Assembly (NCBI RefSeq): GCF_026000115.1
Contig: NZ_AP026867.1
Location: forward strand, 5,444,001-5,508,000
DNA from: Aureispira anguillae
Lineage (GTDB): Bacteria; Bacteroidota; Bacteroidia; Chitinophagales; Saprospiraceae
DNA length: 64,000 nt
Reading direction: 5' to 3'
Shown here: positions 1 through 64,000 of the stretch, piece by piece
Layout: each line of letters starts with the position of its first letter
Position numbering within the stretch: the stretch's first letter is position 1
The notes under the pieces: generated by a model
The model's database searches: none
The model's input: the letters and a program-made list of their open reading frames with translations, nothing else
Told to the model about the DNA's origin: nothing
Position numbers and translations under genes: made by a program

Positions 1-1
1 A

Positions 2-931
2 GCACCCCACCAAGGGCGCAAAGATCACAAACCTTTATTGAGTAAAGAGGCTAAACAGGAACTACAAGAGTTTCACAAAAAAGAAATTTACCCCATCAAA
101 AAGGCAACTCACGACCAATTCCTAAAAAGTTTAAGTCAAGATGATATTGCTTTTTTAGAATCCAAGCGTGCAGAAAGCAAAACCTTGCACCAAGAGGCTC
201 AGGCATTGCGCCAAGAAATGAAAGCATTAAGAACCAGTGGAAAAGATAGAAAAGAAATACGAGAAGAAATGAAAACTGCTTTTGAGCCCATTAGAGAAAA
301 ACGAAAAGCCTTTATGGAATCTATGAAACCTTTTATGGAACGAAATATGGAGGTCGTCAAACAATCAATGGAAACTCTAAAGTCGCATCGAGAAACATGG
401 AAAACTCAAAAAAGAGAAATTCTAAAAAAGTACTTATCTGAGGAGGAAATAGCAAAAATGGAAGCGCACAGAAAGAAAAAGCAAGAACGACATGCCCAAC
501 ATGCTCCAAAGAAATCGGCACACAAAAAAGGAGGAAAAGCGGTAAAATTTGTCTTGTGGGATGGGGAGTTCAAAACGCCTAGACATGGCAAAAGAGGGAG
601 AAAGGAATGTAAAACAACTCAGGAGAAAGGAAATCAATCCGAAAAATTGTCTACCACAAAAATCGACAAGAACATAACTCTGAGTAATTATCCAAATCCT
701 GCGATTACACAAACTACTATTTTGTTGACCACTAAAGAAGAAGCTAAAACGGTAAAAATCATCATCAACGATGCAGATGGAAAACAAGTTTGGATGAAAC
801 AATATGCTAAGCTAAATGCTGGAGAACATAAGATAGATGTTAATTTGCGTAAATTTGCGAGTGGACAGTATTTTTATACGGTAAGTATTGGAGAACAATC
901 TATTACAAAAACATTGATCGTTAATCAGTAA
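2..931 (+). CDS. Secreted charged coiled-coil protein with type IX sorting domain (5' partial)
   Basis: The frame is open from base 2 with no stop and no convincing start, so the N-terminus lies outside the window; the TTG at 38 is just an internal leucine codon. The visible first two thirds are very rich in Lys, Glu, Arg and Met and look like long helices, recalling the Spy/CpxP type of periplasmic helical protein, though I cannot assign a family. The last 80 or so residues look like a type A sorting domain of the type IX secretion system: a 'SNYPNPA' entry motif, beta-rich spacing, 'SGQYFYTV' near the end and a short charged tail. The protein is therefore probably exported and attached to, or released from, the cell surface by the Gld/Por machinery encoded further right. 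It converges on the lipoprotein gene at 1001 with a shared terminator between. Confidence 0.75.
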   Translation, partial: APHQGRKDHKPLLSKEAKQELQEFHKKEIYPIKKATHDQFLKSLSQDDIAFLESKRAESKTLHQEAQALRQEMKALRTSGKDRKEIREEMKTAFEPIREKRKAFMESMKPFMERNMEVVKQSMETLKSHRETWKTQKREILKKYLSEEEIAKMEAHRKKKQERHAQHAPKKSAHKKGGKAVKFVLWDGEFKTPRHGKRGRKECKTTQEKGNQSEKLSTTKIDKNITLSNYPNPAITQTTILLTTKEEAKTVKIIINDADGKQVWMKQYAKLNAGEHKIDVNLRKFASGQYFYTVSIGEQSITKTLIVNQ

Positions 932-945
932 ATAATCCATTTAAT

Positions 946-984
946 AAATTGCCCCTGTGATTGAAATTATCACAGGGGCAATTT
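946..984. terminator. Bidirectional intrinsic terminator
   Basis: Perfect 16-bp inverted repeat (946-961 with 969-984, core gcccctgtgat), 7-nt loop, with an A run on the left and a T run on the right. It sits between the convergent genes ending at 931 and 1001 and can serve both. Confidence 0.85.
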
Positions 985-1000
985 TATTGACAGGAAGATA

Positions 1001-1789
1001 CTACAAAGTTACTTCATACATAAACGTTTCGCTTAAAACACTATTGGTGCTATCGGTAGGTATCCAAAAAATAGGAGTCGTACCACCATTACCCGTTGTA
1101 GCTTGATGATCAATTGTTGCTTTAAAATCCATAGAATCACCAGGAGTTATGGTTACACTTTCAGTTATAATAGCAGGTGTATAACAGACAGAATCTGATC
1201 CTCCCTGTGTACAAATTGCAACCTGCCAAGCAGCAGGATTTGATGTTTCATTGGTTCTAGCCCATTGCACATCCAAAGGAATTGTGTTATCATTAATGAT
1301 CCAAAGGTGATAATCGGTAGCAGGGGCATTCATTCGAACACTTTGAGAAGTAAAACCCTGTGGGACAATTCTAAAATAAGAATTAAGTGTTGTCAACGTA
1401 TAAGAAAATACCTTTGAGGTAAGAGAAGGATCCGCAGCATCATAAAAATTAAGCGTCCCACTCCCCGTTCCTAAAGTTCCATTTGGCGTTACCATTAGAA
1501 CAACTTCTTTAGACGTATTCGCAGGAATCGTTAAGGTACCTGTAGCAGCAGCACTGCCATTTACATCATAGGTCCAACCTGTTACAGCTTGGGTTTCTGC
1601 ACGATCCCACTGGATTGTCGCCTCTTGATCTGTCGCATTTTTAACAATGACTCTTATGTGCTTGTCATTCGTAACTAAACCAAACTCTGTAGTGGAAGTT
1701 CTAGATAGCTCAACTGTCACTGTATTTTTTACTTCACAAGCAGAAAACAAAAGAACAGTCAGCATTAGTAACATTAATATACTTTTCAT
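1001..1789 (-). CDS. Putative lipoprotein, tandem paralogue A
   Basis: 262 residues. A hydrophobic signal peptide ends in a lipobox (LLFSAC, Cys18), so the product is a predicted lipoprotein. The rest is Thr/Ser/Asn-rich beta-type sequence in two halves. The first contains 'IQWDRAETQAVTGW' and a 'TIPANTSKEVVLMVTPNG' segment; the second contains 'VQWARTNETSNPAAWQVAICT', a Cys pair region and 'ITPGDSMDFKATIDHQ'. The halves resemble each other in layout (x-W-x-R then W, then a polar strand before 'P-x-x-S'), which suggests two Ig-like domains. It is closely similar along its whole length to the next gene (1885-2673), so the two arose by tandem duplication. Function unknown; no catalytic motif seen. 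It has its own terminator downstream. Confidence 0.8.
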   Translation of the reverse strand: MKSILMLLMLTVLLFSACEVKNTVTVELSRTSTTEFGLVTNDKHIRVIVKNATDQEATIQWDRAETQAVTGWTYDVNGSAAATGTLTIPANTSKEVVLMVTPNGTLGTGSGTLNFYDAADPSLTSKVFSYTLTTLNSYFRIVPQGFTSQSVRMNAPATDYHLWIINDNTIPLDVQWARTNETSNPAAWQVAICTQGGSDSVCYTPAIITESVTITPGDSMDFKATIDHQATTGNGGTTPIFWIPTDSTNSVLSETFMYEVTL

Positions 1790-1827
1790 AATATTTATTT
1801 TAGGAGATGATTATTCTTTTATAAAAA

Positions 1828-1860
1828 AAGCTACTTAAAGGATTGTCCCTTAAGTAGCTT
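1828..1860. terminator. Intrinsic terminator between the tandem lipoprotein genes
   Basis: An 11-bp stem (aagctacttaa, 1828-1838, pairing with 1850-1860) flanked by A7 on the left and T8 on the right. It ends the minus-strand gene that stops at 1885, so the two paralogues are separate transcription units unless read-through occurs. Confidence 0.85.
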
Positions 1861-1884
1861 TTTTTTCAAAACATTTCTAAATGA

Positions 1885-2673
1885 CTATAACGTTACTTCG
1901 TGAGTAAGCTCTTGGCTAAGTACGCTATTAACGCTATCCGCTGCTACCCAAAAAATAGGAGTCGTACCACCATTTCCTGTAGTCAATTGGTGATCAATTG
2001 TTGCTTTAAAGTCTACAGAATCACCAGGACTAACGGTCATACTTTCATTCATAATTGCAGGAGTATAACAAGTTGCATCTGTACAAATAGCAATTTGCCA
2101 AGTACTTGGATTCGTTGCTTCATTGGTTCTAGCCCAATTTACATCTACAGGAACAGTATTGTCATTGACTACCCAAATGTGATAATCGGTAGCAGGATCA
2201 TTGCTACGAACGCTTTGAGAAGTAAAACCCTGTGGAGCAATTCTAAAATAAGAACTCAACGTTGTCAAAGTATAAGTAAAAGTCTTCATTGTAAGCGCTT
2301 GGTTAGCTGAGTCATAAAACTTAAGTGTCCCAATTCCCACACCTACAGTACCATTAGGTGTCACGATTAAAGTAACATCTTTAGATGAATTAGCAGGAAT
2401 TGTCAATGTACCCGAAGCAGCAGTACTACCATTTACATCATAAGTCCAACCTGTTACGGCTTGAGTTTCTGCACGCTCCCACTGAATTGTTGCTTCTTGA
2501 TCTGTTGTATTGCTAACTGTGATCATCATATGTTTGTCATTCGCAGCTAAGCCCATTTCTGTAGCAGTTGTTTTAGATAAGTTAACTGTTACAGGATCAA
2601 CAGTAACATCATCAGGTTTACAAGCCGAAAACAAGATAGCTACAAGCGTCAAAGCTACAAGTACATTTTTCAT
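1885..2673 (-). CDS. Putative lipoprotein, tandem paralogue B
   Basis: 262 residues with a lipobox at LFSAC (Cys18). It aligns end to end with the neighbour at 1001-1789: same length, same 'DQEATIQW-RAETQAVTGW' segment, same 'LTTLxSYFRIxPQGFTSQSVR' segment, same 'CYTPAI' and 'PGDSxDFKATIDHQ' segments. Two Ig-like halves are likely. Its second half also resembles the middle of the sorting-domain protein at 7385-8089, so this domain is spread over lipid-anchored and type IX-exported proteins here. No enzyme motif is visible; a structural or binding role at the outer membrane is an inference. Confidence 0.8.
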   Translation of the reverse strand: MKNVLVALTLVAILFSACKPDDVTVDPVTVNLSKTTATEMGLAANDKHMMITVSNTTDQEATIQWERAETQAVTGWTYDVNGSTAASGTLTIPANSSKDVTLIVTPNGTVGVGIGTLKFYDSANQALTMKTFTYTLTTLSSYFRIAPQGFTSQSVRSNDPATDYHIWVVNDNTVPVDVNWARTNEATNPSTWQIAICTDATCYTPAIMNESMTVSPGDSVDFKATIDHQLTTGNGGTTPIFWVAADSVNSVLSQELTHEVTL

Positions 2674-2826
2674 AGAATTCTAATTTTATACTGAAAAAAA
2701 TAAATTTTTATTTAAGATAAAGATATGAATAAATTACCATATATCCATATTATTTAACAACTTACTTACAAGTTTAAGCTAATTTGTTCATTTTTGCAAG
2801 GAAAAAACTTGACCGTAAGAACTTTA

Positions 2827-2858
2827 ACAAAAAAAGAGAATGACAATTTCTGCCATCC
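2827..2858 (-). terminator. Probable intrinsic terminator
   Basis: On the minus strand, an 8-bp stem with two G-U pairs (2838-2845 with 2851-2858, 5-nt loop) followed by a T-rich run. It lies 30 bp after the stop of the Omp28-like gene at 2888. Confidence 0.6.
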
Positions 2859-2887
2859 CCTTCTTATATTAAAGTATACAATCGGTA

Positions 2888-4906
2888 TTATTTTTCTACT
2901 ACAAAACGCTCTGTTTTGATTCCTTTTGAAGAAGTAATATTCAAGAAATAAACACCAGCAGATAAATTACTTGTATTTACAGAAATCGTATTAGCTCCAA
3001 CAAAGTTTTCAGTAGCAACATGCTGTACTTGTTGCCCTAAAGCATTGTGAATAGCAATGGTTAAATCATCTGCTTCTTCCAAAGAAAATTCAACATTCAT
3101 GATGTCTCTTACTGGGTTAGGCATGATTGCCAATGCAGCAACAGATTCGATCGCAGTAACTGAAGACAAAACATCAAAGTTAATGTTATCAATATAAAGA
3201 TGATTAGCAGAAGTACCTTTAGAAAATGCAAATTTAACCGCTACAGAACTTTGATTAGCATAAGCAGTCAAGTCAATATTAGCAATAGCCCAATCACTAG
3301 TATTTGGTGCAGGATAAAAAGAACCAGTACTAATAGGCGCACCTGTTGCTAGAGCAGTACCAGAGCGAGCCCATACAGAAGTCCAGTTTGCACCACAATC
3401 TGTAGAAATAAAAATTTCTAAAGCACCATCACCAGAACCTGCATTAAACAAGGCATGAGCATAGTCAAATGATAAACCAGGAGCAGCATTATTGGTTAAG
3501 TCAATGTTATCAAACACAACAGCACCTGAAGCATTATTCCAATCTCCAAACCCAAATCCTGCACGGATACAATTACTTACATCAATAGAAGAAGAGTTCT
3601 CTCCAAATACACCAAAGCGACCTTCTGGTAAGTTGTCTGGGTTTTCGAAGATAGCACCTGCCAATGTTTGGCTATATTGAAATGTTCCAGAAGGCAAGTT
3701 AGCATTTTGGAAATCTTCTGTTAGTGTTGTAGCAGTAGGAGCAGCTGTCAAAGCAGCTACAGTACCTTCTAGTCCATTGTTATTAGAAGATAACAAATCT
3801 GGATCTGTACCATTTAGCGTAACAATACTATAAACAATATCATTACTACCAGCAGGAAGTGCAACAGCAGGGAATGTTACTGCTGTAGATTGCCCATTTG
3901 CAAGTGATAAACCAGACATTGTAACAGGAACAGCAGCACCACCATTTACAGTATATTGAGCTTCAATAGAAGTAATGGTATTAGCCGTTCTATTTTCTGC
4001 GGTGAAAGAAGGAGTCCATGCTGTACCATTTGCACAATAATCAGCAGAACCAAAAGCACCAGCAGAAGTAGCTACATCGTGTGCATTGGGTGGCATCTGA
4101 ATTGTCATGTTAGCTTCAGCACCAGTAACAACAGCACCTGTAGAAGCTCCCTCGGTTACATAAACAGCAACTTTTAAATCTTCCATGTTTACAGTGATAT
4201 TATTAATATCAGCAGGGAAGGTATGTGTATATTGATTTGTATACAAAGAGGTAGCCGTCAAAGTAGTAATATCATCTCCAGCATTCGGTGTTAAATTGTG
4301 ACGTACCATGTGTTGATGGTTGTAATCACCATTAGGAAGAATAGCAGATGGATTTCCAGAAGCTCCTGATTGAGGTCCAGGAATGTTATCTTGAGTAACA
4401 ATTGCATGGAACTTGTTGCTTGTTCCAGTACCAGCAGCTGTGTAATATGCCTCTACATCTACTGTAAGAACTCTAGAGCCTAAATCAATTGTACCAGCTC
4501 CTCCAACATTGGCAGGAGATGCTTGCCCCATTACAGTACCAGCATTAGCAGCCCAGTCCCCTCTAGAGTGCATTACACCTGATCCAAAGTCTGTACGATT
4601 TACAGCACCTGTAGGATAACCTGTTACATTAAAAAGACCACCCACATAATCACCCCAAGCAGTTCTATAATTGGGAGTACCAGCAGCATAACCACCTGTA
4701 TGGATATTCAACAAAACAATACGGCCAGGGTTGGCATCATAGAGTTGCTTGGCTCTTCTGTGACCATCTGGGCAATAGCCACATGTTTTACCTGTCAATT
4801 CCTCCAATATGACATTTTTATTAGTAGGAGTCGTTCCGACTATCGTTTGAGCACTGACTATTCCAGCGCTGAAGAGACAGCAGGCGAAAAGGAATAATGA
4901 TTTCAT
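2888..4906 (-). CDS. Omp28-like surface protein with jelly-roll domain and type IX sorting domain
   Basis: 672 residues: signal peptide (to about residue 19), an Omp28-like region starting 'NVILEELTGKTCGYCPDGH' with a thioredoxin-type C-G-Y-C at 42-45, then a long beta-rich stretch. A segment around residues 390-580 resembles the MAM/choice-of-anchor type of lectin-like jelly roll ('LSFDYAHALF', 'ALEIFISTDCGANW', 'LYIDNINF'). The last 85 or so residues form a type A sorting domain ('IMPNPVRDIMNVEF', 'LSAGVYFLNI', tail 'ERFVVEK'). Expected at the cell surface after type IX export. Whether the CxxC is redox-active is unknown. It is paralogous to the next gene over the first 280 or so residues and the C-terminal domain, but the middles differ. 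Confidence 0.85.
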   Translation of the reverse strand: MKSLFLFACCLFSAGIVSAQTIVGTTPTNKNVILEELTGKTCGYCPDGHRRAKQLYDANPGRIVLLNIHTGGYAAGTPNYRTAWGDYVGGLFNVTGYPTGAVNRTDFGSGVMHSRGDWAANAGTVMGQASPANVGGAGTIDLGSRVLTVDVEAYYTAAGTGTSNKFHAIVTQDNIPGPQSGASGNPSAILPNGDYNHQHMVRHNLTPNAGDDITTLTATSLYTNQYTHTFPADINNITVNMEDLKVAVYVTEGASTGAVVTGAEANMTIQMPPNAHDVATSAGAFGSADYCANGTAWTPSFTAENRTANTITSIEAQYTVNGGAAVPVTMSGLSLANGQSTAVTFPAVALPAGSNDIVYSIVTLNGTDPDLLSSNNNGLEGTVAALTAAPTATTLTEDFQNANLPSGTFQYSQTLAGAIFENPDNLPEGRFGVFGENSSSIDVSNCIRAGFGFGDWNNASGAVVFDNIDLTNNAAPGLSFDYAHALFNAGSGDGALEIFISTDCGANWTSVWARSGTALATGAPISTGSFYPAPNTSDWAIANIDLTAYANQSSVAVKFAFSKGTSANHLYIDNINFDVLSSVTAIESVAALAIMPNPVRDIMNVEFSLEEADDLTIAIHNALGQQVQHVATENFVGANTISVNTSNLSAGVYFLNITSSKGIKTERFVVEK

Positions 4907-5072
4907 AATTTTGGTTTGTTTTTGTTATAAAATAGCGATTTAAGTAAAATAAGTTTTAATATCATTTTAAGAACTAAGAAGTCCTTTATTTTATTTCTTA
5001 TACCAATTAGAGAGTTCTAATAAAGACCAATGCATTTCAAAAATATTGGTTATTATCTTTTAGGGTATGGGT

Positions 5073-5110
5073 AAAAAAAAGGATGAAAGTATAACTTCCA
5101 TCCTTTTTTT
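5073..5110 (-). terminator. Intrinsic terminator
   Basis: GGATG/CATCC stem (5081-5103) extended by AAGT/ACTT around a 3-nt loop, with A8 and T7 flanks. Directly 3' of the minus-strand gene stopping at 5134. Confidence 0.8.
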
Positions 5111-5133
5111 ATGAAGTTTATTTTCAATTGGAT

Positions 5134-6942
5134 TTATTTTTCTACTACAAATCGTTGAGTAGAAGTACCTTTTGAAGAAGTAATGTTCAAGAAGTAAACA
5201 CCAGATGCTAAGTTATTTGTATTAACATCAATCATATTTGTTCCTTCGTAAGAATCGTTAGAAACTTGTTGTACTTGTTGTCCAAGAGCATTCATAATGC
5301 TAATGTTTAAGTCACTCAACTCAGCAACTGTAAACTCTAATGTCATGTTGCTATGTACAGGATTAGGAGTGATTTTGATTGCGTCAGCACTTTTTCCTAA
5401 AGCAACAACACCTACTACATGATCAAATACAAATTTATCTCCACCTGCACTAGTAAAGCTACCACCAGTAGATAAAACAGTACTTCCAGCAGTCAATGTA
5501 AAGCTACCGTTACCATATTGGCAGCAAATACCATCACCATAAGCATCAGTTACTTCTAGTTTGTAGCAGTGACCGTCTACGATTGTACCTTGGTCTGTAT
5601 AAGTTTGACCACCACTTACATCAGGGTACCCTCCACCAGACATAACAGTAGCACCAGTTGTTTCATCAATCAACGCCCAGTCTGTTTCAGAACCATAGTT
5701 ATCTGTAGTAATTGAAAAATCAACCGTAGTAGTACCAGCACTTACAGAAGAAGCGGTAGCAACAGTCAAACCATTAGAAGTATTTGTATTTGGATTTGCA
5801 CTACCATTCAACATAGTGATAGACAAGTCAACAGTACTTGTAGCGCCATTAGGTGACAAACCTGGAATAGCTGGAATAGTTACCGTCTCGTACTGTGCAG
5901 TTTGCAAAGGATTTGTAAAAGTATGTTGGTAAGTACCTGGAGTACCTCCATTTACAACATATTGGAAAGTAACTGTACTTAATGCAGTACTACCTGTGTT
6001 GGTAATTTTCATATTTGCATCAACAGAAGTACCACAAACAGATCCCAAAGAAGCATCTAGCGTACCAGCAGCATTAGAAGCTCCTAGAGCTGTAGCTGTA
6101 GTAAATGTCAAAGCAGCTTCTGAACCTGTGATAATAGCACCAGTAGAAGCACCTTCAGATACATAAACAGCAACTTTTAAATCTCCTAAATTTACTGCGA
6201 TATTGTTGATATCAGCAGGGAACGTATGCGTATATTGATTCGTATAAAGCGATGTAGCAGTCAATGTAGTAATATCATCTCCAGCATTCGGTGACAAATT
6301 GTGACGCACCATGTGTTGGTGGTTATAATCACCGTTAGGAAGGATAGCAGAAGGGTTTCCAGCAGCTCCAGATTGAGGACCAGGGATATTATCTTGGGTA
6401 ACAATCGCATGGAATTTATTGCTAGTTCCAGTACCTGCTGCCGTATAATAAGCTTCTACATCTAGTGTTAATGAGCGATTATCTAAATCGATGGTACCGC
6501 TTCCACCTACATTTACAGCTGATGCTTCAGCCATAACAGTAGCGGCGTTAGTAGCCCAAACTCCTCTACTTGTCATAACACTAGTGTTACTTGGATTAGA
6601 TTGTGTTGGATTAGGCATTACTCGACGATTCACAGCACCTGTAGGATAACCAGTTACGTTAAAAAGACCACCTACATAATCACCCCACCCTGTTCTATAG
6701 TTTGGAGTACCAGCAGCATAACTACCTGTGTGAATATTCAACAAAACAATACGACCAGGGTTCGCATCATAAAGTTGCTGAGCTCTTTTGTGACCATCTG
6801 GACAGTAACCACAAGTTTTGCCTGTTAATTCTTCTAAAATTACATTTTTGTTTGTAGCAGCCGTACCAACAATGTTCTGTGCACTGACTGTAGATGCACC
6901 TGTTGCTAAAGCAAGAAGGGTAAATAAACTTTTAAGTTTCAT
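5134..6942 (-). CDS. Omp28-like surface protein with type IX sorting domain, paralogue 2
   Basis: 602 residues. The signal peptide ends near 'VSAQ' (residue 22); then comes the same Omp28-like region as the neighbour, with C-G-Y-C at 44-47 and long stretches nearly identical to it ('FHAIVTQDNIPGPQSGA', 'LPNGDYNHQHMVRHNL'). The middle is different. It has an Ig-like segment and then a domain with a 'DAYGDGICCQYGNGSF' motif (Cys-Cys at 473-474), seen in many secreted Bacteroidota proteins. The C-terminal 85 residues are a type A sorting domain ('ITPNPVHSNMTLEF', 'LASGVYFLNI', 'QRFVVEK'). This gene and the 2888-4906 gene look like a tandem duplication followed by exchange of the middle module. 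Surface or secreted role; substrate unknown. Confidence 0.85.
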   Translation of the reverse strand: MKLKSLFTLLALATGASTVSAQNIVGTAATNKNVILEELTGKTCGYCPDGHKRAQQLYDANPGRIVLLNIHTGSYAAGTPNYRTGWGDYVGGLFNVTGYPTGAVNRRVMPNPTQSNPSNTSVMTSRGVWATNAATVMAEASAVNVGGSGTIDLDNRSLTLDVEAYYTAAGTGTSNKFHAIVTQDNIPGPQSGAAGNPSAILPNGDYNHQHMVRHNLSPNAGDDITTLTATSLYTNQYTHTFPADINNIAVNLGDLKVAVYVSEGASTGAIITGSEAALTFTTATALGASNAAGTLDASLGSVCGTSVDANMKITNTGSTALSTVTFQYVVNGGTPGTYQHTFTNPLQTAQYETVTIPAIPGLSPNGATSTVDLSITMLNGSANPNTNTSNGLTVATASSVSAGTTTVDFSITTDNYGSETDWALIDETTGATVMSGGGYPDVSGGQTYTDQGTIVDGHCYKLEVTDAYGDGICCQYGNGSFTLTAGSTVLSTGGSFTSAGGDKFVFDHVVGVVALGKSADAIKITPNPVHSNMTLEFTVAELSDLNISIMNALGQQVQQVSNDSYEGTNMIDVNTNNLASGVYFLNITSSKGTSTQRFVVEK

Positions 6943-7384
6943 AAGACTTGATTTTATGTTAAGTTAAACGTTTTTTACATGAAAATATTAATGAATGTAC
7001 ATAAGTTGTTATCTCAAAGTTAAAAAAGTAATTTTAAAAAACAATCTTATAACTGTAATTTTTTTGCGCAAATACAACTTTTGACAAAACAAAATTCTGA
7101 TTTTTAGAAAAGTGTTCCAAAATTGATTGAAACTTTAGTGTGCTATTCTTTTTTGAAAAAAATACAGCAATACCATATCTATACTGAACTTTTAGCTATT
7201 ATTAAGTGTTCAGTTCTAATAGGTTATTTATTTATTAAATTTTGCTTTTTAACTTAAAATAATAAAAAAGTAGCATAAAAACTGTAAATTTACACGATAT
7301 TTGTTTATATTAAATAGTATTCCCTTCTCTATCCAACATAATTTAATGAATGTAATACTGTAAGAAGTACTTTAGCAAAAAACT
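6943..7384. other. Divergent intergenic region, AT-rich
   Basis: About 440 bp between divergent genes, very AT-rich with several A/T tracts. It must hold both promoters, but I see no operator-like dyad, RNA gene or credible small gene. Confidence 0.6.
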
Positions 7385-8089
7385 ATGCCTATGTATAAAA
7401 CTATACTCACATCTATTTTTCTTTTATTTGCTGTTGTTTTGATGCAAGGTCAAAGTACATTTCGTACTTCAACATCGTATGCCACCAAACAAGGACAAAT
7501 TAATAAAGAGGTTTCGCCTACTATTATTTTACGAAATCTAACCTCTAAGACAATAGAATTACGCTGGGAAATAAAGAAGGTAAATTTATCAGAAGGATGG
7601 CAAGCTATTGTTTGCGATCACCAATGTTATACTTCTTTGGTAAATAGCAAAACATTTACCTTAGAACCGAATGAAGTGCTCCACGACTTTAAAGTTTCTT
7701 TTCGTCCAAATGGAAAAGAGGGAATGGGCAACTTAGAGCTTGTGATTTATGACGTTAATCGCAAAAAAGAAACAGAACAAACAATTACTTTTAGTGGTGC
7801 TGCTCAAAGTACGCATACTTCAACACATAGTTTTTCTAAGGAAATAGCAGTACCTAAGGTCTTTCCTAATCCAGCTATTGAGTTTATTCACCTAAAAGAT
7901 GATTACAATCAAGTAAAATTGATAGAAATTTATAATGTAGTAGGACGAAAAATGCAAAAGTTTTCGGTTAACTATGCTGGTGAGAAATACGACATTAGTC
8001 GCTTACCAAGAGGCATTTACATGGTTAGAATGTATAATTCTAATGGGAACAACATCCGTACTCAGCGTATTAGTAAGTACAACCCTTAA
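7385..8089 (+). CDS. Small secreted protein with type IX sorting domain
   Basis: 234 residues: signal peptide (cleavage likely near residue 22, 'MQGQS'), a central Ig-like domain ('IELRWEIKKVNLSEGWQAIVCDHQCYTS', 'FTLEPNEVLHDFKVSFRPNG'), and a C-terminal type A sorting domain ('PKVFPNPAIEFIHL', 'LPRGIYMVRM'). The central domain matches the second half of the two lipoproteins at 1001 and 1885 in the order W-x-x-x-x-C, C-Y-T, P-x-(E/D), D-F-K. The two cysteines (C-D-H-Q-C) could form a disulfide. It is the only plus-strand gene between 0.9 and 34 kb and ends in a strong terminator. Function unknown. Confidence 0.8.
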   Translation: MPMYKTILTSIFLLFAVVLMQGQSTFRTSTSYATKQGQINKEVSPTIILRNLTSKTIELRWEIKKVNLSEGWQAIVCDHQCYTSLVNSKTFTLEPNEVLHDFKVSFRPNGKEGMGNLELVIYDVNRKKETEQTITFSGAAQSTHTSTHSFSKEIAVPKVFPNPAIEFIHLKDDYNQVKLIEIYNVVGRKMQKFSVNYAGEKYDISRLPRGIYMVRMYNSNGNNIRTQRISKYNP

Positions 8090-8114
8090 ATAGGGGGTAG
8101 AACTACTAAAAAAG

Positions 8115-8152
8115 GACCGCTTTGAACCAAGATTCAAAGCGGTCTTTTTTTT
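8115..8152. terminator. Strong intrinsic terminator
   Basis: Perfect 12-bp stem (gaccgctttgaa, 8115-8126, with 8133-8144), 6-nt loop, T8 on the right and an A run on the left. It lies between convergent genes and can serve both directions. Confidence 0.9.
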
Positions 8153-8168
8153 ATCTTAAAAGCAGTTG

Positions 8169-8624
8169 TTAAGACTCCTCTATATTCTTTCTCAAGAAAT
8201 CAAGTACATCATCATAGTTAATCTTACCTTGTGCAATTTCTTGGATAAGCCCTTCCAATATCCCTACAACGGTATAATTAGACGTTTTGGGAATCAATTG
8301 ATCTCGATGAATGGCAACATAAAGTTTATCTTTCAACTTACAATCATTCAAAAACAAAAAATAATTCATTGTTTTTAATGCTGTTCGTTTGTTCCCATCA
8401 TTAAAGATATGATTACTTGTAATTTTAAATAAAAACAGTGCTGCTACATGAGCAATAGAAGGATATTGCGCTTCTCCAAAAACAACATTATTTTCAACGA
8501 TGTCCAATAGATAATTTAAAGCATCCTCATTTTTTAAATTTTTAGGCTTAGAAAAAGAGCCACCATACCGAGTAATGATGGCTTGATTCATGCTTATAAT
8601 TTCTTCTTTCTTGACAAAGTTCAT
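8169..8624 (-). CDS. Doc/Fic-family toxin-like protein
   Basis: 151 residues, the usual length for Doc. The Fic-fold signature is present at residues 72-81 as H-I-F-N-D-G-N-K-R-T, the Doc form (GNKR rather than GNGR). In known Doc toxins this motif phosphorylates and inactivates EF-Tu. The helix before it ('PSIAHVAALFLFKITSNH') is also typical. The start lies 2 nt after the stop of the 266-residue gene at 8627-9427, so the two are almost certainly cotranslated. No small Phd-type antitoxin is visible on either side. The upstream neighbour is therefore the only candidate antidote, unless this is a solitary Fic enzyme. Confidence 0.85.
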   Translation of the reverse strand: MNFVKKEEIISMNQAIITRYGGSFSKPKNLKNEDALNYLLDIVENNVVFGEAQYPSIAHVAALFLFKITSNHIFNDGNKRTALKTMNYFLFLNDCKLKDKLYVAIHRDQLIPKTSNYTVVGILEGLIQEIAQGKINYDDVLDFLRKNIEES

Positions 8625-8626
8625 AA

Positions 8627-9427
8627 CTAAGAAAGCACTTTGTATACTTCATCATATTTTTCAAAATCGTCCTTCATAAAATTTTGAAATTGTTTCTGTC
8701 GTTTTTCTTCTGCTAAAGCCTTTACCTTAACCTCATAAATACCTTTTATTGTTCTATTTCCAAAAGCAAGTATGGTATCTAACACATGATTATCCAATCT
8801 CCTCCAATATGGGTTATCCTCTTGATCTTTTATTATATCTTCTTCAAGTAATGAAACACAAGCCGCTAAACAAAGTGTCAAGTACTGATAAGCATTAATT
8901 ACATTGCCTCTCTTATCTACTGCTTGGTCTACTCCAAAAAGCAAATCTGCTCCATTTACATAAATAGAAGTATAAATAATACCAAGGAACTCCGCTAAAT
9001 CGTTTTGAGCAATTTCAGCCAATTCCTTTTTTATAAGATTAAAGTCCTTTTTCTGAACCACTAAGTATTTTTTCTCTTCGTCCATCAACAAATTATACCT
9101 TCTTCTCCTGGCATGAAATCCCAATAATCGGTTTAATAAGGTTTCCAAAAGAAGAAAAAACACCTTAGCATTAACTCCCTTTATTTGTTCAATAAATGAT
9201 TTTTCTGTGATATAATTAAAGGCGAGTAATAGTGCAAAAGTAGAATCCTCTTTGAGGTTTCGTGTCTTACCTTTAGCCAATAGGCGCACTTCTATATCTC
9301 TGAAATAGGAAAAATCAATTGTTGAGATTAATATATTATAACTCATATCAACTAAGCTGCTCCCATCTAGCAACATAATCTCTTCTAACCTTTTGATAAG
9401 GTCTTGATTATTTTTTCTTACTTTCAT
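8627..9427 (-). CDS. Unrecognised protein paired with the Doc-like gene
   Basis: 266 residues, mostly alpha-helical, no signal peptide. Strongly charged, with a basic 'ARRRRYN' patch near the middle and a Lys/Gln-rich helix near the C-terminus ('KALAEEKRQKQF'). I recognise no family. It abuts the Doc-like gene (2-nt gap) in the position where an antitoxin gene usually lies, but it is three to four times the size of Phd. It could be a large antitoxin, a partner enzyme, or an unrelated protein that shares a promoter. The 100 bp between it and polA show no terminator, so read-through from polA is possible. Confidence 0.7.
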   Translation of the reverse strand: MKVRKNNQDLIKRLEEIMLLDGSSLVDMSYNILISTIDFSYFRDIEVRLLAKGKTRNLKEDSTFALLLAFNYITEKSFIEQIKGVNAKVFFLLLETLLNRLLGFHARRRRYNLLMDEEKKYLVVQKKDFNLIKKELAEIAQNDLAEFLGIIYTSIYVNGADLLFGVDQAVDKRGNVINAYQYLTLCLAACVSLLEEDIIKDQEDNPYWRRLDNHVLDTILAFGNRTIKGIYEVKVKALAEEKRQKQFQNFMKDDFEKYDEVYKVLS

Positions 9428-9527
9428 TGATTAGCCTATTATCTTTCATTTTAATATTGGACGCTTTATTGTTGTAACGTTTTTTTAGCCGTTATGATTC
9501 ACATTTTGCCATTTATTCTTAAGAATA

Positions 9528-12314
9528 CTAATGAGCTTCCAACCAATTGGCTCCCGTATCCATTCCAACTAAGATAGGAACCTGAAGATTTTCCAATGCA
9601 TTCTTCATATTTTCATTAATTAGATCCTTTACCTGTTCCAATTCATTGGTAGGCACATCAAAGATCAACTCATCATGCACCTGTGAAGTAATTTTAGTTT
9701 TTAGCCCCTTATCTTGGATTGCCTTGTATATTTTTATCATGGCCAATTTAATCATATCTGCGGCAGATCCTTGGATAGGCGTATTAATGGCATTTCGTTC
9801 AGCATGAGAACGCACCATAGAGTTCTGCGATTTTAAATCTCTTAAATAACGGCGCCTTCCCTTTAGAGTAGTAACATAACCGTTGGCACGAGCTTCCTCT
9901 ACAACCGTCTCCATGTATTTTTTCAGCCCTTGATACTCATTAAAATATTGATCGATCAATGCTTTTGCTTCTGCTCGTTTAATGCCCAAGTTTTTAGATA
10001 AATTCGTAGCTCCTGCACCATAAATAATACTAAAGTTTACAGTTTTTGCATTATAGCGCTGTTCTTTGGTCACTTCGTCCAAACGAACACCATAAATTTT
10101 GGCAGCGGTCGCCTTATGAATATCCAAGCCATCTTGAAATGCTTGGATCATAGCTTCATCACCACTTATTTGAGCCACCAATCGCAACTCTATTTGAGAA
10201 TAATCGGCTGCTAATAAGATATGTCCAGTATCTTTTGGAATAAAAGCTTTGCGCACCTCTCTCCCTCGCTCTGAGCGGATAGGAATATTTTGCAGATTAG
10301 GATTCTGAGAACTCAAACGTCCTGTTGCTGTTAAGGCTTGATTAAAAGAACTATGGATACGCCCTGTTTTTTTACTGACTAATTTAGGCAAAGCATCTAC
10401 ATAAGTAGACTTTAACTTAGCCATAGAGCGGTAGGTCAACAAATCTGCTACCACTTCATGATTTTGAGCTAACTCCGAGAGTTTTTCTTCATTCGTTGAA
10501 AATTGCCCTGTTTTTGTCTTTTTCCAACGATAAGGAATTTCCATTTTATTAAACAACACCTCTCCTACCTGCTTAGGAGAATCCAAGTTGAACGTGTTTA
10601 GCCCAGCAGCATCAAAAATTTTCTTTTTGATTGCACTAATGTCCTGTTCTAAAACTTTAGAATACTCTTCTAAAAATGGCACATCCAAATTTACCCCATT
10701 GTATTCGATTTCAACCAGTACATCAATTAAAGGTTCTTCTATTTCATTGTACAAGTTGAGCAAATCACCTTCCAGTAATTTATCCAATTCAATTTTTATT
10801 TGCAAAGTAATATCAGCATCTTCTCCAGCATATTCTTTGATTTTTTCGGGAGCGACATCCCGCATAGTTAACTGATTCTTGCCTTTTTTTCCAATCAGTG
10901 TTTCGATAGAAACGGGCGAATAGTTAAGATACGTTTCTGCTAGATAATTGAGATTATGGCGATTCTGTGGTTCTAATACATAATGCATTAACATTGTATC
11001 CCAATACTTTCCTTTGACCTCAATTCCATACCATTTTAACATCAAAATATCATACTTGATATTTTGTCCTATCTTAGCAATAGTAGGATTTTCAAACAAT
11101 TCTTTAAACTCTTGAAGAACAGCCTTAGCTTCCTCTTGATTAACAGGAATAGGGACATAATAAGCTTCATGTGGTCGAATGGAAAAAGCAATTCCTACCA
11201 ACTCAGCTTCACTAACATTCAAGCCTGTTGTTTCTGTATCAAAACAAAAAGCGGCTTCTTTTTCTAGTTTTTTAATTAAATTTGATCGTTGTTCTGCTGT
11301 TTGTACCAAGTGGTACTCATGTGCTACATTATCTATACTTTTATCTGCGATACTCTCCGTTTTTGTACTTATTTTTGCAGACGACTCTTTAGTAGTTATT
11401 ACATTTCCAAAAAGATCGGTTTGCACTCCCGAATTATCTACAGCCGATGCTCCTAAAATTCGTTTGATTAACGTTCTAAACTCTAATTCTGAAAATACTT
11501 TTTTTAGAGCATCTCGATTAAAGGGTTCTACTTTATAAGTATCAGCATCAAACTGTATCGGGCAATCTAATGCAATAGTTGCCAATTTTTTAGACAACAA
11601 AGCATCTTCTCTACCAGCCTCCACTTTTTCTTTTTGTTTTCCCTTAAGTTGCTCTGTATTTGCCAGAATACCTTCAATGCTATCAAATTGATCCAATAAT
11701 TTCACAGCCGTTTTAGCTCCTATCCCCTTTATTCCTGGAATATTATCAACAGCATCTCCTTGTAGTCCCAATACATCAATAACTTGATCTACTCGTTTGA
11801 TTTGCCACTTCTCTAGCACCTCTTCTACCCCCATGATACTCACTCCATTTCCCATTCTAGCAGGCTTATACAAAAATACTTTATCAGAAACCAATTGTGC
11901 ATAGTCCTTATCTGGCGTCATCATATACACATCGAACCCCTCTTTTTCAGCCTGTTTCGCCAACGTTCCAATCACATCATCCGCTTCATATCCTTCGCAA
12001 AAAGCAACAGGAATATTAAAAGCTTCTATAATTTCTTTAATATAAGGAATGGCCAATGTAATATCTTCTGGTTGCTTCTCTCGATTGGCTTTGTATTCTA
12101 CATACATATCGTGTCGAAACGTAGGCGTCGGCAAATCAAAAACGACTGCAATATGGCTTGGTTTTTCCTTTTTAAGTACATCCCACAGTGTATTGGTAAA
12201 CCCCGTTATTGCAGAGACATTCAAGCCTTTAGAATTGATCAATGGTCGTTTGATAAATGCAAAATGAGCTCGGTATATTAATGCAAAAGCATCCAGCAAG
12301 AATAATTTTTTCAT
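9528..12314 (-). CDS. polA: DNA polymerase I
   Basis: 928 residues, the full three-domain enzyme. The N-terminal 5'-3' exonuclease ('DAFALIYRAHFAF', 'VCEGYEADDVIGTLA' region, 'GLQGDAVDNIPGIKGIGAKTA') occupies about residues 1-290. The 3'-5' proofreading domain keeps all its acidic residues: 'FDTETTGL', 'NIKYDILM' and 'YAGEDADIT'. The polymerase domain has motif A 'ADYSQIELR', motif B 'RYNAKTVNFSIIYG' and motif C 'VHDELIF'. It acts in Okazaki fragment processing and excision repair. Unlike many bacterial PolA proteins whose proofreading site is lost, this one looks active. Minus strand, alone, followed by the Doc pair after 100 bp. Confidence 0.98.
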   Translation of the reverse strand: MKKLFLLDAFALIYRAHFAFIKRPLINSKGLNVSAITGFTNTLWDVLKKEKPSHIAVVFDLPTPTFRHDMYVEYKANREKQPEDITLAIPYIKEIIEAFNIPVAFCEGYEADDVIGTLAKQAEKEGFDVYMMTPDKDYAQLVSDKVFLYKPARMGNGVSIMGVEEVLEKWQIKRVDQVIDVLGLQGDAVDNIPGIKGIGAKTAVKLLDQFDSIEGILANTEQLKGKQKEKVEAGREDALLSKKLATIALDCPIQFDADTYKVEPFNRDALKKVFSELEFRTLIKRILGASAVDNSGVQTDLFGNVITTKESSAKISTKTESIADKSIDNVAHEYHLVQTAEQRSNLIKKLEKEAAFCFDTETTGLNVSEAELVGIAFSIRPHEAYYVPIPVNQEEAKAVLQEFKELFENPTIAKIGQNIKYDILMLKWYGIEVKGKYWDTMLMHYVLEPQNRHNLNYLAETYLNYSPVSIETLIGKKGKNQLTMRDVAPEKIKEYAGEDADITLQIKIELDKLLEGDLLNLYNEIEEPLIDVLVEIEYNGVNLDVPFLEEYSKVLEQDISAIKKKIFDAAGLNTFNLDSPKQVGEVLFNKMEIPYRWKKTKTGQFSTNEEKLSELAQNHEVVADLLTYRSMAKLKSTYVDALPKLVSKKTGRIHSSFNQALTATGRLSSQNPNLQNIPIRSERGREVRKAFIPKDTGHILLAADYSQIELRLVAQISGDEAMIQAFQDGLDIHKATAAKIYGVRLDEVTKEQRYNAKTVNFSIIYGAGATNLSKNLGIKRAEAKALIDQYFNEYQGLKKYMETVVEEARANGYVTTLKGRRRYLRDLKSQNSMVRSHAERNAINTPIQGSAADMIKLAMIKIYKAIQDKGLKTKITSQVHDELIFDVPTNELEQVKDLINENMKNALENLQVPILVGMDTGANWLEAH

Positions 12315-12516
12315 AAGTGTCTTGGCAATTTTTTGCCTTATTTAGTAAGTACTTTAAATTATGCAGAAAAGAAGAATAGCGTACTATTTTTTTATCGCCC
12401 TAGAATTGAAAAGTCTAAAAAATCTCCTAATTACAATCCTATTAAAGCAGACAAAGCTACAAAAAAAGCACAGGAAATAAGTAGATAACAAAAGAAAAAA
12501 CAAAAGATCACAAACG

Positions 12517-15399
12517 CTACCTAACCATATTTATTAACACCTGATAATCATCGTATTTAGCCCTTCCTTTTTTCATTTCTAACAAATCTAAAAATTCTGC
12601 CGAATCCATTGTTCGTTCCTGCATCAACTCCTCTAATTCGTCAACTGTCGTTTCTGTACGCACTTCTATCTCTCCGTTTTTGATTTGTTGCATTCGCCAC
12701 TGGTAGGTTTTCTCTATCCTTGTCCAGATCATTTGATGAATTTCTTTATAATCAACATCAGGAGCAACTGTTTCTGCGCTGTCAAAAGCAAGGTTATTTC
12801 TAGCAATTATTTTCCCTGACTCAATAATAAAATAAGCTGTATGTGCCCAACTTTCATGCTGTTCCAATAATTTAGAATAGATGACCAACTGTAAGTCCTC
12901 CCCATTCTTAAATTGCTGTTTACGATAAGTAGCGCCCCCCCATTTGAGGTCTACAATTGCTTTTTCAATAATCAATTCATTTCCTTTTTTTCTTTGGCGT
13001 TGCAATACTAAATCAACAATTCCTTTTAGCTCCTGTCCCGCTACTTTGCCCACAATAGGAAGTTCAGTATCTACAATCGTCCAGCCATTTTCTTGAATAG
13101 CCAATACCAATGCCCAAGCTGCTTGTTTTATTTTATTAACCAATCCAATTCGCTCAGCCTCTTGCCCATACATTAACAAAACAGCACCTTCTCGCTCAAA
13201 TAAATCAGAAACATTAGCACTCACCCAATCTACAACTTCTTTTTTTGACCAGACTTTAGAAGAATCCTTTATCGCATTAAACAACTGCTCAAACACACTA
13301 TGCGCTATATTCCCCTTTAACACTCGATCCTTTACAACACTTAACATAGAGGACTTTTTAAACTTAACTTGATATCGAAAAACCCATTGATAAGGATAAT
13401 AGAGCAAGCTATCCAAACTTGAAAAAGATTCCGTCTCAACCTGCTGGATATTTTTATCCTGCGCAACCGCTAAATAAGGTCTAGGTTTATTTAACACATT
13501 AGGCATAAGACGGATAAAAGTAGGCAAGGCATAAGATTTAGCCAAGAAATCTATATTTTCTTGCGTATCTAAGTTCACAATAATCCGTTTTAATGCTTTG
13601 TCCCCTAATGCAGCATTCAAATCTCCCCAAAGGGGATGCGGCAACTGTTCCTTTCCTTCTATATATTGAGGCATCACCAAAACCAGTCGTTTTTGAGCCC
13701 TCAAAACCGCTTGCATTCGTTGCCAAAGCATCCTTGCATTTTCCTCTACAGGAGTTTCTACAACAACCGTTTGAAGCATCAAATACGCTTGTTCTTTTTT
13801 ATACCATCGAGCAAACCCCGTTTCTCGTTCTACATCTACAAAATTCCACCAAAAGACCTCCTCTGTAGGTCGTACAATAGCACTTCCTTTATGCACATAA
13901 GGCAAATGCCCCAATTCTGTCGATCTAAAACGAATCGCAGCAGGTTCATTTATGGTACGCACCAAACGTTCTAATCGAAGATTTGAGAGCTGAGTATCTT
14001 GGTCAGGGAGCGCTTCCAAAACCTGAACTATGTTATTGGATTGCACTCTCAGTCCTTCTAAAGCAGGAAGTCCATTTTGTAAATCTTCTTTGTAATGTTC
14101 AATTTCTTGAATTTTTTGATGGGGTGTACTGGGATTATCCAGTCGTTTTTGAAGATTTTCAATTTGTTTTTTATGCTCATCCTCCTCTTTTCTTGCCCAA
14201 ATAGAAACATAACGGTACAGCTCTATGACCTCTGATTTGGGAACTGATTTAGCAGTATCATAACGCCTTCTATTGAACCAAAACCTATATTCTTCTTGCG
14301 CTTCTTCCCTTTCCTTTTCTAAGGCTTCTTTTTCCGTAGGTGTTTCGGCTATTTTTTCATCGTAATAATCAAAGAATTGCCGTACCATCGCATTCCAAGC
14401 ACCGCTAAAAAGCCCTGGTTTTTGAGCCATAATTTTAGCAATTCCTCGTGCTAAAGCTGGGTGAATTGGCGTATTGGGCAAAGAAACAAATTCTAATATT
14501 TTATAAGGATTAATAGGCTTCCACAAAAAAGCACTGACCAATTTCAAAATTTGCAACGTTGGTCGAGCGATCGAAGCAGAAAGGATGCCCAAACTAGGCA
14601 AGCCCTCCTCTATAAGCGTATTGTCTAATGCTCGGTTTTTATCTGGAATTAAACAAACAGGGCGATACGTTTTATTCTCAAGAAAAAGTTTAGCCCAGTA
14701 CTCTGCTGCATAAGTTTCTCGTTTCGCTTGAACAATCAATAAAGAACCATCTGCTTTTACTTGATGTCGATTGTAAGGCTCTTTTAATAAAGCTTTTTGG
14801 AAATTTTGCAAATCACCTTCAGCAGGAGCAATTGGCTGCTTTGTTTGTACTAAAGAAATTTCCATCTCCTCCAACGTAGCAAATAATTCTTGCAAATAGG
14901 GAGGCAATAACTCCAATGGTTCATTCAAGTAAATCGTCTTAATTGGCAGAGGCAGCAAACGAACAAAATGCAGAACACGGCGAAAACGTTCTGCAAAACC
15001 ATCAAATAATCCAGTTGGTTCCCCAGCTTTTACCAATGCTTCTACTTCTGCCAACGTTCGCAGTCGAGTAGGCATACCCTCTTCCAATTCAAAATCCCAA
15101 CCTCCCATCAATAACTCATCCCTTCTATTTAATAAGGCAATTGCTGTTGCCATCTGATCCGCCTTAAAAGAAGCAGCATAAAAAGCAACATTATTTTTGC
15201 TACTCAGATGTACCAATAAAATTTGTCGATATTGCTCAAATCTTAAATAGTCGTGTCGCTCTGGATAACTAATTCCTAAATGCTTTTCTAGATACGTCAT
15301 CAAGCCATTTACCCCACAAGCCAAACCAACCTCCTCTGGAACAGTGATGTATTCAGGGAATGTCCGCTCTTCTATTTCTAATCCAAATTGTATAACCAT
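12517..15399 (-). CDS. PD-(D/E)XK nuclease family protein, AddB-like
   Basis: 960 residues from the ATG at 15399. I chose this start over the one at 15447 because the extra 16 residues are unlike the rest and an 'aaggaaa' stretch lies upstream of 15399. The C-terminal part carries a RecB-type nuclease motif: D796 in 'KGIVDLVL', then 'AIVDLKWGG' (D817, K819), then a Q-x-x-x-Y helix ('QLVIYS'). The N-terminal two thirds resemble the inactivated helicase of AddB-type subunits; I see no Walker A. Such proteins work with a RecB/AddA-type helicase in double-strand break processing, but no addA lies next to it. It lacks the four-Cys iron-sulfur pattern of classical AddB as far as I can see. It follows a terminator at 15511 and so has its own promoter. 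Confidence 0.8.
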   Translation of the reverse strand: MVIQFGLEIEERTFPEYITVPEEVGLACGVNGLMTYLEKHLGISYPERHDYLRFEQYRQILLVHLSSKNNVAFYAASFKADQMATAIALLNRRDELLMGGWDFELEEGMPTRLRTLAEVEALVKAGEPTGLFDGFAERFRRVLHFVRLLPLPIKTIYLNEPLELLPPYLQELFATLEEMEISLVQTKQPIAPAEGDLQNFQKALLKEPYNRHQVKADGSLLIVQAKRETYAAEYWAKLFLENKTYRPVCLIPDKNRALDNTLIEEGLPSLGILSASIARPTLQILKLVSAFLWKPINPYKILEFVSLPNTPIHPALARGIAKIMAQKPGLFSGAWNAMVRQFFDYYDEKIAETPTEKEALEKEREEAQEEYRFWFNRRRYDTAKSVPKSEVIELYRYVSIWARKEEDEHKKQIENLQKRLDNPSTPHQKIQEIEHYKEDLQNGLPALEGLRVQSNNIVQVLEALPDQDTQLSNLRLERLVRTINEPAAIRFRSTELGHLPYVHKGSAIVRPTEEVFWWNFVDVERETGFARWYKKEQAYLMLQTVVVETPVEENARMLWQRMQAVLRAQKRLVLVMPQYIEGKEQLPHPLWGDLNAALGDKALKRIIVNLDTQENIDFLAKSYALPTFIRLMPNVLNKPRPYLAVAQDKNIQQVETESFSSLDSLLYYPYQWVFRYQVKFKKSSMLSVVKDRVLKGNIAHSVFEQLFNAIKDSSKVWSKKEVVDWVSANVSDLFEREGAVLLMYGQEAERIGLVNKIKQAAWALVLAIQENGWTIVDTELPIVGKVAGQELKGIVDLVLQRQRKKGNELIIEKAIVDLKWGGATYRKQQFKNGEDLQLVIYSKLLEQHESWAHTAYFIIESGKIIARNNLAFDSAETVAPDVDYKEIHQMIWTRIEKTYQWRMQQIKNGEIEVRTETTVDELEELMQERTMDSAEFLDLLEMKKGRAKYDDYQVLINMVR

Positions 15400-15510
15400 A
15401 GCTCTTGATTTCCTTCTCTTAATACAAATAATCTTGAAGATAAACAATACCTATAGATTCTCCAATTTCGCTTGCTTATCTGTACTTATTTTTAGGAGTT
15501 GCTACAATAC

Positions 15511-15539
15511 AAAAAGCGCAAGCCTCCTTAACTTGCGCT
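15511..15539 (-). terminator. Intrinsic terminator
   Basis: AGCGCAAG/CTTGCGCT stem (15515-15522 with 15532-15539) followed on the minus strand by T5. It lies about 100 bp after the stop of the gene at 15641. Confidence 0.75.
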
Positions 15540-15640
15540 ATATAAATTGGGTGAATGAATCAAAAAATTGCCTATTATAAGAAAATCAAAAAATTTCAAT
15601 TACCAATCAAAGTAGTACGAGGCTCTAATCAATAAAAAAC

Positions 15641-16261
15641 TTAAGAACACTTTCTATTGTGAAAACCTATGGGCAGTATTTCGGCTTCACCTTCATGAAA
15701 CATTTCTTCCTTTAGGTATTTAAACTCATCTATGTTCACAATATTTCGGTTTTTAAGCCAATCGAGGTTGTTCATTTTTTGATCGTAACAATCTACACAA
15801 TCCCAGTATTTTTCAACTAAAAATACCTTTTGCCGCTCCAACAGCTCAGCCACAAATTCATCGGCTTGTTTTTTATTCCCCCCATCTCTAAAAAAGCCAA
15901 TTGTACCATTATCCAGTGTATCTAAAAACAAAACCTCTTGCGCATTACGATAAACAATATAAAATAACAGAGCAGACATTAATACCCCCAAGATCGGTGG
16001 TACAATAGCAGTTATAAGCCCAGCACTATAACCAATAAAATTAGTTATAGATAACCAAAACAACACCGAAGCCGCTCCAAATAAAAAATAATTAGGTTGC
16101 CGTTTGGTTCTCTTTTCTCCAATAATGTCTTCGTATCGTAATTCCAATTCATAGCCACTCAACAATCCCATTTCTTTGAGGTGTAAAATACCATCCTCCA
16201 ATCTGAATTCTTTTTCTTTCCAAAGTCTTTTTTGAGTCATCTTTCGATTTTCCATCATCAA
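15641..16261 (-). CDS. Small membrane protein, unknown
   Basis: 206 residues. Soluble N-terminus of about 60 residues ('FRLEDGILHLKEMGLLSGYELELRYEDIIGEKRTKR', possibly a PH-like fold), then two adjacent hydrophobic segments at about 62-80 and 85-108, and a soluble C-terminal part with a 'CVDCYD' Cys pair. The start has three consecutive Met codons, so the exact N-terminus is uncertain. No family recognised. It is a single-gene unit between terminators. Confidence 0.65.
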   Translation of the reverse strand: MMMENRKMTQKRLWKEKEFRLEDGILHLKEMGLLSGYELELRYEDIIGEKRTKRQPNYFLFGAASVLFWLSITNFIGYSAGLITAIVPPILGVLMSALLFYIVYRNAQEVLFLDTLDNGTIGFFRDGGNKKQADEFVAELLERQKVFLVEKYWDCVDCYDQKMNNLDWLKNRNIVNIDEFKYLKEEMFHEGEAEILPIGFHNRKCS

Positions 16262-16535
16262 CGTTTTTGTTTTTAATAAAAAAGGATTGCATTAAGTATA
16301 TTAGATCAACTTAAGTTTTTGTTTTTCAAAACATTTACTTAAACACCATACAACATTGATAAATAAAGAACTTCACCTAAACATTTGATTCTTTATTTTT
16401 TGTTTGTGAATACCTTATTTGGTTGCTTATTGTATAGTTAGGTATACGTTTTAATACATCTTTTTGTTTCACCAAAAACATTCAATTTTTCATTTTTTAC
16501 ACTTTTTTGTTAATTATTTTCAACTTGCTATCAAC
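16262..16535. other. AT-rich gap before the gld cluster
   Basis: Together with the terminator at 16536 this makes a 350-bp gap between minus-strand genes. It is very AT-rich and should hold the promoter of the 15641-16261 gene; no other feature is seen. Confidence 0.5.
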
Positions 16536-16567
16536 AAAAAAATGAGTCAGCAACAAGTACTGACTCA
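16536..16567 (-). terminator. Terminator of the gld cluster
   Basis: TGAGTCAG/CTGACTCA stem (16543-16550 with 16560-16567), 9-nt loop, followed on the minus strand by T7. It ends transcription after the second gldN. Confidence 0.85.
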
Positions 16568-16611
16568 CTTTATAATAAAAACGCTAAGATTTATTGGTTT
16601 AGGTTATTCTT

Positions 16612-17478
16612 TTAATAGGTCCAAAGATCATGTTCAAAATGAAAAATACCATCTTTTATTTTATCAGATTCTAACAATACCGCCATAGGGTCTGATCTAT
16701 AATCCTTGATTCTACGATCATAAACATTTGATTCCTTAGTAATATAACTACCAAACAGACGAGCTTCAAAAACATCCTCCCAGCTCATTCTAGCAGCATC
16801 ATTATGCGTATTAAAAGCCTCAGAGCGAGCAAGGGTTTCTCTCAACTCTGGATAATAAGTCCAAAACATTGGGCCAGAGTTTAAATAATTTCCATTGTCA
16901 TCTTTACGATCAATAATAGGGGCAATTCCTAAAATTCGTACATCTAACTTTGAGGTTTCTTCATCAAAGAAGTAAACTTCCTTTACTCTATATTTCTGAA
17001 TATCTTCATAATTTAACTCATTATGAACGATCTTCATTTCTTCTGAAAAATCTTCTGGTTTAAAAATAAAAATGGTGTCTGTTGTCACTCCTACATTAGC
17101 TGCTTCTCCTTGTGTCATTGGCTCAGAAAACTCTCCTCCAAACGAGTGGTGATATAATGTAATATCCCCTGCCTTAGCAGCATCTAACAAAATGCTAATA
17201 AAAGGCGTTTTTTCATCTTTGAAAATGTGATTCCTTTTTTCACGAATATCGATCAACCTCCAAACACGTTTTTCCCAGAATACATCTTTTTCATGAATAA
17301 AATCATAAGCAAGAATCTTTTTTTCCTTGTGCAAATAGCGATCATAAAAACCATCTCTAGGGGCTACACGCTCTACTTTTCCTGATTCTGTTACATTGGA
17401 ATTTTGAGCATAGCTAACTGCACAAAACAAAAAGCAAAAACTCCAGACCAAAGCTGGTACTATTTTTTTCGTCATCAT
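16612..17478 (-). CDS. gldN: GldN/PorN paralogue 2
   Basis: 288 residues from the ATG at 17478 (or 17475); the open frame reaches 17529, but the extra residues precede a normal signal peptide ('MMTKKIVPALVWSFCFLFCAVSYAQ'). The mature protein carries the GldN hallmarks: 'PRDGFYDRYL', 'IHEKDVFWEKRVWRLIDIREK', 'KEVYFFDEETSKLDVRILGIAPI', 'RMSWEDVFEARLF', and the end 'FHFEHDLW'. GldN binds GldK to form the periplasmic ring under the outer membrane of the type IX machinery. It is closely similar to the gldN at 22116 and is the last gene of the cluster, downstream of the second gldM and three shortened gldM genes. A second GldN-like protein is known elsewhere in the phylum (GldO). Confidence 0.9.
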   Translation of the reverse strand: MMTKKIVPALVWSFCFLFCAVSYAQNSNVTESGKVERVAPRDGFYDRYLHKEKKILAYDFIHEKDVFWEKRVWRLIDIREKRNHIFKDEKTPFISILLDAAKAGDITLYHHSFGGEFSEPMTQGEAANVGVTTDTIFIFKPEDFSEEMKIVHNELNYEDIQKYRVKEVYFFDEETSKLDVRILGIAPIIDRKDDNGNYLNSGPMFWTYYPELRETLARSEAFNTHNDAARMSWEDVFEARLFGSYITKESNVYDRRIKDYRSDPMAVLLESDKIKDGIFHFEHDLWTY

Positions 17479-17618
17479 TGTTTTTAATTTTAATTTTAAG
17501 ACAATGAGAAGTTCATGAGTAAAAGGCAAAGAAACTCTAGACTACTCTTTGCTCCCATAATACAACAGACAAAAAAGGTTACAGTTTTTTATTTAATCAA
17601 TGCAAAATAAAATCAAAA

Positions 17619-18359
17619 CTACCGAATAGTAAAGGTTAATCCACTCAAACGGCGACCAGCTTTATCGCCTGGGCACCTTGCTTTTACATTCGTAAAAATA
17701 TATTGATCCCCTGGTTTAGCTCGGTCTATTACATTTCGAATCATGCCTCTAAATAAAGCCCCCTCTCCTTTTAGTTCAATTGGGTCACAACGTTTACAGA
17801 CATAAAATAAGGTATAAGATTGCAGTTGGCAACTGATATCCATATCCATATTATCGGCCTTGGTTGTCAATCCTGGCTGTGCCCGAAACATTCCTGATTT
17901 CATTGTGCCATCACTCTTACCACCTAAACGAAGAATTGGATCGGGGAGCCGCTTGATTCTAAATTCAACTGCTTTGATTGCCCCTGTCTTTTTATCTTTC
18001 ACCCTTATTCTAGCCTTTCCTAGCTTAGAACAAACAACAACATATTGCCCCTCGGTCGTCCTCTTATTAATTGTTATCCCTTCCTCTGGCAGCAATTCCA
18101 ATTGATCATTGGGGATTCCCGAAGCAGCAACAGTAATGGGATTATCCACTCCAACATAAAATACATTCATTTTATCTGCTGCTACAGCAACGGTTCCATT
18201 ACTAAAATCAGATTCGGACATTTCCAAAATGGTTCCTCCAATATTAAATTGCATACGATCGGTTCCAACTAATAAAAACCGTTCGACAATCATCCCAAAA
18301 TTACTGGCTAATAATAAGATCAAAAATAGTGACCCACCTATTGTTTTTAGCGTATTCAT
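17619..18359 (-). CDS. Mini-GldM: membrane-anchored GldM C-terminal domains, copy 3
   Basis: 246 residues. A short N-terminus with one hydrophobic helix ('SLFLILLLASNFGMIVERFLL') leads, after a 25-residue linker, straight into the last two GldM domains from residue 59 on ('ADKMNVFYVGVDNPITV', 'RIKRLPDPILRLGGKSDGTM', 'KPGDQYIFTNVKARCPGD'). The long helical bundle and the first Ig domain of GldM are missing, and so is the GldM-type transmembrane helix that contacts GldL. It has a C-K-R-C motif where the full GldMs of this cluster have R-K-R-(Q/E). The frame is intact with its own start and stop, and it is closely similar to the next copy. It could bind the GldK/N ring. Role inferred only. Confidence 0.85.
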   Translation of the reverse strand: MNTLKTIGGSLFLILLLASNFGMIVERFLLVGTDRMQFNIGGTILEMSESDFSNGTVAVAADKMNVFYVGVDNPITVAASGIPNDQLELLPEEGITINKRTTEGQYVVVCSKLGKARIRVKDKKTGAIKAVEFRIKRLPDPILRLGGKSDGTMKSGMFRAQPGLTTKADNMDMDISCQLQSYTLFYVCKRCDPIELKGEGALFRGMIRNVIDRAKPGDQYIFTNVKARCPGDKAGRRLSGLTFTIR

Positions 18360-18438
18360 AGTTTTAATAATTAGTTATTTGATAAATTTACATGCAATAA
18401 CCACAACTAATTTATTGGAATAAAATAGGAATTTAGAA

Positions 18439-19173
18439 CTATTTAATCTTAAAAGCTAAACCATTAACCCTTCGGGCAATTGCATCACCAGAACAACGTA
18501 CCCTCACATTCGTAAAGGCATATTGATCGCCTGAATCTGCTCTGCGAATAAGATCCAATATATCTCCAATAAACTCTGTTCCCTCTCCTTGTAATTCAAT
18601 AGGGTTGCAATTTTTACAAGTATAATAAAGTGTATAAGACTCAATTTTACAATTCACCCCCAAAAGATTTTCCCCTACAGTCAGCCCTGGTTCTGCACGA
18701 AATTCTTCTGACCCCATCAAACCATCCTTTCTTCCGCCTAAGCGTACTACAGGATCAGGAATCTGTCTGATTCTAAATTCAAAATTCTTTGTTTTTCCTG
18801 TAATTTTATTCTTAACAGTGATCGTTCCTATCCCCAATTTAGAGCAGGTAACCATATATTGTCCTGTATCATTTTTTTTGCGGATCGCAAGCCCATCTCC
18901 AGGTATCAATTTTAATTGGTTTTTTTTAACTCCTGATGCAACTACTGTAATAGGATTATCTATCCCAACATAAAGTACATTCATTTTATCTACGGAGATG
19001 GTCACCATTCCCTCTCCAAAATCAGCCTTAGGGGCATCTAATATTATTCCTGCTATATTAGATTGAGTGCGATCCGTCTCCACCCAAATAAGTCGTTCTA
19101 TTATCATCCCCAAATTGCTGGCTAATAACAAGATCAAGAGTAATGATCCGCCTGTCGTTTTTAAAGTATTCAT
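18439..19173 (-). CDS. Mini-GldM: membrane-anchored GldM C-terminal domains, copy 2
   Basis: 244 residues with the same plan as the neighbour at 17619: N-terminus 'MNTLKTTGGSLLLILLLASN', short linker, then GldM domains 3 and 4 from about residue 59 ('VDKMNVLYVGIDNPITVVASGV', 'RIRQIPDPVVRLGGRKDGLMG', 'SGDQYAFTNVRVRCSGD'). C-K-N-C replaces the R-K-R-(Q/E) of the full-length GldMs. The hydrophobic N-terminus may be an uncleaved anchor or a signal peptide; 'LASN' would be a poor cleavage site, so an anchor is more likely. It lies 79 bp upstream of copy 3 in the same direction. It appears functional rather than decayed. Confidence 0.85.
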   Translation of the reverse strand: MNTLKTTGGSLLLILLLASNLGMIIERLIWVETDRTQSNIAGIILDAPKADFGEGMVTISVDKMNVLYVGIDNPITVVASGVKKNQLKLIPGDGLAIRKKNDTGQYMVTCSKLGIGTITVKNKITGKTKNFEFRIRQIPDPVVRLGGRKDGLMGSEEFRAEPGLTVGENLLGVNCKIESYTLYYTCKNCNPIELQGEGTEFIGDILDLIRRADSGDQYAFTNVRVRCSGDAIARRVNGLAFKIK

Positions 19174-19448
19174 AATTACAATATTTTTATTTAATAATAT
19201 TTTCTTAGCACCTTCAATACTAAATATAATTATACATAACTAAAAAAACAAAAACGTAATCACCTAAAAAACAACACAATAAAACAAGCCACATAAGAAA
19301 AATTGCCCAACAGTTCTTCTACCCAATTAAAACACCTAAAAGTTTTGTCACTATTTTAGTAACAAAACTCTTATTCTAAAGCTGAAATTAAGTAAAATGA
19401 ATAATTGTAAATGTAACACATAATCCATTCTGCTTAATTACTCAACTT

Positions 19449-19847
19449 TTATCTTATTTTAAAATATAAGCTATTTGCTTTTCTGCCGACTTGATCTCCT
19501 GGGCATTTCACTTTTACATTAACAAAAGCATACTGATCTCCTGGCTTTGCCTGTTTAACAATTTGATTAATTTTTCCTTTAAAAGAACCTCCCTTTGCTT
19601 TTAAAGTCACAGGATCTTTTCTTCTGGGAGTATAATACAAGGTGTAAGAATCAATAAAACATTTTGCATCAAAATCAAAATTATCTAACCAAGCAATCAA
19701 GCCCAATTGTGCCTTAAATTCTGCGGCTGTAATATTTCCAGTTTTATGGTTGTTGGGATGAAAATCACTATTGATACTAGTACTAGACATCAATATGGTA
19801 CTCAAAATCAACAAAATACCCAACGCTATTTTTTCTAATGGTATCAT
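19449..19847 (-). CDS. Mini-GldM: GldM last domain only, copy 1
   Basis: 132 residues: an N-terminal hydrophobic segment ('IALGILLILSTILMSS') and then, from residue 39, only the last GldM domain ('AAEFKAQLGLIAWLDNFDFDAKC', 'SYTLYYTPRRKDPVTL', 'AKPGDQYAFVNVKVKCPGD', end 'LYFKIR'). This is the part that in full-length GldM reaches the outer-membrane side and meets the GldK/N ring. No CxxC here, unlike copies 2 and 3. Gap of 275 bp to copy 2, and 251 bp from gldM2 (which holds a dispersed repeat). Probably an exported or membrane-tethered single-domain protein; function inferred. Confidence 0.8.
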   Translation of the reverse strand: MIPLEKIALGILLILSTILMSSTSINSDFHPNNHKTGNITAAEFKAQLGLIAWLDNFDFDAKCFIDSYTLYYTPRRKDPVTLKAKGGSFKGKINQIVKQAKPGDQYAFVNVKVKCPGDQVGRKANSLYFKIR

Positions 19848-19959
19848 AATTAGTAAATTTTAAACAAAAGAAGGGCGATGCTGTTTGTTCAACAGCACAA
19901 CCTTCTCTCGACATTCATTATTAAATTTAAAGGTCTATTAATGACCAACTATTTATAAC

Positions 19960-20084
19960 ATTACTCCGTTAAAAACCACATGACCCCAGCTATGCTGGCG
20001 CATAAGCGATAATGCCTAGCCCCCTAGGTAAAAGCAAGAAACTATCTCATGAGCAAAGCGCATTAACTAATCCACGGAGTATTA
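19960..20084. repeat. Dispersed structured repeat, copy 1
   Basis: About 125 bp beginning ATTACTCCG and ending CGGAGTATTATTAT. It contains CCAGC/GCTGG and CCTAG/CTAGG dyads and the end motif AGCAAAGCGCATTAACTAA. The same ends and several inner blocks are found at 34071-34255, and a short inverted version at 57333-57375. It sits between gldM2 and the first mini-gldM. Confidence 0.75.
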
Positions 20085-20098
20085 TTATAGAAAAAGTC

Positions 20099-21712
20099 TT
20101 ATCTAATGGTAAAAGACAATCCATTTACACGACGAGCTACCGTATCTCCTGGGCACTTAGCCTTCACTTCTGTAAACGCATAAGAATCCCCTGGTTTTGC
20201 TTGTTTTATAGCTATTGCTACTTTACCAGAAAAACGACCTCCAGTACCTTTTATTTCTGTAGGATCTTCTCTTTTTCTAGTATAGAACATGGTATAGCTT
20301 TGAATCTTACATTTAGCTCCAAAATCAAAATTTTCTAAGATTGGCAACAAGCCCAACTGAGCTCTAAACTCACCAGAATTCATAAGGCCATCTACTTTTG
20401 TCCCCAACTTTACAATTGGATTAGGAATGCGTTTTACTCGAAATTCAAAATCGGTTTTAGCCAAGCCTCCACCTGATAACGAAACGGTCGCCTTGCCTGG
20501 TCTTGACACTCTAATGGTTCGTTTAGCTCCAGAACCTGTCATCGTTCCTCCACTACAAGCCACCTTTAGTTGTGCAGAAGGTACTCCTGCTGCTGTAACC
20601 GTAATTGGATTATCCACCCCAATATAAAATACATTCATTTTGTCAGCAGACACCGTTGCGGAACGCATTCCTACCTCATATTCAAAAACACTAGTCCCTG
20701 TTTTTACTTCTCCCGTCAAAGGATTGGTCACTTTACAGCCCAAGGTTAATTTTTTGCTACCTGTAGCAGTTGTATTTTGAGTCAAAATAGCTTTTCCATC
20801 TGCCCCAATCTTCAAAGGTGAACCATTAACGGTTAGTTGAATATTTGAAGGATCAAGCTGCGAACTATAAGAACCTAAAGAAATTTCTGCTTTAAATGGC
20901 TCGCCTTTAATCACATAAGATTTTTGAGCATTAATCACAGGAAAAAATTGATCTATCTCTATTACCTTTCCTCCTGCCACAGCTGTTAAATCATTAACAA
21001 TAGCCGCCTCTGTACTTTTAGCATTCGATTGAATTTGACTCAACAGGGGTAACACCGCAGCCAAAGGCATTTGTCTAAATTTAAAATCAGCCCAACTTTT
21101 TTTATCACTATGCTTCCATTCTTCTCCAATTTCTAAGGTAATGTTCCTTTCTAAATTTTTAATCTTATTTTCAATTTCCTCTGCACTTAAGTCAAAATTG
21201 GTTCCATGCTCTCGAAGCAACTTAATATAAACCTCCAATAGATGTTTTTTGGATGTCGTAATTTTTTGCTCTAATTCATTTCCTTTTCCTCCATCAACTA
21301 AAATACGAGTCGTAATGTCTTTATTTTTTTTACCCTTAGGAACTTTATGCCCATGGCTATCGATATAATCGCCATCGTCATGTTGACCATTCATATCCCC
21401 ACCTTCGTCAATCAACAGATCTCTGATTTCATTGATATAAGCAATTAATCCTTTGGTCGTATTACGAATGTCATCAACAGCAGGTGCAATAGGTTGAAAT
21501 CGCTGTTTGGAGTCATCTTTTAATAAAGCATCCAAACTATTTTCAGTGATATTCAACTGTTCATTTACAATGTCCATAGAATGCTGATTTCCCTTATCCA
21601 AAGCAAAAAAAGCATTTATTATTTCGGCAGATACATTAAGTGCTAACATTGCCGTAAGCACTAAATACATTAAGTTAATCATTAGCTGTCTTGGTTCTTT
21701 CGGTATCGACAT
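20099..21712 (-). CDS. gldM: GldM/PorM paralogue 2, full length
   Basis: 537 residues. The first 36 residues ('MSIPKEPRQLMINLMYLVLT...') are identical to the other GldM. They include the single transmembrane helix that in known systems sits inside the GldL pentamer, so this protein can plausibly share the one GldL encoded here. Then come a helical periplasmic part, an Ig-like domain and the last two domains from about residue 355 ('SADKMNVFYIGVDNPITV' to 'ARRVNGLSFTIR'). The helical part differs clearly from the first GldM (Gly/Asp/His-rich loop 'GGDMNGQHDDGDYIDSHGH' around residue 105). GldM transmits proton-driven motion from GldL to the outer-membrane ring. A terminator lies upstream, so it has its own promoter. 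Confidence 0.92.
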   Translation of the reverse strand: MSIPKEPRQLMINLMYLVLTAMLALNVSAEIINAFFALDKGNQHSMDIVNEQLNITENSLDALLKDDSKQRFQPIAPAVDDIRNTTKGLIAYINEIRDLLIDEGGDMNGQHDDGDYIDSHGHKVPKGKKNKDITTRILVDGGKGNELEQKITTSKKHLLEVYIKLLREHGTNFDLSAEEIENKIKNLERNITLEIGEEWKHSDKKSWADFKFRQMPLAAVLPLLSQIQSNAKSTEAAIVNDLTAVAGGKVIEIDQFFPVINAQKSYVIKGEPFKAEISLGSYSSQLDPSNIQLTVNGSPLKIGADGKAILTQNTTATGSKKLTLGCKVTNPLTGEVKTGTSVFEYEVGMRSATVSADKMNVFYIGVDNPITVTAAGVPSAQLKVACSGGTMTGSGAKRTIRVSRPGKATVSLSGGGLAKTDFEFRVKRIPNPIVKLGTKVDGLMNSGEFRAQLGLLPILENFDFGAKCKIQSYTMFYTRKREDPTEIKGTGGRFSGKVAIAIKQAKPGDSYAFTEVKAKCPGDTVARRVNGLSFTIR

Positions 21713-22012
21713 AGTTTTTTGTTTTTAATGAATAAATCGATGGTTTAGACAGCCAAATATTTCCTTAGAAGTGATTCGCCTCAAATAGAAAGACCTATTT
21801 CATGAATAAAAATCACTACGGTGTAACACCTAACTTTTATAGATGCTCCCAATTGCTTTCGTACAAAAACGCAACAATCAACAAACTAAACACACGTATC
21901 TTAGGTTGTAGGGTTCCTGTTAATACATTTCAAAAACGAATTGTTTGTTATTTATTTTTCATCCTTGTACAATCTCATAATGACATTTCAACAAAAGGTT
22001 ACAGTTTTAAAT
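21713..22012. other. Intergenic region upstream of gldM2
   Basis: About 300 bp after the gldN terminator and before the second gldM. It must contain the promoter for the gldM2 / mini-gldM / gldN2 group. I see no clear operator, repeat or small gene. Confidence 0.45.
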
Positions 22013-22051
22013 AAAAAAAAATTGCCAACTTGTTAATAACAAGTTGGCAAT
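22013..22051 (-). terminator. Terminator of gldLMN
   Basis: Perfect 14-bp stem (attgccaacttgtt, 22021-22034, with 22038-22051), 3-nt loop, followed on the minus strand by T8. It lies about 65 bp after the first gldN stop and separates the gldLMN unit from the gldM2 unit. Confidence 0.9.
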
Positions 22052-22115
22052 TTTAATAAGTAGTTGCTTATTTATACTAGGCTATTACTAACCCATATCG
22101 TGTCCATAAGCTATT

Positions 22116-23000
22116 TTAGTATGACCAAAGATCATGCTCAAAGTGAAAAATTTGCTCTTTGAGTTTATCAGATTCTAATAACATATCCATTGGATTTGTT
22201 TTATAATCTTTAATTCTTCGATCATAAACGTTAGATTCTTTAATAATGTAACTAGCAAACAATCTTGCTTCGAATACATCCTCCCAACTCATACGTGCAG
22301 CATCATTGTGAGGATTAAAAGCTTCGTGGCGAGCCAAGATGTCACGCAACTCAGGATAATAAGCCCAAAACATTGGTCCTGAATTTAAGAAGTTTCCGTT
22401 ATCATCTACACGATCAATAATTGGTGCAAGACCTAAAATACGAACGTCCAAAGTTGAGGTTTCTTCATCAAAGAAGTAAACTTCCTTGATACGATATTTC
22501 TTAATATCTTCAGGGTTTAAATCGTTAACTACTACTTGTACAATCTCCTCAAATGTTTCAGGATCAAAAGTAATAATTGTATCTACAGAACTACCAATAT
22601 TCTGCATTTCTTCTTGAGTCATTGCTTGAGTAAACTCATCATCAAAAGTGTGATACAACGTAATATTGCCAGCTTTTGCATGTTCTAAAAGAATAGAGAT
22701 AAAAGGCTCTTTTTCATTTTTGAACGCATGATTCATTTTTTCACGAATATCTATCAAACGCCAAATTCTTCTCTCCCAGAATACATCTTTTTCATGTATA
22801 AAGTCGTAAGGAATAACTCGTTTTTCTGTATATAGATAACGATCATAAAAATTGTCTCTTGGTTTAACTTGATCTGTATTGCCAGACTCTGTTACATTAG
22901 GATTGTTTTCATCAACTTGAGCCCAGACAGAAGTAGGTGTTACTACTGTTAAAACTAGTCCTAAAACGAAGAATCGTAAAAGTTTAAGATTCACATTCAT
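22116..23000 (-). CDS. gldN: GldN/PorN, canonical copy
   Basis: 294 residues with signal peptide (to about 'VWAQ', residue 28). Family segments: 'KPRDNFYDRYLYTEKRV', 'EKDVFWERRIWRLIDIREK', 'EVYFFDEETSTLDVRILGLAPIIDR', 'AARMSWEDVFEARLFASYI', end 'FHFEHDLWSY'. Periplasmic partner of GldK in the ring complex of the type IX secretion and gliding machinery. It follows gldM by 117 bp in the usual L-M-N order. A large stem-loop in that gap may lower its expression relative to gldM. It is paralogous to the gldN at 16612. Confidence 0.95.
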   Translation of the reverse strand: MNVNLKLLRFFVLGLVLTVVTPTSVWAQVDENNPNVTESGNTDQVKPRDNFYDRYLYTEKRVIPYDFIHEKDVFWERRIWRLIDIREKMNHAFKNEKEPFISILLEHAKAGNITLYHTFDDEFTQAMTQEEMQNIGSSVDTIITFDPETFEEIVQVVVNDLNPEDIKKYRIKEVYFFDEETSTLDVRILGLAPIIDRVDDNGNFLNSGPMFWAYYPELRDILARHEAFNPHNDAARMSWEDVFEARLFASYIIKESNVYDRRIKDYKTNPMDMLLESDKLKEQIFHFEHDLWSY

Positions 23001-23043
23001 CAGTTTAATCGTTTTGAGTATTACCGAATAATAAAATTACAAA

Positions 23044-23087
23044 AAGTTGGTTGCTTACGTGTTCTTATAACGCAAAACAACCAACTT
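23044..23087 (-). promoter_or_regulatory. Stem-loop between gldM and gldN (possible partial terminator or processing site)
   Basis: AAGTTGGTTG (23044-23053) pairs perfectly with CAACCAACTT (23078-23087), and the 24-nt loop can form a further CGT/ACG pairing. On the minus strand it is followed by T5 and an AT-rich run, so some termination within the operon is possible. Confidence 0.55.
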
Positions 23088-23117
23088 GTATTTTATCAAT
23101 CTCAAAAAAATCTGAAA

Positions 23118-24758
23118 TTATTTTACTTTAAAAGCTAAACCATTCACACGGCGACCAGCTTTATCACCTGGACATCTTGCTTTTACATCTGTAAAGGCAT
23201 ATTGATCACCTGGTTTTGCTTGACGTATAGCCGCTGAGACTTTACCAGAGAAACGTCCTCCTTTTCCTTGTATTTCTACAGGATCTTGACGTTTACGAGT
23301 ATAGTACAAGGTATAAGATTGAACTTGGCATCTTGCATCAAAATCAAAATTATCCAACCATGCAGCCAAACCTGGTTGAGCTTTGAACTCTCCAGATCCC
23401 ATCAGACCATCTGTTTTCTTACCTAAACGAACAACAGGGTCAGGAATACGTTTAACACGGAACTTAAATGGAAATGATTTTCCATTCTTTGTATCTTTTA
23501 CAGTAATAGTTGCCTCACCTGGTCTATCTGCTGTAACTGTATAATTGGTACCAGACTTTTTAGTCAATTTACCACCAGTCATAGAAACCTTCATAGCAGA
23601 AGTAGCTACACCAGCAGCTGCAACAGTAACAGGGTTTGGTACACCAATATAAAATACATTCATTTTATCAGCAGATACGTTTACAGAAGGCTGTCCTACT
23701 TCGTAAGAAAACTCCTTTGTAAAAGTTTCTGTTTCACCAGTTAATGGGTTGTTTACAGAAATCTTTGCAGAATACGTTTTTTGTCCTACAGAAGAACCTC
23801 TTGCGCTATATTTAGCTTTTCCATCAACAATTTTTAAGCTAGAACCACCTACAGAAACAGAAAACTTAGCTTGAGAAGAATAAGCACCAAGTGCAATATC
23901 AGCCTCATAAGTTTCGCCCAACAAGATGTATGGCTTAGAAGATTGAGAGAATACGTCAAATTTATCGTAGTTCAACTCTAGTTTACCCATTTGCCCAGCC
24001 AAGAAGTTAACAACAGCAGATTCTGAAGTTCTAGCATCGTTTTGAAATTTACGAAGCATCGGATAAATTGCCGCTACTGGCATGTGACCGAATGTATAAT
24101 CTGCCCAAGTTTTGTTTTCGTGAGCTTCTGCATTGTAATTTTCAGAACTAGTTAGCGTCATTTCAGCCTCTAGTGTTTTTAGAGCTCCTTCTTTTTTAGT
24201 AGGATCGGCAAAAATAGTTCCTTTGATTCCTTGACCTTCCCATAGTCCTGCAACGAAATCTAAATAAGCCTTTCTCAAGTCCAAAATCTTTTGCTCAAGA
24301 ACTTCTCCTTCTGGTTGTTTTTTACCTTCACTACCATAGTCACCAGATACAAAAATACGTTGTGGCGTATCTTTGTCTTTTTTACCTCTTGGTTTTCCAG
24401 CTAATTCTGGATGACCTTGGTCAGCAGCTTCTTGGTCAGTATAAGCTCCACCAGATTCTTCTATCATACGCTCTCTCAAAGAGTTGATATATTCATCAAA
24501 ACCTGTAGTAAGCGTTTTTGCCTCTTTCGCTTTATCTACCAATGGTTGGTATTGAGTTTTTGTTTTAGCAGTTTCTTCCATAGAAGTGATAACACCACTT
24601 ACAGAATGTTCTACAATTTTATTATTTTTCTTTATACCCTTATCAAGCATAAAGAACGCATTTATGATCTCAGCTGATACATTTAACGCTAACATAGCTG
24701 TCAAAACCAGATACATCAGGTTAATCATCAGCTGTCTTGGTTCCTTAGGAATTGACAT
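23118..24758 (-). CDS. gldM: GldM/PorM, canonical copy
   Basis: 546 residues, near the usual family length. N-terminal 'MSIPKEPRQLMINLMYLVLT' with the transmembrane helix (about 9-33), a periplasmic helical bundle to about residue 225, then Ig-like domains. The last two start at 361 ('VSADKMNVFYIGVPNPVTVAA') and end 'GRRVNGLAFKVK'. In known systems two GldM helices sit in a GldL pentamer, and the rod reaches across the periplasm to the GldK/N ring. It follows gldL by 122 bp. Three shortened relatives and one full paralogue lie downstream, so this copy, adjacent to gldL and gldN, is taken as the canonical one. Confidence 0.96.
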   Translation of the reverse strand: MSIPKEPRQLMINLMYLVLTAMLALNVSAEIINAFFMLDKGIKKNNKIVEHSVSGVITSMEETAKTKTQYQPLVDKAKEAKTLTTGFDEYINSLRERMIEESGGAYTDQEAADQGHPELAGKPRGKKDKDTPQRIFVSGDYGSEGKKQPEGEVLEQKILDLRKAYLDFVAGLWEGQGIKGTIFADPTKKEGALKTLEAEMTLTSSENYNAEAHENKTWADYTFGHMPVAAIYPMLRKFQNDARTSESAVVNFLAGQMGKLELNYDKFDVFSQSSKPYILLGETYEADIALGAYSSQAKFSVSVGGSSLKIVDGKAKYSARGSSVGQKTYSAKISVNNPLTGETETFTKEFSYEVGQPSVNVSADKMNVFYIGVPNPVTVAAAGVATSAMKVSMTGGKLTKKSGTNYTVTADRPGEATITVKDTKNGKSFPFKFRVKRIPDPVVRLGKKTDGLMGSGEFKAQPGLAAWLDNFDFDARCQVQSYTLYYTRKRQDPVEIQGKGGRFSGKVSAAIRQAKPGDQYAFTDVKARCPGDKAGRRVNGLAFKVK

Positions 24759-24880
24759 GCTTTACTTTTTTTGTCTAATTAATATTGTTTTTTGCCTCTA
24801 AACAGCTCTATATTCATTGGGTAAATATCAATTGAGCACAAAGCTGTTTGAATATCAACTACTGCTTAAAAAAGAATCAA

Positions 24881-25630
24881 TTATCCTTTCATAGCAGATA
24901 GCATACCACCATATACTTTGTTGATGCTAGCTAAGTTAGCATTCAATGTTTTAACATTTGCTGAGTATTCTTTGATAGAATCAGCAGAATCAGCAACAGC
25001 AGCAACACCTTCCATAGCATTTACAACACCACCATATACTTTATTCATATCAGACAAGTTACCATTCAATGTTTTCAATTCTTCTCTGTAAACGTTTACA
25101 TCTTCAGCAGAATCAGCAACATTTTGAATAGCATTAGAAAGAACAGTTACAAATTTACCAGTTTCTTTAGTTAATTTTCCTACATCATCAAAATCAAGAC
25201 CAGCAAAGATATCCAAGCTCTTCATTGTTTTAGACATAGTTTGTAGCTCAGAAACCATTTTAGTTTGTTGAGATTCCAAAGGAGAAACAGCTGTTTTCAT
25301 TCCATTAACGGCTTCAATCAATGCTGCATTTTGGTCAACTTTAGAAGGACTATTTACTGCATCAACATTATCTGGCAAGAAAGCAGACATATCAGCTCCT
25401 GCTTTATCCAAACCTGGGTATAATTGTTCCCAATAGTAATCTTTGTGAGGAGGTAATACCCCTAGCATCAAGAATAGGCATGCCTCAGTAATTAGACCTA
25501 CTGTTAACATTTCAGATGCATATGGCCAGCTTTGAATCTTAAAAAGTGCCCCAACAAGTACTACTGCTGCTCCACAACCGATAATAAGATTCTTTACATA
25601 AGCAAAGCCTGAAGAATGTATGAAACTCAT
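24881..25630 (-). CDS. gldL: GldL/PorL, type IX motor protein
   Basis: 249 residues. Two transmembrane helices at about 14-32 and 40-58 ('IIGCGAAVVLVGALFKIQSWPYASEMLTVGLITEACLFLMLG'; run interrupted at W35-P36), with Lys31 and Glu49 in the positions of the membrane charges known to be needed for proton-driven torque. A cytoplasmic tail follows, with two copies of a repeat-like segment ('NGNLSDMNKVYGGVVNAMEG' and 'NANLASINKVYGGMLSAMKG'). Only one gldL is present although gldM and gldN are duplicated. Its start is preceded by a 645-bp gap with a gldK terminator, so gldL begins a separate transcript. Confidence 0.95.
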   Translation of the reverse strand: MSFIHSSGFAYVKNLIIGCGAAVVLVGALFKIQSWPYASEMLTVGLITEACLFLMLGVLPPHKDYYWEQLYPGLDKAGADMSAFLPDNVDAVNSPSKVDQNAALIEAVNGMKTAVSPLESQQTKMVSELQTMSKTMKSLDIFAGLDFDDVGKLTKETGKFVTVLSNAIQNVADSAEDVNVYREELKTLNGNLSDMNKVYGGVVNAMEGVAAVADSADSIKEYSANVKTLNANLASINKVYGGMLSAMKG

Positions 25631-26210
25631 GTTTAAAAAAGTTTAAAAAGGTTATATAAAATATAAAATAAAGGGTCTCTAGAAAGAATTCGGGTGGTGT
25701 AATTGTTCTAGTGATAGAACATCACTTTCCAAAAACTTTCGTAAGTATAACACTATTTTATATAAAGGTTACACTTTTTGAAAAAAAAAAAAGATTTTTT
25801 TTTTCAAAAAAATCATGTAGGAAACACATTAGACCTTCGATTTATAAATAGATCAAGCTATTTATCCAAATAATATTCCGCAATTTTTATTCTAAAAAGT
25901 TTCTTATCGTTTTATCTTAAAAAAACACTTGCAAATAGTTTTTTTTTCAACAAAAAAAGAACAAAACATAACAATAAGATAACCAATATTTTACATATAA
26001 AAACAGAACAACATAAGAACATGCATCTGATTTACCAAATAAAAATAGTCCTCAACTCCCGATCTTCATTATGTTGTTTTTTTTGTAATTAATCGCAAAA
26101 AATTAGTCACTTCTCTGAATCACTAATCTTAAAAAATGAACGAAAAAAACAAAGACTAATTCTGATTATTCTTCGTTTTTATCTTAGAAAATTGCGACAA
26201 GCAAGCCCAT
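25631..26210. other. Long AT-rich intergenic region upstream of gldL
   Basis: About 580 bp between the gldK terminator and the gldL start, exceptionally AT-rich. It holds back-to-back A12 and T10 tracts (about 25787-25806) with partial dyad symmetry, and further A/T tracts around 25940-25960. No open frame. It should carry the gldLMN promoter; the A tracts suggest intrinsically bent DNA. Confidence 0.55.
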
Positions 26211-26254
26211 AAAAAACAAAAAGCCGTATTGCTTACTAAAAGGCAATACGGCTT
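26211..26254 (-). terminator. Terminator after gldK
   Basis: 12-bp stem (aagccgtattgc, 26221-26232, with 26243-26254), followed on the minus strand by T-rich sequence. It separates gldK from gldLMN. Confidence 0.88.
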
Positions 26255-26275
26255 TCTATTTAATGCATTTAATCC

Positions 26276-27538
26276 CTAGTTAAAGTCATTCATTGAACGA
26301 CCTAAGAAAGTTAAAACATTACGGAAACCAATGTATGATTTTGTAGTATCTTGAAATTCGTAGTGACGAGTACCTGTTTGGATATAATACATAATATCTT
26401 TCCATGAACCACCACGTATTACTTTACGTTTCCAAGCAGTAGGATCTTCGTTTTCAACATCAAAGCGAATATCTGGTTGCAAATCATGCAAGAAGGCATA
26501 AGCGTTTTCATAATAAGCAGAAGAAGTCCACTCTGCTACATTTCCAGACATATTAAACAATCCATAATCATTTGGAAAATAAGCATCTGCACGTACTGTA
26601 TACAATCCACCATCCGCAGGATAATCACCACGTCCAGGCTTGAAGTTTGCTAACAAACATCCTTTTGCGTTACGTACATAATAACCTCCCCAAGGGAAAG
26701 GTGCCATATCGTGACCACCTCTAGCAGCATATTCCCACTCATGCTCTGTTGGCAAACGGAAATCTTCTGTATTTACATCTTCGAAATTATTCCAAAGATT
26801 GGTACGCCAATAAGAAAATGCATTTGCTTGCTTCCAAGCAATACCTACAACAGGGTAATCATCGAAAGCAGGATGCCAGAAATAATTACGAGTCATTGGC
26901 TCATTGTAAGAATATGAGAAGTCACGAATCCAAACCAAGGTATCTGGATAAATTCTAGTTGCATCTTTTTTGATATAGTCAGAACGATTGTGCTTTTCTT
27001 TTGAGTGTCTATTGTAGTCATCAGACCAAGAGAAATCTTGTGCTGCTGCTTTCCAATCGTACCACTGATAGTCAAATACTAGTTGGCGAATATCTAGGTT
27101 TCGAGAACTACCAAACTGCTCATCACCTTGATAAAACATTCCATCTAATTCTCCACCAGCTTCATAACTCAATTCTTGCTCCCAATCTACCCCTTGAATT
27201 CCACCAGGATATTCTTTAGTATGTCCAAGTTGAGTATGAGCAATAGAATCTCTAACCCACTCTACAAACTGACGATATTCATTATTGGTAATTTCAGTAT
27301 CGTCCATAAAGAACCCTTGTATAGAAATTTGTTTTGGGCGTTGAACCAAAGCGTGATTTACGTCTTGATCACTTGGTCCAATATGTAAAGTTCCCGAAGG
27401 AACATATTGCATACCATATGGTTGGATAGGTTTCCAGGTTGGTCTGTCTAAGATACCCGTCAACTGACCGCTATCTACCTTTGCACATGAAGCAAAGAGT
27501 AGGGTAATAAATAAAATAGCTAAATTTTGTTTTTTCAT
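26276..27538 (-). CDS. gldK: GldK/PorK ring lipoprotein (formylglycine-enzyme fold)
   Basis: 420 residues. Signal peptide with lipobox 'LLFASC' (Cys18), so it is anchored in the outer membrane. The body is a sulfatase-modifying-factor (FGE/SUMF1) type fold: 'MQYVPSGTLHIGPSD', 'GFFMDDTEITNNEYRQF', 'DDYPVVGIAWKQANAFSYWR', 'FRLPTEHEWEYAARGG', 'NDYGLFNMSGNVAEW', 'KVIRGGSWKD', end 'YIGFRNVLTF'. GldK pairs with GldN in the periplasmic ring. Normally gldK directly precedes gldL; here a terminator and 645 bp intervene. Confidence 0.96.
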   Translation of the reverse strand: MKKQNLAILFITLLFASCAKVDSGQLTGILDRPTWKPIQPYGMQYVPSGTLHIGPSDQDVNHALVQRPKQISIQGFFMDDTEITNNEYRQFVEWVRDSIAHTQLGHTKEYPGGIQGVDWEQELSYEAGGELDGMFYQGDEQFGSSRNLDIRQLVFDYQWYDWKAAAQDFSWSDDYNRHSKEKHNRSDYIKKDATRIYPDTLVWIRDFSYSYNEPMTRNYFWHPAFDDYPVVGIAWKQANAFSYWRTNLWNNFEDVNTEDFRLPTEHEWEYAARGGHDMAPFPWGGYYVRNAKGCLLANFKPGRGDYPADGGLYTVRADAYFPNDYGLFNMSGNVAEWTSSAYYENAYAFLHDLQPDIRFDVENEDPTAWKRKVIRGGSWKDIMYYIQTGTRHYEFQDTTKSYIGFRNVLTFLGRSMNDFN

Positions 27539-27769
27539 GTTCGCACCCGTGTTTAAAACCGTTTTCTTAAAAAAGCACTAACTATATTTTTTTGGAAAGG
27601 CGACCGTAAATATAGCTGTAAAAAAGTTAGTTATCAAATAAAAGGCTTGTTTCTTATCAGACAAGGCAATTTCTGATATTTATTGTAGAAACGTGTTTTG
27701 ATTACTAACGGAAATAATAGTCTTCTTATTATCTATATTCTTAAACTTTCAGTATTTTTTTTTGTGAAA

Positions 27770-28744
27770 TTATAAAAATCTAGGGTTATAGATAATTTTT
27801 GAAGGGATTTCTTTGCCAATTTTTTTGTTAAGATTGTAATTTAGGACTACTTCATGTGATCCACTATTGTAAGATTGTAAACTTCCAACAGACAAATCGT
27901 AAGAATAAGCCAACATTATATTTTTAGTAATTTGCATCCCTACAACAAAGATCAAAGCATCTGCTGTATGGCTATCATACCCTCTAAACGCCAATCCTCC
28001 AAAAATATTGTTGTTCCATTTTAAAATTACAGCAATTTCGGGTTGAAATTTCACAAAATCAGCTTTTAGTAAAAAAGAGGGGTGCAAATCAAACTTATCT
28101 GACAACTTGATATTGCCTGTAGCAGTAAAAAAATAAGCTCGACGGTAGGTCACAGATGCATCCGTAGCCAATTTTAAGGTAGGTTGTGTTAAATTAATGG
28201 CAGACAGTCCTAGTTCAAAAAACTTATGTTTATAATAAATAGCTGCATCTAGGCTAAATGAAATCCCCGATTCTTTTATGTTTGGCACATTGGGGTCATT
28301 GTGATTGACTCCTTGTTCGTAATTCCCATCGGGTGTCAATAATAGGCTCCCATCCAAATTCTTTTGCAAAAAGCGTCCTGCTGCTCCCAACGATAATTTT
28401 CCAGCCTTTCCTAAATCAATAATATAACTATAAGATCCTCGAATAGAAAGATCTTTATATGCTCCTATGGCATCGTATTCAAACCCTAGTCCAATTCCAC
28501 TGCTAAGGTATTCAATTGGTAAGTGTGCATTAAAATTAACACTTAGGGGACTTCCTTTAAAACCAACCCACTGTTTGCGAAAAACACCTGTCATACTCAA
28601 CGATTCATCCAGACCATTATAAGCATTGTTATAAGCGTATTTATTGAGCATATAAAGCGAATATTGTGCAGGTTGTTGTGCCCAACTCAATGTTATCCCG
28701 CCCAATAAAAAGCAGCTCAATAAGATGTATCTAAGTCTTTCCAT
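27770..28744 (-). CDS. PorP/SprF-family outer-membrane protein
   Basis: 324 residues: signal peptide to 'SWAQ' (residue 22), then 'QPAQYSLYMLNKYAYNNAYNGLDESLSMTGVFRKQWVGF' (broken here by family numbering only), the diagnostic N-terminus of PorP/SprF proteins. After it come alternating beta strands ('GKLSLGAAGRF', 'SYSYIIDLG', 'IMLAYSYDLSVG') and the end 'HEVVLNYNL'. In other Bacteroidota these are integral outer-membrane partners of type IX secretion, needed for delivery or anchoring of particular large adhesins. Its start is 19 bp after the stop of a pseudokinase gene, and it lies just upstream of gldK (231 bp), so it is placed with the secretion genes. Confidence 0.9.
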   Translation of the reverse strand: MERLRYILLSCFLLGGITLSWAQQPAQYSLYMLNKYAYNNAYNGLDESLSMTGVFRKQWVGFKGSPLSVNFNAHLPIEYLSSGIGLGFEYDAIGAYKDLSIRGSYSYIIDLGKAGKLSLGAAGRFLQKNLDGSLLLTPDGNYEQGVNHNDPNVPNIKESGISFSLDAAIYYKHKFFELGLSAINLTQPTLKLATDASVTYRRAYFFTATGNIKLSDKFDLHPSFLLKADFVKFQPEIAVILKWNNNIFGGLAFRGYDSHTADALIFVVGMQITKNIMLAYSYDLSVGSLQSYNSGSHEVVLNYNLNKKIGKEIPSKIIYNPRFL

Positions 28745-28763
28745 AGTAGTCTATTCTAATCAT

Positions 28764-29747
28764 TTAGCCTATTAAATATCCCAAGCAGGCAGCCAACAAA
28801 AAAAGCAATACCACCTGCCACCAAACAATGGGCTTATTGGGTTTGCGTAAAACACGTCTAGGGGGCTCTGTTTTTTCGGGTTCTGTCTTATTCTTTTCAG
28901 TAGCAGGAACAAGGCTTGGTTGCCAATTTTTTATGACCGCAATAATTTCTCCACAATTGTTCCAACGCACTTCTTTTTTTCTTTTCAGACATTTTTCGAC
29001 AATTCTCTGATAAGGTTGAGGGATTTGATCCATCAAACCCAATTCCCAATCCTTAGTTCCAATTATCCGTTCTTGAATTTTTGCATTAGGCAAACTAGCA
29101 CTTTTCTCCCCAAAAGGCAACCTTCCTGTCCACAATTTGTACAACAAAACACCATAAGCCCAAATATCTGAACGAAGATCTAAAGGCGCTTCATCCTCTA
29201 ATTGTTCTGGCGCTAAGTATTCATAGTCCACAAAAAAAGCCAATGGAATTTTTGTTGGACTCCCATAATTGATAAACTTAGGCACATAATTACCAAAGTT
29301 TTCTTCTAATAAGATGTGTTGTGCGGATAAGTTTTGCCAAACTACCCCCTGAGCATGTAAGTAATATAAGCCATCTAGTACCTGATCGGCAATTAATTTT
29401 TTATCCTCGTCTGACAACGCCCAGTGCTGATTCAAACTCCCCATTTTAACCAAAGGCATGACAGCAATATTCGTAACCATCCCCTCAACAAAGCGATAAC
29501 TCGTCTCATAGGGTAGCAAATTAACATGCTGCAATTCTTTAGCCTTCTGATAACGTTCCTCAAACAGCCCTTTATCAAAATTAGGGTGTACTTCACTACA
29601 CTTGATGGCCCATTCTTGATTGCGCTCCTTTTCAATACCTTTATAAACGCTCCCGAATTTTTTTTGGTCAAGTGATTCGGTTTGATCTATTTCATATTTT
29701 TCAAAAAATTCCCTTAGGGTATTTATTGACGCTTGTTCCTTCATCAA
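28764..29747 (-). CDS. Tail-anchored pseudokinase
   Basis: 327 residues. Protein-kinase fold with 'EWAIK' (Lys49), 'FEERYQKAKEL' (helix C), 'YLAPEQ' (APE-like, 179-181) and 'DLRSDIWAYGVLLYKLWTGRLPF'. The catalytic residues are gone. The HRDLKPxN loop reads V-W-Q-N-L-S-A-Q-H (136-144), so the catalytic Asp is Asn139. DFG reads N-Y-G (160-162), and the glycine-rich loop is degenerate. The final helix ('WWQVVLLFLLAACLGYLIG') ends exactly at the C-terminus, so the kinase-like domain faces the cytoplasm on a tail anchor. It lies between a PhoX-like gene (2-nt gap upstream) and porP (19-nt gap downstream), so the three are likely cotranscribed. Probably a regulatory scaffold rather than an enzyme. 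Confidence 0.88.
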   Translation of the reverse strand: MMKEQASINTLREFFEKYEIDQTESLDQKKFGSVYKGIEKERNQEWAIKCSEVHPNFDKGLFEERYQKAKELQHVNLLPYETSYRFVEGMVTNIAVMPLVKMGSLNQHWALSDEDKKLIADQVLDGLYYLHAQGVVWQNLSAQHILLEENFGNYVPKFINYGSPTKIPLAFFVDYEYLAPEQLEDEAPLDLRSDIWAYGVLLYKLWTGRLPFGEKSASLPNAKIQERIIGTKDWELGLMDQIPQPYQRIVEKCLKRKKEVRWNNCGEIIAVIKNWQPSLVPATEKNKTEPEKTEPPRRVLRKPNKPIVWWQVVLLFLLAACLGYLIG

Positions 29748-29749
29748 TC

Positions 29750-31123
29750 TTATTTATGTAATTTAGCCCAGTCCCCTGTAATCGCTAATGTTAGTCCTGG
29801 CACTTGAATATTAACAAATAACGTTTGCCCAGAAGGCGAAAAGCAGACTCCTGCAAACTCAGATTTATACCCTATATTTTCTGCAATTTGGTAAAACTTA
29901 CCCGTTGTTGTAATTCCAAAAATTCTAGGTTTAATGCCATCTTCACAAAAAACGACATCGCCCCAAGGCGCTACCGTCAAATTATCACAATATCTCAAGA
30001 CAGAGGTATCGTTAGGTTCTGCGTATAACTCTACTCTAGGATAATACTTTTTATTGTTTTCTTTTGAACTCCCTTCATACGGACTAGGAATGTATTTAAA
30101 AATCTGTCCTGTTTTGGTCTTCCCTCCATTTGTACAAGCAAAATAAAGTTCTTGATTGCCAAACCAAATTCCCTCCCCTCTTGCAAAAAGCGCACAGCCT
30201 TTAGCATGTCCTCTAATCCTTAAATCATCTTTTTCTGTATCTACATCTTCTAAATCAACCCACTTCACAGCATATTTTGTCCCCTGCTTCAATGTAGTTT
30301 CCGTCCAATTTCGGGTATCCATTCCTTCTTTCCAAACAAATGCCAAAGCTTGGAGTTTACCTCTTTTGTGCAATTGGCCTTTTACTTTAGGAATAAATCG
30401 ATAAAATAAGCCATCGTGTCTATCTTCGGTTAAATAAACAATTCCCGTTCTTGGATCAACGGCTACTGCTTCATGGTTAAACCTCCCCATTGCTCGCAAA
30501 GGCACTGGATATTTAAGCTTTATATCCTCTGTGGCGGGCACTTCAAATACATAACCATGGTTTTTAGCATGTGTATCATCCTTGGTATGTACATATTCTT
30601 CACAAGTCAACCAAGAGCCCCAAGGCGTAACTCCTCCTGCACAATTTCGAGCAGTTCCCGCCAAACTCATAAAAACCTTTTCTACCTGCTGTGTTTTTTC
30701 GTTATAAATACTAGTAGTCGTTCCCCCTAAATGCGGATACTTACCATAGCCCATATCAAAGACTCGCTTTTGATTGACTTTATGCAAATGTTGGTTGCTA
30801 TAGCCAAAAGGCGAATCTACCAAATACCCTGGCGAATTTTCATGATTTCTAATCAAAATTACTCGACCATTTTTTCCTTCAAAGGTTCCCATTCCATCAC
30901 CTCTCCCTGGCAATAAAAGACCATCGTGCATGGTGGCTCCTTTTTTTGCTATAATCTTAAAAGAAAACCCTTTGGGTAATTTAAGAATTCCTTGCTCCTC
31001 CAACTGCCCATAGCCATCAATCAACAAATCATGTTTTAATTCATGCGCAAATGTTTGCAAGCCCGAAAAGCCCAAACTTACAGCCCCCATCATTTTTAAA
31101 AAATGTCTACGTGTCGATTTCAT
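29750..31123 (-). CDS. PhoX-like (DUF839) secreted protein
   Basis: 457 residues. The N-terminus has a twin-arginine type signal 'STRRHFLKMMGAVSLG', as PhoX proteins do. The body matches the DUF839/PhoX beta-propeller: 'LLPGRGDGMG', 'GRVILIRNHENSPG', 'GGTTTSIYNEKTQQVEKVFMSLAGTARNCAGG', 'PWGSWLTCEEYV', 'GRFNHEAVAVDPRTGIVYLTEDR', 'DNLTVAPWGDVVFCEDG'. Characterised PhoX enzymes are calcium- and iron-dependent alkaline phosphatases. Similarity here supports the fold, while the enzymatic activity is assumed. It is the first gene of a likely three-gene unit with the pseudokinase and porP. Confidence 0.85.
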   Translation of the reverse strand: MKSTRRHFLKMMGAVSLGFSGLQTFAHELKHDLLIDGYGQLEEQGILKLPKGFSFKIIAKKGATMHDGLLLPGRGDGMGTFEGKNGRVILIRNHENSPGYLVDSPFGYSNQHLHKVNQKRVFDMGYGKYPHLGGTTTSIYNEKTQQVEKVFMSLAGTARNCAGGVTPWGSWLTCEEYVHTKDDTHAKNHGYVFEVPATEDIKLKYPVPLRAMGRFNHEAVAVDPRTGIVYLTEDRHDGLFYRFIPKVKGQLHKRGKLQALAFVWKEGMDTRNWTETTLKQGTKYAVKWVDLEDVDTEKDDLRIRGHAKGCALFARGEGIWFGNQELYFACTNGGKTKTGQIFKYIPSPYEGSSKENNKKYYPRVELYAEPNDTSVLRYCDNLTVAPWGDVVFCEDGIKPRIFGITTTGKFYQIAENIGYKSEFAGVCFSPSGQTLFVNIQVPGLTLAITGDWAKLHK

Positions 31124-31165
31124 TTATTTTGTTTTTCGCTTAGTTTTTATAATACTCTGTTGATT

Positions 31166-31618
31166 TTAAATTCTATATGCTTTTTTAGCACTTTCTATTT
31201 GTTCCTCTTCTGTTGTCTCCTTGTATAAGATATATTTAGGCGCAACAATAGGTTTTACTTCTTCTACAGTAATTGCTGTGATTGTTGCAAAAGGAAACAT
31301 TCCTCCTGTCATCTCAAGCAATATTTTTTCCATTGTTGGAAATTCAGCATCCATTTTTTTAACAATCCTTGCTTTTCCTTTGACCTGAAATCCTTTTTGT
31401 ACCAAAATATCAATAAAGCTCACACAAACATGGTTGTTTTGCTTGATGTTTCAAACGGTTTGGGGCGAAGCGATATTTGCCACAATGATTTGATTTGTTC
31501 CATAATAATTGAAAATTTCTTTTGGTGAAACATTCGGGATGCTTTCTACCGATGTAGTAGCAAGCCAGCACAACACACTTTTATCGATGGACGCTTTATG
31601 TTCGGTTGTTAGTTCCAT
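31166..31618 (-). pseudogene. Pyridoxamine-phosphate-oxidase-like flavin protein gene with in-frame TGA
   Basis: Read from the ATG at 31618, a 150-codon frame runs to the stop at 31166 with a single in-frame TGA at 31451-31453. Before it: 'MELTTEHKASIDKSVLCWLA', 'SIPNVSPKEIFNYYG', 'QIIVANIASPQTV'. After it, in the same frame: 'NIKQNNHVCVSFIDILVQKG', 'FQVKGKARIV'. The two halves form one continuous protein of the pyridoxamine 5'-phosphate oxidase-like family. In that family an arginine commonly follows 'SPxTV', so a single CGA to TGA change explains the break. An internal GTG at 31423 could give an 85-residue product, but that lacks half the fold. The start overlaps the end of the upstream gene by 23 bp. 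Either a recent nonsense mutation or a sequencing error. Confidence 0.8.
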
Positions 31619-32879
31619 ATTTTTCGATCTTCTTTTTCTTAAAAAAAAACTTCCTTATTACAAAAAGGAGAATGGCTAATACCATTAAAGATAACAATTG
31701 AAATTTCCACCTCCAATTACCAACTTGTTTTTCTGCTTCGCTCAAGTCAATTACATTTGCCCAAACAATAAAAACATCGGCAATCGGTTCCAATCCAAAA
31801 ACATATTTTTTTTGCTGTTTATGCGTATAAGCAACCCCAAAACATTCAATGCTATTGCGCAATACTATGGCTGTTTCTATGTCCTTATAGCGTGCCATTG
31901 TTCGTTGACCTACTAAAGAAGCAGCTCCTCCAATATCCAGTATCACGGGACCTGAATCGACATCTTCAAGCCCTGTTGTATCCATTCTATATTCTCTAAT
32001 GCCCACGAGCCCAAATCGATTATCTAGAAACTGTTTTTTATACTTTTTAAATTGTTCCTGTGCAAACTTAGCATCTATTTCCAACAAAAAATTCAGCATT
32101 AAGCTTTGAGAACAGCCCCTTGCGCCTTCTCTAACTGCTGCGTTTTCGTATTCTACTTCATGAGGGATTAATTGGGTGGCAGGATCTAACTTTTCCTTTA
32201 CCTGTTGTATCCATTTTTTTATGAATAAATCATATTTAGGCTCTAAATTTCGATTATACAAAGCCAAGGAAGCCACCGCTACCATATTATCTGCTGGCCA
32301 AGCTAAATCTACATAAGATGCCAAATAAACTTTTGAAGTTGTTTGATAAGCGGTATAAATAGCAGCGCACTGCTGTTCAAATTGAATGCGATCTACGGAT
32401 TCCCAATTTTCAGAATTCTGAAGCGCTAATTTTTGACCCAACAAGTAATTTTTCCAGCCCAAATAAAAAATTCCTCTTTGGGGTTGAATAGTATGGGGAA
32501 ACAATTCTTGTGCATAACTGCGCTCCAATTCCTCCAATGCCCAGTCTATTTCCTGCAATCCTTCTAATCGGATAGGATGTCCTGTTGGCAGGTTGGCAAT
32601 AAAATCGCACCAAGCCAAACCATACAAAGCATTAATAAAAATAAACCCTTCGGGATATTGATTTTGCGCCTTCTCTCCCCCATCTTTGTGCAGGTAATTT
32701 TTAAGATAATTGAGCTGATGTCGTACGTCTTCATTAATAGTTGCCGTTTCATTTTTGACATACGTTGGCGTATAATACAATCGAACATTGAGATAAGCAA
32801 TCATTCCGATTAGCACAACAAATATAACATAAGAAATTAGTTTACAAAGGGATAATAATGGTTTTAGGAGTTGCGTCAT
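31596..32879 (-). CDS. Membrane-anchored periplasmic protein, unknown
   Basis: 427 residues. Hydrophobic helix near the N-terminus (about 13-32) and another near the C-terminus ('LLSLMVLAILLFVIRKFFF', about 393-411), followed by a Lys-rich tail. The part between is helical with aromatic motifs such as 'YVDLAWPADNMVAVASLALYNR' and 'GARGCSQSLMLNFLLEID', suggesting an alpha/alpha toroid like those of glycan-acting proteins; that is a guess from pattern only. Its start overlaps the stop of the DUF3089 gene (ATGA), so the two are cotranslated and probably work together. Confidence 0.7.
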   Translation of the reverse strand: MTQLLKPLLSLCKLISYVIFVVLIGMIAYLNVRLYYTPTYVKNETATINEDVRHQLNYLKNYLHKDGGEKAQNQYPEGFIFINALYGLAWCDFIANLPTGHPIRLEGLQEIDWALEELERSYAQELFPHTIQPQRGIFYLGWKNYLLGQKLALQNSENWESVDRIQFEQQCAAIYTAYQTTSKVYLASYVDLAWPADNMVAVASLALYNRNLEPKYDLFIKKWIQQVKEKLDPATQLIPHEVEYENAAVREGARGCSQSLMLNFLLEIDAKFAQEQFKKYKKQFLDNRFGLVGIREYRMDTTGLEDVDSGPVILDIGGAASLVGQRTMARYKDIETAIVLRNSIECFGVAYTHKQQKKYVFGLEPIADVFIVWANVIDLSEAEKQVGNWRWKFQLLSLMVLAILLFVIRKFFFKKKKIEKYGTNNRT

Positions 32880-33925
32880 TGGTTCAATTGGGTTGAGTCT
32901 ATTCTATTATAATAGCTAGCTATTCTAGTTTTAATATTTTGCTTTATATTCTGATAAAAGAAACTATAATCGTAGAGGTGATAATTTCCTTTTCCCATTG
33001 GCATTTGCAACGCTACTTGATTGGCGGGTTCGTTTATCCTTAGGGCACCATCTCTGATTGCAGCATCGCAATAATATAAGATGATTTCATCCTTTTTGGT
33101 ATGCTTGTTATATTGCAAAGCGCCCAAATTTTGGTTTTTGGAAACATACGAGGTATCGGTTTTCCAAGACAAAGGATTTACGCATATAATTTTTTTGCCT
33201 GCACTGACCTTTTCAACCAAACTTAGTTTTGGGGCTTGCCCCTCTGTATTCCAAGAAACAATACATCCCGTTTGAGTAGCCGTAGAACAAATCTCAATAA
33301 CATTAGAATTAAGAACATAATCTTCGGGAATGGGCCAACCTATCACATAGCCAATTACCAATTGGGTTCGAATAGCCGAATCTTGTAAAATTTCTGCCAA
33401 CAATTTTTGACTGTGATAAGCGCCTTGGCTATGCGCTGCAAAAATAAAAGGACGACCTTGGTTGTGGTGTTCCCAATAATAATAAAAAGCATTTCTCACA
33501 TCCTCATAAGCAAGTTCCAAGGCTTTTTTTCCATTGTCTTTTTTATCGACAAAAGAATAAAATATAGCTTGCCTATACTTAGGTATAAACATTCTACCCG
33601 CATCATAAAAGACACTTGCCTGATAATTAATGGGTAAAACCTTGGTTCTCCAATTAACATGCGCATCGTCAAGGTCTTGATTCCAACCTTTGCCTACAAT
33701 ATAAGTTGTTGGATGTAGATAAAAAACATCAACCTTTTTGTCAGCATCTCGCCTAGCCCATTGGTGCCAACTTTTATTTTTTTGATAGTCAGGAGGAGCA
33801 GGAATTTTATGTTCATTAAATTTCTTGGCTGGTTTGATAAATACCAACAAAGATAGACGACTACAAGAAGTTAAACACCAGCAACTCCCCACGAACAACA
33901 GTAGTTTTAAGATGAATTGTGTCAT
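32876..33925 (-). CDS. DUF3089-type alpha/beta hydrolase lipoprotein
   Basis: 349 residues. Signal peptide with 'CLTSCSR', a plausible lipobox (Cys21). Family segments: 'KVDVFYLHPTTYI', 'YQASVFYDAGRMFIPKYRQ', 'ALELAYEDVRNAFYYYWEHHNQGRPFIFAAHSQGA'. The nucleophile motif is the 'AHSQGA' elbow (G-x-S-x-G variant), followed by 'VIGYVIGWPIP'. Conserved among DUF3089 proteins of unknown substrate. It overlaps the next gene by 4 bp (ATGA), forming a small operon with the 427-residue membrane protein and, formerly, the interrupted flavin protein. Confidence 0.82.
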   Translation of the reverse strand: MTQFILKLLLFVGSCWCLTSCSRLSLLVFIKPAKKFNEHKIPAPPDYQKNKSWHQWARRDADKKVDVFYLHPTTYIVGKGWNQDLDDAHVNWRTKVLPINYQASVFYDAGRMFIPKYRQAIFYSFVDKKDNGKKALELAYEDVRNAFYYYWEHHNQGRPFIFAAHSQGAYHSQKLLAEILQDSAIRTQLVIGYVIGWPIPEDYVLNSNVIEICSTATQTGCIVSWNTEGQAPKLSLVEKVSAGKKIICVNPLSWKTDTSYVSKNQNLGALQYNKHTKKDEIILYYCDAAIRDGALRINEPANQVALQMPMGKGNYHLYDYSFFYQNIKQNIKTRIASYYNRIDSTQLNQ

Positions 33926-34070
33926 AGCTTTTCTTTCAATTAAGTACTAGAATACTTTTCTCTCATTTCAATTCTTCTTATAATAAGAAACGAAAATGTT
34001 AAATTCTTTAAAACTGTCAAAAAGAGTACTCAATAACCTACTCCTTAGATTTATAATTTTTGTTTATTCC

Positions 34071-34255
34071 ATTACTCCGCTAGAAACCCGAACCCAGCTT
34101 GCTGGCTCACGAGTGATAACGAACTATAAGTGAAACGCTCACGACCGCAGGGAGCTAACTGCATGGCTTGGTACAATGTACCAAAGCTAAGCCCACTAAC
34201 AGAGCCGCACGATCATAAGCAAAGCGCACTAACTAAGCAGCGGAGTATTATTATT
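34071..34255. repeat. Dispersed structured repeat, copy 2
   Basis: About 185 bp with the same ends as copy 1: ATTACTCCG at 34071 and CGGAGTATTATTAT at 34241. Inner dyads: CCAGC/GCTGG (34094-34105), GTGA/TCAC (34131-34142), and a strong stem GGTAC/GTACC flanked by GCTT/AAGC (34166-34187). It shares AGCAAAGCGCA(C/T)TAACTAA near the right end with copy 1. Intergenic, in the 480-bp gap between divergent genes. Confidence 0.78.
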
Positions 34256-34311
34256 TGTAACCTTTATTTTAAATAAAAAAACATCTAATCTTATCCAATA
34301 CTTTCAGGTGA

Positions 34312-34337
34312 TTAAATATTTTTGTTGAAATATTTAA
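34312..34337. promoter_or_regulatory. Dyad upstream of the 34408 gene, possible operator
   Basis: TTAAATATTT (34312-34321) and its exact reverse complement AAATATTTAA (34328-34337) flank a 6-nt centre, about 70 bp before the start codon. A T-rich run ending 'tttgtatct' just downstream could be a Bacteroidota -7 element. AT-rich dyads arise easily by chance. Confidence 0.35.
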
Positions 34338-34407
34338 TATTTTTTTTGTATCTTCCCGCTTAAAAATTAATTCAATTTACATTACTTTTCCTCTAATTTC
34401 TATTATT

Positions 34408-35484
34408 ATGTCCTTCTATCAAAAGATCAATCAATTGATTAACCAATGCACAGAATACCAAAATCACGTTGATCTTCATGAGTTGTGGTTTGTAGAACCT
34501 TATCAGTCTACCTACTTAGCCATCAATAAAGTGCTAAAAATTTATACGGATAAAAAATTAGATATTGAAGCACTAGCAGCAGGAGAACAAAGTGCTCCAG
34601 GGATGCCCAATCTAACGCCAGCACGAGCAGAATACTATCAACTAAAGGAAAAGGTTCCTGCTTTTTTGGCAAGTGGTACAAAGTATTATTATTATTTACA
34701 AACCTACAAGATTGCCTGCATGCACCTCATTAAAACCTTTAGTTATTCCAACTTTAAAGGGGATTGGGAAAAAATACGAACATTGGGCGATTGGATGCAT
34801 GCTATACGTGGACAACAAGAGCAACACAACGCTGCATCTTCTATCCAAAAAAGCATAAAGGACATTAAAGAGCTTGGGGATTTTGAAGCACTTGATGAGC
34901 AAGGTTTACAGCAATTAGAAGAAGAAGTGCGCAATATTCAAGCCTTATTAGCCAAAGAGCCAAACTTGCAAAGTGAATTGGACATAGATGATCTTCAATT
35001 GTTCAAAGAGGCAGCAGAATACATCAAAACCAACGAAGAATTGTTACAAGGGCTTCCAGAACTAGAGGAGGAATTTTTATTTGATGAACCTCCTGTTTTA
35101 GAAGTGATTGCTTATCGTTGTAGACAATTAACCGTTTTAGTCGATGATTTTCCTGAAAATTATAGTTATGAAACCGAAGTTGTTGATTTAGCCGCTTTCA
35201 AAAAAGAACTAAAAGATAGTTTTGATCTCAACATCAATGTTTGTGAGGATATTTACCTATCCATGCTTCAATCATTGGGCTCTTATCAAAATCCAAGGAT
35301 TAAGACCTTTTGTCAAATGCTCCATCAGGCATTAATTCCTTTTGCAGATGAAGATTTTTTGTTAAAAAAGTACGGCGATGCTATTTTTGCCAATTACTTA
35401 GAAATAGATCAAGGCATTCCTGATACCATTGACCTAGAAATGCACTTGATGATAGCCGTTGGTGATATTCAAGATTCAATTTAA
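34408..35484 (+). CDS. Unknown cytoplasmic protein
   Basis: 358 residues, no signal peptide or membrane helix, acidic. A helical N-terminal half contains a Tyr run ('SGTKYYYYLQTYKIACMHLI') and a 'DWEKIRTLGDWMHAIRGQQEQ' helix; then Glu/Leu-rich coiled-coil-like stretches (about 150-230) and a helical C-terminal part. I recognise no family or catalytic motif. Its stop abuts the stop of the convergent porin gene with no space and no visible terminator. Confidence 0.75.
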   Translation: MSFYQKINQLINQCTEYQNHVDLHELWFVEPYQSTYLAINKVLKIYTDKKLDIEALAAGEQSAPGMPNLTPARAEYYQLKEKVPAFLASGTKYYYYLQTYKIACMHLIKTFSYSNFKGDWEKIRTLGDWMHAIRGQQEQHNAASSIQKSIKDIKELGDFEALDEQGLQQLEEEVRNIQALLAKEPNLQSELDIDDLQLFKEAAEYIKTNEELLQGLPELEEEFLFDEPPVLEVIAYRCRQLTVLVDDFPENYSYETEVVDLAAFKKELKDSFDLNINVCEDIYLSMLQSLGSYQNPRIKTFCQMLHQALIPFADEDFLLKKYGDAIFANYLEIDQGIPDTIDLEMHLMIAVGDIQDSI

Positions 35485-37425
35485 CTAATCAAACAACCTC
35501 CAAGAAATCCCCAAACGAACAACAAAATTAGTCACAGGATGCCGATAAGCTGTAAAGTAATTGCGCTGATACACAAAGTGCAATAAGTTTTCGGCTCGAA
35601 TAAAAAATCTAAATTGCCAAATTCTAAAACTTACATAAGCATCTAACCTTGGGTCAAGGCTTGTGGTAAAACTATTTTGATTGTAAAATGCTCCTGTCAA
35701 CGGTGCATATCCATCCGCTTGATAAGGGGTATGGTAGTAAAATGACAGCCCAACTTTTGCCAACATTGCTCGTTTGAATACATAACTTTGTAGATATAGA
35801 TTATGCTTAAAAAGAAGCTGAGGAATTCTAAAGTAATCTCCTCCTGCCAATACGGGTTGCCAAACAACTTGGTTATCTAAGTGCACTTTCCATATTTTAA
35901 AATCCCCCTGTAGTTTTACCTGTAAAATATTAACAGACTCTGTTGCTTGATGTACTTCGCTAGAATCGTAATACGTCCAATTGGTTAAGGTATGATTGAG
36001 TACTTCGCCTTTAAATTGTAGCCCCCATTGCTTTTTATCAATCTTATAGGTATAACTGCCTCCAAAATTAAGCTCTTGAATTTGCCTAAATAATAGATTG
36101 TTGTCCCAGACCTTATCCCACGAAACATACAGTTGGCGATCAATAAGGTTGGGCTGATAACGTTGAAATAATGCTTGCCCCTCCAAATAACCTAATTTTC
36201 CCATATCGTAACCCACTCGCCCTTTTAAAGAAAAATCTAACTGCCGCTCTGCCCAAGTTAATTGACCTTCTACCCTGTATTTAAATTTAAATTGAGGGTT
36301 GTTTTGGGCAACCAAACCGACTGATATATTGTGAATATTAAAATCAATGGGTTCTTGATAAACGGCATTCCAACTATGTTTCACATAGGCCTTTACCCAA
36401 AGTGGCGCCGAGGTCAAGCTCCCCCCTATTGCCTGTCGAAAACTCAATTCATTTTCTAATAATTGATGTCGAATAAAATGCCGTATCCCTCTTGGATTAA
36501 CACTCGCTAGCCCATACCAACTTCCATCTGTTGGAGGATTGGTATCAAAATACTTGTATCGGTTAAATTGATACGTAATCCGATGACTCCATTCGTTACT
36601 AGCGGCTGTATTCGTTCCCAAAGAATCTACCCTATTGTTGTACAAAAAATGAGTATAACTTACTTCTGTTAGATTGTAATGGGTACTGGCACTTGTGCTT
36701 CGAACATCTTGATTTGCCAAAAAATCATCCGTCAGCCCACCCAAGGTATCCACTATTATTCCACCATTATTTTCATGCTTAACAGCATTGGTTATAAAGT
36801 TGAGATAACCATGGTATTTTGACTTATTGGAAAAATAACGCAAGGTAAAACCTACATTCTGATTGCGGAGTCGTTGATGTTTAAAAAAGCCAGTTTGATT
36901 GGATAAATTATATTGTAATGCCAAATAAAAATTGTCGCTAAACTTATGAGCAAAATCAGCTTTAACTAAATTATTTTTCTGGTTAATCTGAGAATAGTAC
37001 AAATCGGTATAAGGGCGATTATCTTTTATGTTATAGTATTTAATATCCTCCCTATGCAATCGATAATTATCAAATTGATCCAACCCCACTCTAAAACCTC
37101 CTTTTAATTTAGGTTGGTAAAGAACATCAAAACTAGGGGTAGCCAACAAGCCTCCCAAACTAATATACCAGCTTGCATTATTCCAAGTTGGATCAACCGT
37201 TTCAAATTCATGTAAACTAGAATCTACCTGCAATAATTCTGTTGGATTGGTTAAGTAAGAATAATAGACTTTTGTCGTATCTCCTATAATCTTAAATTTG
37301 TTATTCCTTTTAGAAGCAATTTTTTGTTGTGCACTTAGAAAAGAAGTTCCTGCCAAGAAAAAAAGCAAACTGGTAAGTACAATTATTTTCAAGCTACTCA
37401 ATAAGTTATATGTACAATTGATCAA
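35485..37425 (-). CDS. Putative porin, outer-membrane beta barrel
   Basis: 646 residues with signal peptide ('IIVLTSLLFFLAGTSFLSAQ', to about residue 32). The sequence is dominated by alternating aromatic/hydrophobic strands ('NFYLALQYNLSNQTGFF', 'GYLNFITNAVKHENNGG', 'YVSFRIWQFRFFIRAENL') and ends in 'VVRLGISWRLFD', fitting a large barrel. It resembles the 'putative porin' family of Bacteroidota by its N-terminal half ('YYSYLTNPTELLQVDSSLHEF', 'FDVLYQPKLKGGF'). Substrate unknown. Transcribed divergently from the arginine operon across a 620-bp gap. Confidence 0.85.
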   Translation of the reverse strand: MINCTYNLLSSLKIIVLTSLLFFLAGTSFLSAQQKIASKRNNKFKIIGDTTKVYYSYLTNPTELLQVDSSLHEFETVDPTWNNASWYISLGGLLATPSFDVLYQPKLKGGFRVGLDQFDNYRLHREDIKYYNIKDNRPYTDLYYSQINQKNNLVKADFAHKFSDNFYLALQYNLSNQTGFFKHQRLRNQNVGFTLRYFSNKSKYHGYLNFITNAVKHENNGGIIVDTLGGLTDDFLANQDVRSTSASTHYNLTEVSYTHFLYNNRVDSLGTNTAASNEWSHRITYQFNRYKYFDTNPPTDGSWYGLASVNPRGIRHFIRHQLLENELSFRQAIGGSLTSAPLWVKAYVKHSWNAVYQEPIDFNIHNISVGLVAQNNPQFKFKYRVEGQLTWAERQLDFSLKGRVGYDMGKLGYLEGQALFQRYQPNLIDRQLYVSWDKVWDNNLLFRQIQELNFGGSYTYKIDKKQWGLQFKGEVLNHTLTNWTYYDSSEVHQATESVNILQVKLQGDFKIWKVHLDNQVVWQPVLAGGDYFRIPQLLFKHNLYLQSYVFKRAMLAKVGLSFYYHTPYQADGYAPLTGAFYNQNSFTTSLDPRLDAYVSFRIWQFRFFIRAENLLHFVYQRNYFTAYRHPVTNFVVRLGISWRLFD

Positions 37426-37639
37426 TGTTCGTCTAGATTAGATTATTATCCAAAACCCCAAATTACATAGTTTTCAATAAAATCTAGCTTTTTTGAGCAA
37501 TAGCTAACATTACTTTAGTAGATTTTAACAATGATTATCAAAAAATAAAGGCTCGTTGAAAACTAAATCTATTTTTTTTCAAAAAAAGCAGCTAAAAACT
37601 TGTTTGGTAATAAAATAATTCCGTGGTTTGTATTTAGAA

Positions 37640-37696
37640 ATGAACAAATTAACTCCACATATCATCTTACCCACACAACGACCTCGACGACGCTAG
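37640..37696 (+). CDS. Candidate arginine leader peptide 1
   Basis: 18 codons from ATG at 37640 to TAG at 37694: MNKLTPHIILPTQRPRRR. Four of the last five residues are arginine (codons CGA, CGA, CGA, CGC), directly before the stop. It lies about 350 bp upstream of the first gene of the arginine operon on the same strand, the position expected of a leader whose translation responds to charged arginyl-tRNA. No Shine-Dalgarno is visible, which is normal in this phylum. No leader of this kind is known to me for Bacteroidota; the call is inference from codon content and place. Confidence 0.5.
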   Translation: MNKLTPHIILPTQRPRRR

Positions 37697-37774
37697 TCCT
37701 TGCAGGTTTCCTACATCGTTTGTTCCATTTTTTCTACCTTCTTTTTCTTTACTACCATCATATAATCTAACGTC

Positions 37775-37882
37775 ATGCATCTGTATGTTACCACATACCA
37801 AACTCAAGCTACCCTAAGCGAACTTTGTTGTGTCACTCGACGACAACGACCGCAGGGCCGACGATGCATTTCTCGACGATAG
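37775..37882 (+). CDS. Candidate arginine leader peptide 2
   Basis: 35 codons from ATG at 37775 to TAG at 37880. It begins MHLYVTTYQTQATLSELCC and ends VTRRQRPQGRRCISRR. Seven of the last 15 residues are arginine, all CGA. The end (CTCGACGATAGTACC) resembles the end of leader 1 (CTCGACGACGCTAGTCC), so the two may be a tandem duplication of one sensing module. It may instead be repeat-derived DNA that happens to stay open: an ACGACCGCAGGG block is shared with the repeat at 34141. Confidence 0.42.
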   Translation: MHLYVTTYQTQATLSELCCVTRRQRPQGRRCISRR

Positions 37883-37915
37883 TACCACCTAACAGTGTTG
37901 GTTTCATTCACCTGC

Positions 37916-37945
37916 CACAATAAACTTACCAATAAGTTTGTTGTG
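37916..37945 (+). promoter_or_regulatory. Stem-loop in the arginine operon leader
   Basis: CACAATAAACTTA (37916-37928) pairs with TAAGTTTGTTGTG (37933-37945) over 13 positions with one A/G mismatch and a 4-nt CCAA loop, about 100 nt before the GNAT-ArgG start. There is no T run after it, so it is not a classical terminator; its right arm can also pair with upstream ACACAAC (37673-37679) inside leader 1. Confidence 0.5.
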
Positions 37946-38046
37946 CAATTCCTACAACCTAAGATCAACACACAAGATTTTCAATTGGTACATAATCAAA
38001 TCAAAATAAGTATTAATTAAATTTATATTTTTAATATCATTTTAAA

Positions 38047-39828
38047 ATGAACCAGTTTGTCATCACACTAGCAAATAGCCAACACTATCACTATGCTTCG
38101 GATATTTGTAACCTAATTCAAGAGTCCTCAAAAGTCCGTGGTACAGGAATTGCAGGGCGAACGCCCCAACAAGTTCTGCAAAAGATGCAGGAGAACAAAG
38201 GAATTATTGCATTAGCAAACGGGCAATTAGCTGGTTTCTGTTATTTTGAAGTTTGGGAAGATAATCAATTTGTCTCTAATTCGGCATTGATTATCCATCC
38301 TCAATTTCGACGAAAAAACCTAGCACGCCTGATCAAGGAATTCGCCTTCAAAACAGCAAGAGAGCGCTATCCAGACGCTATTTTATTTGGCTTAACAACC
38401 AGTTTGCCCGTTATGAAAATCAACAGTGAATTGGGACTCAAACCCACTGTATTTTCTCAGCTCCCACAAGATCAAAACTTTTGGGAAGGTTGTAAAAGCT
38501 GCGTCAATTTTGACATCCTATCTAGAACACAAAAGCAACATTGTCTCTGTGTCGGGATGCTTTTTGACCCTAAAAAAGAACAACATTCTATTTCTAATAT
38601 CAAACAACCATCAACTATGAAAGTCGTACTTGCATTTAGTGGAGGATTAGACACGTCCTTCTGTGTTCCCTACCTCAAACAGGAAAAAGGACTTGAGGTC
38701 TACACCGCCACTGTTAACACAGGCGGTTTTGACGATTCAAGTCTAAAAAAGATTGAAGCACATGCTTATAAAATTGGGGCAAAAAAGCACAGCACACTTG
38801 AAGCCACTTCAACGTATTATCAACAATGCATTAAATATCTCATTTGGGGCAATGTATTAAGATACAACACCTACCCACTTTCGGTTAGTTCTGAACGTTT
38901 TTTTCAAGCCATAGCATTGGTAGATTATGCCAAAAAAATTGGCGCAGAATACATTGCCCATGGCTCTACAGGAGCAGGAAACGACCAAGTAAGGTTTGAT
39001 TTAGCCATTCAAATATTAGCTCCTGATATAAAAATAATTACCCCGATTAGAAGTCTCCAACTCAGCCGTCAAGACGAGATTGATTACTTAAAAAAACAAG
39101 GCATTCAAATGGATTGGGAGAAAGCAACGTATTCCATCAATAAAGGCTTGTGGGGAACAACTGTTGGGGGTAAAGAAACCCTTACTTCTCATCAGAATTT
39201 ACCAGCTAGTGCTTATCCTTCTCCGCTTACTAAAACAACACCTGAAACCCTCTATATCCATTTCAAGAAAGGAGAAATAATAGGCATCAATCAACGTTTT
39301 TTTGACAACTCTATTGCTGCTATTCAAGCCATTGAAAAAATGGCTAGCGCATTTGCCATTGGTCGAGATACTCATATTGGAGATACTATAATTGGACTAA
39401 AAGGAAGAGTAGGTTTTGAAGCTGCCGCTCCACTCATTATTATAAAATCACATGAATTGTTAGAAAAACACTGTCTCACTAAGTGGCAAATTTATTGGAA
39501 AGAGCAGCTTGCTAATTGGTATGGAATGCTGTTGCATGAAGGGCAATATTTAGATCCCGTTATGCGTGCAATTGAAGCATTTATGGGAACCACCCAAGAG
39601 ACTGTTTCTGGAACGGTAGAAGTGCAATTGCATCCCTATCGCTTTGAATTAGTTGGAATCCAATCGGATCATGATCTCATGCAAGCCAAATTTGGTCAGT
39701 ACGGAGAAAGCAATCAATTATGGACCAGCGATGAAGCTGTCGGTTTTATCAAATTACTATCCAATCCAATCAAATTTTATCACCAAGTTAATGCCTCTGC
39801 ATCCAAAGATATTATCTATGAACACTAA
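38047..39828 (+). CDS. argG: GNAT acetyltransferase fused to argininosuccinate synthase
   Basis: 593 residues in one frame. Residues 1 to about 185 are a GNAT domain ('GFCYFEVWEDNQFVSNSALIIHP', then 'RRKNLARLIKEFAF' with the acetyl-CoA loop, 'GLTTSLPVMKINSELGL'), of the type that sits as a separate gene before argG in other Bacteroidota and is a candidate N-acetylglutamate synthase. ArgG starts at Met191 ('MKVVLAFSGGLDTSFCVPYL', the pyrophosphate loop). It continues with 'ATVNTGGFDDSS', 'YIAHGSTGAGNDQVRFD' and 'YSINKGLWGTTVGGKET'. ArgG joins citrulline and aspartate using ATP. The internal ATG at 38617 could give free ArgG as well. First gene of the arginine operon; its stop overlaps argC by 11 bp. 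Confidence 0.93.
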   Translation: MNQFVITLANSQHYHYASDICNLIQESSKVRGTGIAGRTPQQVLQKMQENKGIIALANGQLAGFCYFEVWEDNQFVSNSALIIHPQFRRKNLARLIKEFAFKTARERYPDAILFGLTTSLPVMKINSELGLKPTVFSQLPQDQNFWEGCKSCVNFDILSRTQKQHCLCVGMLFDPKKEQHSISNIKQPSTMKVVLAFSGGLDTSFCVPYLKQEKGLEVYTATVNTGGFDDSSLKKIEAHAYKIGAKKHSTLEATSTYYQQCIKYLIWGNVLRYNTYPLSVSSERFFQAIALVDYAKKIGAEYIAHGSTGAGNDQVRFDLAIQILAPDIKIITPIRSLQLSRQDEIDYLKKQGIQMDWEKATYSINKGLWGTTVGGKETLTSHQNLPASAYPSPLTKTTPETLYIHFKKGEIIGINQRFFDNSIAAIQAIEKMASAFAIGRDTHIGDTIIGLKGRVGFEAAAPLIIIKSHELLEKHCLTKWQIYWKEQLANWYGMLLHEGQYLDPVMRAIEAFMGTTQETVSGTVEVQLHPYRFELVGIQSDHDLMQAKFGQYGESNQLWTSDEAVGFIKLLSNPIKFYHQVNASASKDIIYEH

Positions 39829-40801
39829 ACCAATTAAAATAGGCATTTTTGGTGGAGCTGGCTATACAGCAGGAGAACTACTGCGTCTATTAATTCATCA
39901 CCCTTTGGTTCAAATTGAATGGATTCACTCCAACAGTCATGCAGGGCAAGCTGTCAGCACGGTACATCGTGATTTATATGACAATATTCAGCTCCATTTT
40001 TCAACAGCCATTACTCCTCAGGTAAATCTTGTATTTCTCTGTGCAGGGCATGGTCGTTCTAAAATGTTAATCTCTGAGTATAAACTGGATCAATATCCTA
40101 TAAAAATTATTGATTTAAGCGCTGACTTTCGAATGGCTTCTGCTCAACATAGTTTTATCTATGGTTTGCCAGCATTAAACAAAAACCAAATTAAAAAGGC
40201 TGACTACATTGCTAATCCTGGTTGTTTTGCAACAGCCATACAATTAGCGTTACTTCCATTGGCAAAAGCCCAATTATTATCAAAAAAGGAAGTACATATA
40301 CAAGCTATTACAGGATCTACTGGAGCAGGACAAGAGCCCAAACCTACGACTCATTTTAGTTGGCGACAAAATAATGTTTCTGTTTACAAGCCATTTGTTC
40401 ATCAGCATTTAGCAGAAATAAAACAAAGCCTTCAACAAGAAGCAAAAGAAAGTGATCTAACGATCAATTTCATTCCCATTCGAGGGGCTTTTAGCAGGGG
40501 AATTTTTGCTAGCATTTATTTGGATAGTAAGCTAACAGAAGCAGAAGCACAACAACTTTTTGAATCCTATTATGCTACTGCGCCTTTTGTCTATCTAACA
40601 ACGCAAAATCCAGATTTAAAACAAGTCGTAAATACCAACAAATGCCTTATCTATCTACAAAAGCACCAAGATAAGTTATTCATCATTAGCGCAATTGACA
40701 ATCTATTAAAAGGCGCTTCTGGGCAAGCCGTTCAGAATATGAATTTATTATTTGATTTCCCAGAAACAATGGGGTTGCAACTCAAAGCCACTGCATTTTA
40801 A
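39818..40801 (+). CDS. argC: N-acetyl-gamma-glutamyl-phosphate reductase
   Basis: 327 residues from the ATG at 39818. The frame is open further upstream, to 39653, but that part lies inside argG and shows no family similarity. N-terminal 'IGIFGGAGYTAGELLRLLIHHP' is the NADPH-binding loop and 'YIANPGCFATAIQLALLPL' carries the catalytic Cys136; 'GSTGAGQEPKPTTHFSW' and 'FIPIRGAFSRGI' are also conserved. It reduces the acyl phosphate made by ArgB to the semialdehyde. The 11-bp overlap with argG implies translational coupling; argD follows after 12 bp. Confidence 0.96.
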   Translation: MNTKPIKIGIFGGAGYTAGELLRLLIHHPLVQIEWIHSNSHAGQAVSTVHRDLYDNIQLHFSTAITPQVNLVFLCAGHGRSKMLISEYKLDQYPIKIIDLSADFRMASAQHSFIYGLPALNKNQIKKADYIANPGCFATAIQLALLPLAKAQLLSKKEVHIQAITGSTGAGQEPKPTTHFSWRQNNVSVYKPFVHQHLAEIKQSLQQEAKESDLTINFIPIRGAFSRGIFASIYLDSKLTEAEAQQLFESYYATAPFVYLTTQNPDLKQVVNTNKCLIYLQKHQDKLFIISAIDNLLKGASGQAVQNMNLLFDFPETMGLQLKATAF

Positions 40802-40813
40802 AACTATAGTATT

Positions 40814-41971
40814 ATGAACTTATTAGATGTTTATCCATTATTTGATCTAGAATTGGTAAAAGGAAAAGGAGCCTATATTTTTGACAAAGCAGGTAAGCCT
40901 TATTTGGATTTTTATGGCGGGCATGGCGTTATTTCTATTGGGCATAACCACCCCCATTATATTCAAAAAATCAACCATCAATTGTCTCAATTGGGTTTCT
41001 ATTCCAATTCTGTACACAATCAACTCCAAACTGATCTAGCAGATCAACTCGGTAAGGTTTCTAATTGTGAGAATTATCAACTTTTTTTGTGCAACTCTGG
41101 AGCAGAAGCAAATGAAAACGCCTTAAAACTAGCCTCTTTTTTGAATCAAAAATCAAAAGTAGTTGCTTTTAAAGGTTCGTTTCATGGGCGTACTTCCCTA
41201 GCTTTAGCCGTTACGGACAATTCTGCGATAAGTGCCCCCATTCACAAAAACAACACAACGACTTTTTTAGATTTTGGCGACTTGTCAGCACTAGAAAAAA
41301 CCCTATCCAAAGGCAACATTTCAGCAGTAATTATAGAAGGCATACAAGGAGTTGGTGGGGTTCAAATTCCTTCTAAAGCATTTATGCAAGCACTGCGTTA
41401 TTATACTCAAAAATACAATTGCTTGTTGATTGTAGATGAAATACAATCTGGTTATGGAAGAACGGGGCATTTCTTTGCGCATCAATACGCCGATGTCCAA
41501 CCTGACATCATTACTGTTGCCAAAGGAATGGGAAATGGCTTCCCCATTGCTGCCATGTTGGTGCATCCCAACCTAAAAGCCCAAAAAGGAATGTTGGGAA
41601 CTACTTTTGGTGGCAATCACTTGGCTTGTGCTGCGGGCTTAGCTGTGCTTGATGTCATAGAACAAGAACAACTTATTCAGAATGCCAATCAACAAGGTGC
41701 TTACTTATTAGAGCAGTTATCATCTTTAGAAGGCATTAAAGAGATTAGAGGCAAAGGGTTAATGATTGGGATTGAATTCGAGCAGTCTATCGTAGATTTA
41801 CGGCAACAGTTACTTTTTGATTATGGTATTTTTACAGGCATTTCTAAAAAAACTATTCTACGGCTTTTACCCCCTTTAACCATTAGCAAAAACGAGATAG
41901 ATTTATTCCTAACTCAATTTAAACAAGCACTTCAAGAATTTACAAAAACCTATTATAAGACCAATTGCTAG
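40814..41971 (+). CDS. argD: Acetylornithine aminotransferase
   Basis: 385 residues, class III PLP aminotransferase. Visible: 'LDFYGGHGVISIGHNHP', 'FLCNSGAEANENALKLA', 'FHGRTSLALAVT', 'LLIVDEIQSGYGRTGHFFAH', and the PLP lysine K237 in 'ITVAKGMGNGFPIAAMLV'; then 'TFGGNHLACAAG' and 'GKGLMIGIEF'. It converts N-acyl-glutamate semialdehyde to N-acyl-ornithine with glutamate as amino donor. It sits between argC (12-bp gap) and argF' (45-bp gap). Confidence 0.96.
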   Translation: MNLLDVYPLFDLELVKGKGAYIFDKAGKPYLDFYGGHGVISIGHNHPHYIQKINHQLSQLGFYSNSVHNQLQTDLADQLGKVSNCENYQLFLCNSGAEANENALKLASFLNQKSKVVAFKGSFHGRTSLALAVTDNSAISAPIHKNNTTTFLDFGDLSALEKTLSKGNISAVIIEGIQGVGGVQIPSKAFMQALRYYTQKYNCLLIVDEIQSGYGRTGHFFAHQYADVQPDIITVAKGMGNGFPIAAMLVHPNLKAQKGMLGTTFGGNHLACAAGLAVLDVIEQEQLIQNANQQGAYLLEQLSSLEGIKEIRGKGLMIGIEFEQSIVDLRQQLLFDYGIFTGISKKTILRLLPPLTISKNEIDLFLTQFKQALQEFTKTYYKTNC

Positions 41972-42016
41972 TTCTAGAATAGCAACAATATTCTAATTTA
42001 TTTCAAAATCAAAATC

Positions 42017-42976
42017 ATGCAACACTTTATCTCCGTCCACGACTTGGAGCAACCCCTTGCTATGCTATACCAAGCACAAAAGTTTAAAAAAGACCCTTTG
42101 ATGGCTAGGCAATTCGGGCAAGGAAAAACCCTTGGTTTATTGTTTTTTAATTCCAGTTTACGAACTCGATTGAGTGTACAAAAAGCGGCACTTAATTTAG
42201 GTTTATCTGTAATGATTATCAATGTAAACCAAGATTCTTGGAACTTAGAATTAGAGGACGGAAGCATTATGAATATGGATCGAGCAGAGCATATAAAAGA
42301 AGCCGCAGCAGTTATTGGTAGCTATTGCGATTTTGTTGGCGTTCGAGCATTTGCAAAATTAGAAAATAGAGCATTTGACTATCAAGAAGTCATCCTGCAA
42401 AAGTTCAAACAATATGCAGGCGTTCCTATCCTAAATTTAGAATCTTCCAGCCTACATCCTCTACAATCTTTTGCGGATTGGTTGACGCTAGAAGAGCATC
42501 GTCCTAAACATCGCCCCAAAATAGTAGTGACTTGGGCTCCCCATCCCAAGGCATTGCCGCAAGCGGTTGTTAATTCATTTTTAGAATGGACACCACTAAT
42601 GAATGCAGAAATAGTCCTTACTCATCCCAAAGGGTACGAATTAGCTCCCAAATTTGTCCAAAATTGCACGATCGAATACAACCAAGAAAAGGCATTTGAA
42701 GGAGCCGACTTTATTTATGCCAAGAATTGGTCTTCGTTCAAGCACTATGGTCAGGTTCTAAATCAGGATGCTAGTTGGAGGATTACCACTAAAAAAATGC
42801 AGCTCACCAACCAAGCAAAATTTATGCACTGTCTCCCTATTCGACGCAATGTAATAGCTGAGGATGCCGTTTTGGACAGTTCTTATGCACTGCACTTACA
42901 ACAAGCAACCAATCGCTGTCCTACAGCACAAGCGGTTTTATTTCAATTATTGTCAAATCTCAAAAACAACCACTGA
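42017..42976 (+). CDS. argF': N-acyl-ornithine carbamoyltransferase (ArgF')
   Basis: 319 residues. Carbamoyl phosphate motif is S-S-L-R-T-R (46-51) and the second motif is H-P-L-Q (147-150), the pattern of the Bacteroidota N-succinyl/N-acetyl-ornithine transcarbamylases rather than ordinary ArgF. Also 'VTWAPHPKALPQAV', 'TIEYNQEKAFEGADFIYAKNW' and 'FMHCLPIRRN'. It carbamoylates acylated ornithine to acyl-citrulline. The residue at position 90, which from the published work on this family decides between acetyl (Glu) and succinyl (Pro), is Ala here ('MDRAEHIKEA'), so the acyl group cannot be assigned from sequence. The stop TGA overlaps the next start (TGATG). Confidence 0.93.
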   Translation: MQHFISVHDLEQPLAMLYQAQKFKKDPLMARQFGQGKTLGLLFFNSSLRTRLSVQKAALNLGLSVMIINVNQDSWNLELEDGSIMNMDRAEHIKEAAAVIGSYCDFVGVRAFAKLENRAFDYQEVILQKFKQYAGVPILNLESSSLHPLQSFADWLTLEEHRPKHRPKIVVTWAPHPKALPQAVVNSFLEWTPLMNAEIVLTHPKGYELAPKFVQNCTIEYNQEKAFEGADFIYAKNWSSFKHYGQVLNQDASWRITTKKMQLTNQAKFMHCLPIRRNVIAEDAVLDSSYALHLQQATNRCPTAQAVLFQLLSNLKNNH

Positions 42977-44832
42977 TGGAGCTCTTAACAATTGTCAAAA
43001 TAGGAGGTCATATTATCAACTGTCCCGACTTATTAAACCAATTTCTAAATCAATTTGCAGCATTACCCACTCCTAAAATTTTAGTCCATGGAGGGGGCAA
43101 AAAAGCAAGTGATTTAGCCCAACAATTGGGTATAGAAGTCAAAATGAAGGAAGGAAGACGAATTACAGATCAAGCAACTTTAGACATTGCAACCATGGTG
43201 TATGGTGGTCTAATCAACAACCAAATTACGGCTCAACTGCGCCATTTAGGATTGCATCCTCTAGGTCTTAGTGGAGCTGACTTGGGCATTCTTAGTGCAA
43301 AGAAGAGAACCGCTACTAGTATTGATTATGGCTATGTTGGCGATATTACCCAAATTGATGCCCTACAAATCCAAACACTGCTTCAACAGCAAATTACCCC
43401 CGTTTTTGCTCCCTTAACGAGTAATACAAAGGGGCAACTGTTCAATACCAATGCAGATACAATCGCCGCAAAACTAGCAAGTGCTATGCAGGGTTTTTAT
43501 ACGGTTAAATTGCACTATTGTTTTGAGCATAAGGGGGTCTTGTCCAATCTAGATGGTCAAAAAGTTGTAATTCCTGAACTCTCTCCCAATCAATTGCTTG
43601 TCTTGCAAAACAATGGAACCATCAAAAATGGTATGATTCCTAAGTTGCAAAATGGTTTTTCAGCATTAGAGGCTGGCGTAAAAGAAGTCACCATTTGCCA
43701 CTTTTCAAGCATTGGAATAGGAACCCAGTTAGTCCATAATCTCCATGCCCCTCAAAGGCTTTCTTTAAACAACAAACCGCTTTCTAAAATTGCAGAAAGT
43801 ATATTGAGGCAACTCATTAGAATCCCATCGCTGAGTAGAAAAGAAGCCCAAACCGCTCATTTTTTATCCGATTGCATTCACCAACTTACAGGCGTTGTAC
43901 CTCAACAAAAGCACCATAATTTATGGATTAAAAACAAACATTTTAATCCTGACTTACCTAGTATCTTGCTCTGTTCTCATCATGATACCGTAAAACCAGT
44001 TAAAGGATGGAGTAAAAACCCATACCTCGATCAATTGGAGGGAGATCGACTTTATGGTTTAGGCAGTAATGATGCAGGTGCATCTTTGGTCTGTTTATTA
44101 GCAACCTTCTATTATTATTACAATACTCCTAAACTTCCTTATAATCTAATTTTTGCAGCCGTAGCAGAAGAGGAAATTTCTGGAGCGAATGGAATTTCTG
44201 CTATTCTAGAAGAATTGGGGACAATTGATTTGGCAATTATAGGAGAACCGACACAAATGCAGTTGGCCATTGCAGAGAAGGGCTTAATGGTATTGGAAGG
44301 AATTGCGGAAGGTAAATCAGGTCATGCTGCTAGAAAAGAAGGCATTAATGCAATTAGTATTGCACAAGCAGATATTGCTTGTCTAGAATCCTTAGCCTTA
44401 GATCGAGTTTCAACCACTTTAGGTGCAGTTAATATAGCGGTAACACAAATCCAAGCAGGTTATCAACACAATATTATTCCTGATAGCTGCCATTTTGTAG
44501 TAGATGTTCGCACCAATGAATGTTATTCCAATACTGAGCTTTTTGAGCTGCTTCAAAAACAACTCAAAAGTAAGCTCATTGCCAAATCTTTCCGCCTAGG
44601 TCCCTCCAGCATTTCTTTGGAGCATCCTATTGTCAAAAAAGCACAGCAAATAGGTTTAGCAACATTTGGCTCTGCAACGCTTTCCGATCAAGCCTTAATT
44701 TCTTTTCCAAGTGTCAAGATTGGGCCTGGCGATTCTAAACGCTCTCATACTGCTGATGAATATATCCTATTATCTGAGCTAAAAACAGGCATTCAAACTT
44801 ATATCAATCTATTAAATAAGCTAACATTATGA
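42976..44832 (+). CDS. argB-argE: Bifunctional N-acetylglutamate kinase / M20 deacylase fusion (ArgB-ArgE)
   Basis: 618 residues in one frame. Residues 1-255 are ArgB: 'VKIGGHII' (Lys8), 'ILVHGGGKKASD' (37-46), 'GRRITDQATLDIATMV', 'LGLSGADLGILSAKK', 'FNTNADTIAAKLASAM'. After a short linker an M20 peptidase-fold deacylase begins near 265. Metal ligands: H335-x-D337 ('CSHHDTV'), D366 ('GSNDAGA'), E398-E399 ('VAEEEIS'), E424 ('IIGEPT') and a final His ('RSHTADEY'), so both halves look active. The second half matches the ArgE'/LysK type and should remove the acyl group from acyl-citrulline (or acyl-ornithine). The two activities are steps 2 and 6 of the pathway. Start overlaps argF', stop overlaps carA (ATGA). 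Confidence 0.94.
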   Translation: MELLTIVKIGGHIINCPDLLNQFLNQFAALPTPKILVHGGGKKASDLAQQLGIEVKMKEGRRITDQATLDIATMVYGGLINNQITAQLRHLGLHPLGLSGADLGILSAKKRTATSIDYGYVGDITQIDALQIQTLLQQQITPVFAPLTSNTKGQLFNTNADTIAAKLASAMQGFYTVKLHYCFEHKGVLSNLDGQKVVIPELSPNQLLVLQNNGTIKNGMIPKLQNGFSALEAGVKEVTICHFSSIGIGTQLVHNLHAPQRLSLNNKPLSKIAESILRQLIRIPSLSRKEAQTAHFLSDCIHQLTGVVPQQKHHNLWIKNKHFNPDLPSILLCSHHDTVKPVKGWSKNPYLDQLEGDRLYGLGSNDAGASLVCLLATFYYYYNTPKLPYNLIFAAVAEEEISGANGISAILEELGTIDLAIIGEPTQMQLAIAEKGLMVLEGIAEGKSGHAARKEGINAISIAQADIACLESLALDRVSTTLGAVNIAVTQIQAGYQHNIIPDSCHFVVDVRTNECYSNTELFELLQKQLKSKLIAKSFRLGPSSISLEHPIVKKAQQIGLATFGSATLSDQALISFPSVKIGPGDSKRSHTADEYILLSELKTGIQTYINLLNKLTL

Positions 44833-45911
44833 AAACCCAACAACAAACTGCACTATTGACTTTTGAAGATGGTACTACCTTCGAAGGCTTGGTATTTGCC
44901 AATGGAAATGATGCCATAGGAGAAGTGATTTTTAATACTTCTATGGTTGGGTATCAAGAAATTTTAACCGACCCTTCTTACAAAGGTCAAATGGTTGTTT
45001 TAACCTCTCCTATGATTGGAAATTATGGAATCATAGACAAAGACATTGAGTCTAACTGCGTACAAATCAAAGCACTATTGGTTAAAGAATATTGCGACTA
45101 TCCCAATAATTGGGAGGCCAGTCAAACCCTCAAAAGCTACTTAGAAGCAGCCAATGTACTTGGTGTTGAGGGCTTAGATACTCGTGCAATCACCAAATAC
45201 ATTCGAAAAACAGGTGCTAATAAGGCGACATTAACTCGTTCAGAATCAAACCATAAATTATTAACAGAAGAGAAGGATGTATTAAAAGCAGTTTCTACGC
45301 CTACGATCAAACATTACCCCTTAAAAGACAAAGCCTGTTTTAAAGTAGCGGTAGTGGATACTGGTATCAAGTGGAACATATTGAGAATACTACAGGAATT
45401 AAACTGTGAAGTAGTGCGTTTTCCATACACCATAACCGCTGAAGTCTTGCTTTCAGAAGGATTTGATGGTGTCTTATTGTCCAATGGTCCTGGGGACCCT
45501 CGCAAAGCAAAAAATTTAGTCCAGATGGTTCAACAACTCATTGGTAAAATCCCAATATTTGGCATCTGTATGGGGCATCAAATTCTGGGAATGGCATTGG
45601 GGGGAACTGTAGAAAAATTAAAATTTGGGCATCATGGCAGCAATCATCCGATTAAAAATTTAGAAACGGGGCGTGTTGAAATCACAGCACAAAACCACAA
45701 CTATGTTTTAGCCAATGACTCCTTTGCCTCAAAATTGGTAAAAGTAACCCATACCAATTTGTTGGATGATTCTATTGCAGGCATTCGACATTTAGAGCAC
45801 CCGATATTTTCTGTACAGTATCATCCTGAGGCCTCTCCTGGCCCCAATGATTCTGCTTATTTATTTCAAACCTTTGTGAGTTTTATGCAAACTCCAACCA
45901 ATCAACAATAG
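44829..45911 (+). CDS. carA: Carbamoyl phosphate synthase small subunit
   Basis: 360 residues. N-terminal domain 'LLTFEDGTTFEGLVFA', 'GEVIFNTSMVGYQEILTDPSYKGQMVVLTSPMIGNYGI', then a class I glutamine amidotransferase with the catalytic Cys247 in 'FGICMGHQILGMALGG' and the His-Glu pair in 'YHPEASPGP'. It supplies ammonia from glutamine to CarB. The 4-bp overlap with the ArgB-ArgE fusion and 3-bp gap to carB place it inside the arginine operon, so this carbamoyl phosphate is probably made mainly for arginine. Confidence 0.97.
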   Translation: MKTQQQTALLTFEDGTTFEGLVFANGNDAIGEVIFNTSMVGYQEILTDPSYKGQMVVLTSPMIGNYGIIDKDIESNCVQIKALLVKEYCDYPNNWEASQTLKSYLEAANVLGVEGLDTRAITKYIRKTGANKATLTRSESNHKLLTEEKDVLKAVSTPTIKHYPLKDKACFKVAVVDTGIKWNILRILQELNCEVVRFPYTITAEVLLSEGFDGVLLSNGPGDPRKAKNLVQMVQQLIGKIPIFGICMGHQILGMALGGTVEKLKFGHHGSNHPIKNLETGRVEITAQNHNYVLANDSFASKLVKVTHTNLLDDSIAGIRHLEHPIFSVQYHPEASPGPNDSAYLFQTFVSFMQTPTNQQ

Positions 45912-45914
45912 ATT

Positions 45915-48900
45915 ATGCCAAAAAGAACCGACATTCAGAAAATATTAATCATAGGATCAGGCCCTATTGTAATTGGGCAAGCCTGTGAATTTGATTATTC
46001 AGGTACACAAGCCTGCAAAGCATTAAGAACAGAAGGCTATCAGGTGGTTTTAGTCAATTCTAATCCTGCTACGATTATGACCGACCCTAGCGTTGCAGAT
46101 GTGGTATATATTGAGCCTTTGGACCCAATAGTTTTGGAAAAAATTATTGCCAAAGAACGCCCTGATGCTCTGCTCCCTACATTAGGTGGGCAAACGGCTC
46201 TAAACTTGTGTATGGAACTCCATCTAAAGCGTATTTTGGAACAATACCACGTAGAAGTTATTGGTGCCAGCATCGAAACAATTAACAAAGCAGAGAGTAG
46301 AGAACGTTTTGCTCAATTGGTTGATAAAATCGGGCTAAAAACCTCTGTTGCTCGCAGAGCTTCAACGTTAGAAGAAGCCAAAATTATCCGTAAAGAACTT
46401 GGCTTTCCTTGTTTGCTAAGAGCATCTTACACCCTTGGAGGAAAAGGAAGTGGTGTTGCTTATGACGATACTACTTTTTTAGAAATTGCTCAAAAAGGCT
46501 TGGAGGCTAGTTTAACTTCTGAAATTGCCATTGAAAAATATTTAGGCGGCTGGAAAGAATTTGAATTAGAAATGATGCGAGACAAAAACGATAATTGTAT
46601 TGTTGTTTGTGGTATGGAGAATTTTGATGCCTTGGGTGTGCATACTGGAGACTCAATTACGGTGGCTCCGATCCAAACGTTAACCAATCATCAGTATCAA
46701 AAAATGAGAGATGCGGCTATTGAGTTAATGAAAATAGTTGGGGTAGAAACAGGTGGAGCTAATATACAATTTGCCGTTTGTCCTCAGACGGGTGAAATGC
46801 TGGTGGTTGAAATGAACCCTAGAGTTTCTCGTTCTTCTGCCTTAGCTTCCAAAGCTACGGGTTATCCCATTGCAAAATTTGCCGCAAAATTAGCCGTTGG
46901 TTATACCTTAGATGAATTACAAAACGACATTACCCAAAAAACAGCTTGTTTTGAGCCTGCTCTAGATTATTGTGTGTTAAAGTTCCCTCGTTTTAATTTT
47001 GAAAAATTTGAAGGCAATAATCACTTAGGGACAACCATGAAAGCACTAGGAGAAGTTATGGCAATTGGTAGAACATTTAAGGAGGCACTCCAAAAAGGGA
47101 TTCGTGCCTTGGAAATTCCCTCCATCAATGGTGGAAGCCAAGAAGAGGTCTTAAATCAATTATCGATTCCCAATCCTCAACGAATTTTTTACTTATTTGA
47201 AGCGTTCAAGATGGGATGGAATGTCGATACCGTTTATCATTATTCTAAAATTGACAAATGGTTTTTGCATCAAATCAAACAGTTGGTTAATACTCCTAAG
47301 CCAATATACAACAATCCTCAATCCATTCGCACCGCCAAACAACTAGGCTTTTCGGATGCTGATTTAACCCAAGCTTTAGATTTTGAGCATGAAAATGCCT
47401 TTAGAAACTATAGAAAAGGGCATAAAATACAGCCTACTTATAAACTGGTTGATACCTGTGCCGCAGAATTTGAAGCCTATACCCCCTATTATTATTCCAC
47501 TTATGAACAAGAGGATGAATCCGCAGTCTCTGACCGAGCTAAAATTATGTTGGTCGGTAGTGGCCCTAATAGAATTGGACAAGGCATTGAATTTGATTAT
47601 TGTTGTGTTCATGCTGCCCAAACCATTCGCAAAATGGGCTACGAGTGCATTATGGTAAATTCTAACCCTGAAACGGTTTCAACCGATTATGATGTTTCGG
47701 ATAAGTTATATTTTGAGCCCATTAGCTTTGAGGAGGTCTATAACATTTATGAAAAAGAACAGCCACAAGGTCTAATTTTACAATTGGGTGGACAAACTCC
47801 TTTTAATCTAATCGAATCCTTAAATGCAGTGGGGGTTCCCATCTTGGGTACTGCTCCTATCAACATTGCCAAAGCAGAAAACAGAGCCCAATTTAGTAAT
47901 TTATTAAAACAGCTCAACATTCAGCAACCCCAACATGCCATTGCTCAAAACGCTTCCGAAGTTTGGAACAAAGCACTTGAAGTTGGTTATCCGATTTTAA
48001 TACGTCCTTCCTTTGTTATTGGAGGCAGTCAAATGGCAATTATTTCAAAAAACACCGAACTCCAACAATATTTAGCGCAGCATACCCTTACTTATCCACT
48101 TTTAATTGATCAATTTTTGGGGGATGCAATCGAAGTCGATGTGGATTTAATTTGTGATGGTACGGAGGTTGTTATTGCAGGAATTACCGAACAAATACAA
48201 CCTGCAGGGGTTCATTCGGGGGATTCAGCTTGTACTTGGCCTACCTATACTATTGCCCCATCCATCCTAGAGCAAATCCAGCAAATAAGCACTCAATTGG
48301 CTTTAGAATTAAATATTATTGGTTTATTAAACGTTCAAATTGCCCTTCAAAAAAATCAAATTTATATTTTAGAAGCCAATCCTAGAGCCTCTAGAACCCT
48401 TCCTTTTATTAGTAAAATACAGGGTGTAAATTGGCTGGAGCTGGCAACCAAGGTAATCTTAGGAGCAAAGCTAAAATCCTTAGAATGGACAGCAACTCCT
48501 ATTGTTGGATATGCCGTAAAAGAAGTCGTTTTTCCCTTTTCTAAATTTGAAGAAACGCCTATTATTTTTACTCCACAAATGCAATCAACTGGAGAAGTAA
48601 TGGGCATGGCAACTAGTTTGGGCATGGCGTATTACAAAGCAAAATTAGCAACAGGTATTAAGCTTCCTACTCATGGGAAAGTATTGGTAGATCGTGAATT
48701 TATAGCCCCTGATTTTTGCGCTAAATTAGGCTTTGAACCAACCACCAGTTTAGAACAAGCAGATTTATTAATTAGCATTCATTCTCAAAAACCCAAGCCC
48801 AATAGTTTGGCATTACGTCGAATGGCTTGGGACAAAGGGATTCCCATTATTTGTTTTGAGCGAGAACTGGATTTATTCCAGCAGGCAATTAAAGCCTTAA

Positions 48901-48932
48901 ATTCGCAGCCACTAGAGGTTTGTTCTTTATAA
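45915..48932 (+). CDS. carB: Carbamoyl phosphate synthase large subunit, shortened allosteric domain
   Basis: 1005 residues against about 1070 for the usual enzyme. Both ATP-grasp halves are complete ('IGSGPIVIGQACEFDYSGTQ', 'LLRASYTLGGKGSG', 'VVEMNPRVSRSSALASKATGYP' and 'VGSGPNRIGQGIEFDYCCVH', 'LIRPSFVIGGSQM', 'ILEANPRASRTLPFISK'), plus 'STGEVMG'. The C-terminal MGS-like domain, which binds UMP, IMP or ornithine in E. coli, is only about 90 residues instead of about 135. It runs from 'HGKVLVDREF' almost directly to 'QADLLISIHSQKPKPNSLALRRMAWDKGIP' (written here as two adjoining parts), with roughly 45 residues missing. Control by nucleotides is therefore probably changed or lost. Last gene of the operon. 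Confidence 0.95.
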   Translation: MPKRTDIQKILIIGSGPIVIGQACEFDYSGTQACKALRTEGYQVVLVNSNPATIMTDPSVADVVYIEPLDPIVLEKIIAKERPDALLPTLGGQTALNLCMELHLKRILEQYHVEVIGASIETINKAESRERFAQLVDKIGLKTSVARRASTLEEAKIIRKELGFPCLLRASYTLGGKGSGVAYDDTTFLEIAQKGLEASLTSEIAIEKYLGGWKEFELEMMRDKNDNCIVVCGMENFDALGVHTGDSITVAPIQTLTNHQYQKMRDAAIELMKIVGVETGGANIQFAVCPQTGEMLVVEMNPRVSRSSALASKATGYPIAKFAAKLAVGYTLDELQNDITQKTACFEPALDYCVLKFPRFNFEKFEGNNHLGTTMKALGEVMAIGRTFKEALQKGIRALEIPSINGGSQEEVLNQLSIPNPQRIFYLFEAFKMGWNVDTVYHYSKIDKWFLHQIKQLVNTPKPIYNNPQSIRTAKQLGFSDADLTQALDFEHENAFRNYRKGHKIQPTYKLVDTCAAEFEAYTPYYYSTYEQEDESAVSDRAKIMLVGSGPNRIGQGIEFDYCCVHAAQTIRKMGYECIMVNSNPETVSTDYDVSDKLYFEPISFEEVYNIYEKEQPQGLILQLGGQTPFNLIESLNAVGVPILGTAPINIAKAENRAQFSNLLKQLNIQQPQHAIAQNASEVWNKALEVGYPILIRPSFVIGGSQMAIISKNTELQQYLAQHTLTYPLLIDQFLGDAIEVDVDLICDGTEVVIAGITEQIQPAGVHSGDSACTWPTYTIAPSILEQIQQISTQLALELNIIGLLNVQIALQKNQIYILEANPRASRTLPFISKIQGVNWLELATKVILGAKLKSLEWTATPIVGYAVKEVVFPFSKFEETPIIFTPQMQSTGEVMGMATSLGMAYYKAKLATGIKLPTHGKVLVDREFIAPDFCAKLGFEPTTSLEQADLLISIHSQKPKPNSLALRRMAWDKGIPIICFERELDLFQQAIKALNSQPLEVCSL

Positions 48933-48980
48933 AAGCAGCGGTTAAAAAAGTCTAATTTGCGCATAGACAGATTTTATTAT

Positions 48981-49006
48981 CCCACGGTACAGATCTGTAC
49001 CGTGGG
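48981..49006. promoter_or_regulatory. Perfect 26-bp palindrome after carB
   Basis: CCCACGGTACAGA followed directly by its reverse complement, flanked by TTAT/TATTAT. No T run follows on either strand, so it is not a typical terminator. It lies between the convergent carB and the 49025 gene. Confidence 0.6.
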
Positions 49007-49024
49007 TATTATCAACGATCGATT

Positions 49025-49447
49025 TTATTCCCTTGCAGGTCTCCAAAGCGGTCCTACCAAAATCAACAGTAAAAATATATTGACAATAAAATTATTAAAA
49101 TTACCCGATAGTATTGAACCTAAACTGTCTACCAAAAACCAGCTTAATAAACTGGTCAATACAATTTTTCTTGTTTGTTCAGGGGCTTTCTCATAGATTT
49201 CTGAGGATAATAACCATATCAAAACAGCCCATCCCAATAAAATTCCACCAAGCAAAGCAGATAAAAATACAGTTGTAGGAGCATCGTAATTCTGATTACC
49301 ATCCAATGGCCAACTTGAAAAGTCTAGCACCAGTTGAATCAGTTTATTTGTTTTTGTAATGGTTCCTAAAAAGAATAGAATGGCGTAACAAAAAATAGCT
49401 ACTGCTGTAACTTTAAGCCAAAGTTTATGCATTGTTTTACTCATCAT
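49025..49447 (-). CDS. Small four-helix membrane protein
   Basis: 140 residues with four hydrophobic segments: 'LKVTAVAIFCYAILFFLGTI', a segment around 62-83 ('FLSALLGGILLGWAVLIWLL'), 'IVLTSLLSWFLVDSLGSIL' and 'FIVNIFLLLILVGPLW'. Resembles small DoxX-like or DUF4345-like membrane proteins in size only; no firm family. Its start is 87 bp after the TetR stop in the same direction, so it may be the target or partner of that regulator. Confidence 0.7.
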   Translation of the reverse strand: MMSKTMHKLWLKVTAVAIFCYAILFFLGTITKTNKLIQLVLDFSSWPLDGNQNYDAPTTVFLSALLGGILLGWAVLIWLLSSEIYEKAPEQTRKIVLTSLLSWFLVDSLGSILSGNFNNFIVNIFLLLILVGPLWRPARE

Positions 49448-49534
49448 AACAATTGTTTAATTAATAAATTATGAGCGTAAAACTAGCCGTAATGCTTAGA
49501 ACATTTTAGTCGGTAGCGTACAATAGAAAGCTAC

Positions 49535-50068
49535 TCAGGTAAGTCGATTGATGATACGACTCAGGTTTTGAAAATAGCTCTTGAGGCTATTATAACACAG
49601 GTTATCTTTATTGATATTCATATAAAAGTCGTCTGTTGCCAATTCAAATAGACCTTCCAGTTGGGTTGTGTTCAATTTTAAATTAATTTGCTTTGCCCAA
49701 AGCATTGTCGCATAATTACCTAAGATTTTATTTGCTTTAGAAAGTGCAATTTGTACGGAATCATAGTGTCTATGTATCCTTAATTGTCTATGAAACAATA
49801 AGTCCACCTTATGCGCTACTAGAATATTAATTAGATCAGGGTAAATTGACGCACAGTTTCTCTCTTTTTCAGCAAGTATTAGACACATTTTAAAATGATG
49901 CTCAAACAGATGATCTGAGAAACATTCTAAATCAGCAAAGTGATGATAAAATGAAGATTTGCTAACCCCTACAACTCTAGCAAGAGACTCTATTTTTAAG
50001 CGCTTGTATCCCGCTAAAGCATAAGTCTCATACCCCTTTTTTATCCATTTTTGTTTACTACTCTCCAT
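49535..50068 (-). CDS. TetR-family transcriptional regulator
   Basis: 177 residues. N-terminal helix-turn-helix of the TetR type ('KGYETYALAGYKRLKIESLARVVGVSKSSFYHHFADLECF', given here as one family signature in two halves around G20 and V32), then a helical ligand-binding part without recognised family. A 14-bp dyad lies 40 bp upstream of its start and is a candidate autoregulatory site. Downstream is a small membrane protein; upstream a barrel protein, all on the minus strand. Confidence 0.9.
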   Translation of the reverse strand: MESSKQKWIKKGYETYALAGYKRLKIESLARVVGVSKSSFYHHFADLECFSDHLFEHHFKMCLILAEKERNCASIYPDLINILVAHKVDLLFHRQLRIHRHYDSVQIALSKANKILGNYATMLWAKQINLKLNTTQLEGLFELATDDFYMNINKDNLCYNSLKSYFQNLSRIINRLT

Positions 50069-50107
50069 TATTTAAGCTATCAATTATAAATATCAAACAG
50101 TCAGATC

Positions 50108-50143
50108 GTCCAAAAAATAATCAAATCTAATTATTTTTTGGAC
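50108..50143. promoter_or_regulatory. Dyad upstream of tetR: operator or terminator
   Basis: GTCCAAAAAATAAT (50108-50121) and its exact reverse complement (50130-50143) around an 8-nt centre. It lies between the stop of the barrel gene (50171) and the start of tetR (50068). It could be the TetR operator or a terminator of the barrel gene; no free T run follows the stem. Confidence 0.5.
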
Positions 50144-50170
50144 TTTCCGACAGCCTATTTATCTCATACT

Positions 50171-50707
50171 CTAGAAAGTATAACGAGCAGAAATAGCAAC
50201 TTGGTCGTACCAAACGCCCAAATATTCAACAAAATGAATGCTTGGTTTTATATCTGCTTGTAAAGTCAATGGAATCTTAGAAAAGGTATATTCCACTCCA
50301 CCGATAACGTCTAATCCTGTCAAGAAGTAAGGACGATCTTCATCCAACCAAGGATGTGCTGTATAACCGCCCCATACGCCAATATGAGCTCCTCCTCCTA
50401 TAAACCAGTTGAAACCTTCTACCCTTCCTATTGGAAAGTGCCATTCAACTAGAGCTGCTATATTGATACCTGGCGTAGAATTCCAATGGTTATAATGGCT
50501 TTTTCCTCCCAGTCTAAAATCGCCAAAGTACCGACTTGTTACCAAGCCCTCTATGGCGATCTTTTCGCCCAAGAAGTGTTTTACAGTAAAGCCATAGCTT
50601 GGTCCTATTCGTCCTCCAATTGCTGTATTGTAATTCTTTTGAGCATCAATAGTTTTACTCCCAAACAACATAAGTGTGGCCAATAAAATTGCGATTGTGT
50701 ATTTCAT
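50171..50707 (-). CDS. Small outer-membrane beta-barrel protein
   Basis: 178 residues: signal peptide (to about 'IDAQ', residue 22), then eight or so short amphipathic strands rich in Gly and aromatics ('GGRIGPSYGFTVKHFLGEKIAIEGLV', given as a family-type strand pair; 'GFNWFIGGGAHIGVWGGY'; 'ISARYTF' at the end). The C-terminal Phe is typical of outer-membrane barrels. Function unknown; similar in size to OmpA-type or opacity-type barrels. Confidence 0.8.
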   Translation of the reverse strand: MKYTIAILLATLMLFGSKTIDAQKNYNTAIGGRIGPSYGFTVKHFLGEKIAIEGLVTSRYFGDFRLGGKSHYNHWNSTPGINIAALVEWHFPIGRVEGFNWFIGGGAHIGVWGGYTAHPWLDEDRPYFLTGLDVIGGVEYTFSKIPLTLQADIKPSIHFVEYLGVWYDQVAISARYTF

Positions 50708-51051
50708 AATGCGATAAATTTGTGTTTTAATATGGTATTATAAATCAAATATACAAATATAACGCACTTACAAGAATTAGTCCAATCACAATCTTATTTA
50801 ACAGAATGTACGGGCACTATTCGAGGCATAGTTCGGCTATTGATACCTAGCCTAAGGTAGATAAATTCAGTAATGTAAAACCTTGATGTAAATTCTAAAA
50901 AGGTGAATTTTATTGTTAATCTTCTTGTTTATTTTGATAGAACAACAAGACTTCAATTAAAAACTATTGACTATATGCCACCTATTAAAGATTGGAGATT
51001 TAGGTTGACGATTATGGTTTGGGCTATCCTGAAAAATGAAATTGTTCTTAG
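50708..51051. other. Intergenic region, no convincing gene
   Basis: About 345 bp between minus-strand genes. It should contain the barrel gene promoter. A 28-codon frame on the plus strand (50975-51061) overlaps the end of the M56 gene but has no support. Confidence 0.5.
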
Positions 51052-52443
51052 TTATTTTTGAGCTGGCACAGGTGTTAAACTAGGAAAAGGAACAGCTTCT
51101 TTCTTTTGATCTTCTGTCATTAATTCATAAAGATGCATCAAACGCATTAATTCGTCCCGTTTTACAATCTTATTTTTTCCAGCTGAGCCACTGTATTTTT
51201 TAGCAATCGTATTGTATTCCTTAACCATTTTGGCATTAGCAGGAGGAGGTGGTGGTGGCACTCTCATCGCTCGTTCAGGAAATGCTGGTGGTGCTGGCGG
51301 TGGTGGTGGTGGTGGAATAATAGCTCCATCTCTAGGCAGTTTGATCGTTATTCTTTTGTCCTTATTGATATAGACAGCTGTTCCCTTTGGCAGCGTAGCA
51401 TTATTTCCATCTGGCTCTGGTATTCTTGGCAAGAGCGCTTTCTCTTTTTCTTGTAATGCCGTATAGGGCTTATAAGTTTTGAGGTCTGATTCTTCATTAT
51501 AATAAACAATTGTTGAATGCTTATAATAGGCATCTCTTAATTCTTGAGTTGTTTTGGGTGATGTATCCTGCCCTGTCACTGCCTTACTGAAGAGTAACAG
51601 CAAACCGAAAAATAAGGGCAAAGTCATAGAAGCCAAGGAAATGCTCCTACCCCAAGAGGTGTTTTTGGTCATCATTTTTAAACGTTTTTTAGTTAATAAA
51701 AAATTGAAATTACTAGTTAATAATAGGCTATTGTTTGATTTGATTTTATCTAATAACAAATGTTGATAGACCTTGACCTTTTGATGTGCTTTGATAACCT
51801 TATCATCTGCCAAAAACTCGTGGTTTAGCTGAATCGCTTTTTTATAAAATGGTAAAAATGGGTTGATCCAAAATAGAGTTTGCAGCAACTCAACCACCAA
51901 AACATCAAGAGTATGCAATTGATTGGCATGGGCTAATTCATGCGTATACAGCTCTTGTTCAATCTGATTATTTCTATAGGCATCTTCACTAACAAATATG
52001 TAATTAAGAAAGGTGTAAGGCAAGCCATTTTCTTTTAGCAACACCAACTTTGCCCCTTGATAATTGATAGAACCATTCCCTGAAACTTGTTTTAGAAGCG
52101 TTCTTAAATGGTAAAAAAATCGACCGCCTAATAACAAGGTAATGAGCAGGTAAAGAACACCAAATAGCCAACTCCATTGATCATAAAAAGTAATGTCATT
52201 GTTAACATTCATTTCCGCAGTTTCTGCGGTTTCTAAAAGAGGGATGACATTCACCACCTGCTTATTCACAACTTCTATTGATTGCCATTCTAAAGAAATC
52301 AAAGGCACGATAAAAGAAAAACATAGACCTGCTAACAAGAACCAACGATTAAATTGAAGCATCTTTTCTCGCTCCAAAACCAATTGGTAGCCTCCCAAAA
52401 CAAGTCCTAAACAAAGCCCTGATTTAATTAAATAGATTATCAT
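51052..52443 (-). CDS. BlaR1-like M56 membrane metallopeptidase
   Basis: 463 residues. Membrane helices near residues 2-20, 35-52 and 90-107, then the zinc site 'HELAHANQLHTLDVL' (HExxH-type), 'LLQTLFWINPFLPFYKKAIQLNHEFLADD' (the third ligand helix, shown in two pieces), and another membrane helix near 275-292. The C-terminal periplasmic part has two polyproline runs ('IIPPPPPPPAPP', 'RVPPPPPPAN'), reminiscent of TonB linkers. In BlaR1/MecR1 systems such a sensor protease triggers cleavage of the BlaI repressor. Its start overlaps the blaI-like stop by 4 bp (ATGA). The signal is unknown, since no penicillin-binding domain is present. Confidence 0.9.
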   Translation of the reverse strand: MIIYLIKSGLCLGLVLGGYQLVLEREKMLQFNRWFLLAGLCFSFIVPLISLEWQSIEVVNKQVVNVIPLLETAETAEMNVNNDITFYDQWSWLFGVLYLLITLLLGGRFFYHLRTLLKQVSGNGSINYQGAKLVLLKENGLPYTFLNYIFVSEDAYRNNQIEQELYTHELAHANQLHTLDVLVVELLQTLFWINPFLPFYKKAIQLNHEFLADDKVIKAHQKVKVYQHLLLDKIKSNNSLLLTSNFNFLLTKKRLKMMTKNTSWGRSISLASMTLPLFFGLLLLFSKAVTGQDTSPKTTQELRDAYYKHSTIVYYNEESDLKTYKPYTALQEKEKALLPRIPEPDGNNATLPKGTAVYINKDKRITIKLPRDGAIIPPPPPPPAPPAFPERAMRVPPPPPPANAKMVKEYNTIAKKYSGSAGKNKIVKRDELMRLMHLYELMTEDQKKEAVPFPSLTPVPAQK

Positions 52444-52811
52444 TTTTGTTTCTTTTTAATTTCTTCATCAATAACTTGACGCAATTCTTCCAATTCGCTA
52501 GTTGATAAATCGGTTGCTCTTGTAAAAAAAGACGCAAAGGTCGAAGCTGAGTTGCCGAAGAAATTTTGTAGTAATCCACGGAAATGCTTCCCAAAATACT
52601 CTGATTTGCTAATCAATGGATAGTACTCTCTTGATTTGCCAGATCGTTTGTAATCAATATAGCCTTTGTCTCGAATACGTTTTAGTAAAGTGGCAATTGT
52701 AGTAGATGCTGGTTTGGGATCATCATAAGCTTCCAAAATATCTTTTAGGTAAGCTTTTTCTAGTTTCCAAAGATATTGCATCAACTGTTCTTCCGTTTTG
52801 GATAGTTTCAT
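52440..52811 (-). CDS. BlaI/MecI-family repressor
   Basis: 123 residues, normal length. Winged-helix N-terminus ('LSKTEEQLMQYLWKLEKAYLKDILEAYDDPKPASTTIATLLKRI', in family order; 'KGYIDYKRSGKSREYYPLIS') and a dimerisation C-terminus ('LSTSELEELRQVIDEEIKKKQK'). Two dyads with the TACA-NN-TGTA core lie 25-70 bp upstream, exactly what this family binds, so it very likely represses its own operon with the M56 protease downstream. Confidence 0.95.
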   Translation of the reverse strand: MKLSKTEEQLMQYLWKLEKAYLKDILEAYDDPKPASTTIATLLKRIRDKGYIDYKRSGKSREYYPLISKSEYFGKHFRGLLQNFFGNSASTFASFFTRATDLSTSELEELRQVIDEEIKKKQK

Positions 52812-52835
52812 AAATGGTATGGTATTTAAATCATT

Positions 52836-52880
52836 CTTCTACAAATGTAGAAGAAAAAATTAACTTCTACAAGTGTAGAA
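52836..52880. promoter_or_regulatory. Two tandem BlaI-type operators
   Basis: CTTCTACAAATGTAGAAG (52836-52853) is a perfect dyad and TTCTACAAGTGTAGAA (52865-52880) is nearly perfect. Centres are 28 bp apart. Both contain the TACA-NN-TGTA core of BlaI/MecI sites and lie directly upstream of the blaI-like start at 52811. Confidence 0.88.
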
Positions 52881-52881
52881 C

Positions 52882-52919
52882 AAAAAAAGCTACAAATAAC
52901 TTTAATAATTATTTGCAGC
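52882..52919 (-). terminator. Intrinsic terminator
   Basis: On the minus strand GCTGCAAATAA pairs with TTATTTGTAGC (one G-U pair), followed by T7. It ends the two-gene unit whose last stop is at 52952, and it abuts the BlaI operators. Confidence 0.85.
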
Positions 52920-52951
52920 CTTCAATAGCTATTTAACTTATAATAAGAAAC

Positions 52952-53569
52952 TTAAAGCATTCCTAGAAATTTAATTTCCCAAATTATTTCCTGTTCATCG
53001 CCAAATTTTTTTTCAACTCGTTCAAGCAAAAAATCTATCTTAATTGCTTTTGGGGTAGCCATTTTAGAAGGAGTATTTTTTATTTTTTGGGTAGCAACTT
53101 CTTGCTGGTAGAGCAGTTGTCCCCTATAATTTCCATCTGGCAATTTCTTTAAAGGCTGATTGATACGAACTGTTTCATAGTTTACTTTTATTTCATAATA
53201 GGCAGCAGCAAATAATTCTTTTAGCATTTTAACAGGGGTACAACTTGCCCCATCTTTTGCTTGTTCTAAACCATTATTCAGCACCCAGTCACAAGAAACT
53301 CTTGCGGTTTCATCAAAATTAGCTAAGACGGTTTCCATTGCTGTTTCTCGTAAAACATCGTTGTATTGGCTACTCCCGATAAGTGCCATATAATCTAGCA
53401 TATCTTGTAATTTTAAAATAGCTTGTTCCTCATAGATCACAAGATTGTTGCTATTTAACTCGATGCCCCTTAAGTTGTCTAATGCGTAATCCTGTACCTG
53501 AGCAGATTGCCCAATAAGCATTTGGGTCAAGAGCAAAAAACTACTGAGTATAGCTAGCGTATAATTCAT
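52952..53569 (-). CDS. Secreted protein, unknown
   Basis: 205 residues from the ATG at 53569, which lies 1 nt after the upstream stop; an in-frame ATG at 53590 would add seven residues that do not suit a signal peptide. A signal peptide is clear ('MNYTLAILSSFLLLTQMLIG'). The mature part is helical and polar, with two cysteines ('VSCDW', 'GASCTP') that could pair. No family recognised. Tightly coupled with the membrane protein upstream, suggesting a joint function. Confidence 0.72.
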   Translation of the reverse strand: MNYTLAILSSFLLLTQMLIGQSAQVQDYALDNLRGIELNSNNLVIYEEQAILKLQDMLDYMALIGSSQYNDVLRETAMETVLANFDETARVSCDWVLNNGLEQAKDGASCTPVKMLKELFAAAYYEIKVNYETVRINQPLKKLPDGNYRGQLLYQQEVATQKIKNTPSKMATPKAIKIDFLLERVEKKFGDEQEIIWEIKFLGML

Positions 53570-53570
53570 A

Positions 53571-54518
53571 TCAATTCTTATTTTGCACAAAACGTATTTC
53601 TACAATTTGATTTCCTTCATATTTTGTTTCTAGAATAGAAATATTCTTCAAACTTTTAATTGGCATTGTCATTTTATTAATAAACTCCTCTTTGTTATAC
53701 AAAGCCATCCCCCCACCTGTTTTGCTATGGATTTGTATAATTCGAGCATTGTCACTCAACATTAGCCCCAATTGAGCCCTCCGTTTTTTCCAATCTTCCA
53801 TTTTATTCATCGAAAAATAATGGATCATCAAAGCATAATCGTCTTTTGTTAACTCAATGGTTTCCCCTTCTTCCTGACCGTTCAAAAATCGGCTAATAAC
53901 CAAAGGTTTATAATAAAGTGCCTGAACTTTAAGTTCTATTCTCCTATTTTCTCCATTTGGAATTTTGATACAGCCTAAACTGTCCACTACCAGTTGAAAG
54001 GGAGATTCATTGGGTCTCAACCAGAATGCCTGTAAAGTAGTATAATCAATAGGCGTTCCATCATCTTGATCTACGACACAAAAACGATAGGTCGTTTCTT
54101 TATTTAAAGAAGATAAAAAGAAGACAATCCCTAACATTCCTAGCACTCCACTCAATATTCCCCCTATTTTAGGATAAGAAGCAGAAATCTTATTGTTCGT
54201 TTTTTCTTCGTCTATTAATGGCTCAGCGGCACTCGTTGCCAGAAAATCATCCCAACTTTGGGCACCTACATATTGCGCCAATAAATTAAGCATATCAATA
54301 CGAGGCAATTTTTCATTTTTCAGGACTTTTAAGTGCGTATAAAACCACTTTTCGCTCACATAGCCCCCTACCGTATTGCCCAACGACTCTTGAAATAGAG
54401 CGATCTGTTTTCCCTTCCATTCATGGATTGATTCCTGGCAAGAAACAACCTGTTGTTTGAAAGTAGTTTCTACCTTTTGTTTGAGCAACTCAAAGCTTTT
54501 TAATTTTTCTGGGGTCAT
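53571..54518 (-). CDS. Single-pass membrane protein with helical N-terminal domain
   Basis: 315 residues. The cytoplasmic N-terminus contains 'VSEKWFYTHLKVLKNEKLPRIDMLNLLAQYVGAQSWDDF' (split by the family into 'VSEKWFYTHLKV' and 'MLNLLAQYVGAQSWDDF'), a pattern I know from many Bacteroidota membrane proteins where it resembles a degenerate helix-turn-helix. One membrane helix follows (about 118-136, 'IGGILSGVLGMLGIVFFLSS'). The extracytoplasmic part is beta-rich, then helical. A periplasmic sensing or anchoring role is possible but unproven. It is the first gene of a two-gene unit with the secreted protein. Confidence 0.72.
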   Translation of the reverse strand: MTPEKLKSFELLKQKVETTFKQQVVSCQESIHEWKGKQIALFQESLGNTVGGYVSEKWFYTHLKVLKNEKLPRIDMLNLLAQYVGAQSWDDFLATSAAEPLIDEEKTNNKISASYPKIGGILSGVLGMLGIVFFLSSLNKETTYRFCVVDQDDGTPIDYTTLQAFWLRPNESPFQLVVDSLGCIKIPNGENRRIELKVQALYYKPLVISRFLNGQEEGETIELTKDDYALMIHYFSMNKMEDWKKRRAQLGLMLSDNARIIQIHSKTGGGMALYNKEEFINKMTMPIKSLKNISILETKYEGNQIVEIRFVQNKN

Positions 54519-54595
54519 ATTTTATTCATTACAACAAGCACAAAAGTAAGCTAAACCACTACTAATCTGCCTAGTACGTTTTGCAAAACAATTGT

Positions 54596-54628
54596 AAAAC
54601 AATTTACAGAGGCTTTACAAATTGTTTT
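54596..54628. promoter_or_regulatory. Inverted repeat in a divergent promoter region
   Basis: AAAACAATTT (54596-54605) and AAATTGTTTT (54619-54628), with an extra AAAACAATTG copy at 54586. It lies between divergent genes starting at 54518 and 54732. It could be a shared operator. Confidence 0.35.
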
Positions 54629-54731
54629 TAAGGTTTCTTTGAGCGACTAACCTAACTTTGATTTTGACAAAATTAATCTACTAATTAAGAATAGGAATCA
54701 CCCCCTATCTTTTTATCAATCTTCTAAAGTT

Positions 54732-55637
54732 ATGTATGCACCAAACCAATATTTAAAGAATGTAATCTATCTGTTGGGAATCCTATTAAATACATCCCAT
54801 GGAAGCATTGCTCAAATTGCAGGAAATGCGATTTATACCAATCCCAACAGTCATAAGATAACAAAAAGCAATGGAACCAATATACAAAACAATAAAACTT
54901 TTTTAATCTCATCAGCAGTAGTTTACCATGCCAAAGCAGATCGTTATGTGGCTGTATTTGGAGTTGTACAAGAAGGCAAAACCATTAAAAATTGCAGTGA
55001 TTCTATAACGCAACGGATTCGTAATTTTAGCAATTCTGTCCAACGCTTAGGGATTCCAAAATCGGCAATTATTTTAGATGCTATTACACAAAATAGAGTT
55101 TATGAATATGAATTGGATGAAACTAAAAACATTGCCCAAGAGCGACTCAAGGGATTTGAAATCAAAAAAAATATTATTCTATCGTTCACCAATAGAACCT
55201 TATTAGATCAAATAATGGTCTTAGCCTCCCAAGAAGGAATTTACGACCTTATCAAAGTGGATTATATCATTGATGATACCGAAAAAATTTATGCTCAACT
55301 CTACGACGAAGCCTTAAAAATTATTGAACAAAAAAAGGAACGCTATCTAAAGCTCACCGATCATAAGTATCTTGGGCAACCTCAGATTGTTCTCTTCGAA
55401 AAGGATCAAATTGCTCCTGTTCAAGCTTATAAAACCTATACCGCCCACGAATCGAATACCATAACACTGCCCAACCATCGCAACAGTAATTTTAAAAAGA
55501 TTAGCGCACATCGCATTTCTACCCATTATTTTGAAGCAGCCCCATCTATCAATTTTGATAAAATCATTCAGGAACATCATTTAATTCCTTGTGTGCAATT
55601 TAGCATTCGCTTACAACTTCGTTTTCAAGCCGTTTAA
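54732..55637 (+). CDS. SIMPL-domain (DUF541-like) exported protein
   Basis: 301 residues. Hydrophobic N-terminus ('NVIYLLGILLNTSHGSIAQ'), then a region typical of SIMPL proteins. This has a strand 'DRYVAVFGVVQEGKT' followed by 'ITQRIRNFSNSVQRLGIPKSAIILDAIT' (a helix and strand pair) and later 'YAQLYDEALKIIEQKKERYLKL'. SIMPL proteins are periplasmic or outer-membrane and mostly of unknown role. It is followed 23 bp later by a von Willebrand A protein on the same strand. Confidence 0.75.
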   Translation: MYAPNQYLKNVIYLLGILLNTSHGSIAQIAGNAIYTNPNSHKITKSNGTNIQNNKTFLISSAVVYHAKADRYVAVFGVVQEGKTIKNCSDSITQRIRNFSNSVQRLGIPKSAIILDAITQNRVYEYELDETKNIAQERLKGFEIKKNIILSFTNRTLLDQIMVLASQEGIYDLIKVDYIIDDTEKIYAQLYDEALKIIEQKKERYLKLTDHKYLGQPQIVLFEKDQIAPVQAYKTYTAHESNTITLPNHRNSNFKKISAHRISTHYFEAAPSINFDKIIQEHHLIPCVQFSIRLQLRFQAV

Positions 55638-55660
55638 TTCACCATTCTAAAACAATTTTT

Positions 55661-57034
55661 ATGCATTCTAATATAATATTTTTAGTTATTGCTCTAATGC
55701 TACAGACAATAGCACCTACCGCCGCTCAACAAGGCTATTCTTCTGCTTCTGTTACAATGAATCGATCTAATGGTGTTTTTACTCCAGATCAAGTCGTCAT
55801 TGAAGAGTATCTCAATTATCATACGCACAAGCTACCATTTCCCAAAAGAGGCGAAGAAATTGCCTTATCAATGGACTGGAACCATCAAACAGAAGAAGAA
55901 GTCATCCTACAAATAGGAATTACCACCCATGAAATATACGATTTCAGTCAAATGCCCAGCATTAATACCAGTATTGTCATTGATAAAAGCGGCTCTATGC
56001 AATCGGATGATAAGCTCAAAAAAGTAAAAAGAGCTTTATCAAAATTTGTCAAAGGATTAAGACCTGATGACATTGTTTCTATTGTTGTGTACGACACGGA
56101 TGCCCAAGTCATTTTACCTGCACAAAAAGCAGAAAAACAGGCTAAAATTTTATTAGCAATAGAAGGAATTTATCCCAGTGGGTCAACAAATTTAAATGGT
56201 GGGTTAGAATTAGGCTATCAAGAAGTGCTAAAAAACTATCGCCCCAACCAAACTAACCGAGTTATTTTACTAACAGATGGTATTGCCAATGTAGGTGTTG
56301 TTGATCCTGAAGAAATTGTAAAAATTTCAGCTTCTTACAATAAAAAAGGCATTGATGTATCAACCATTGGAGTTGGTGGCGATCTCAATCACACCTTATT
56401 ACAACAAATTGCCCAAACAGGTAGAGGAGCCAATTATTTTGTAGGGAACCACCAAGAGGACATCACCAAAGTATTTGAGGATGAATTAGAGAGTCTACTC
56501 GCTACCATTGGTAGAGATGTAAGCCTAGAAATTGAATGCCCCGAAGCATTGCAAGTAAATGAAATATTAGGTTATGCTCCTAAATTTGCTGGCAATAAGA
56601 TTATTTTTTCGCTAAACAATATTAATAGTGGCTTGACGCAAGTCTTTTTACTAAAATTCAAACGATTAGATATAGAACAAGCCGTCCCTATTCAACTAAA
56701 ATTGAATTATTATTCCCCTCACGCCCAAAAATATACCTCGATCCTAGCTGAACAAACTATTGTTGCCTCAAAAGAACAGGCTTATTTTTTGAACCAAGAA
56801 ATTAAAAAAAATTATGCTATTGGAAAAATGGCGCTTGCCCTAAAAGAAATGGGCGAATATGTGAAACATAAAAATTATGCTAAAGGAAAAGCAACCCTAG
56901 AAAATGCAATACTTCATGTTGAGCAAGAATTCCCACATTTAAAAGACAAAGATATTCTTCGAGTCAAAAATATTCTTCACCAAAATTATGCACGTTTTAG
57001 GGATTGGATGGCAAAACAATCCATCAACCATTAA
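55661..57034 (+). CDS. Exported von Willebrand factor A domain protein
   Basis: 457 residues: signal peptide (to about 'AAQQ', residue 23), an N-terminal segment found in VWA proteins of the YfbK type ('NRSNGVFTPDQVVIEEYLNYHTH' region), then a VWA domain with an intact metal site: D108-K-S110-G-S112 ('VIDKSGSM'), a Thr in 'SGSTNLNGG', and D in 'LLTDGIANVG'. The C-terminal part is beta then helical. Such proteins bind metal-dependent partners at the cell envelope. Likely cotranscribed with the SIMPL gene. Confidence 0.87.
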   Translation: MHSNIIFLVIALMLQTIAPTAAQQGYSSASVTMNRSNGVFTPDQVVIEEYLNYHTHKLPFPKRGEEIALSMDWNHQTEEEVILQIGITTHEIYDFSQMPSINTSIVIDKSGSMQSDDKLKKVKRALSKFVKGLRPDDIVSIVVYDTDAQVILPAQKAEKQAKILLAIEGIYPSGSTNLNGGLELGYQEVLKNYRPNQTNRVILLTDGIANVGVVDPEEIVKISASYNKKGIDVSTIGVGGDLNHTLLQQIAQTGRGANYFVGNHQEDITKVFEDELESLLATIGRDVSLEIECPEALQVNEILGYAPKFAGNKIIFSLNNINSGLTQVFLLKFKRLDIEQAVPIQLKLNYYSPHAQKYTSILAEQTIVASKEQAYFLNQEIKKNYAIGKMALALKEMGEYVKHKNYAKGKATLENAILHVEQEFPHLKDKDILRVKNILHQNYARFRDWMAKQSINH

Positions 57035-57064
57035 GGTCTAAAAAGTGCTTTTTTAAAATGAAAA

Positions 57065-57095
57065 AAGGTTAGAATGCACGAAGCATCCTAACCTT
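57065..57095. promoter_or_regulatory. Stem-loop after the VWA gene
   Basis: AAGGTTAG (57065-57072) pairs with CTAACCTT (57088-57095), extended by ATGC/GCAT across one mismatch. There is no T run on the plus strand, so termination is not certain; an A run precedes it. Confidence 0.4.
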
Positions 57096-57332
57096 AGAAA
57101 ACTAAACCCTAAAACCCATGAGTTGCTAATATAGAAATAAAAATCTTTCAGCACAATTTTTTATGTTTTTTTAACGCCAAATATTCAAATAATTCCAAAT
57201 TTTAACACAAAATGCCCTATTTCATCAATAAAACGGTTAAATAATTTAATCTAATTGAATGACTTAAAAGTTACTAGCATTTAGCTCAAATTAGGATATT
57301 GCTCCCTTTATTTTTATCTTAGATATTAAACA

Positions 57333-57375
57333 TTAATACTCCGTTGATTAACTGCGTTGCTACTACGGAGTAATG
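57333..57375. repeat. Dispersed structured repeat, copy 3 (short, inverted)
   Basis: 43 bp whose reverse complement starts ATTACTCCG and ends CAACGGAGTATTAAT. It is a short derivative of the repeats at 19960 and 34071 with the interior deleted and the right-end block (AACGCAGTTAAT) retained. Located in the 380-bp gap before the RecD2-like gene. Confidence 0.65.
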
Positions 57376-57416
57376 AAACATCATTATCCTAATTTATTGA
57401 ACGAGCTTATCGCATC

Positions 57417-59924
57417 ATGGAAACATTTGTTGGTATTATACATCGTGTCACTTATCACAACGCCGAAACAGGATGGACGGTACTCAAAGTTAATCCAGTC
57501 AAAAGTTTGCATGAACTTCGAACTGTAACAGTACATCAAGCCAATGTCTTTGCGGGTGCTACCATGGAGTTTGAAGGAGAATGGGTACAGCATCCCAAAT
57601 TTGGAGAACAATTCAAAGCTCAAACTGTCTTAGAACGAAAACCAGCCACTGCTTCTGCCTTAGAAAAATATTTGGGCTCAGGAATGATTCGTGGAGTAGG
57701 TCCCAAAATAGCGAAGCGAATTGTTAGCTATTTTGGTGCGGAAACTTTGGATGTCTTCGAATCATCCATTGAACGCCTAACAGAAGTACCAGGAATTGCC
57801 AGTACTAAACTCCAACAAATCACCAAATCTTGGGTAGAACATCGAGAGATACGCAATGTGATGCTCTTTTTGCAGGGCTATGGTATTAGTACACTTTTTG
57901 CCGTTAAAATTTTTAAACAATACGGCAATAATGCCATTCAAATTGTCCAAGAAAATCCCTATCAATTAGCCAAAGATATTTATGGTATTGGTTTCTTTTC
58001 TGCTGATAAAATAGCCTTAAGCATTGGTCTTGCCAAAGACAGTCCTAAACGCATAAGAGCAGCAATTAGTCATGTCCTTGCTGCGAGTAGAGAGCAAGGA
58101 CATTGCTATTTGGAAATAGAAAACATCCAACTTGGCATTAGAAAATTGCTTCAACAAGACTTTGAGGACTTAGTCAACCATGAAATCATTGGCATGGAAA
58201 AAGAAAACGAACTCAAAACTCGACTAAAGTCCGATCTCAAATGCTTTTATTCCAAAAGTCTTTATTTTGATGAATTAACAACTGTCAATCGAGTACAACA
58301 ATTGGCAAGCCAAGACGTAACCGTAGATTTAGTTCGAGTCAAAAATTGGCTACAACGTTATAATCAAGCACAAAAATTTCCACTTAGCGATGAGCAATAT
58401 GCTGCTGTAATAGGAGCTGTCGCACAATCTTTTTCCATTTTGACTGGCGGTCCTGGCTGTGGAAAAACCACCACTACAAAAGCTTTGGTTAAGTTGCTTC
58501 AAGCCATGCGAAAACGCATTCTTTTGGCAGCCCCAACAGGGCGAGCTGCTCAGCGAATGACGGAGGTAATTGGTGTTGAAGCGCAAACGATCCACCGTTT
58601 ATTAATTTGGCAACCAGGTACAGGACAATTCCAAAAAAATGAAGAAGCTCCCTTGGAATGTGATTTTATTATTGTTGACGAATGCTCTATGCTAGATATT
58701 TCCTTAGCTGCTTCCTTACTAAAAGCCATTCCTTCTTCTGCGCAAGTTTTATTAATTGGCGATGCCGATCAGTTGCCTTCTGTTGGTGCAGGCAATGTTC
58801 TTAAAGATTTGATTGAAAGTCGCATGCTGCCTTGTTATCAATTGGTCAAAATATTTCGGCAAGCACAAGAGAGTCTTATCATCAAATATGCGCATCAAAT
58901 TAACAAAGGGCAAATTCCTAAAATAGAGTCGCCGATCAATCGCCCATCAAGTTGGGAAGAAAGTTTGGACTGTCTGTTTATAGACTCAAACGAAGCAACC
59001 AAAGATCAGCTTAAGTTTATACACAAAATCAACAAGACCATGAAGCAGGTCCTTGAAAATGATCGCATTGCTTTTGTTAAAGAAGCCGACCATACTTATA
59101 AATCCGTCACGCTAGAGCAAGATTTATATATAGAAAACACCTCTGAACAAGATATTGAAACACTTAGAAAACAAGGTGCCCGTTCTTATGTTTTTACCAT
59201 TCCTGAAAAATATCTAAAAGCAAATCTTGAAGCATTGCTCCAATCCCCAAATGAGGCAACTGCACTCCAACAAGTCCTTCAAAATATCCATCCTTGGTCT
59301 TCCTTAAACTATGGTTTTACAGCTTCTGAAATGATTGTTCGGTTATATACCAAAACCATCCAAAAGCACATTGGCAACAACTTAGAAGTTCAGATATTAG
59401 CCCCCATGAAAGTAGGAAGCATGGGAACCAACAACCTAAACCAACTCATTCAGGAACGATTTAACCCTGCCATTGAAGGCAAACCATCCTTGGAAATCGG
59501 GAATCGTATTTTTCGGGAAGGAGATCGAGTTATCCAGCGTAGGAATAATTATGATTTAGAAGTTTTTAATGGCGATATAGGCATTATTACTTTTATTAAT
59601 TCCCTAGACATGACACTAACGGTTACTTATCAAAGTAGCCAAGAAAAAAGAATCATTGATTACAAAAAACAAGATATTATTGACCTTGATTTAGCGTACG
59701 CCATAACCATCCACAAGTCACAGGGAAGTGAATTTGATGTTGTCATTATTCCATTGGTATTGCAACACTTTAATATGTTGTATCGAAATTTGATTTATAC
59801 GGCACTTACTAGGGCAAAAAAAATGGCCATTTTTGTAGGGACTAGAAAAGCCTTTGGTATCGCCGTTAAGAATATTGATAATCGCCAGCGAAAAACAATG
59901 TTGAAAGAGTTATTGCAGGAATAA
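57417..59924 (+). CDS. recD2: RecD2-type DNA helicase
   Basis: 835 residues. N-terminal OB-like and helix-hairpin-helix region ('SGMIRGVGPKIAKRIVSYFG', 'LTEVPGIASTKLQQI', 'IYGIGFFSADKIALSIG') as in RecD2. Then superfamily 1B motor motifs: Walker A 'GGPGCGKTTTTK' (344-355), motif Ia 'AAPTGRAAQRM', motif II 'VDECSML', motif III 'LIGDADQLPSVGAG', motif IV 'RQ', motif V 'YAITIHKSQGSEFDVV' and motif VI 'ALTRAKK'. Compared with RecD2 proteins of about 720-800 residues there is an insert near residues 500-620. A 5'-3' helicase, usually RecBC-independent. No neighbour explains a specific pathway. Confidence 0.93.
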   Translation: METFVGIIHRVTYHNAETGWTVLKVNPVKSLHELRTVTVHQANVFAGATMEFEGEWVQHPKFGEQFKAQTVLERKPATASALEKYLGSGMIRGVGPKIAKRIVSYFGAETLDVFESSIERLTEVPGIASTKLQQITKSWVEHREIRNVMLFLQGYGISTLFAVKIFKQYGNNAIQIVQENPYQLAKDIYGIGFFSADKIALSIGLAKDSPKRIRAAISHVLAASREQGHCYLEIENIQLGIRKLLQQDFEDLVNHEIIGMEKENELKTRLKSDLKCFYSKSLYFDELTTVNRVQQLASQDVTVDLVRVKNWLQRYNQAQKFPLSDEQYAAVIGAVAQSFSILTGGPGCGKTTTTKALVKLLQAMRKRILLAAPTGRAAQRMTEVIGVEAQTIHRLLIWQPGTGQFQKNEEAPLECDFIIVDECSMLDISLAASLLKAIPSSAQVLLIGDADQLPSVGAGNVLKDLIESRMLPCYQLVKIFRQAQESLIIKYAHQINKGQIPKIESPINRPSSWEESLDCLFIDSNEATKDQLKFIHKINKTMKQVLENDRIAFVKEADHTYKSVTLEQDLYIENTSEQDIETLRKQGARSYVFTIPEKYLKANLEALLQSPNEATALQQVLQNIHPWSSLNYGFTASEMIVRLYTKTIQKHIGNNLEVQILAPMKVGSMGTNNLNQLIQERFNPAIEGKPSLEIGNRIFREGDRVIQRRNNYDLEVFNGDIGIITFINSLDMTLTVTYQSSQEKRIIDYKKQDIIDLDLAYAITIHKSQGSEFDVVIIPLVLQHFNMLYRNLIYTALTRAKKMAIFVGTRKAFGIAVKNIDNRQRKTMLKELLQE

Positions 59925-59973
59925 AACATTAATGATGTGGGTGGATTGAATATCCTAAAATTAGAACGATAAA

Positions 59974-61674
59974 ATGGTAGGAACAATATTATTTTTTTTA
60001 GCAACATTGGTTTGTTCATTATTGGTTATAATGACTGTTTTAGAGTTCATTTCTATGTATAGACCCCATCATATGAATGAAATTTTATACCAACCTATTG
60101 CCCCCAACTATTGGCCAACTCAAAAATGGAAAACATCTTCACCTGAAGAACAAGGCGTAAACGCTGACAAACTCGTTGAAATGATTGCTTATTATCATAA
60201 AAAACGATTAAAAAACAAGTCCCTAATCATTGATTCAATAACGATTATTCGCAATGAACATATCATTGCAGATTTGTATTTCAATCCTTTATTCCCAAAA
60301 GATAAAAAGCACATTATCAATTCGTGTACAAAAAGTGTTCTATCAATACTAATTGGTATTGCAATTAAAGAAGGTTATATAAAAAATGTTTCTGTACCTA
60401 TTCTCGAAATTTTTGAGGCTACCAATAACAAAAAGATTGATACACGACTAGAAGCATTAACGATCAAAGACTTACTAACAATGAAGACGGGCTGGCATAG
60501 CCAAGATTCATATTTATATCGTTGGGTAGGTTTATTTAAGATGCAAGCAACAGAAGACTGGACAACATATATTTTGAATTTACCTTTTGAAACAAGTCCT
60601 AACAAACGCTTTGATTATAGCAATATGGCCTCGTTCTTACTTTCTGCGGTTCTAACAAGGGCGACAGGTATGGATAGCTTGTCTTTTGCTCAAAAACACC
60701 TTTTCACTCCTCTTGGTATTAAAGATATTTGTTGGGATCAAAGTCCTAAAGGAATATACATTGGGTTTGCAAGAATGTGGTTAAAACCGCATGACATGGC
60801 AAAAATTGGATTGCTTTATCTCCAAAAAGGAAAATGGGAAAATCAACAAATTGTACCTACAACTTGGGTTGAAGCATCCATTAAAGCCCATAGTTTTCCC
60901 AAACAGTACCGATATATATATAAAGAAAATCGGAAAATCGATTTTGGCAAAAGTGGTGGGAACTGGGTATTTTCCAACCTTATTAGACCGTTTACAGATG
61001 GCTATGGCTACCAATGGTGGTTGGATAAATCGGGAATATTTTCAGCCATTGGAGTTGGTGGGCAATACATCATGGTCATGCCCAAAGAAAATTTAATTGT
61101 AACAGTTACCAGCAAACTAACAGGTAAAGACTCTTTTTTACCCGTAACGCTCTTAAAAAACTTTATTATTCCTGCTATTGAGACAAAAAACACACTAGCT
61201 CCCAATCAAGTTGCAGGAGAAAAACTTTCCTCTTACTCAACAGCCCCACCCCTTCAATCAGAAGGAACTAAACAAAGCTTTAAACTGCCTTCTTTTGCTA
61301 AAGAAATAACTCATAAGGTTTATTCATTAAAGACAAGCATAGCTTCAAATCCTTGGATGCATGATCATTTAATGCTTGAATTTGATTCCAATTTAAATTA
61401 TGCTGTATTTAGCTATACCTTAGCTCCCAATAAAAGGATTAGATATGAAGTTGGCTTAAATAATCAATACCGAATCAGTAATTGTAAGGACAAATCCTAT
61501 GCAGCTATTGGGAAATGGACTACACCAAATACATTTATAATAGATTATGAACTCATTGGCTATTCTTCTAGGGGTAAATGGATTTTGGTTTTTAACAAGA
61601 ATGAAATTGAAGTAACAGAAATAGGAATGACAGGTCAATATAACTATCATGGGCTAATGATAAAAAACAGTTAG
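59974..61674 (+). CDS. Membrane-anchored serine beta-lactamase-family hydrolase
   Basis: 566 residues. N-terminal membrane helix (about 4-26). Class C beta-lactamase/esterase domain: the S-C-T-K site at S117-K120 ('INSCTKSVLSILIGIAI'), Y215-S-N217 ('FDYSNMASFLL'), and 'YGYQWWLDKSG' and 'GVGGQYIMVMPKENLIVTVTS' nearer the C-terminal side (family third motif region). The last 150 residues form an extra beta-rich domain. Probably a periplasm-facing esterase or peptidase. Its start is 49 bp after the recD2 stop. Confidence 0.87.
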   Translation: MVGTILFFLATLVCSLLVIMTVLEFISMYRPHHMNEILYQPIAPNYWPTQKWKTSSPEEQGVNADKLVEMIAYYHKKRLKNKSLIIDSITIIRNEHIIADLYFNPLFPKDKKHIINSCTKSVLSILIGIAIKEGYIKNVSVPILEIFEATNNKKIDTRLEALTIKDLLTMKTGWHSQDSYLYRWVGLFKMQATEDWTTYILNLPFETSPNKRFDYSNMASFLLSAVLTRATGMDSLSFAQKHLFTPLGIKDICWDQSPKGIYIGFARMWLKPHDMAKIGLLYLQKGKWENQQIVPTTWVEASIKAHSFPKQYRYIYKENRKIDFGKSGGNWVFSNLIRPFTDGYGYQWWLDKSGIFSAIGVGGQYIMVMPKENLIVTVTSKLTGKDSFLPVTLLKNFIIPAIETKNTLAPNQVAGEKLSSYSTAPPLQSEGTKQSFKLPSFAKEITHKVYSLKTSIASNPWMHDHLMLEFDSNLNYAVFSYTLAPNKRIRYEVGLNNQYRISNCKDKSYAAIGKWTTPNTFIIDYELIGYSSRGKWILVFNKNEIEVTEIGMTGQYNYHGLMIKNS

Positions 61675-61764
61675 CAAATATTAGTCTATTGTCATACGAG
61701 ATCTCAACCACCTCATCTTCTTGTTTCAAGTCCTCCCTATATCCCCTTTGCACCAACTACCAAT

Positions 61765-63060
61765 CTACCGCAACACATCTTTGAGTATGGCTCCTCGAAA
61801 TTGACTCCCCGTCAAAACTGCCCCTCGAAAATCAGCACCTGTCAAATTACAATTTTCAAAATCAGCACCCCGCAAATTAGCATTCATAAAACTAGCCCCT
61901 TTAAGGTTAGAACGTGAAAAATCAACATTTTCGAGTGTGGCTTCTGCAAAGATGGCACGCTCCAAATTGGCATCGGTGAGCAGGCTACCTATCAAATTAG
62001 CATCACTAAAATCCTGATTTTTGGCATAAACACCACACCAACTAGAATAAGGCAAATAAATTTCTTGTAGTTCTATCTCTGAGTCTATTCTTCGCATATC
62101 TAGAATAGCCTGCTTCCCCTTACTAATTGCCCCGCTTTTATAGATGCCTAATGTTCTTCCTTGAATTGTAATTAATTGCCAATGCCCCCCAAGCCCTCCA
62201 GCGTTTAAAAATTCGTGATGAGCTCTTATGGTTTCATCCAATGCCTCCCTTGTAAACACAGGGCTATGATAAGCTTTTTCTTGCATCTTTAAGCTCTTAA
62301 TATGTCTTGTAGAACTCCCTAAGCGATCTGCAAGCGCAAATTCTTGACTCAGCACTAACCGCTCCAAGGTCCAATGTTGCTGTAGCTTAGTGGGGAGAAA
62401 TTCCAACAAGGCTTCTTGATAGCCCTTGGGCTGACCAAAAAAGGTCTTCCGCCTTGCACAAACAGCCTTTGAAGCTAGGACAAAATCTAAATAGGTAGCA
62501 AAATTGGTTGGTCTAGAATCTAAATAACAAGTACCCATTTCATCGCCTAAAAAAACTAAAGGTGCCTGTCCTTTTCTTAAAAACAAGGCCATATTGCAAT
62601 AATAGGAAAAGCAGTCAAACGATCGAATTCCAGCATAAAAATCAATGGGTGAATACTTTTTTTTGTCAATGATAACATCCTGTTGCTCTACATTGGGAGA
62701 AACAACCTTTCGCAAGACTTCCTCCAAGGGCAGTAAAAATACACAGCCATCTTCTTTTTCAAAATCATCGGTTACATAATCCCAAGCAACAGGAGCTGTA
62801 GAACGATGAAAAGGTGGATATTTAGTGGTCTGATAATAAGGATTGCTTTTTAGCATCCAACGCATTTGCAAACCATTGGTCTGTGTATAAAAAGTTCGAA
62901 TAGCCTCATCCAATTGGCAATTATATTTTGCTTCTAGTGCTTCTATTTCCTGCAAGTGCAGGGGCGAAAAAGTATGATAGCCCAACAGCTCCACTTTGGA
63001 ATGACGGGCTAATTCTTTTGCTAGGTTATTAAAGGCTTCTATATAATTCTTAGAGACCAA
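61765..63060 (-). CDS. SUKH (SMI1/KNR4)-like protein fused to pentapeptide repeats
   Basis: 431 residues. The N-terminal part resembles SMI1/KNR4 domains ('LHLQEIEALEAKYNCQLDEAIRTFYTQTNGLQMRW', the helix and 'TNG' turn of that fold, and later 'PLVFLGDEMGTCYLDSRP' before 'TNFATYLDFVL'). The C-terminal 80 residues (351-431) are pentapeptide repeats of the A(D/N)Lxx type ('DFSDANLIGSLLTDANLERA', 'MNANLRGADFENCNLTGADF'), which fold into a right-handed helix. SUKH proteins are common immunity proteins of polymorphic toxins, but no toxin gene is adjacent. No signal peptide, so cytoplasmic. Confidence 0.78.
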   Translation of the reverse strand: MVSKNYIEAFNNLAKELARHSKVELLGYHTFSPLHLQEIEALEAKYNCQLDEAIRTFYTQTNGLQMRWMLKSNPYYQTTKYPPFHRSTAPVAWDYVTDDFEKEDGCVFLLPLEEVLRKVVSPNVEQQDVIIDKKKYSPIDFYAGIRSFDCFSYYCNMALFLRKGQAPLVFLGDEMGTCYLDSRPTNFATYLDFVLASKAVCARRKTFFGQPKGYQEALLEFLPTKLQQHWTLERLVLSQEFALADRLGSSTRHIKSLKMQEKAYHSPVFTREALDETIRAHHEFLNAGGLGGHWQLITIQGRTLGIYKSGAISKGKQAILDMRRIDSEIELQEIYLPYSSWCGVYAKNQDFSDANLIGSLLTDANLERAIFAEATLENVDFSRSNLKGASFMNANLRGADFENCNLTGADFRGAVLTGSQFRGAILKDVLR

Positions 63061-63457
63061 ATTTGGAGTTTTTATTGGAGTAAGTTGTTTATCCTTATAT
63101 AAAAATACATAGTATAACGAAGGACAAATGTTCTAATTCTTTTTGCAATCATAAGATTAACACCTACTATATATCTTACTAATATAAACTATTTTAACGA
63201 TTTATACAACCGTTCTATTCAAGCCCCTTATTCTAGCAGAAAACAAGTTTAAAATCTTATAACTTGTGTTTGTATTTTAAAACAAATTTCCCTAATATCG
63301 TTGTTTACTTCTTGAAGAAGCGTTTCAGAAGATGAAATGCGTTATTATGAATATAAATTACGCTTTAGTAAACCCTAAAATGGCTATAGTTAATCACTGC
63401 GAAATCTTGATTTGCCAGCTTATGTGTTGACTAAAGATCCCAAAAAAAATAAGTTGA
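63061..63457. other. Divergent intergenic region
   Basis: About 400 bp, AT-rich, between divergent genes. It should hold both promoters. A 32-codon frame (63332-63430) occurs just before the arginase-like gene but has no supporting feature. Confidence 0.5.
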
Positions 63458-64000
63458 ATGACGAATAAAAATGATAAAATTAGAATACTAGAAGTTCCTT
63501 CTGAATTAGGGGCAGGCACTCGTGGCGCTAGTTTAGGAATTGGAGCAATTAAAGTTGCTGCGCTCAATGCTGGCAACAAGTATTTTTCTAAATATACTTC
63601 TACCATAATTCCCAATGAAAACGAATTGCTTTTTGAGGATAGTCCTACCCAATATGCCAACTATATAGATGGTATTGTTAAGGTTTATAACTATGTCTCT
63701 CATTATGTTTCTGAAGAGGTGACGTACAACAAACGTTTTCCGATTGTATTGGCAGGGGATCACTCTACTGCGGGGGCAACCATTACAGGCATCAAAAAAT
63801 CAAATCCAAACAAACGCTTAGGGGTAATTTGGATTGATGCACATGCCGACCTTCATACCCCCTATACGACTCCTTCTGGCAATGTTCATGGCATGCCTTT
63901 AGCGGTCTGTCTAGGGATTGATAATATAGAACATCAGCGCAATGATATTCCAAAAGAAATCGCTGAACATTGGCATCGCCTAAAACATATGGGAGATGTC
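63458..64000 (+). CDS. Arginase/agmatinase-family protein (3' partial)
   Basis: Starts at ATG 63458 ('MTNKNDKIRILEVPSELGAG') and stays open for 181 codons to the window edge. Metal-site segments of the ureohydrolase family are present: 'VLAGDHSTAGATITGIK' (the G-D-H-S region), 'GVIWIDAHADLHTPYTT' (the D-A-H-x-D region) and 'SGNVHGMPLA', which matches the S-G-N-x-H-G-M-P pattern of true arginases. It would split arginine to ornithine and urea. It lies 14.5 kb from the arginine biosynthetic operon, so a local regulatory link is not implied. The remaining metal ligands lie beyond the edge. Confidence 0.92.
   Translation, partial: MTNKNDKIRILEVPSELGAGTRGASLGIGAIKVAALNAGNKYFSKYTSTIIPNENELLFEDSPTQYANYIDGIVKVYNYVSHYVSEEVTYNKRFPIVLAGDHSTAGATITGIKKSNPNKRLGVIWIDAHADLHTPYTTPSGNVHGMPLAVCLGIDNIEHQRNDIPKEIAEHWHRLKHMGDV

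Follow-up and report, generated by a model that had tools for sequence, protein, structure and literature searches.

Two arginine-rich leader frames ahead of the arginine operon of Aureispira anguillae: a candidate tandem attenuator in Bacteroidota

Accounts of arginine control in bacteria usually centre on repressors. In the his, leu and trp leaders of enteric bacteria, a leader peptide rich in the end product stands before the biosynthetic operon, together with alternative RNA folds. A locus of Aureispira anguillae raises the question whether arginine synthesis may be controlled in this second way in Bacteroidota as well. It lies in the window, i.e., the whole stretch of 64,000 nucleotides that was analysed, and has two short, arginine-rich frames ahead of an arginine operon.

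Leader-peptide attenuation itself is old, and arginine-sensing leaders are already known in Salmonella speF and S. aureus rbfL. A comparative study of attenuation was reportedly made by Lopatovskaya and others in 2010. For Flavobacterium psychrophilum, of the same phylum as the window, leader-peptide attenuation has been proposed for amino-acid operons; the section concerned names neither arginine nor an arginine operon (PMC9723704). Leader-like short frames have also been suggested in 5' regions of B. thetaiotaomicron (PMC7366714), and a leader peptide as well as possible attenuation are mentioned for Pseudomonas carA (PMC4997734). Among the matches listed in the open-access literature, no arginine leader peptide of Bacteroidota and no tandem leaders for the same signal were described.

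Two arginine-rich frames in the gap before the operon

The operon at 38047-48932 is one of arginine synthesis (Table 1). Both leaders are located within the 621-bp gap that separates the fused GNAT-ArgG gene from a divergent gene on the minus strand (35485-37425), the start of which faces the gap; leader 2 lies 164 nt upstream of GNAT-ArgG. An earlier note on this DNA had claimed two Arg-rich frames of 18 and 35 codons ahead of the arginine operon; both are present and together span the coordinates that it gave. Its counts hold as well, i.e., arginine makes up four of the last five residues of leader 1 (three CGA codons, one CGC) and seven of the last 15 of leader 2, each one encoded by CGA. 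CGA thus provides 10 of the 11 Arg codons of both leaders, compared with 24 of 104 (23%) in eight window genes.

Table 1 Features of the leader region and the arginine operon in the window
Feature	Position	Strand	Description	Basis
Promoter-like region	37600-37630	+	TTG (37600-37602), 20 nt, GTGGTTTG (37623-37630)	sequence
Leader peptide 1	37640-37696	+	18 codons, MNKLTPHIILPTQRPRRR, C-terminal QRPRRR	sequence
ACATAT element	37657-37662	+	17 nt from A of leader 1 ATG	
Predicted hairpin	37680-37708	+	across leader 1 Arg codons and stop codon	
Candidate terminator	37718-37733	+	GTTTGTTC (37718-37725), then CA, six T (37728-37733)	
Leader peptide 2	37775-37882	+	35 codons, MHLYVTTYQTQATLSELCCVTRRQRPQGRRCISRR, C-terminal TRRQRPQGRRCISRR	sequence
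ACATAC element	37793-37798	+	18 nt from A of leader 2 ATG	
Predicted hairpin	37825-37849	+	TTGTTGTGTC with leader 2 Arg codons	
Predicted stem-loop	37912-37948	+	downstream of leader 2, CACAATAAACTT with AAGTTTGTTGTG	
GNAT-ArgG	38047-39828	+	593-aa fusion of a GNAT domain and ArgG; opens the operon	
argC	39818-40801	+	start picked by us within a longer frame	
argD	40814-41971	+		
N-acetylornithine carbamoyltransferase	42017-42976	+		
ArgB-ArgE fusion	42976-44832	+	ArgB and ArgE domains in a single 618-aa protein	
carA	44829-45911	+		
carB	45915-48932	+		

In dinucleotide shuffles of the gap, one ATG frame with at least four Arg among its last ten residues was found in 4 of 2000 cases and two such frames in none; the reverse complement of the gap held one. 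Across the whole window, counting ATG frames of 8-70 codons from the first ATG at the same Arg threshold, the plus strand has just leaders 1 and 2 and the minus strand has one frame. For five leader peptides, i.e., window leader 2 and four relatives (leader 1 was too short), neither a Pfam family at E up to 1 nor the profile PF10940 of the SpeFL/orf34 family was matched, and an NCBIfam scan gave a single chance-level match with E 0.26. That the frames are due to chance, or encode a small functional Arg-rich protein, is hence hardly conceivable. The mere existence of short frames would fit such an origin; the shuffles, the lack of protein family matches and the recurrence of the frames ahead of one operon all argue against it.

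We propose, with a probability of about 0.78, that the arrangement represents ribosome-mediated, arginine-responsive attenuation by two leader peptides in series, with the arginine operon turned on when arginine is scarce. This direction was inferred from the identity of the operon.

Arginine-rich frame ends in relatives

Relatives were taken from the best 80 of at least 588 confirmed GNAT-alignment matches (named loci), from 298 genomes of the order, 148 of them with a match, and from 60 more stretches; these sources yielded 169 distinct upstream regions. Short frames with at least four Arg in the last ten residues were present in 70 of the 169 regions, compared with 2.0% of shuffles and eight of 169 reverse complements. 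At a threshold of three Arg, the count rose to 111 of 169 regions (12.5% of shuffles, 37 of 169 reverse complements), and it was 56 of 79 for the named loci. When all 20 amino acids were compared, Arg alone was strongly enriched at short-frame ends; Pro came next and was mildly raised, with at least three residues in 31 of 169 regions and 12.3% of shuffles.

Occurrence varied between groups. In the Christiangramia family (that of locus L108, titled Christiangramia and listed under Flavobacteriaceae by NCBI; its genomes came without kinship information), four or more Arg were found in 25 of 29 regions and in three of 29 reverse complements. The corresponding counts in a class-wide sample were five and two of 25. 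Under this strict rule no such frame was found in 99 of 169 first-sample and 20 of 25 class-wide regions, counts that drop frames of more than 70 codons from the first start and miss the visible leaders L032 and L036. All seven named Bacteroidales-type loci (Labilibaculum, Labilibacter, Marinilabilia, Carboxylicivirga, Paludibacter and another Bacteroidales) lacked a leader, as did five of six named Pedobacter loci. The leader appears to be common, not universal.

Leaders of the Saprospiraceae type end in RRRxxRRRP, those of the Lewinella type in RIRLLRRRI or RRDRRRVxRTK. RPVPVRVRR and PRPRRGC are found in the Chitinophagaceae type, our label for family f20, the leaders of which resemble three records named Longitalea or Chitinophagaceae. 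RIPRRR is the end in Balneolaceae, Rhodothermia, and SRRRLFMPRV that in Mucilaginibacter. The family of the window, as used in our searches, also includes records named Saprospiraceae and Neolewinella lacunae. Chitinophagaceae-type leaders (L146, L148, L151, L158 and similar) are moreover conserved at positions distant from the Arg end (MQKNLT...RGVFPV...), beyond what codon sensing needs.

All six Arg codons occur in the 75 leaders with at least four Arg (CGC 90, CGA 83, AGG 61, CGT 59, CGG 45, AGA 12), and the stop codons are TAA in 37, TGA in 20 and TAG in 18. Compared with the adjoining genes at 53 loci, leaders over-use CGA (55 seen, 30.3 expected) and AGG (37 seen, 21.3 expected) and avoid AGA (4 seen, 27.7 expected).

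The earlier note had named frameshifted relatives as evidence against the leaders. Pooled over 16 groups, pN/pS was 0.54 in the leader frame compared with 0.94 and 0.98 in the shifted frames; the groups were hand-picked, and aligning them in the leader frame flatters the in-frame value. Three small groups deviated, with ratios near 1 in two of the 16 and of 2.05 in one. The pooled value suggests some purifying selection on the leader frame. Conservation between relatives, another point of the note, was borne out in that short Arg-ended frames are kept in many of them, if not in every one, while the RNA and the choice of Arg codons change. It is the Arg-rich end of the peptide, not the RNA or the Arg codon choice, that seems constant between clades. 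The earlier observation is correct, and larger in extent than claimed.

RNA folds at and after the leader stop

In the window, the predicted fold of 37640-37745 around leader 1 had a z-score of -2.11 (8 of 200 shuffles equally stable), and that of 37670-37745 one of -1.85 (13 of 200). Pairing is possible between GTTTGTTC and GAACAAAT, which lies at 37642-37649 in the first codons of leader 1 (E -7.6, p 0.055), and the closing of the candidate terminator at 37718-37733 by the leader 1 start is a borderline prediction. A search for plus-strand terminator-like sites in 37000-39000 found none; attenuators that depend on Rho do without such a site. The region of leader 2 (37775-37960) gave a predicted fold with a z-score of -3.29 and one of 200 shuffles equally stable. 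Its downstream stem-loop has no U run after it, and the 5' arm could alternatively pair with TTTGTTGTG (37824-37832) inside leader 2, as read by eye. In the predicted fold, the leader 2 start region ATGCATC (37775-37781) can also pair with GATGCAT among the Arg codons (37863-37869).

Neither of the two clade motifs described below was matched here: the Saprospiraceae RNA pattern had no match in the window genome, and model R1, with an E cut-off of 0.01, gave 32 matches that do not include the window. Matches to the GNAT-ArgG protein were found in 16 of 60 genomes of relatives, whereas eight same-genus genomes gave none, so that this gene has a patchy distribution within the genus. The folds predicted for the window therefore rest on one sequence. 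In the genome G209 (L201), GNAT and ArgG also form one frame, of 582 residues; most other relatives with GNAT-ArgG matches have them at two separate places.

In Saprospiraceae-type relatives, the stop codon lies within or next to a hairpin CGCCC-loop-GGGCG. In most rows CATAT follows 8-10 nt after it, and then two overlapping, mutually exclusive hairpins, the stem sequences of which differ between species. In 17 of 25 sequences, no more than 5 of 100 shuffles attained their combined stability; the other eight did not pass this limit. The 25 rows had been selected for the stop-codon hairpin and include the near-identical L004 and L040. Seven of the 25 have no overlapping hairpin pair, L046 was reached by 12 of 100 shuffles, and L123 was solved in a different register. 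By a hand count on L004, the first switching strand of the main Saprospiraceae type lies about 22 nt past the stop codon. This distance is beyond the usual reach of a terminating ribosome, and the coupling of ribosome and fold is therefore not obvious in this type. A pairing of the strand right after the stop with the ACAUAUUACCC strand was dropped upon inspection by eye, as only GGG:CCC is kept.

RNAalifold found two pairs in the Saprospiraceae alignment A8 and none in the Chitinophagaceae-type alignment A5, both with variable loop lengths or misaligned outliers, and nine pairs, four of them with a double change, in the Lewinella-type alignment A4. We hence used per-sequence helices for the Saprospiraceae type and ten core rows for A5. 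In these ten Chitinophagaceae-type sequences a predicted stem runs from the stop codon onward, with 99.1% of cells paired and slid registers at 40.9% or less; four of the 14 rows had been dropped, which favours that structure. Three of five measures beat all 500 shuffles, whereas double-change pairs were reached by 93 and further pair types by 417 of the 500.

The Christiangramia family has a stop-codon hairpin CGCCC-GUAA-GGGUG followed by a hairpin, P2, with the conserved loop AGGUGNGUCC. Over 71 sequences, aligned to fit the structure and thus biased toward it, 90.4% of cells were paired compared with 58.7% in the best slid register, and compensatory changes occurred in 8 of 13 pairs (59 cells). 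Of 500 shuffles, nine reached the number of double-change pairs and none reached the other four measures. The P2 loop is near-invariant in these 71 sequences (alignment A12), with the inner pair being A-U in three (L280, L369, L377). We also considered AGGUGA in this loop, the complement of the 16S 3' end, as a Shine-Dalgarno sequence. This was dropped because by eye no start codon lies at the usual distance; the A-U in place of the inner G-C pair in the three sequences speaks against it, too.

The near-invariant P2 loop is more conserved than an attenuator needs, and some Arg codons lie within hairpin arms. Both would fit a structured RNA with direct binding of a ligand or protein, in which case the short frames would be by-products of GC-rich hairpins. 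We regard this as very unlikely, since Arg is kept by AGG as well as CGN codons, Arg ends stay while the RNA differs between clades, the reading frame is constrained, and a promoter box stands at the leader ATG (see below).

A further possibility is an arrest peptide. TnaC and SpeFL act as arrest peptides at the stop codon. Here, the finished Arg-rich chain, often ending Arg-Arg-Pro-stop, would hold the ribosome at the stop, possibly with free arginine or ornithine as co-factor, and the parked ribosome would govern Rho or folding. RRP* is the end of many leaders in Saprospiraceae and of the leaders in the Christiangramia family, the hairpin is located on the stop codon, and the Chitinophagaceae C1 leaders conserve residues far from the Arg end. 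The stretch between leader stop and GNAT is moreover C-rich and G-poor (C 27.0%, G 16.5%, n = 75; for the initial 300 nt of GNAT the values are C 24.7% and G 26.0%, n = 59), which would suit Rho. However, chain ends vary widely between clades (RRRP, RIPRRR, RVRR, RRRLFMPRV, RRRI), which is more in line with codon sensing than with a set contact between chain and tunnel, and the Pro codon belongs to the hairpin stem and is explained without arrest. We hence consider an arrest peptide unlikely.

The motifs are tied to the operon. With up to three mismatches, the Saprospiraceae pattern occurred at 20 places in 16 of 150 genomes, compared with two matches of a reversed control pattern. Places with 0-2 mismatches were upstream of GNAT in 12 of 12 cases and those with three in two of eight. 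Model R1 gave exactly one match per genome in 71 of 120 genomes, and 70 of these 71 are among the 75 with the GNAT gene; the search filters lose weak matches, and the model had been made from 28 of these 71 sequences. The match lies just upstream of GNAT on the same contig, as read from the two coordinate lists. In the one exception, G484 (L343), the element is followed by a 198-codon frame unlike GNAT and then by an argG 57% identical to that of the window; apparently, another gene has taken the place of GNAT behind a leader that was kept. Model R1 also matched the Saprospiraceae-type L045 (E 2.4e-5) and L004 (E 0.0018). Scattering over many unrelated loci, which the earlier note had named as a counter-argument, was thus not found; the elements are bound to the arginine operon. 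The window gave no Rfam match at the gathering score, Bacteroid-trp and T-box included, and 30 relatives at E up to 1 gave just two chance-like eukaryotic families, both in L010. The Bacteroid-trp RNA RF01692, from the same phylum (PMC2864571), is thus matched by neither.

Tandem leaders, putative promoter and read-out

A second Arg-rich frame (at least three Arg in the last ten residues) lies upstream of 35 of the 71 R1 elements, compared with 1.7 expected from shuffles and none in their reverse complements. In 31 of the 71, the stop of the upstream leader is 105-145 nt before the R1 element. The window follows the same tandem plan as these 31 Christiangramia-family elements. Pairing of the start of the first leader (A) with a downstream U-rich stretch reached p 0.05 or less against mononucleotide shuffles in 14 of 32 cases.

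The sequence TAnnTTTG, which we take to be the -7 box of Bacteroidota, is found in 39 of the 75 leaders at no more than 22 nt from an in-frame ATG, and in 37 it ends 4-9 nt before the ATG; its density in these regions would give about 2% per 15 positions. Among the 31 tandem elements a full box is found before leader A in nine and before leader B in none, and single leaders have it in 13 of 40 cases. The box points to a putative promoter upstream of the leader frames. In the window, GTGGTTTG ends 9 nt upstream of the leader 1 ATG in a degenerate form of the motif that lacks the TA, and this copy appears weaker than that of box-bearing relatives.

How could such leaders control the operon? When charged Arg-tRNA is scarce, a ribosome would stall at the leader Arg codons before it reaches the stop, and the RNA beyond would adopt a fold that lets RNA polymerase, or the message, proceed into argG...carB. 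With two leaders in series control would multiply, as a transcript would survive only if both checkpoints read low arginine. The sequence of stalling, refolding and termination is proposed from the comparison of structures in relatives. That the frames are genuine arginine-sensing leader peptides is very probable, and sensing by stalling at Arg codons is probable, too. For the read-out, we lean towards premature termination rather than an effect on translation or decay.

Most predicted post-leader hairpins seem to lack a proper U tract; U tracts are found in some relatives, not in general. With lax settings terminator-like sites were counted in 36 of 91 regions, a raw number without shuffle comparison. 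The poor U tracts would agree with a read-out in which stalling at Arg codons switches folds and thereby governs either cleavage by RNase or how accessible the GNAT start is, as in Salmonella speF. There, in the arginine-responsive short frame orf34, ribosome pausing at consecutive Arg codons or at the stop decides on a hairpin just past the stop, and Rho acts in this leader, too (PMC6386406). In our relatives, however, the motif ends 40-226 nt (median 48.5, 30 cases) before the GNAT ATG, which is far for a direct block, and a single control point for the whole operon would presumably be better placed at transcription. Translation or decay as the read-out is therefore rather doubtful, and premature termination remains our preferred one.

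The nearest worked example is speF. Like orf34, the leaders are short frames with consecutive Arg codons and a predicted hairpin at or after the stop codon. In contrast, speF is a polyamine gene, the peptide of which belongs to PF10940 and senses by Arg codons 12-13 and not by the one before the stop (PMC6386406). The window leaders precede a biosynthetic operon, have Arg at the peptide end and no Pfam match, and come from another phylum. S. aureus rbfL senses arginine limitation via leader Arg codons and ribosome pausing, much as proposed here; it acts on translation of a biofilm regulator, has two Arg codons and represses at low arginine (PMC13009471). The Salmonella mgtCBR leader has two short frames with an attenuator each (PMC3641672). 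They respond to two different signals, ATP and proline, whereas both frames are Arg-rich here. With the his, leu and trp attenuators the window shares an end-product-rich leader ahead of a biosynthetic operon and, by prediction, candidate alternative folds; it differs in the amino acid, the lack of a consistent U-tract terminator, a leader start at or near the presumed 5' end, and the presence of two leaders.

In many members of a large phylum, leader peptides hence appear to control the arginine operon, and their RNA parts have diverged between clades while the Arg-rich end was kept. This yields RNA elements without an Rfam match, one to a genome, and a natural series of single and tandem leaders in which one-step and two-step attenuation can be compared. 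These bacteria make little use of Shine-Dalgarno pairing, and the leaders would offer a route to study ribosome-polymerase coupling under such conditions.

Two features, ACATA at +15 to +18 and the near-invariant AGGUGNGUCC loop, are unexplained by classical attenuation. ACATA occurred 30 times at these positions in 75 box-bearing leaders, compared with about 0.4 expected for three positions. We tentatively consider an arginine attenuator with two checkpoints for the window and the 31 tandem elements, acting on a message that is nearly leaderless. Both leaders would read one amino acid and thereby sharpen the response, and ACATA and the loop would be additional parts, the loop as a second sensor or a contact for ribosome or protein. 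A search of six genomes for ACATAY leaders at other genes gave 43 places; among the 39 examined, a full box with a short frame was present only at argG leaders and in one weak case, L224. The offsets of +17 and +18 in the window make the element independent of the reading frame. CATAT, which follows the stop-codon hairpin in Saprospiraceae-type relatives, is similar to ACATAY.
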